DNA from: a bacterium
GTDB lineage: Bacteria; BMS3Abin14
Assembly (NCBI GenBank): GCA_020350725.1
Contig: CP070719.1
Location: forward strand, 1,993,338-2,006,869
DNA length: 13,532 bases
Direction of reading: 5' to 3'
Position numbers and translations under genes: made by a program. Below, piece by piece: positions 1 through 13,532 of the stretch; the stretch's first letter is position 1, and every line of letters begins with the position of its first letter. A model generated the notes under the pieces. It was not told the origin of the DNA, did no database searches, and saw nothing but the letters and a program-made list of their open reading frames with translations.

Positions 1-2
1 CC

Positions 3-140
3 ATGGCCGTGACATGGCAGGAGGCAAGGTTCGATAAGGTCCCAGTGGACAGGTTCAGGTCCGGGGTGCGTGACACCCTGAGCGAACTGATGGACATGCT
101 CCTGAATGACCACCTGGAGGCAAACCCGAGAAGACGCTGA
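3..140 (+). CDS. 3' end of an unidentified gene (or 45-codon ORF)
   Basis: An open frame runs from the window's left edge to a TGA at 138-140. It reads as a charged, helix-prone C-terminus (…RDTLSELMDMLLNDHLEAN…) ending in three arginines. The ATG at position 3 lies at the very edge, so no ribosome binding site can be assessed. This is more likely the tail of a larger gene than a complete 45-residue protein. It is followed by a strong hairpin (226-253), consistent with the end of a transcription unit. I do not recognise the family. Confidence 0.5.
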   Translation: MAVTWQEARFDKVPVDRFRSGVRDTLSELMDMLLNDHLEANPRRR

Positions 141-225
141 ACTTTCCTTACCTACACCTCAATGATGTCGGTTTTTGAGATGCCCCGGGCGCGGCTCAAG
201 CCGGGAGCCTCCCGTGTTTGTATAC

Positions 226-253
226 GAAAGGCGGCCTTTCAGGGCCGCCTTTC
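226..253. terminator. Bidirectional hairpin terminator between convergent genes
   Basis: A perfect 11-bp inverted repeat, GAAAGGCGGCC / GGCCGCCTTTC, encloses a 6-nt loop (tttcag). The stem is GC-rich inside with A on one arm and T on the other, so it can act as a short A/U-tailed terminator in both directions. It lies between a gene ending at 140 (+) and a gene ending at 270 (-), the expected place for a shared terminator. Confidence 0.8.
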
Positions 254-269
254 CCAAGTTCGGGCAGGA

Positions 270-536
270 TCAATCCTCCCCCACCCTCAGGTCCTTGACG
301 TGCTTGGCCAGCTCCCCCTGGATCCACTCCTCTATCTCCTGTCTCAGCTCCCGTCTCACCTGATTCTCGAGGGCTTCCATCCGCTTCCGGAGGTTTTTCT
401 CGATCCAGTTGTCCGCCTCCACCTCCAGTTTCGCCCTGAACTTCTCGCGGATGTCCCCCAGGTGGGCATCCATGCGTTCCTCGAATTCCCGTTCGAGCCG
501 GTTTCTGAGCTCATCGCCCGTTTTATCCCTGATCAT
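270..536 (-). CDS. Small charged all-helical hypothetical protein
   Basis: This is an 88-residue protein starting at the ATG at 536 (MIRDKTGDELRN…). A purine-rich GGGGG sits 6 nt upstream, and a perfect extended -10 box lies at 565-573 on the same strand. The frame stays open upstream to 614, but that extension would overlap the promoter and is cysteine- and proline-rich, so the shorter start is preferred. The product is rich in E, R, K and L with regular heptad-like spacing (…LRKRMEALENQVRRELRQEIEEW…). This predicts a long amphipathic helix or coiled coil, soluble, with no signal peptide. I do not recognise the family, and a structural or protein-binding role is only a guess. It is transcribed divergently from the protease gene at 799. 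Confidence 0.7.
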   Translation of the reverse strand: MIRDKTGDELRNRLEREFEERMDAHLGDIREKFRAKLEVEADNWIEKNLRKRMEALENQVRRELRQEIEEWIQGELAKHVKDLRVGED

Positions 537-564
537 AATGCACCCCCGACAATGGAATAATAAA

Positions 565-573
565 ATTATAACA
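565..573 (-). promoter_or_regulatory. Extended -10 promoter for the 270-536 gene
   Basis: Read on the minus strand, this is TGT-TATAAT, a perfect TGN-TATAAT extended -10 element, in an AT-rich patch of otherwise GC-rich DNA. No convincing -35 is seen, which extended -10 promoters tolerate. The implied start near 558 leaves a leader of about 20 nt containing the GGGGG ribosome binding site. Confidence 0.5.
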
Positions 574-671
574 TCTTCCCCGGATACCGGGTTCCGGTTG
601 GGAAACCCCGGCAACCACAGAAAATAGCATATTTGTTATTATTCTCTTTCTGGTCCGGAACTCTCATAAAA

Positions 672-680
672 TGATATACT
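672..680 (+). promoter_or_regulatory. Extended -10 promoter for the protease gene
   Basis: TGA-TATACT matches the TGN extension and five of six bases of the -10 hexamer, in an AT-rich stretch (620-680). A -35 box is not evident. It faces the minus-strand promoter at 565-573, making this a divergent promoter region. A start near 687 would give a leader of about 110 nt before the ATG at 799. Confidence 0.4.
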
Positions 681-798
681 TTCAAGCTGGGGGTGGTGGA
701 TCGGGAGGTGACGACATTGTTCAGGGCATGTGCCCTTTCCTTTTCGACGGGTTTGCTCCGGTCCGGAACCGGCAAACCGTCAGGCAAGGAGGTTCGCC

Positions 799-1809
799 AT
801 GAACGAAGCAATCACCACCGCCCGAAAACTTCTCCAGCAACACTCCAGGGACCTGTTGTCCCGCCCCAACGTGGTCGCCACCGGCGTCGGATTCAAGGTG
901 GCCGGCGATGTGCGGTCCGATACGCCGAGCATCATCTGCTCCGTACGAAAGAAGGTGGCCGCCGCCGCCCTTTCGTCCAGGGACCTGGTGCCCAGGGAGC
1001 TGGACGGCGTTCCCACAGACGTCATCGAGACCGGCCGGATCCGGGCTTTCCAGGCCCCCACCGGCCGTTTCCGTCCCGCACCTGGGGGAGTCAGCGTCGG
1101 TCACAGGGAGATCACCGCGGGAACCCTGGGCTGCTGGGTGCGCCGGGAAGGCCAGTGGATGATGCTGTCCAACAATCACGTCCTGGCCAACAGCAATGAC
1201 GCCGAGATCGGGGACCCCATCCTCCAGCCCGGCCCCTTCGATTCCGGGCGCTATCCCGGCGACCAGATCGCCGTGCTCGAGGATTTCGTGCCCATCAAGT
1301 TCCCGGGCGATACCAACGGAGACTCCGGCGGCTGCGGCATCGCCGGGACCATCGTCTCCATCCTGAACGGCATCGCCGGCATCCTCGACAGCAGCACCAG
1401 GGTGAAGTCCTTCAGCATACAGCAGGTCGACAACCTCGTGGACGCGGCCATCGGCCGGCCCCTGAACGAGGAAGACGTCCTGCCGGAGATCCTGAATATC
1501 GGAACCGTGGCAGGCACCGCATCGGCCGACCTCGGCACCGCCGTCAAGAAGAGCGGCCGGACCACGGGCTTCACCCAGGGTGAGATCCTTCAGGTGGACG
1601 TCACCGTGGACGTCCAGTACGGCACCAATCTGGTGGCCCGGTTCACGGACCAGCTCATGGCCGGCGCCATGAGCCAGGGCGGCGACAGCGGGTCGGCGGT
1701 CCTGGACAACCAGAACCGCCTGGTGGGGCTGCTGTTCGCCGGCAGCGACCAGACCACCATCATCAACCGGATCGAGCACGTCTTCGACGCCCTGGACCTG
1801 TCGCTTTGA
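799..1809 (+). CDS. Trypsin-like (chymotrypsin-fold) serine protease, NAL1-like
   Basis: This 336-residue protein starts at the ATG at 799, six bases after a perfect AAGGAGG (786-792); the frame is open further upstream but lacks a site there. Residues about 22-84 form an N-terminal α/β-looking module (NVVATGVGFK … LVPRELDGVPTDVIETGRIRA). The protease domain follows. LSNNHVLA supplies the likely catalytic His127, NLVDAAIGR the likely Asp215, and QGGDSGSAVL the likely nucleophile Ser297 with its oxyanion-hole glycine. This order and spacing fit bacterial and archaeal S1-fold proteases related to plant NAL1. There is no signal peptide or membrane segment, so it is predicted cytosolic. Its stop overlaps the next start (TTGA), so the two are probably co-translated. 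An odd second GDSGG lies at residues 174-178, outside the expected active-site position. The family's substrates are unknown to me. Confidence 0.85.
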   Translation: MNEAITTARKLLQQHSRDLLSRPNVVATGVGFKVAGDVRSDTPSIICSVRKKVAAAALSSRDLVPRELDGVPTDVIETGRIRAFQAPTGRFRPAPGGVSVGHREITAGTLGCWVRREGQWMMLSNNHVLANSNDAEIGDPILQPGPFDSGRYPGDQIAVLEDFVPIKFPGDTNGDSGGCGIAGTIVSILNGIAGILDSSTRVKSFSIQQVDNLVDAAIGRPLNEEDVLPEILNIGTVAGTASADLGTAVKKSGRTTGFTQGEILQVDVTVDVQYGTNLVARFTDQLMAGAMSQGGDSGSAVLDNQNRLVGLLFAGSDQTTIINRIEHVFDALDLSL

Positions 1810-2093
1810 GGACAGCTCCCCTATTGCTGATGCTGGCCCTGGCCGGCGCATGCCAGGCAGCGGACACGGACAAGGTGGAAAAATCGATCAAGGACGTAAA
1901 GGCGGAATACGAATCGCAGCTGATGGCCATGCCGGGAGTCGTATCCGTGGGCCTCGGCCGGGATGCGGCCGGCGATCCGGTCATCGTCATCGGTGTCGAG
2001 ACCGAGGAGTATATACAGACCCTGATCCTGCCCCGGGAACTCCAGAGCTATCCGGTGATGTTCCAGGTGACGGGAACGATCAGGGCCCAGTGA
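1806..2093 (+). CDS. Small exported protein resembling the protease N-terminal domain
   Basis: This 95-residue protein starts at a TTG that overlaps the protease's TGA (TTGA at 1806-1809). No good ribosome binding site is visible, so translational coupling is likely. The first 19 residues form a signal peptide (MRTAPLLLMLALAGACQAA), probably cut after CQA. The cysteine at 16 is preceded by AGA, a poor lipobox, so lipoprotein status is doubtful. Residues about 43-95 (PGVVSVGLGRDAAGD…LPRELQSYPVMFQVTGTIRA) align by eye with residues about 23-92 of the upstream protease. The shared landmarks are P-x-V-V-x-x-G-x-G, LPREL/VPREL, a YPV/VPT step, and a closing TG-x-IRA. It may be an exported counterpart, inhibitor or pro-domain-like partner; that role is inference. 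Confidence 0.75.
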   Translation: MRTAPLLLMLALAGACQAADTDKVEKSIKDVKAEYESQLMAMPGVVSVGLGRDAAGDPVIVIGVETEEYIQTLILPRELQSYPVMFQVTGTIRAQ

Positions 2094-2188
2094 CCGACGT
2101 CCTCAGGGGCGGTTGCCGGCGTCCGCCATCTCCGCAGTGCCGAAATCGGCCCGGTTTTCCTCGGTCGACCACCCCGTGGACAACCGCT

Positions 2189-2210
2189 CACCGGGTCCCC
2201 TTTCCCGGTG
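2189..2210 (+). terminator. Possible hairpin after the protease operon
   Basis: A perfect 7-bp stem, CACCGGG / CCCGGTG, with an 8-nt loop lies about 95 bases after the stop at 2093. No T-run follows, so intrinsic termination is uncertain. It may instead be a 3'-end stabilising hairpin. Confidence 0.3.
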
Positions 2211-2314
2211 GCCGCAGGCGGAAAGAACAGGTTTTCATCCCCAGGCGAATTGAGCAGTATTTTTCTTATCTTTTGCCGTCAGGGGTATATGTCTCACACC
2301 TTTTTTTCCTTTAA

Positions 2315-2353
2315 TGTGAAAAAGGTTTCCATTTTTATGCAAAAAAGTTCCCA
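2315..2353 (+). promoter_or_regulatory. Possible degenerate activator sites upstream of a sigma-54 promoter
   Basis: Two candidates resemble the TGGGAA-N6-TTCCCA palindromes at 7451 and 7485. Bases 2315-2332 read TGTGAA-N6-TTCCAT (9 of 12). Bases 2336-2353 have a perfect right half, TTCCCA, but a poor left half. They start 21 bp apart, two helical turns, and lie about 70-105 bp upstream of the transcription start expected from the 2395 promoter. That is a usual enhancer distance. The region also forms an A/T-rich inverted repeat (2298-2326), which offers a competing explanation. Confidence 0.3.
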
Positions 2354-2394
2354 CGGTGCGGGGGCGATCCGTTACAGATCAACAGGTTACATTT

Positions 2395-2410
2395 CGGCAC
2401 GATATTTGCC
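2395..2410 (+). promoter_or_regulatory. Sigma-54 (-24/-12) promoter for the zinc-finger/PH-like gene
   Basis: CGGCACG-atat-TTGCC matches the TGGCACG-N4-TTGC(A/T) consensus closely. The invariant GG (2396-2397) and GC (2408-2409) are separated by exactly 10 bases. The predicted start is near 2421, giving a leader of about 164 nt before the ATG at 2585. A direct repeat of GTTAC, 15 bp apart (2371 and 2386), lies just upstream. The window also encodes a sigma-54-dependent activator (6095-7441), which makes a functional site more plausible. Confidence 0.65.
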
Positions 2411-2584
2411 AGATATTCGGGGCAGGATTCAAAGGAGGGAACCTCAATCCCACCATGACACGTCGTCCTCAGGCGGCCGGCGTGTCTTCGGCAAGAGGAC
2501 GGCACCGAAGGGACCGACAGCCCGGCGACAGGGTTTTCCTTCCGGCTTCCTCCCGGAGCCGGACTTCATCACAGGAGAGAAGAA
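2411..2584 (+). other. Long untranslated leader of the 2585 gene
   Basis: If transcription starts near 2421, this leader is unusually long. It contains an orphan Shine-Dalgarno-like AAAGGAGGG (2431-2439) whose only nearby ATG is 15 bases away at 2455. It also has a perfect 7-bp hairpin, TCCGGCT / AGCCGGA (2541-2563), ending about 9 bases before the AGGAGA ribosome binding site of the 2585 gene. The 45-codon frame from 2455 overlaps that gene's start, but its arginine/serine-rich composition looks like translated non-coding GC-rich DNA. The leader may control translation; this is inference. Confidence 0.35.
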
Positions 2585-3415
2585 ATGGGTAAATGCACGT
2601 ACTGTGGAAACTCGGCGGGGCTTTTTCGCCGTTTCCATTCTGAATGCAGGGACAGCTTCGAGAAGGGCCTGTCCCGCATGACGGAGAAGGTGGCCGACAC
2701 CATTGAGAAAGGAACCGATCTTAACGACCTGATCAGCAGTCTCAGGGAGATCTGCCTCGAACATCGTGTGCCGGAAACCTCGATAAAGGATAAGCTGATC
2801 GAAGGCTGGGGCCGGGCCCTCGACCGGTTCCTCGACGACAGCCTTCTCACCGAGGAAGAGGAGGGACGGCTGAGTGCCTTTAAAAGCCATTTCGATCTCT
2901 CGGACGACGACCTGGATCCATCCGGAGCGCTGACGAAGGCCGCCCAGGCGGCCGCCCTGAGGGATATCGTCAGGGGCGTCATGCCGCACCGGCCGGAAAC
3001 CGGTGAACGCATCCCCTTCACCCTCAAGAGGGGGGAAGAGATCGTGTGGCTGTTCCCCGACGTCCACTATTACGTCCAGAAAACGGACCTGGAGTACCTC
3101 GGCGGTTCCTCCACGATCGGCGTGAGGGTGGCGGACGGCGTCTATTTCCACCCCGGCGCGTTCAGGGGAAAACCCCTGAAGACGGACGAGACCGTCCATC
3201 TCGGCAGCGGCACGATGGGCGTAGCGACGAAGCACCTCTATTTCACCGGGGAGAGGATCACTTTCCGCATCCCCTACCGGAAGATCATCTGCTGCGACCA
3301 GCACGAGGACGGTCTGTGCGTGACGCGGTACGGCCCTTCCGCCAAGCCCCAGATCTTCAGGAACGGCGAGGGATGGTTTGTCTACAACCTCGTGAGGAAT
3401 ATCGCCAAGACCTGA
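2585..3415 (+). CDS. Zinc-finger / bacterial PH-like domain protein
   Basis: This 276-residue protein starts at the ATG at 2585 after AGGAGA. An N-terminal zinc-binding motif uses C4, C7, H18 and C21 (CTYCGNS…RFHSEC). A helical, acidic middle section follows (about 25-125). The C-terminal half (about 128-276) is β-rich, with the pattern GTMGVATKHLYFTGERITFRIPYRKI and then AKPQIF, GEGWFVYNL. This matches a widespread uncharacterised family I associate with bacterial PH-like (bPH/GRAM-type) folds. No signal peptide or membrane helix is seen, so it is cytosolic or a peripheral membrane protein. A near-consensus sigma-54 promoter lies 175 bases upstream, and a terminator follows at 3517-3553, so it appears to be a single-gene unit. 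The function is unknown; a regulatory or stress role is inferred only from the promoter type. Confidence 0.8.
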   Translation: MGKCTYCGNSAGLFRRFHSECRDSFEKGLSRMTEKVADTIEKGTDLNDLISSLREICLEHRVPETSIKDKLIEGWGRALDRFLDDSLLTEEEEGRLSAFKSHFDLSDDDLDPSGALTKAAQAAALRDIVRGVMPHRPETGERIPFTLKRGEEIVWLFPDVHYYVQKTDLEYLGGSSTIGVRVADGVYFHPGAFRGKPLKTDETVHLGSGTMGVATKHLYFTGERITFRIPYRKIICCDQHEDGLCVTRYGPSAKPQIFRNGEGWFVYNLVRNIAKT

Positions 3416-3516
3416 TGAGGATCTTCCGCCCCCTGTCCCGGGATCCTGCCTTTCCCTGCCCCGGCATCTAGTTGGAGGGTCGGCAGAACAGGGGGAGGAT
3501 CCGGGGTCGCCCGCAG

Positions 3517-3553
3517 AAAAGAGCAGGCCCTGTTTCGAAGGGCCTGCTCTTTT
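3517..3553. terminator. Strong bidirectional intrinsic terminator
   Basis: A perfect 14-bp stem, AAAAGAGCAGGCCC / GGGCCTGCTCTTTT, encloses a 9-nt loop (tgtttcgaa). The GC-rich inner stem is flanked by A4 and T4, so it works in both directions. It sits between the convergent genes ending at 3415 (+) and 3593 (-). Confidence 0.92.
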
Positions 3554-3592
3554 ATCAGTGAAAAGGGATGCGAAGATCAGGGGCCCGCTTTC

Positions 3593-4234
3593 TCAGTCCT
3601 CCATATGCCAGGTTCCGGATACCGATTCGCAGTACTCAAGCCAGATCTTCCACAGCTGATTCAGATCGTTGGCCATAATAACGACGTCATGGTTCTCACC
3701 GCCCGCGTTCCGATGCTGCCCCCGGAGGACGGCCTCCTCCCGGAACCCGAGGTGGAACAGGACGCTGCGCACGTCATCCTGCTCCAGGACCACCTCCGAC
3801 ACCAGTTTTTCCAGGCCGGAGGGCAAAGCCCTGCTGAACACCTCGGCGGCCAGGACCCTGGCCAGACCCTTTCCCCTGTACTCGGGTGAAACAGTGAATC
3901 GAAGGCTGCCCACGTGTCTATTCCAGGTGAAGGGGCTGCAGTACAGCGTGGCGTGGCCCACGATCCGCTCGCCGTCCACGGCCAGGATGGTGAGGATCCT
4001 TTCGGAATCGATACTGTCCGCCCAGGATTCGACCACCTCTGGGTTGATGACGTCGTCCCTGAGAAAGAGCCGCTCCTGGTCGGGAAGGCCGGTGAAAAAC
4101 TCCAGCAGGCCCTGCCCGTCCTCCAGGACCATGGGCCTGAGGATCACCTTCGATCCGTCCTTGAGAACGATCGTCTTGGGGTATTCGGCAAGATCCGTGA
4201 ACGCTGCTTCCCTGGCGTGTTCCTGGAGCTCCAT
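3593..4234 (-). CDS. GNAT-family N-acetyltransferase
   Basis: This 213-residue protein starts at the ATG at 4234 with a strong AAGGAGGT just upstream on the minus strand. The acetyl-CoA-binding motif A is clear: LRFTVSPEYRGKGLARVLA, with R120-G-K-G-L-A125 as the pyrophosphate-binding loop. The N-terminal strand (ILRPMVLEDGQGLLEFF) and LFLRDDV resemble the GNAT modules related to Pat-type protein acetyltransferases. The end (HDVVIMANDLNQLW) is typical of a deltaproteobacterial subgroup I recognise only by pattern. It would transfer an acetyl group from acetyl-CoA to an unknown amine, a small molecule or protein lysine. It is soluble and monocistronic, convergent with the 2585 gene and divergent from the kinase operon. 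Confidence 0.88.
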   Translation of the reverse strand: MELQEHAREAAFTDLAEYPKTIVLKDGSKVILRPMVLEDGQGLLEFFTGLPDQERLFLRDDVINPEVVESWADSIDSERILTILAVDGERIVGHATLYCSPFTWNRHVGSLRFTVSPEYRGKGLARVLAAEVFSRALPSGLEKLVSEVVLEQDDVRSVLFHLGFREEAVLRGQHRNAGGENHDVVIMANDLNQLWKIWLEYCESVSGTWHMED

Positions 4235-4624
4235 TTCCCACCTCCTTGTGAGTTATCGTCTATTAACTATTTTACCATATCCCTTTAAAGTATGGTCTTT
4301 TTGTCCGGAGGGCTTTAGCGGGCTGCCTGTCGGTCCTCTGACGGGCAAAGCTGTCCCGTTCCAGGCGGTGCGGGACAGACCGGCTCGGACAAAAGCAGCC
4401 CCCTTGCTGCCTGTTTTGTGCTAGCATGATCGTCAGGCACTTCTCCCCTTGCGGGGCCGGTGACAGCGGGCGGGGCAGCACGAAACGCCGCCGGCAGGAC
4501 GCCTTCCGCCGACGGATGTTGTTGCGGAAAAAGCCGGATCAAACCGGCAGAGGGGTACACGACGGCCGGTGTTTCCTCCGCTGCCGCCAGCGGTTCCGCC
4601 CCCGGGTCACGCTGCTCGCCGGCC
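4235..4624. other. Divergent intergenic region with consecutive stem-loops
   Basis: This 390-base stretch separates the GNAT gene from the kinase gene. An ACCATA-N11-TATGGT inverted repeat (4274-4296) lies in the AT-rich part near the GNAT start and could be an operator. Three stem-loops follow in series: 4325-4346 (GCCTGTC/GACGGGC, one G·U), 4351-4378 (perfect CTGTCCCG/CGGGACAG) and 4389-4419 (ACAAAA-GCAGC / GCTGC-ctg-TTTTGT). No convincing promoter for the kinase operon is visible. The plus-strand frame is open from 4460, but its composition does not look coding before about 4625. Confidence 0.4.
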
Positions 4625-6040
4625 ATGGGTGCATTTCGAGAGACGTTTCGGACAGGAGGGAGGGACGAGATCCTGTTCCGTGACCTGAGCTTCGAGACCG
4701 TCAACGCCTACATCGCCCTGGCCGCGGTGGGCATCAACTTCACCTTCGCGGTCATGGTCCTGATGCGGACTTCCCGGGAGACGATCTACACCACCTTCGC
4801 CCTCATATGTCTCAGTGTCGCCTTCTGGAATTTCGCCGACTTCATGGTGTACACCTCAGGCGAACCGACCTGGCTCCCGGCGGGCGTCTCCCACGCCACC
4901 CCCTGGAAATACCTGGGGCCCGCCGGTTCCGGACCTGCCGTGGGGTTCCTGTTTCACTTCGCCTGCGCCCTGGTGAAGAAAGGGCGGCGGATGATCTTCT
5001 GGATCATCCTGTGCTACGCCCTGGCCGTGATCGTCGGATTCAGCCCTGCCGCCTCCTTTTTCCACCGTGGCCTGAGAACGTTCGTCGACGGAGTCGGCTG
5101 GAACCTGTCTTTTTTCATCGCCCTGTTCCCCTTCATCATGGCCAGCATTGTGATGGTCCTGAGCGCCCTGCACAGGAGCAGCGACGCCGGAGAGAGGGAC
5201 TACCTTCGTTTCATCTCCGCCGCCCTGATCCTCCAGGTCCTCATGGGCCTGACCGACCTGTTCCAGAGGCTGGACCTTCCCCTGCCGCCCCTGGGCCATC
5301 TGGGCAGTTCCATTGGACCCGTCATCCTGGGTATCGGCATCTCCCGCCACCGGAAGGCCTTTGACGTCCTGGCCCAGACCCGAATGAAGATGGACCTTCT
5401 CAGCGAGATGGCCGCCGGTATCACCCACGAGATCCGCAACCCCCTGACGGCCATCAAAGGGATCACGAGGCTGAAGCCGGAGGTGTTCAAAAGCCTTGAC
5501 GATGAGAAGATCAAGGAATATCAGGAGATCGTGAACGAGGAGATCTTCAGGATCGAGGACATCCTGACCAGCTTCAGGGACTCGACAAAACCCATTGTCG
5601 TCGGCCGTGACCGGGTCGTGATCAACGACGTCATCAGGAAGATCGTGAAGCTGATCAACCTCCAGGTCCTCGAGCTGAAGCTGGAGCTTGCCCTCGCCGA
5701 CAACCTTCCGGAGGCGAATGCGGATCCCTCCCTTCTCAGGCAGGTCTTTCTGAACCTGGTCAGGAACGCCTCCGAGGCCTGCGGAAAGGGCGGCTGTCTG
5801 TACATTGAGACCGGTTTCGATGACGATTGGATCTGGACCAGGTTCACCGACAACGGGCCGGGCATTCCCGGGGAGCTCATGGAGAGGATCTTCGATCCTT
5901 TCTTCTCCACCAAGGAGGGCGGCATGGGCATGGGCCTGCCCATCATCAAGAGGATCGTGGACGCCCACCAGGGCAGGATCACCATCGAGGGGGCGTCCCC
6001 CTCGGGGACGAGGGTCACGGTCCTCATCCCCAGGGGTTGA
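4625..6040 (+). CDS. Seven-helix membrane sensor histidine kinase (NtrB-like)
   Basis: This is about 471 residues if started at the ATG at 4625. The start is uncertain: that ATG has no ribosome binding site, while a strong GGAGGGAGGG lies inside at 4655-4664 and points to a CTG at 4673 (8-nt spacing). Seven hydrophobic segments lie at about 25-47, 53-76, 98-117, 122-140, 160-182, 193-213 and 226-240, like a 7TM sensor region. The dimerisation domain has the H-box AAGITHEIRNPL with phospho-acceptor His268. The ATPase domain shows the N-box (QVFLNLVRNASEA, N377 and N381), the G1 box (TDNGPGIP), and the F/G2 region (FDPFFSTKEGGMGMGLPI). It should autophosphorylate at the inner membrane and pass phosphate to the regulator 54 bases downstream. 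The ligand is unknown; no PAS, HAMP or large periplasmic domain is present. Confidence 0.9.
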   Translation: MGAFRETFRTGGRDEILFRDLSFETVNAYIALAAVGINFTFAVMVLMRTSRETIYTTFALICLSVAFWNFADFMVYTSGEPTWLPAGVSHATPWKYLGPAGSGPAVGFLFHFACALVKKGRRMIFWIILCYALAVIVGFSPAASFFHRGLRTFVDGVGWNLSFFIALFPFIMASIVMVLSALHRSSDAGERDYLRFISAALILQVLMGLTDLFQRLDLPLPPLGHLGSSIGPVILGIGISRHRKAFDVLAQTRMKMDLLSEMAAGITHEIRNPLTAIKGITRLKPEVFKSLDDEKIKEYQEIVNEEIFRIEDILTSFRDSTKPIVVGRDRVVINDVIRKIVKLINLQVLELKLELALADNLPEANADPSLLRQVFLNLVRNASEACGKGGCLYIETGFDDDWIWTRFTDNGPGIPGELMERIFDPFFSTKEGGMGMGLPIIKRIVDAHQGRITIEGASPSGTRVTVLIPRG

Positions 6041-6094
6041 GGCCGGCCTCCGGCGCAGCCTGAGAGGGAAGAGACCGGCAAGAGGGTGGATATT

Positions 6095-7441
6095 ATGGAC
6101 CGCATACTCGTCGTGGACGACAGCCGGAACGTCTGTACCGTTCTAAGCGACCTCCTGGAGAGGGAGGGCTACCAGGTCCAGGTCGCCCACAGCTACGATC
6201 AGGCCCTCGACTACATCGAGGGGGACGATCTCAGCGTCGTGATCACCGACCTGAAGATGCCGGGCAGGAGCGGCATGGACCTCCTGGCCTACTCGCGGAA
6301 CCGGAGGCCGGAGGTTCCGGTCATCATGATCACCGCCTTCGGCAACATCGAGGCCGCGGTGGCGGCCATGAAGAGCGGGGCGTTCGATTTCATCACCAAA
6401 CCCATTGACGACGATGAACTCCTGAACGCCGTCAGCCGGGCGATCACCGAGTCGGAGGTCAACCGGGAGATCGTGTCCGGCTTCTTCGAGGAGGATGGCT
6501 CCTTCTCGGTGGACTTTATCGGTACGACACCCGCCGTGCAGGAGATCCTCCAGACGGTCAAGAAGATCGGCCCCACGGAATCCACCGTCCTCATCACAGG
6601 CGAGACGGGGGTGGGCAAGGAACTGATCGCCAGGGCCCTACACCTGGCCGGCGGACGCAGGGGCAGGCCATTCGTCAAGGTCCACTGCGCCGCCATACCG
6701 GAAAACCTGGTGGAGAGCGAGCTGTTCGGTTACGAAAAGGGCGCCTTCACCGGCGCCGTATCCAGCAAGCCGGGAAGGTTCGAGATCGCCCACGGCGGAA
6801 CCCTGTTTCTCGACGAGGTCGGTGAGATCCCCCCCCACATCCAGGTCAAGCTTCTCACCGTCCTTCAGGACACGGCTTTTGAGAGGGTCGGGGGCGTCAA
6901 GACGATCAACATCGATGTCAGGATCATCGCTGCCACGAACAAAGACCTCCGGTCAGCGGTCGCTTCCGGTGAATTCCGCTCCGACCTCTACTATCGGCTC
7001 AACGTCGTCCCGATCCACATTCCGCCCCTCAGGGACAGGAAGGACGACATCATCCAGCAGTCGGAATATTTCCTCATGAAGTTTTCCGCCAAGCACGGCA
7101 GGAAGTACCCCGAGATCCCCACCGACATCATGACCGCCTTCTTCAACTATGACTGGCCTGGAAATGTCAGGGAGCTGGAGAACGTCATCGAGAGGCTGGT
7201 CCTCATGTCCGAGGGGCCGACCCTGGAATCGACCTTCCTGCCCCAGGAGATCTCCGGGCCCGAATCCGTGCAGGAGACGGCCGGCCTCAGGGACGTCGTC
7301 GGCGGCGTGTCCAGGGCCACCGAGAGGCAGATGATCATGGACGCGCTGGGGAAGACGGGTCAGAACAGGACCCGTGCCGCCGACCTCCTGGGCATCAGTC
7401 GGCGGACTCTCCAGAAGAAGATCAAGGAATACGGCCTGTAG
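6095..7441 (+). CDS. NtrC-family sigma-54-dependent response regulator
   Basis: This 448-residue protein starts at the ATG at 6095, spaced from AGAGGGTGG (6081-6089); the in-frame GTG at 6086 is less likely because it falls within that sequence. The receiver domain (1-120) has the acidic pair D8/D9, phospho-acceptor D52 (VITDLKMPG), T80 and K102. The AAA+ domain (about 140-375) has Walker A GETGVGKE (169-176), an exact GAFTGA sigma-54 contact loop (216-221), Walker B LFLDE (237-241), and the arginine-finger region ([13 protein letters not shown]). A Fis-type helix-turn-helix ends the protein (about 408-448, [20 protein letters not shown]). It is the cognate partner of the upstream kinase. All residues needed for phosphorylation, ATP hydrolysis and sigma-54 remodelling are present. 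Its likely DNA sites are the palindromes just after its stop codon. Confidence 0.96.
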
Positions 7442-7450
7442 GCTCTCCAT

Positions 7451-7472
7451 TGGGAATCCAGGTTCCCACATC
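7451..7472 (+). promoter_or_regulatory. Palindromic activator site 1
   Basis: TGGGAA-N6-TTCCCA is a perfect 18-bp dyad, followed by CATC. It begins 10 bases after the regulator's stop codon. An almost identical copy starts 34 bp downstream. Length and symmetry fit a dimeric Fis-type helix-turn-helix, as in NtrC-class enhancers. Binding by the adjacent regulator is inferred. Confidence 0.65.
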
Positions 7473-7484
7473 CCGCGCTCCAAC

Positions 7485-7506
7485 TGGGAAGAGTCCTTCC
7501 CACATC
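7485..7506 (+). promoter_or_regulatory. Palindromic activator site 2
   Basis: This is the second copy of TGGGAA-N6-TTCCCA plus CATC. Its arms are identical to site 1 while the 6-bp spacer differs (gagtcc versus tccagg), so it is the arms that are conserved. It lies about 115 bp upstream of the start expected from the sigma-54-like element at 7582, a normal enhancer distance. Confidence 0.65.
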
Positions 7507-7581
7507 ACCGTACCCTGAACCCGACCCCGAAAAATCCCAAGCAATTCTAAACGGTTGGCCGCTTTTTTCCGACGGTCCGTC

Positions 7582-7597
7582 TGGCACGGCCTTTGAA
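7582..7597 (+). promoter_or_regulatory. Sigma-54-like promoter for the lipoprotein gene
   Basis: TGGCACG-gcct-TTGAA has a perfect seven-base -24 element and correct spacing, but its -12 element is TTGA instead of TTGC. The missing C would weaken but not necessarily abolish sigma-54 binding. The predicted start is near 7608, 54 bases before the ATG at 7662. The two upstream palindromes support it as an activator-dependent promoter. Confidence 0.5.
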
Positions 7598-7661
7598 CTC
7601 CCGGCAGCTAAGACCGGCGAGAGGACAGGAAGCAGTCAATGCAGGGGAAAGGAGGCTCGTC

Positions 7662-8165
7662 ATGAGGAAGATATGGGGTGCATTTCTGGGAATCGTCCTG
7701 CTCACCACGGTTGCCGGGTGCGGGGCCGGACGGACGATGGTCATGAAGCCGCCCGACAGCAAGACCGTAGCAAGCGGGGTAAGAGTCGTCCGCGGGCAAT
7801 CCACAGTCGTCGTGCCGGAGGAAGTCTCCCTTCGCTTCGAGGAGCAGCTGAACAAGCGCCTCTTCCAGGCGGAGGAGGGCAAGGAACCACCCTTTGCCGA
7901 GGGTATGGACCTGAAACTGGTTTACCGGTTCATCCAGTACAACGAGGGTAGTCAATTCGCCCGGTACATGCTTGGGGGCCTTGGCAACTCGGGTGAGGGA
8001 ACCTTGACCGTAAGCGTCTGTTACCGCGACTCGGATGACAACGAGCTCTGTACGATCCAGTCCGAGGGAAAGATCGGAAGCGGATTCTTCGGGGGGTCCT
8101 TCAGCTCGGCGGTGGACAGGTGCGCCGAGGAGATCGCAGGATACACGGTGGCCAATTTCAAATGA
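7662..8165 (+). CDS. DUF4410-family lipoprotein
   Basis: This 167-residue protein starts at the ATG at 7662 after AAAGGAGG. A lipoprotein signal peptide is clear: positively charged MRK, a hydrophobic core, and the lipobox V17-A-G-C20, so Cys20 would be lipidated and the protein anchored in a membrane, probably the outer one. The mature part fits DUF4410 by its signature pattern: FEEQLNKRLF near the start, LVYRFIQYNEGSQFARYMLGG in the middle, then glycine-rich GEGTLTVSV, GSGFFGGSFSSAV and a final helix AEEIAGYTVANF. The family's function is unknown; envelope-associated roles are presumed. The gene follows the two-component operon, with two palindromic sites and a sigma-54-like element between, so it is probably the regulator's target. 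Confidence 0.88.
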   Translation: MRKIWGAFLGIVLLTTVAGCGAGRTMVMKPPDSKTVASGVRVVRGQSTVVVPEEVSLRFEEQLNKRLFQAEEGKEPPFAEGMDLKLVYRFIQYNEGSQFARYMLGGLGNSGEGTLTVSVCYRDSDDNELCTIQSEGKIGSGFFGGSFSSAVDRCAEEIAGYTVANFK

Positions 8166-8198
8166 GGGCCAACCGCCTGGACTTCCCGGGACCTCCTG

Positions 8199-8235
8199 GA
8201 TGGCTGCCGGACCCGCCATCGGTCCGGCAGCCATC
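8199..8235 (+). terminator. Perfect 15-bp hairpin after the lipoprotein gene
   Basis: GATGGCTGCCGGACC / GGTCCGGCAGCCATC is a perfect 15-bp stem with a 7-nt loop, 33 bases after the lipoprotein stop. There is no T-tract (gaatcc follows), so a classic intrinsic terminator is not certain. It could be a tailless terminator, or a barrier that protects the upstream mRNA from exonucleases. Confidence 0.6.
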
Positions 8236-8330
8236 GAATCCAGTCAGCCGGGAATATCCGGGGCAACAGGGGCCTGGAACCGGCCAAAGGATGACCGGTA
8301 CGATTTTTCGTCTGAATTGAGGTGAAAACC

Positions 8331-8723
8331 ATGGAATGGAGTGCGGGTTCGATCAATCTCTATGCCGCCTGGCTGGGCATCCTGGCGGGGTTCCTCGCCG
8401 GGGCGGTGGAAGGCCTGTTCTTCCACCGGGAGGACTGGCGGGGAGGTTATGGCACGTGGCCGCGCCGGATGACGAGGCTCGCCCACATCTCCTTTTTCGG
8501 CATCGGTTTCATCAACCTCGCCTATTCTCTCACCGTCAGGTCGCTGGGGCCGACGGCGCACGTCCCTCTGTCTTCAGGCCTTCTGGTCCTGGGAGCCTTT
8601 GCCATGCCTCTGGTGTGTTACCTGTCAGCTTTTCATAAGGGTTTCCGCCGCCTGTTTCCCCTTCCGGCAGGCAGTCTGATCGCCGCCGTCCTCCTCTTCA
8701 TCCTCAGGGGGTTGATGTCATGA
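8331..8723 (+). CDS. Four-helix integral membrane protein of unknown function
   Basis: This 130-residue protein starts at the ATG at 8331, five bases after GAGGTGA; an in-frame GTG at 8322 falls inside that ribosome binding site. Four hydrophobic segments are visible, roughly 9-28, 46-65, 78-98 and 106-126. A conserved-looking polar stretch links the first two: GLFFHREDWRGGYGTWPRRMTRLAHISFF. The many charged residues, histidines and tryptophans there may form a functional site. I have an impression of similar proteins in other bacteria but know no function. Its TGA overlaps the radical SAM gene's ATG (ATGA at 8720-8723), so the two are translationally coupled and may act in one membrane-associated pathway. 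Confidence 0.8.
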   Translation: MEWSAGSINLYAAWLGILAGFLAGAVEGLFFHREDWRGGYGTWPRRMTRLAHISFFGIGFINLAYSLTVRSLGPTAHVPLSSGLLVLGAFAMPLVCYLSAFHKGFRRLFPLPAGSLIAAVLLFILRGLMS

Positions 8724-10096
8724 GAATCGCACTGATCGCATTGAGCGGCATCCGGGTCTGCGACCAGGATCTCCTCGATCTTGGCCTGACCCTTCCCGGT
8801 TTCGTCGAGAGAAGCAAGGTCATTGCCTCGCTGCCCAGTCTCGGCCTGCTCACCCTGGCGGGAATGACTCCCCGGCAACACCATGTCGAATACCTCGAGG
8901 TACCGGATATCCGGGAAATGGGCGATCCCGGCCAGATACTGACCGGTTTCGATCTCGTGGCCCTCTCCAGCTACTCCGCCCAGATCGGAGAGGCCTACGA
9001 GCTTGCCGACCTCTGCCGCGAGCGCGGGATCCCCGTTGTTATGGGCGGAACCCACGTCAGCAGCCTCCCCGAGGAGGCCAAGGCCCACTGTGATTCGGTG
9101 GTTATCGGCGAAGGGGAAGTCAGCTGGCCTGCGGTCCTCAGCGACGCCGGCCGGGGAAGAATGCAGGACTGCTATAACCCCTCGAGGGCGGAATTCGACC
9201 TGAGGCGGTCCCCCATACCCGCCTTCCACCTGTTGGATATCGACAGGTACAACCGCCTGACGGTCCAGACGAGCCGGGGATGCCCCCATCGCTGTGAATT
9301 CTGCGCCAGCTCCATCCTTCTCACCAGGCGCTACAAGCAGAAACCCATGGAGAATATCCTCGCGGAGATCGACGCGATCCGGGAGATATGGAAGCACCCC
9401 TTTATCGAATTCGCCGATGACAACACCTTCGTCGACGCCGCCTTCTGGAAGAATCTCCTCCCCCGGCTGGCGGAGAGGAGGATCCGATGGTTCACGGAGA
9501 CGGATATCTCGGTAGCCTGGGACGCGGATCTGCTGAAATTGATGCGGAGAAGCGGCTGCGCCCAGGTCCTCATCGGTCTGGAAAGTCCTGAACCGGCGGG
9601 GCTGAACGGGGTGGAGATGAAAAACAACTGGAAACTCAGGCGCCTGCCCTATTACAAGGAGGCCGTCCGCCGTATCCAGTCCCACGGGATCAGCGTCAAT
9701 GGATGTTTCGTCCTGGGCCTGGACGGCCAGGGCCCGTCCATCTTCCAGGAGCTCTTGGAGTTTGTCCAGGACATCGCCCTCCATGAGGTTCAGATCACCC
9801 TTCAGACCGCCTTTCCCGGGACGCCTCTCTACGAGCGCCTGCGAGAGGAGGGCCGGCTCCTCGAGGAGCGGGCCTGGCAGACGTGTACGCTGTTCGATGT
9901 CAATTACCGGCCGGACGGAATGTCCGTTGACGAACTGGTGAGGGGTTTTCGGTCCCTGGCCGAAAGGCTCTACAGCGACGAATTCACCCGTTGGCGCCGG
10001 ACCCGGTTCAGGGAGCTCCTGAGGGAAAAGAGTCGGAGCGGACGGTCCATGGGCGGTTCCGGCTTCGGCCTTGCCAGACAACCCGGACACAGGTAA
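8720..10096 (+). CDS. B12-binding radical SAM protein
   Basis: This is a 458-residue protein. An N-terminal cobalamin-binding-type (Rossmann) domain (about 1-150) contains GFDLVALSSYSAQIGEAYELA, the typical MGGTHVSSLPEEA strand-loop, and VVIGEGE. The radical SAM domain starts near 180 with SRGCPHRCEFC, where C188, C192 and C195 bind the 4Fe-4S cluster. It continues with FADDNTFVD and LIGLESP, common in this class (BchE/YgiQ-like superfamily). The C-terminus becomes arginine/serine/glycine-rich. Such enzymes use SAM to generate a radical and often methylate or rearrange lipids or other hydrophobic substrates; the substrate here is unknown. It overlaps the preceding membrane-protein gene by ATGA. 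No terminator with a T-run is seen in the 284 bases that follow. Confidence 0.92.
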   Translation: MRIALIALSGIRVCDQDLLDLGLTLPGFVERSKVIASLPSLGLLTLAGMTPRQHHVEYLEVPDIREMGDPGQILTGFDLVALSSYSAQIGEAYELADLCRERGIPVVMGGTHVSSLPEEAKAHCDSVVIGEGEVSWPAVLSDAGRGRMQDCYNPSRAEFDLRRSPIPAFHLLDIDRYNRLTVQTSRGCPHRCEFCASSILLTRRYKQKPMENILAEIDAIREIWKHPFIEFADDNTFVDAAFWKNLLPRLAERRIRWFTETDISVAWDADLLKLMRRSGCAQVLIGLESPEPAGLNGVEMKNNWKLRRLPYYKEAVRRIQSHGISVNGCFVLGLDGQGPSIFQELLEFVQDIALHEVQITLQTAFPGTPLYERLREEGRLLEERAWQTCTLFDVNYRPDGMSVDELVRGFRSLAERLYSDEFTRWRRTRFRELLREKSRSGRSMGGSGFGLARQPGHR

Positions 10097-10380
10097 GCTT
10101 TTCCATATTCCCTGCTGCCCGCGGTTGGCCGGGCACTCTGCCGGAATAACTATGCTCAGACCCTTCCCTGCCGCACTGCCTGCTGACGGCGCCCCTTTTC
10201 ACGCCGATCGTGTGGAAGACCTTTCCCTGATCCGTCCCGGCACCCTTTCTCAGGAGAGGGGGATCACCCCCCGGCCCGTCCTGGACCCCCGCCGCTCCCG
10301 GTTCCCGACGGTATTCCTGCCTCCGGTCCATCTCCTCAACCCGCCGACAACCCCTGGTCCACCGGCAGAAAGCGCCCTCC
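10097..10380. other. Intergenic region without recognisable gene
   Basis: These 284 bases separate the radical SAM gene from the antiporter. Open frames cross them on both strands but are proline/arginine-rich and lack ribosome binding sites, so I call none. Small GC hairpins exist (for example GGGGG-atca-CCCCC at 10258-10271). No clear promoter is visible. Confidence 0.5.
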
Positions 10381-11613
10381 ATGCCCCCTGACGTTCACAG
10401 CTTCCATCCTCTTGTCTATCTCGGCCTCCTTCTCCTTGCCGGTTTCGCCGGGGGAAGGGTCGCGAAGCTGGTCAACCTTCCCCGGGTCAGCGGATACATC
10501 CTGGCCGGGATGGTCCTGAGCCCTGCCCTGCTCGGGGTTCTGCCCGAGGAGATGGTCCGGGAGGACCTGTCTCTGGTAACCGAGATCGCCCTGGGCATCA
10601 TCGCATTTTCCATCGGGGGAGCCCTGCAGCTGAAAATGCTCCGGCGGCTGGGGAAACAGATCTTATGGATCACCGTCACTCAGACCATGGCCGTTTTTCT
10701 GCTGGTGTCGGGGATAGTCTTTGCCGCCTTTTTCCTTCTCGGCGGCGGACCGGGGTCCACGGGCGGCCTGTTCGCCCTGGCCGTCATCCTCGGCTCCATC
10801 TCCGCGGCGACGGCGCCGGCCCCCATCCTGGCAGTGGCCCACGAATACCGGGCGAAGGGCCCCCTTACGACGATCCTCCTGGGGGTGGTGACCCTGGACG
10901 ACGGCGTGACCATTCTCCTGTTCAGCATCGCCGGCGGAGTGGCGAAGGGCATTGCCGGGGCCGATGTGTCTCCATTCGGTTCCATGTTGGGAAGGCCCCT
11001 TCTTGAGATCGCCATTTCCCTCCTCATCGGGGGCTCCGGAGGCATGATGGTCAGGCTCATCGCGCCGGCCATCACACGGGCGGAAGCCCTGCTGGGAGTG
11101 GCACTGGGTGCCGTTTTTCTGGTCAGCGGGCTCTCCGTGACCTTCCATGCCTCGGGCCTCCTGGCCAACATGATGCTCGGCTTCACCGTCGCCAACGCCG
11201 TACGCCGGCCGGAACAGTGGTTCCGTGCCGTGGAAGGTATCGAGGAGCCTGTTCTGTCCATGTTCTTCGTCCTGGCCGGTGCCCACCTCCGTCTGGACTT
11301 TCTGGCGGCGGCGGGATCGCTTGCCCTCCTCCTGATCCTGGGTCGGTCCGCGGGCAAGATCCTCGGAACCTATGCCGGGGCCCGCCTGTCCGGGGCGACG
11401 GAGGCCGTGCGGAAATACCTCCCCCTCGGCCTCCTCCCCCAGGCCGGCGTCAGCCTGGGGCTGGTCCTGGCCGCCAAAGACCTCGTCCCGGATCCAAGGG
11501 TTGCCGAGATGATGGTCAACGCCGTCCTGGGATCCGTGATCGTGAATGAACTGGTCTCGCCGGCACTGGTCCGGTTCTCCCTGACGCGGGCCGGTGAGAC
11601 GAAAAGAGGTTGA
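10381..11613 (+). CDS. CPA-type monovalent cation/proton antiporter
   Basis: This is a 410-residue polytopic membrane protein with about 11-13 hydrophobic segments. The N-terminal helix pair with NLPRVSGYILAGMVLSP and the LGIIAFSIGGAL segment are typical of Na+(K+)/H+ exchangers. TAPAP (144-148) would be the unwound ion-binding helix, and LDDG with D173-D174 matches the double-aspartate ion-binding site of electrogenic-type CPA members. It exchanges H+ for Na+ or K+ across the inner membrane, supporting pH or salt homeostasis. It has no TrkA-N/C or USP regulatory tail, unlike many CPA2 proteins. The ATG at 10381 has only a weak upstream purine run (AGAAAG). A CBS protein gene follows 31 bases later and may supply the missing regulation. 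Confidence 0.9.
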   Translation: MPPDVHSFHPLVYLGLLLLAGFAGGRVAKLVNLPRVSGYILAGMVLSPALLGVLPEEMVREDLSLVTEIALGIIAFSIGGALQLKMLRRLGKQILWITVTQTMAVFLLVSGIVFAAFFLLGGGPGSTGGLFALAVILGSISAATAPAPILAVAHEYRAKGPLTTILLGVVTLDDGVTILLFSIAGGVAKGIAGADVSPFGSMLGRPLLEIAISLLIGGSGGMMVRLIAPAITRAEALLGVALGAVFLVSGLSVTFHASGLLANMMLGFTVANAVRRPEQWFRAVEGIEEPVLSMFFVLAGAHLRLDFLAAAGSLALLLILGRSAGKILGTYAGARLSGATEAVRKYLPLGLLPQAGVSLGLVLAAKDLVPDPRVAEMMVNAVLGSVIVNELVSPALVRFSLTRAGETKRG

Positions 11614-11644
11614 ATGCAGAAGGAATACCGCAGGGGGAAATGAG

Positions 11645-12115
11645 ATGACCGGTGATCAATCGCACATCAGAGGGGACGTGAGCGACATCCTCGTCCGTGA
11701 CGTGGTCCGGAAACACGCACAGCGCAACCTGCCTGTGGTGAAGAGGGACATGCCCATTGACGATCTGGTGAAGGCCATGGAGTGGTTCCGCCACAGCCGC
11801 ATCCTCTACGTGGTGGACGGTGAGAACAGGCTTATCGGTACCATAACCCTTCGGGCCCTGGTCGGGCATGTCTTTCATCAGAGCCACCGCGGCGGCTTCC
11901 GCCCGCGGGACCTTCTGAGGGTCCTGACAACGGAGGCGGCAGAGGATCTCATGGCCGATTTCGCCTGCCATGCCGGCATGGACGAGAGGATCACCGACGT
12001 GCTGGAGAGGATGGTCGACAAGGGGGTGGAGGAGATCCCGGTTCTGGATGAGGACATGAAGGTCATCGGAGACCTGACCATGATCGATCTCCTCAGGGCG
12101 GTGACGAAGGATTAG
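11645..12115 (+). CDS. Stand-alone CBS-domain pair protein
   Basis: This 156-residue protein starts at the ATG at 11645 after AGGGGGAAA; the frame is open from 11594 but that part lacks a site and overlaps the antiporter's end. Two CBS motifs form a Bateman module. CBS1 (about 13-75) has DLVKAMEWFRHSRILYVVDGENRLIGTITLRAL. CBS2 (about 97-153) has ITDVLERMVDKGVEEIPVLDEDMKVIGDLTMIDLL. Such modules bind adenine nucleotides or cyclic dinucleotides. It is soluble, with no other domain. The close spacing behind the antiporter gene (31 bases) suggests one operon and a role as the antiporter's ligand-sensing subunit, which is inference. Confidence 0.9.
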   Translation: MTGDQSHIRGDVSDILVRDVVRKHAQRNLPVVKRDMPIDDLVKAMEWFRHSRILYVVDGENRLIGTITLRALVGHVFHQSHRGGFRPRDLLRVLTTEAAEDLMADFACHAGMDERITDVLERMVDKGVEEIPVLDEDMKVIGDLTMIDLLRAVTKD

Positions 12116-12130
12116 AGCCTCTGGATCCTT

Positions 12131-12298
12131 TTCCAGTTCCCGGTTTCCGGTTTCAGCAAGATCGGGGAACGGAGAGCGGCAGCAGCGCTCCTTCTCCAAT
12201 CTCTATTGTCTAATCTCTAATGCCTGACCTCCAGTGTCTATTCTCTAATCTCTAATTTCTAATGTCTTCTCTCCAGTTTCCGATCCCTCATCTCCAAC
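12131..12298. repeat. Degenerate heptanucleotide tandem repeat (consensus CTCTAAT)
   Basis: Bases 12194-12298 divide without a gap into 15 seven-base units. Position 3 is C in all 15; position 2 is T in 13 and position 7 is T in 13. Three units are exactly CTCTAAT (12215, 12243, 12250). A short in-phase block (TTCCAGT, TCCCGGT, TTCCGGT, from 12131) sits exactly nine units upstream, and the bases between look partly like reverse-complement units. It fills the gap between the convergent CBS and GldG-like genes. It resembles the intergenic heptamer repeats known from cyanobacteria and seen in other bacteria. Confidence 0.75.
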
Positions 12299-12307
12299 AC
12301 CGTTTTT

Positions 12308-13532
12308 TCAGGCGGAAAAACCTCTGTCCCGTCTTCTCCGTACGATCCAGGCACCGGTCGCCGTCAGGGAGATCAGAACAGGGACCAGGAGGATGTTGAT
12401 GAATTTGAGCCACACCTCGAGCCTCTCGATCTCCCTGCGAAGCTGGTATTGAACCTCTCTCAACTCCTGGCGGATCTTCACCTTCTCCCCCCTGAACCTC
12501 TCCACCTCCTGCTCCTGTTCCGGGGTCAGGGCCGGCGAGTCTGGATCCTCCCTCATCCTCTGAAGCTCGTTGAGCTTCCTCTCGGTCTCATCCAGCCTGG
12601 CCAGCAGCTCCTGTTCCTTGGCGAGGTGTTTTCGCTCGGCCTCGCGGCGGATCTCCTCCACCCGGGTGAAGGGCCTGGAGGACGGGCCGCGGCTCCGTAT
12701 GCCGATCAGATCACCGCTTCCCCCCAGCTGCTCGAGGACGTTGACGACGAAGTCGGCGTTGTCGGCCATGGGAAAAGCGATCCGCTGGCCGAAGAAGTTT
12801 CGGACATCGACCCAGAACCGGTCCTCAAGGAGATCCGCGTCGGCTATGATCACGATATTGGCCGGCACCTCTGATTCCTCGATATGTCCCCGTTGAACGA
12901 CCCGATCCTCACCGGCCGTGCCGCCACCTTTTCCGCTGTCGCTTCCCTCCTCAGGCGGACCATCGGGGAAGGCCGTTTTGACCCGGCCGGTAACCCTGGC
13001 CGCGAGAGTGTAGACTTCCCCGGTGGGAGAGAATTCCGCCATGAGACCGGCCGGGTCCGGTGCAAAAGCCACCCTGTGTTTTTCGATGAGCATGGCCTTG
13101 TCCGAGGACCGGATGAGGGGTATGAAGTCGGTGGCGGCGTCCTCGGTCCGTTGCAGGGAACCGGCGGTTGCCATATTGATCTGCTTCAGGTTGATGGTGG
13201 CGATCTCGTCCTGGTTGACGGCCTGCTCGGGGAGGGCCAGCCAGGGCAGGTAATTGCCCGCCCTGGGACGAGATCTTCCCGGGTAATTGACCCGCTGCGC
13301 GAAAGTCAGGTCCCCCACAACCTTGCCAGCCTCCAGCGCCACCCCCCAGGACCTCAGGAGCCTGTCCGGTGGGTACTCCTGCGCCAGGGCGCTCGACGGG
13401 TTGCCGGCCGCCGCGCTCTCGCTGAGAGGATCGGCGAACACGACCAGGCGCCCGCCGGTCAGGACAAACTGGTCGATGGCGTACAGTGTCGATTCGCTGA
13501 ACTCGGCGGGATGGACGACCATCAGGACATCG
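12308..13532 (-). CDS. GldG-like ABC-transporter auxiliary protein (3' part)
   Basis: This gene is partial: the frame is open to the right edge of the window, so its N-terminus is missing, and the visible part is about 408 residues. It begins within a domain (DVLMVVHPAEFSESTLYAIDQFVLTGGRLVVFADPLSE) that matches the GldG/ABC_transp_aux family. This family is annotated as an auxiliary component of an uncharacterised ABC transporter linked to gliding motility in Bacteroidetes. In other phyla a gliding role should not be assumed. A long coiled coil follows (RRELERKH-like E/R/K/L-rich, last third), then one transmembrane helix (WLKFINILLVPVLISLTATGAW) and a basic tail (RRRRDRGFSA), giving a mostly periplasmic topology. 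The ABC permease and ATPase genes are expected to the right. Confidence 0.88.
   Translation of the reverse strand, partial: DVLMVVHPAEFSESTLYAIDQFVLTGGRLVVFADPLSESAAAGNPSSALAQEYPPDRLLRSWGVALEAGKVVGDLTFAQRVNYPGRSRPRAGNYLPWLALPEQAVNQDEIATINLKQINMATAGSLQRTEDAATDFIPLIRSSDKAMLIEKHRVAFAPDPAGLMAEFSPTGEVYTLAARVTGRVKTAFPDGPPEEGSDSGKGGGTAGEDRVVQRGHIEESEVPANIVIIADADLLEDRFWVDVRNFFGQRIAFPMADNADFVVNVLEQLGGSGDLIGIRSRGPSSRPFTRVEEIRREAERKHLAKEQELLARLDETERKLNELQRMREDPDSPALTPEQEQEVERFRGEKVKIRQELREVQYQLRREIERLEVWLKFINILLVPVLISLTATGAWIVRRRRDRGFSA

Follow-up and report, generated by a model that had tools for sequence, protein, structure and literature searches.

A kinase-regulator pair, twin dyads and a lipoprotein gene

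We analyzed a stretch of bacterial DNA of 13,532 nucleotides (hereafter, the window) in which two short palindromes lie directly between the gene for an NtrC-type response regulator (6095-7441, + strand) and that for a DUF4410 lipoprotein, all on one strand. The regulator combines a receiver domain (Response_reg, PF00072), a sigma-54 AAA+ domain (Sigma54_activat, PF00158) with GAFTGA in its translation, and a Fis-type helix-turn-helix (HTH_8, PF02954), each above its cut-off; the recognition helix reads SRRTLQKK. Its gene is adjoined on the same strand by a histidine kinase gene (4625-6040, +; HisKA, 2.4e-10; HATPase_c, 1e-24) that ends 54 bp before it; the kinase has a hydrophobic N-terminal region with multiple transmembrane segments, and is presumably the cognate sensor. 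The same kinase-then-regulator order is kept in three further genomes (G001, G005 and G011; see below). The initial annotation had described the regulator as an orphan, and this was wrong: in each of the four genomes its gene comes directly after one for a kinase.

We also noted other features around this operon. An inverted repeat (CTGTCCCG-N12-CGGGACAG, 4351-4378) separates the kinase-regulator operon from a divergent acetyltransferase-like gene, and is a possible operator of the former. Further upstream, a gene for a trypsin-like protein (730-1809), with a weak match to the N-terminal domain of NARROW LEAF 1, is overlapped by a small ORF (1806-2093) whose product has a secretion-like N-terminus. 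Elsewhere in the host genome (locus L149, 1,192,000-1,196,500) is a paralogous regulator whose recognition helix (SRRTLQYKLKEYGI) resembles that of the window regulator; no TGGGAA dyad was found near it.

The lipoprotein gene (7662-8165, +) is preceded by a ribosome-binding site (AAAGGAGG upstream); its product has a lipobox (VAGC) and matches PF14366 (6e-8) with 33.2 bits, against a gathering score of 26. Since an inverted repeat (8199-8235, +; arms of 15 bp; a possible transcript 3' end, with no T tract) comes next, the lipoprotein transcript may consist of this single gene. The structural model predicted for the protein is of low confidence (mean pLDDT of 68), and in a fold search it resembled, to a similar degree, PelC, CsgG, LptE and TolB N-terminal domains. 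With several families of outer-membrane lipoproteins thus level, we rejected a family assignment by this route, and a role in outer-membrane export or in the envelope is, for the same reason, only a lead that the model offers. The protein is absent from the 11 other genomes of the family, and we therefore rejected the idea that DUF4410 is a conserved partner of such regulators. Our PF14366 search of 386 genomes returned a match in 12; outside the host genome, none of these matches is flanked by exact or one-mismatch dyads. In the literature that we searched, DUF4410 is mentioned by no paper.

The twin dyads are perfect and rare

Nine bases separate the end of the regulator gene (7441) from the upstream dyad (TGGGAATCCAGGTTCCCA, TGGGAA-TCCAGG-TTCCCA; 7451-7468), which is followed by the downstream dyad (TGGGAAGAGTCCTTCCCA, TGGGAA-GAGTCC-TTCCCA; 7485-7502). 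Both are perfect palindromes that match TGGGAA-N6-TTCCCA exactly; CATC stands after each, and the start-to-start distance of 34 bp corresponds to approximately 3.2 helical turns. The initial annotation had reported two perfect dyads with identical arms, the trailing CATC and the 34-bp period after the regulator gene, and all of this was confirmed.

Three observations lead us to conclude that the twin is not a product of chance: none of 200 shuffled windows contained an identical-arm twin (6-bp arms of whatever sequence, a spacer of 3-12 bp, both copies within 60 bp); the 2,777,163 bases of the host genome hold exactly two copies of TGGGAA-N6-TTCCCA, both of them in the window; and in approximately 1.09 Mb of sequence, identical-arm twins were confined to the window, one exopolysaccharide-activator locus in genome G003, and three pairs with arms of G and C only. 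When 61 genomes of relatives and 12 genomes of the phylum were searched for the exact twin pattern, the window alone contained it, and a motif search of a plasmid collection returned no match.

Near-copies are less informative. Outside the window, our coverage of the host genome consisted of pattern searches and a selection of stretches. Matches with up to two mismatches number 182 in the host genome, compared to 146 for a reversed control pattern. Among the matches listed (first 1.51 Mb), eight of the ten one-mismatch sites lie inside genes, without a strong sigma-54-like site; for that reason we take the intragenic near-copies to be chance occurrences and rejected them as functional sites. 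At 520 kb, two sites with two mismatches each form a pair; it was likewise rejected, there being no sigma-54-like site nearby.

A candidate sigma-54 promoter at enhancer distance

Between the dyads and the lipoprotein gene is a candidate sigma-54 promoter (TGGCACGGCCTTTGAA, TGGCACG-N4-TTGAA; 7582-7597, +), from which transcription would be expected to start near 7608. This -24/-12-like element shares the top sigma-54 score of the window, and a sense-strand match of its quality occurred in the 159-bp stretch in 0.15% of shuffles, the scoring weights being an approximation to the published consensus. Where the GG-N10-GC pattern has GC, its -12 element has GA. The two dyads are 113 and 79 bp from this site (131 bp from the start of the first dyad to the promoter), and, if 7582-7597 is used, their centers are predicted to lie at approximately -148 and -114, which is inside the range of 80-150 bp upstream published for enhancers of sigma-54 promoters (PMC3844500). 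Sigma-54 itself (rpoN) is encoded in the host genome. Neither a sigma-70-like promoter nor a terminator was found in 7300-8350.

The association of such dyads with sigma-54-like sites extends beyond the window. The stretches examined contain 54 distinct dyads with no more than one mismatch, 11 of which are accompanied, at a distance of 30-200 bp, by a strong sigma-54-like site (score of 13.4 or more); the remaining 43 are not. Host-genome members of the eleven include the window pair and sites at 692 kb, at 2.487 Mb and, in front of an SGNH/AlgX-like gene, at 823 kb. Strict sigma-54 matches in the host genome (20) are no more numerous than those of a reversed control pattern, and a TGGGAA-type dyad lies upstream of three of them. 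We regard it as highly probable that the twin dyads act as an enhancer for sigma-54.

Another sigma-54-like site (CGGCACGATATTTGCC, 2395-2410, +), with a score equal to that of the promoter candidate, lies upstream of a gene (2585-3415) for a 276-aa protein with no Pfam or NCBIfam match; further upstream of it are an inverted repeat (2298-2326) and TTTCCA/TTCCCA half-sites.

Putative enhancer architecture at orthologous loci

Orthologs of the kinase-regulator pair are present in three other genera of the family, with regulator identities of 67% (G001), 61% (G005) and 60% (G011); the recognition helix is identical to that of the window regulator in G001, and nearly identical in G005 and G011. 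No exact dyad occurs anywhere in these three genomes. No dyad was seen on the 5.9-kb contig of G005, and no dyad pair on the short contig of G011, which ends approximately 210 bp after the regulator.

Downstream of the G001 regulator there are neither dyads nor a lipoprotein gene; the gene that converges on the regulator instead encodes a 1431-aa BadF/DUF2229 CoA-activase-like protein. This gene is preceded by a strong sigma-54-like site (TGGTACGGTCCTTGCT), upstream of which, near position 1,628,300 of G001, are two dyad-like sequences: TGTGAACGCCTGTTCCCA, with one mismatch, and CGTGAACCGGCGTGCCCG, with four. The second of these is a weak match: approximately 3% of sites are expected to have, by chance, a partner with four mismatches 32-35 bp away (1 of 43 control sites had one). 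The dyad spacing is 33 bp (34 bp in the window), the start of the first dyad is 135 bp from the promoter (131 bp in the window), and the dyad cores are G+C-rich in both cases. We consider this arrangement to be the strongest evidence for assigning the motif to this regulator. It also suggests that targets vary whereas the layout of the enhancer is retained. The initial annotation had treated absence of the dyads from orthologous loci as telling against its reading; this holds for the literal position in G001, but the neighboring gene there is a different one, and it is this neighbor that the dyad pair precedes.

No dyad-promoter pair was found at homologs of the CoA-activase-like gene in other genomes, that of the host included; in these the gene lies away from the regulator, and we therefore rejected it as a shared target. 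The G001 gene (L123:2301-2509) is apparently sigma-54-controlled only where it adjoins the kinase-regulator pair.

The same arms at exopolysaccharide activator genes

Another observation is that the arms of the window dyads recur beside a second set of activators. The 2.487-Mb site of the host genome lies between two activator genes (approximately 2.485-2.489 Mb) that precede exopolysaccharide genes (polysaccharide export, chain-length and sugar-transferase functions). Dyads of the form TGGGWAA-N4-TTWCCCA, some of them imperfect, occur between activator genes in G000, G003, G002 and G011, and in G005 one such dyad stands in front of the exopolysaccharide activator pair. We noted tandem sigma-54 activator genes, with dyads, before an exopolysaccharide locus at L157 (host, 2,483,500-2,490,500), L163 (G003), L206, L210 and L211. 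To judge from their recurrence in five genomes, these dyads would constitute a conserved exopolysaccharide enhancer of the phylum. Bearing in mind that G003 has the activator pair and its dyads, and that no close ortholog of the window regulator was found there, we ascribe the TGGGAA...TTCCCA arm class, in part at least, to the exopolysaccharide activators.

The two kinds of site can nevertheless be told apart. The exopolysaccharide-type sites, to which those at 692 kb and 823 kb of the host genome belong, mostly have A+T-rich cores and repeat at approximately 19-23 or 42 bp, versus G+C-rich cores and a spacing of 33-34 bp in the window and G001; the 823-kb site is a partial exception, in that it has a weak (four-mismatch) partner at 33 bp. 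The recognition helices of the exopolysaccharide activators (SYKALLYK and SYKTLLSK) also differ from the SRRTLQKK of the window regulator. Among the activators detected in G001 (73% complete), none is an ortholog of the exopolysaccharide activators.

Genome G008 (81% complete) offers a further observation: an exact G+C-core dyad (TGGGAACACTGCTTCCCA; L196:2832-2928) with a sigma-54-like site (TGGCATGGTGTTTGCT) 81 bp on, preceding a small secreted outer-membrane-like protein. Neither an ortholog of the window regulator nor one of the exopolysaccharide activators was detected in this genome. We tentatively raise the possibility, without holding it to be likely, that in this small phylum at least two sigma-54 activators (the one of the kinase-regulator pair, the exopolysaccharide pair, and perhaps a third in G008) share these arms and are discriminated by the core (G+C-rich or A+T-rich) and by dyad spacing of approximately three or two helical turns. 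If that were so, core and phasing would be what keeps the regulons insulated, or what permits deliberate cross-talk between them.

A proposed circuit and its alternatives

We hypothesize that the DUF4410 lipoprotein gene has a sigma-54 promoter for which the twin dyads serve as the enhancer (UAS), and that the dyads are bound by the adjoining, kinase-controlled regulator; we consider this reading of the sequence probable, if well short of certain. A signal would activate the membrane histidine kinase, which would phosphorylate the NtrC-type regulator; dimers of the latter would then occupy both dyads, approximately three helical turns apart, where the AAA+ oligomer could build. Looping of the DNA would bring this oligomer into contact with sigma-54 polymerase, held as a closed complex at 7582-7597, and ATP hydrolysis would open the promoter at approximately 7608, leading to expression of the lipoprotein. 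The initial annotation had likewise taken the dyads to be the regulator's motif and the lipoprotein gene to be its direct target. This is still the best reading, given a -24/-12-like site at the expected distance and the parallel in G001, but it is qualified by the use of the same arms at exopolysaccharide activators, by the GA in the -12 element, by the lack of dyads and lipoprotein gene after the G001 regulator, and by G008, whose exact dyad and sigma-54-like site occur with no detected ortholog of the regulator. The additional claim, that the motif would define the whole regulon, fails, because the genome holds no exact copy besides these two and the near-copies are at least partly those of another sigma-54 activator, the exopolysaccharide one.

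The foremost alternative is that the dyads are indeed a sigma-54 enhancer, and the protein that binds them is another activator, above all the exopolysaccharide pair at approximately 2.485-2.489 Mb; the lipoprotein would then be part of an exopolysaccharide regulon, and the adjoining regulator a bystander. Dyads with the same arms and the same length at the exopolysaccharide activator genes of several genomes, including G003 with no close regulator ortholog, are in keeping with this idea, as are the exopolysaccharide-type sites of the host at 692 and 823 kb; the predicted lipoprotein model does resemble PelC, an exopolysaccharide-export lipoprotein, albeit no better than it resembles several other families. 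Nevertheless, we consider this alternative unlikely: the G+C-rich cores and 34-bp spacing of the window dyads do not conform to the exopolysaccharide type, the recognition helices differ, and the window-type arrangement exists in G001, where an exopolysaccharide activator was not detected at 73% completeness.

Less plausible still is that the sigma-54-like site arose by chance, and that the dyads are either operators of an unrelated factor (a repressor or a third activator) or non-regulatory repeats. The imperfect -12 element would fit this explanation, as would the occurrence of equal-scoring sites at approximately 0.5 per shuffled window and the need, in G008, for a third binder or a missing gene. 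Against it stand the position, strand and distance of the promoter candidate, the low frequency with which shuffling reproduces such a site in the 159-bp stretch, the general link of dyads to sigma-54-like sites, and the G001 parallel; we rate it as improbable. Finally, although each dyad could form a 7-pair stem in RNA and the regulator's stop codon directly precedes them, hairpins for termination or transcript processing are very hard to credit and were rejected: no T tract follows the dyads, 7300-8350 has no terminator-like site, the fold is no better than that of shuffled sequences (z of -0.44), and the dyad is met again ahead of sigma-54-like sites in surroundings unrelated to these.

The proposed kinase-regulator circuit supplies a DUF4410 lipoprotein with its first candidate input, and an uncharacterized two-component system with a testable enhancer and promoter. 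A practical corollary is that, in this lineage, a single regulon is not recognizable by the arms alone: since they are shared with the exopolysaccharide activators, scanning by arms only would mix regulons, and searches need the core and the spacing as well.

Comparison with known systems

The closest relative of the window dyads within this lineage is the site of the exopolysaccharide activator pair, which has TGGGAA/TTCCCA arms, the same 18-bp length and a position upstream of a sigma-54 site; it differs in its A+T-rich core, the usual 19-23 bp between dyads, the recognition helix and the genes it accompanies. A more distant parallel is found in Desulfovibrio vulgaris, in which the mapped sites of NtrC-type regulators are palindromes with arms of 4-6 bp and spacers of 3-8 bp that precede sigma-54 promoters and are frequently adjacent to the gene for the regulator (PMC3333781, PMC4641369; Rajeev 2011, Kazakov 2015). 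The window dyads are similarly palindromic, upstream of a candidate sigma-54 promoter and beside a regulator gene, and their 6-bp arms and 6-bp spacer are inside the published range (PMC3333781). The main text of PMC3333781 contains neither GGGAA nor TTCCC, and among the papers listed by a literature search, to go by their titles and abstracts, none deals with the window motif.

With respect to the regulator itself, curated (NCBIfam) cut-offs led us to reject its identification as ZraR, AtoC, NtrC or PrsR. In the PrsK/PrsR system (PEP-CTERM), a membrane kinase and a sigma-54 regulator control exported-protein genes through an upstream motif (PMC1569441). The window likewise has a membrane kinase, a sigma-54 regulator and an upstream motif, but its proteins score below the PrsR and PrsK cut-offs (396 vs 503 bits and 83 vs 300 bits, respectively), and the published motif 1 ends in TTTACA, unlike the window dyads (PMC1569441).

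ZraSR is another instance of a local kinase and regulator, with a very small regulon (PMC7657598); zraP has a sigma-54 promoter (PMC3844500). As with ZraSR-zraP of E. coli and Salmonella, the window combines a local kinase and sigma-54 regulator with one adjoining envelope gene as the proposed target and a probable upstream enhancer, a likeness of organization. Unlike ZraSR, the regulator reaches 387 bits against a ZraR cut-off of 760, the kinase 145 bits against 479 for ZraS, and the proposed target is a DUF4410 lipoprotein rather than ZraP. Most likely, then, the window contains a type of circuit that is ordinary in bacteria, with a docking sequence that had previously been unassigned.
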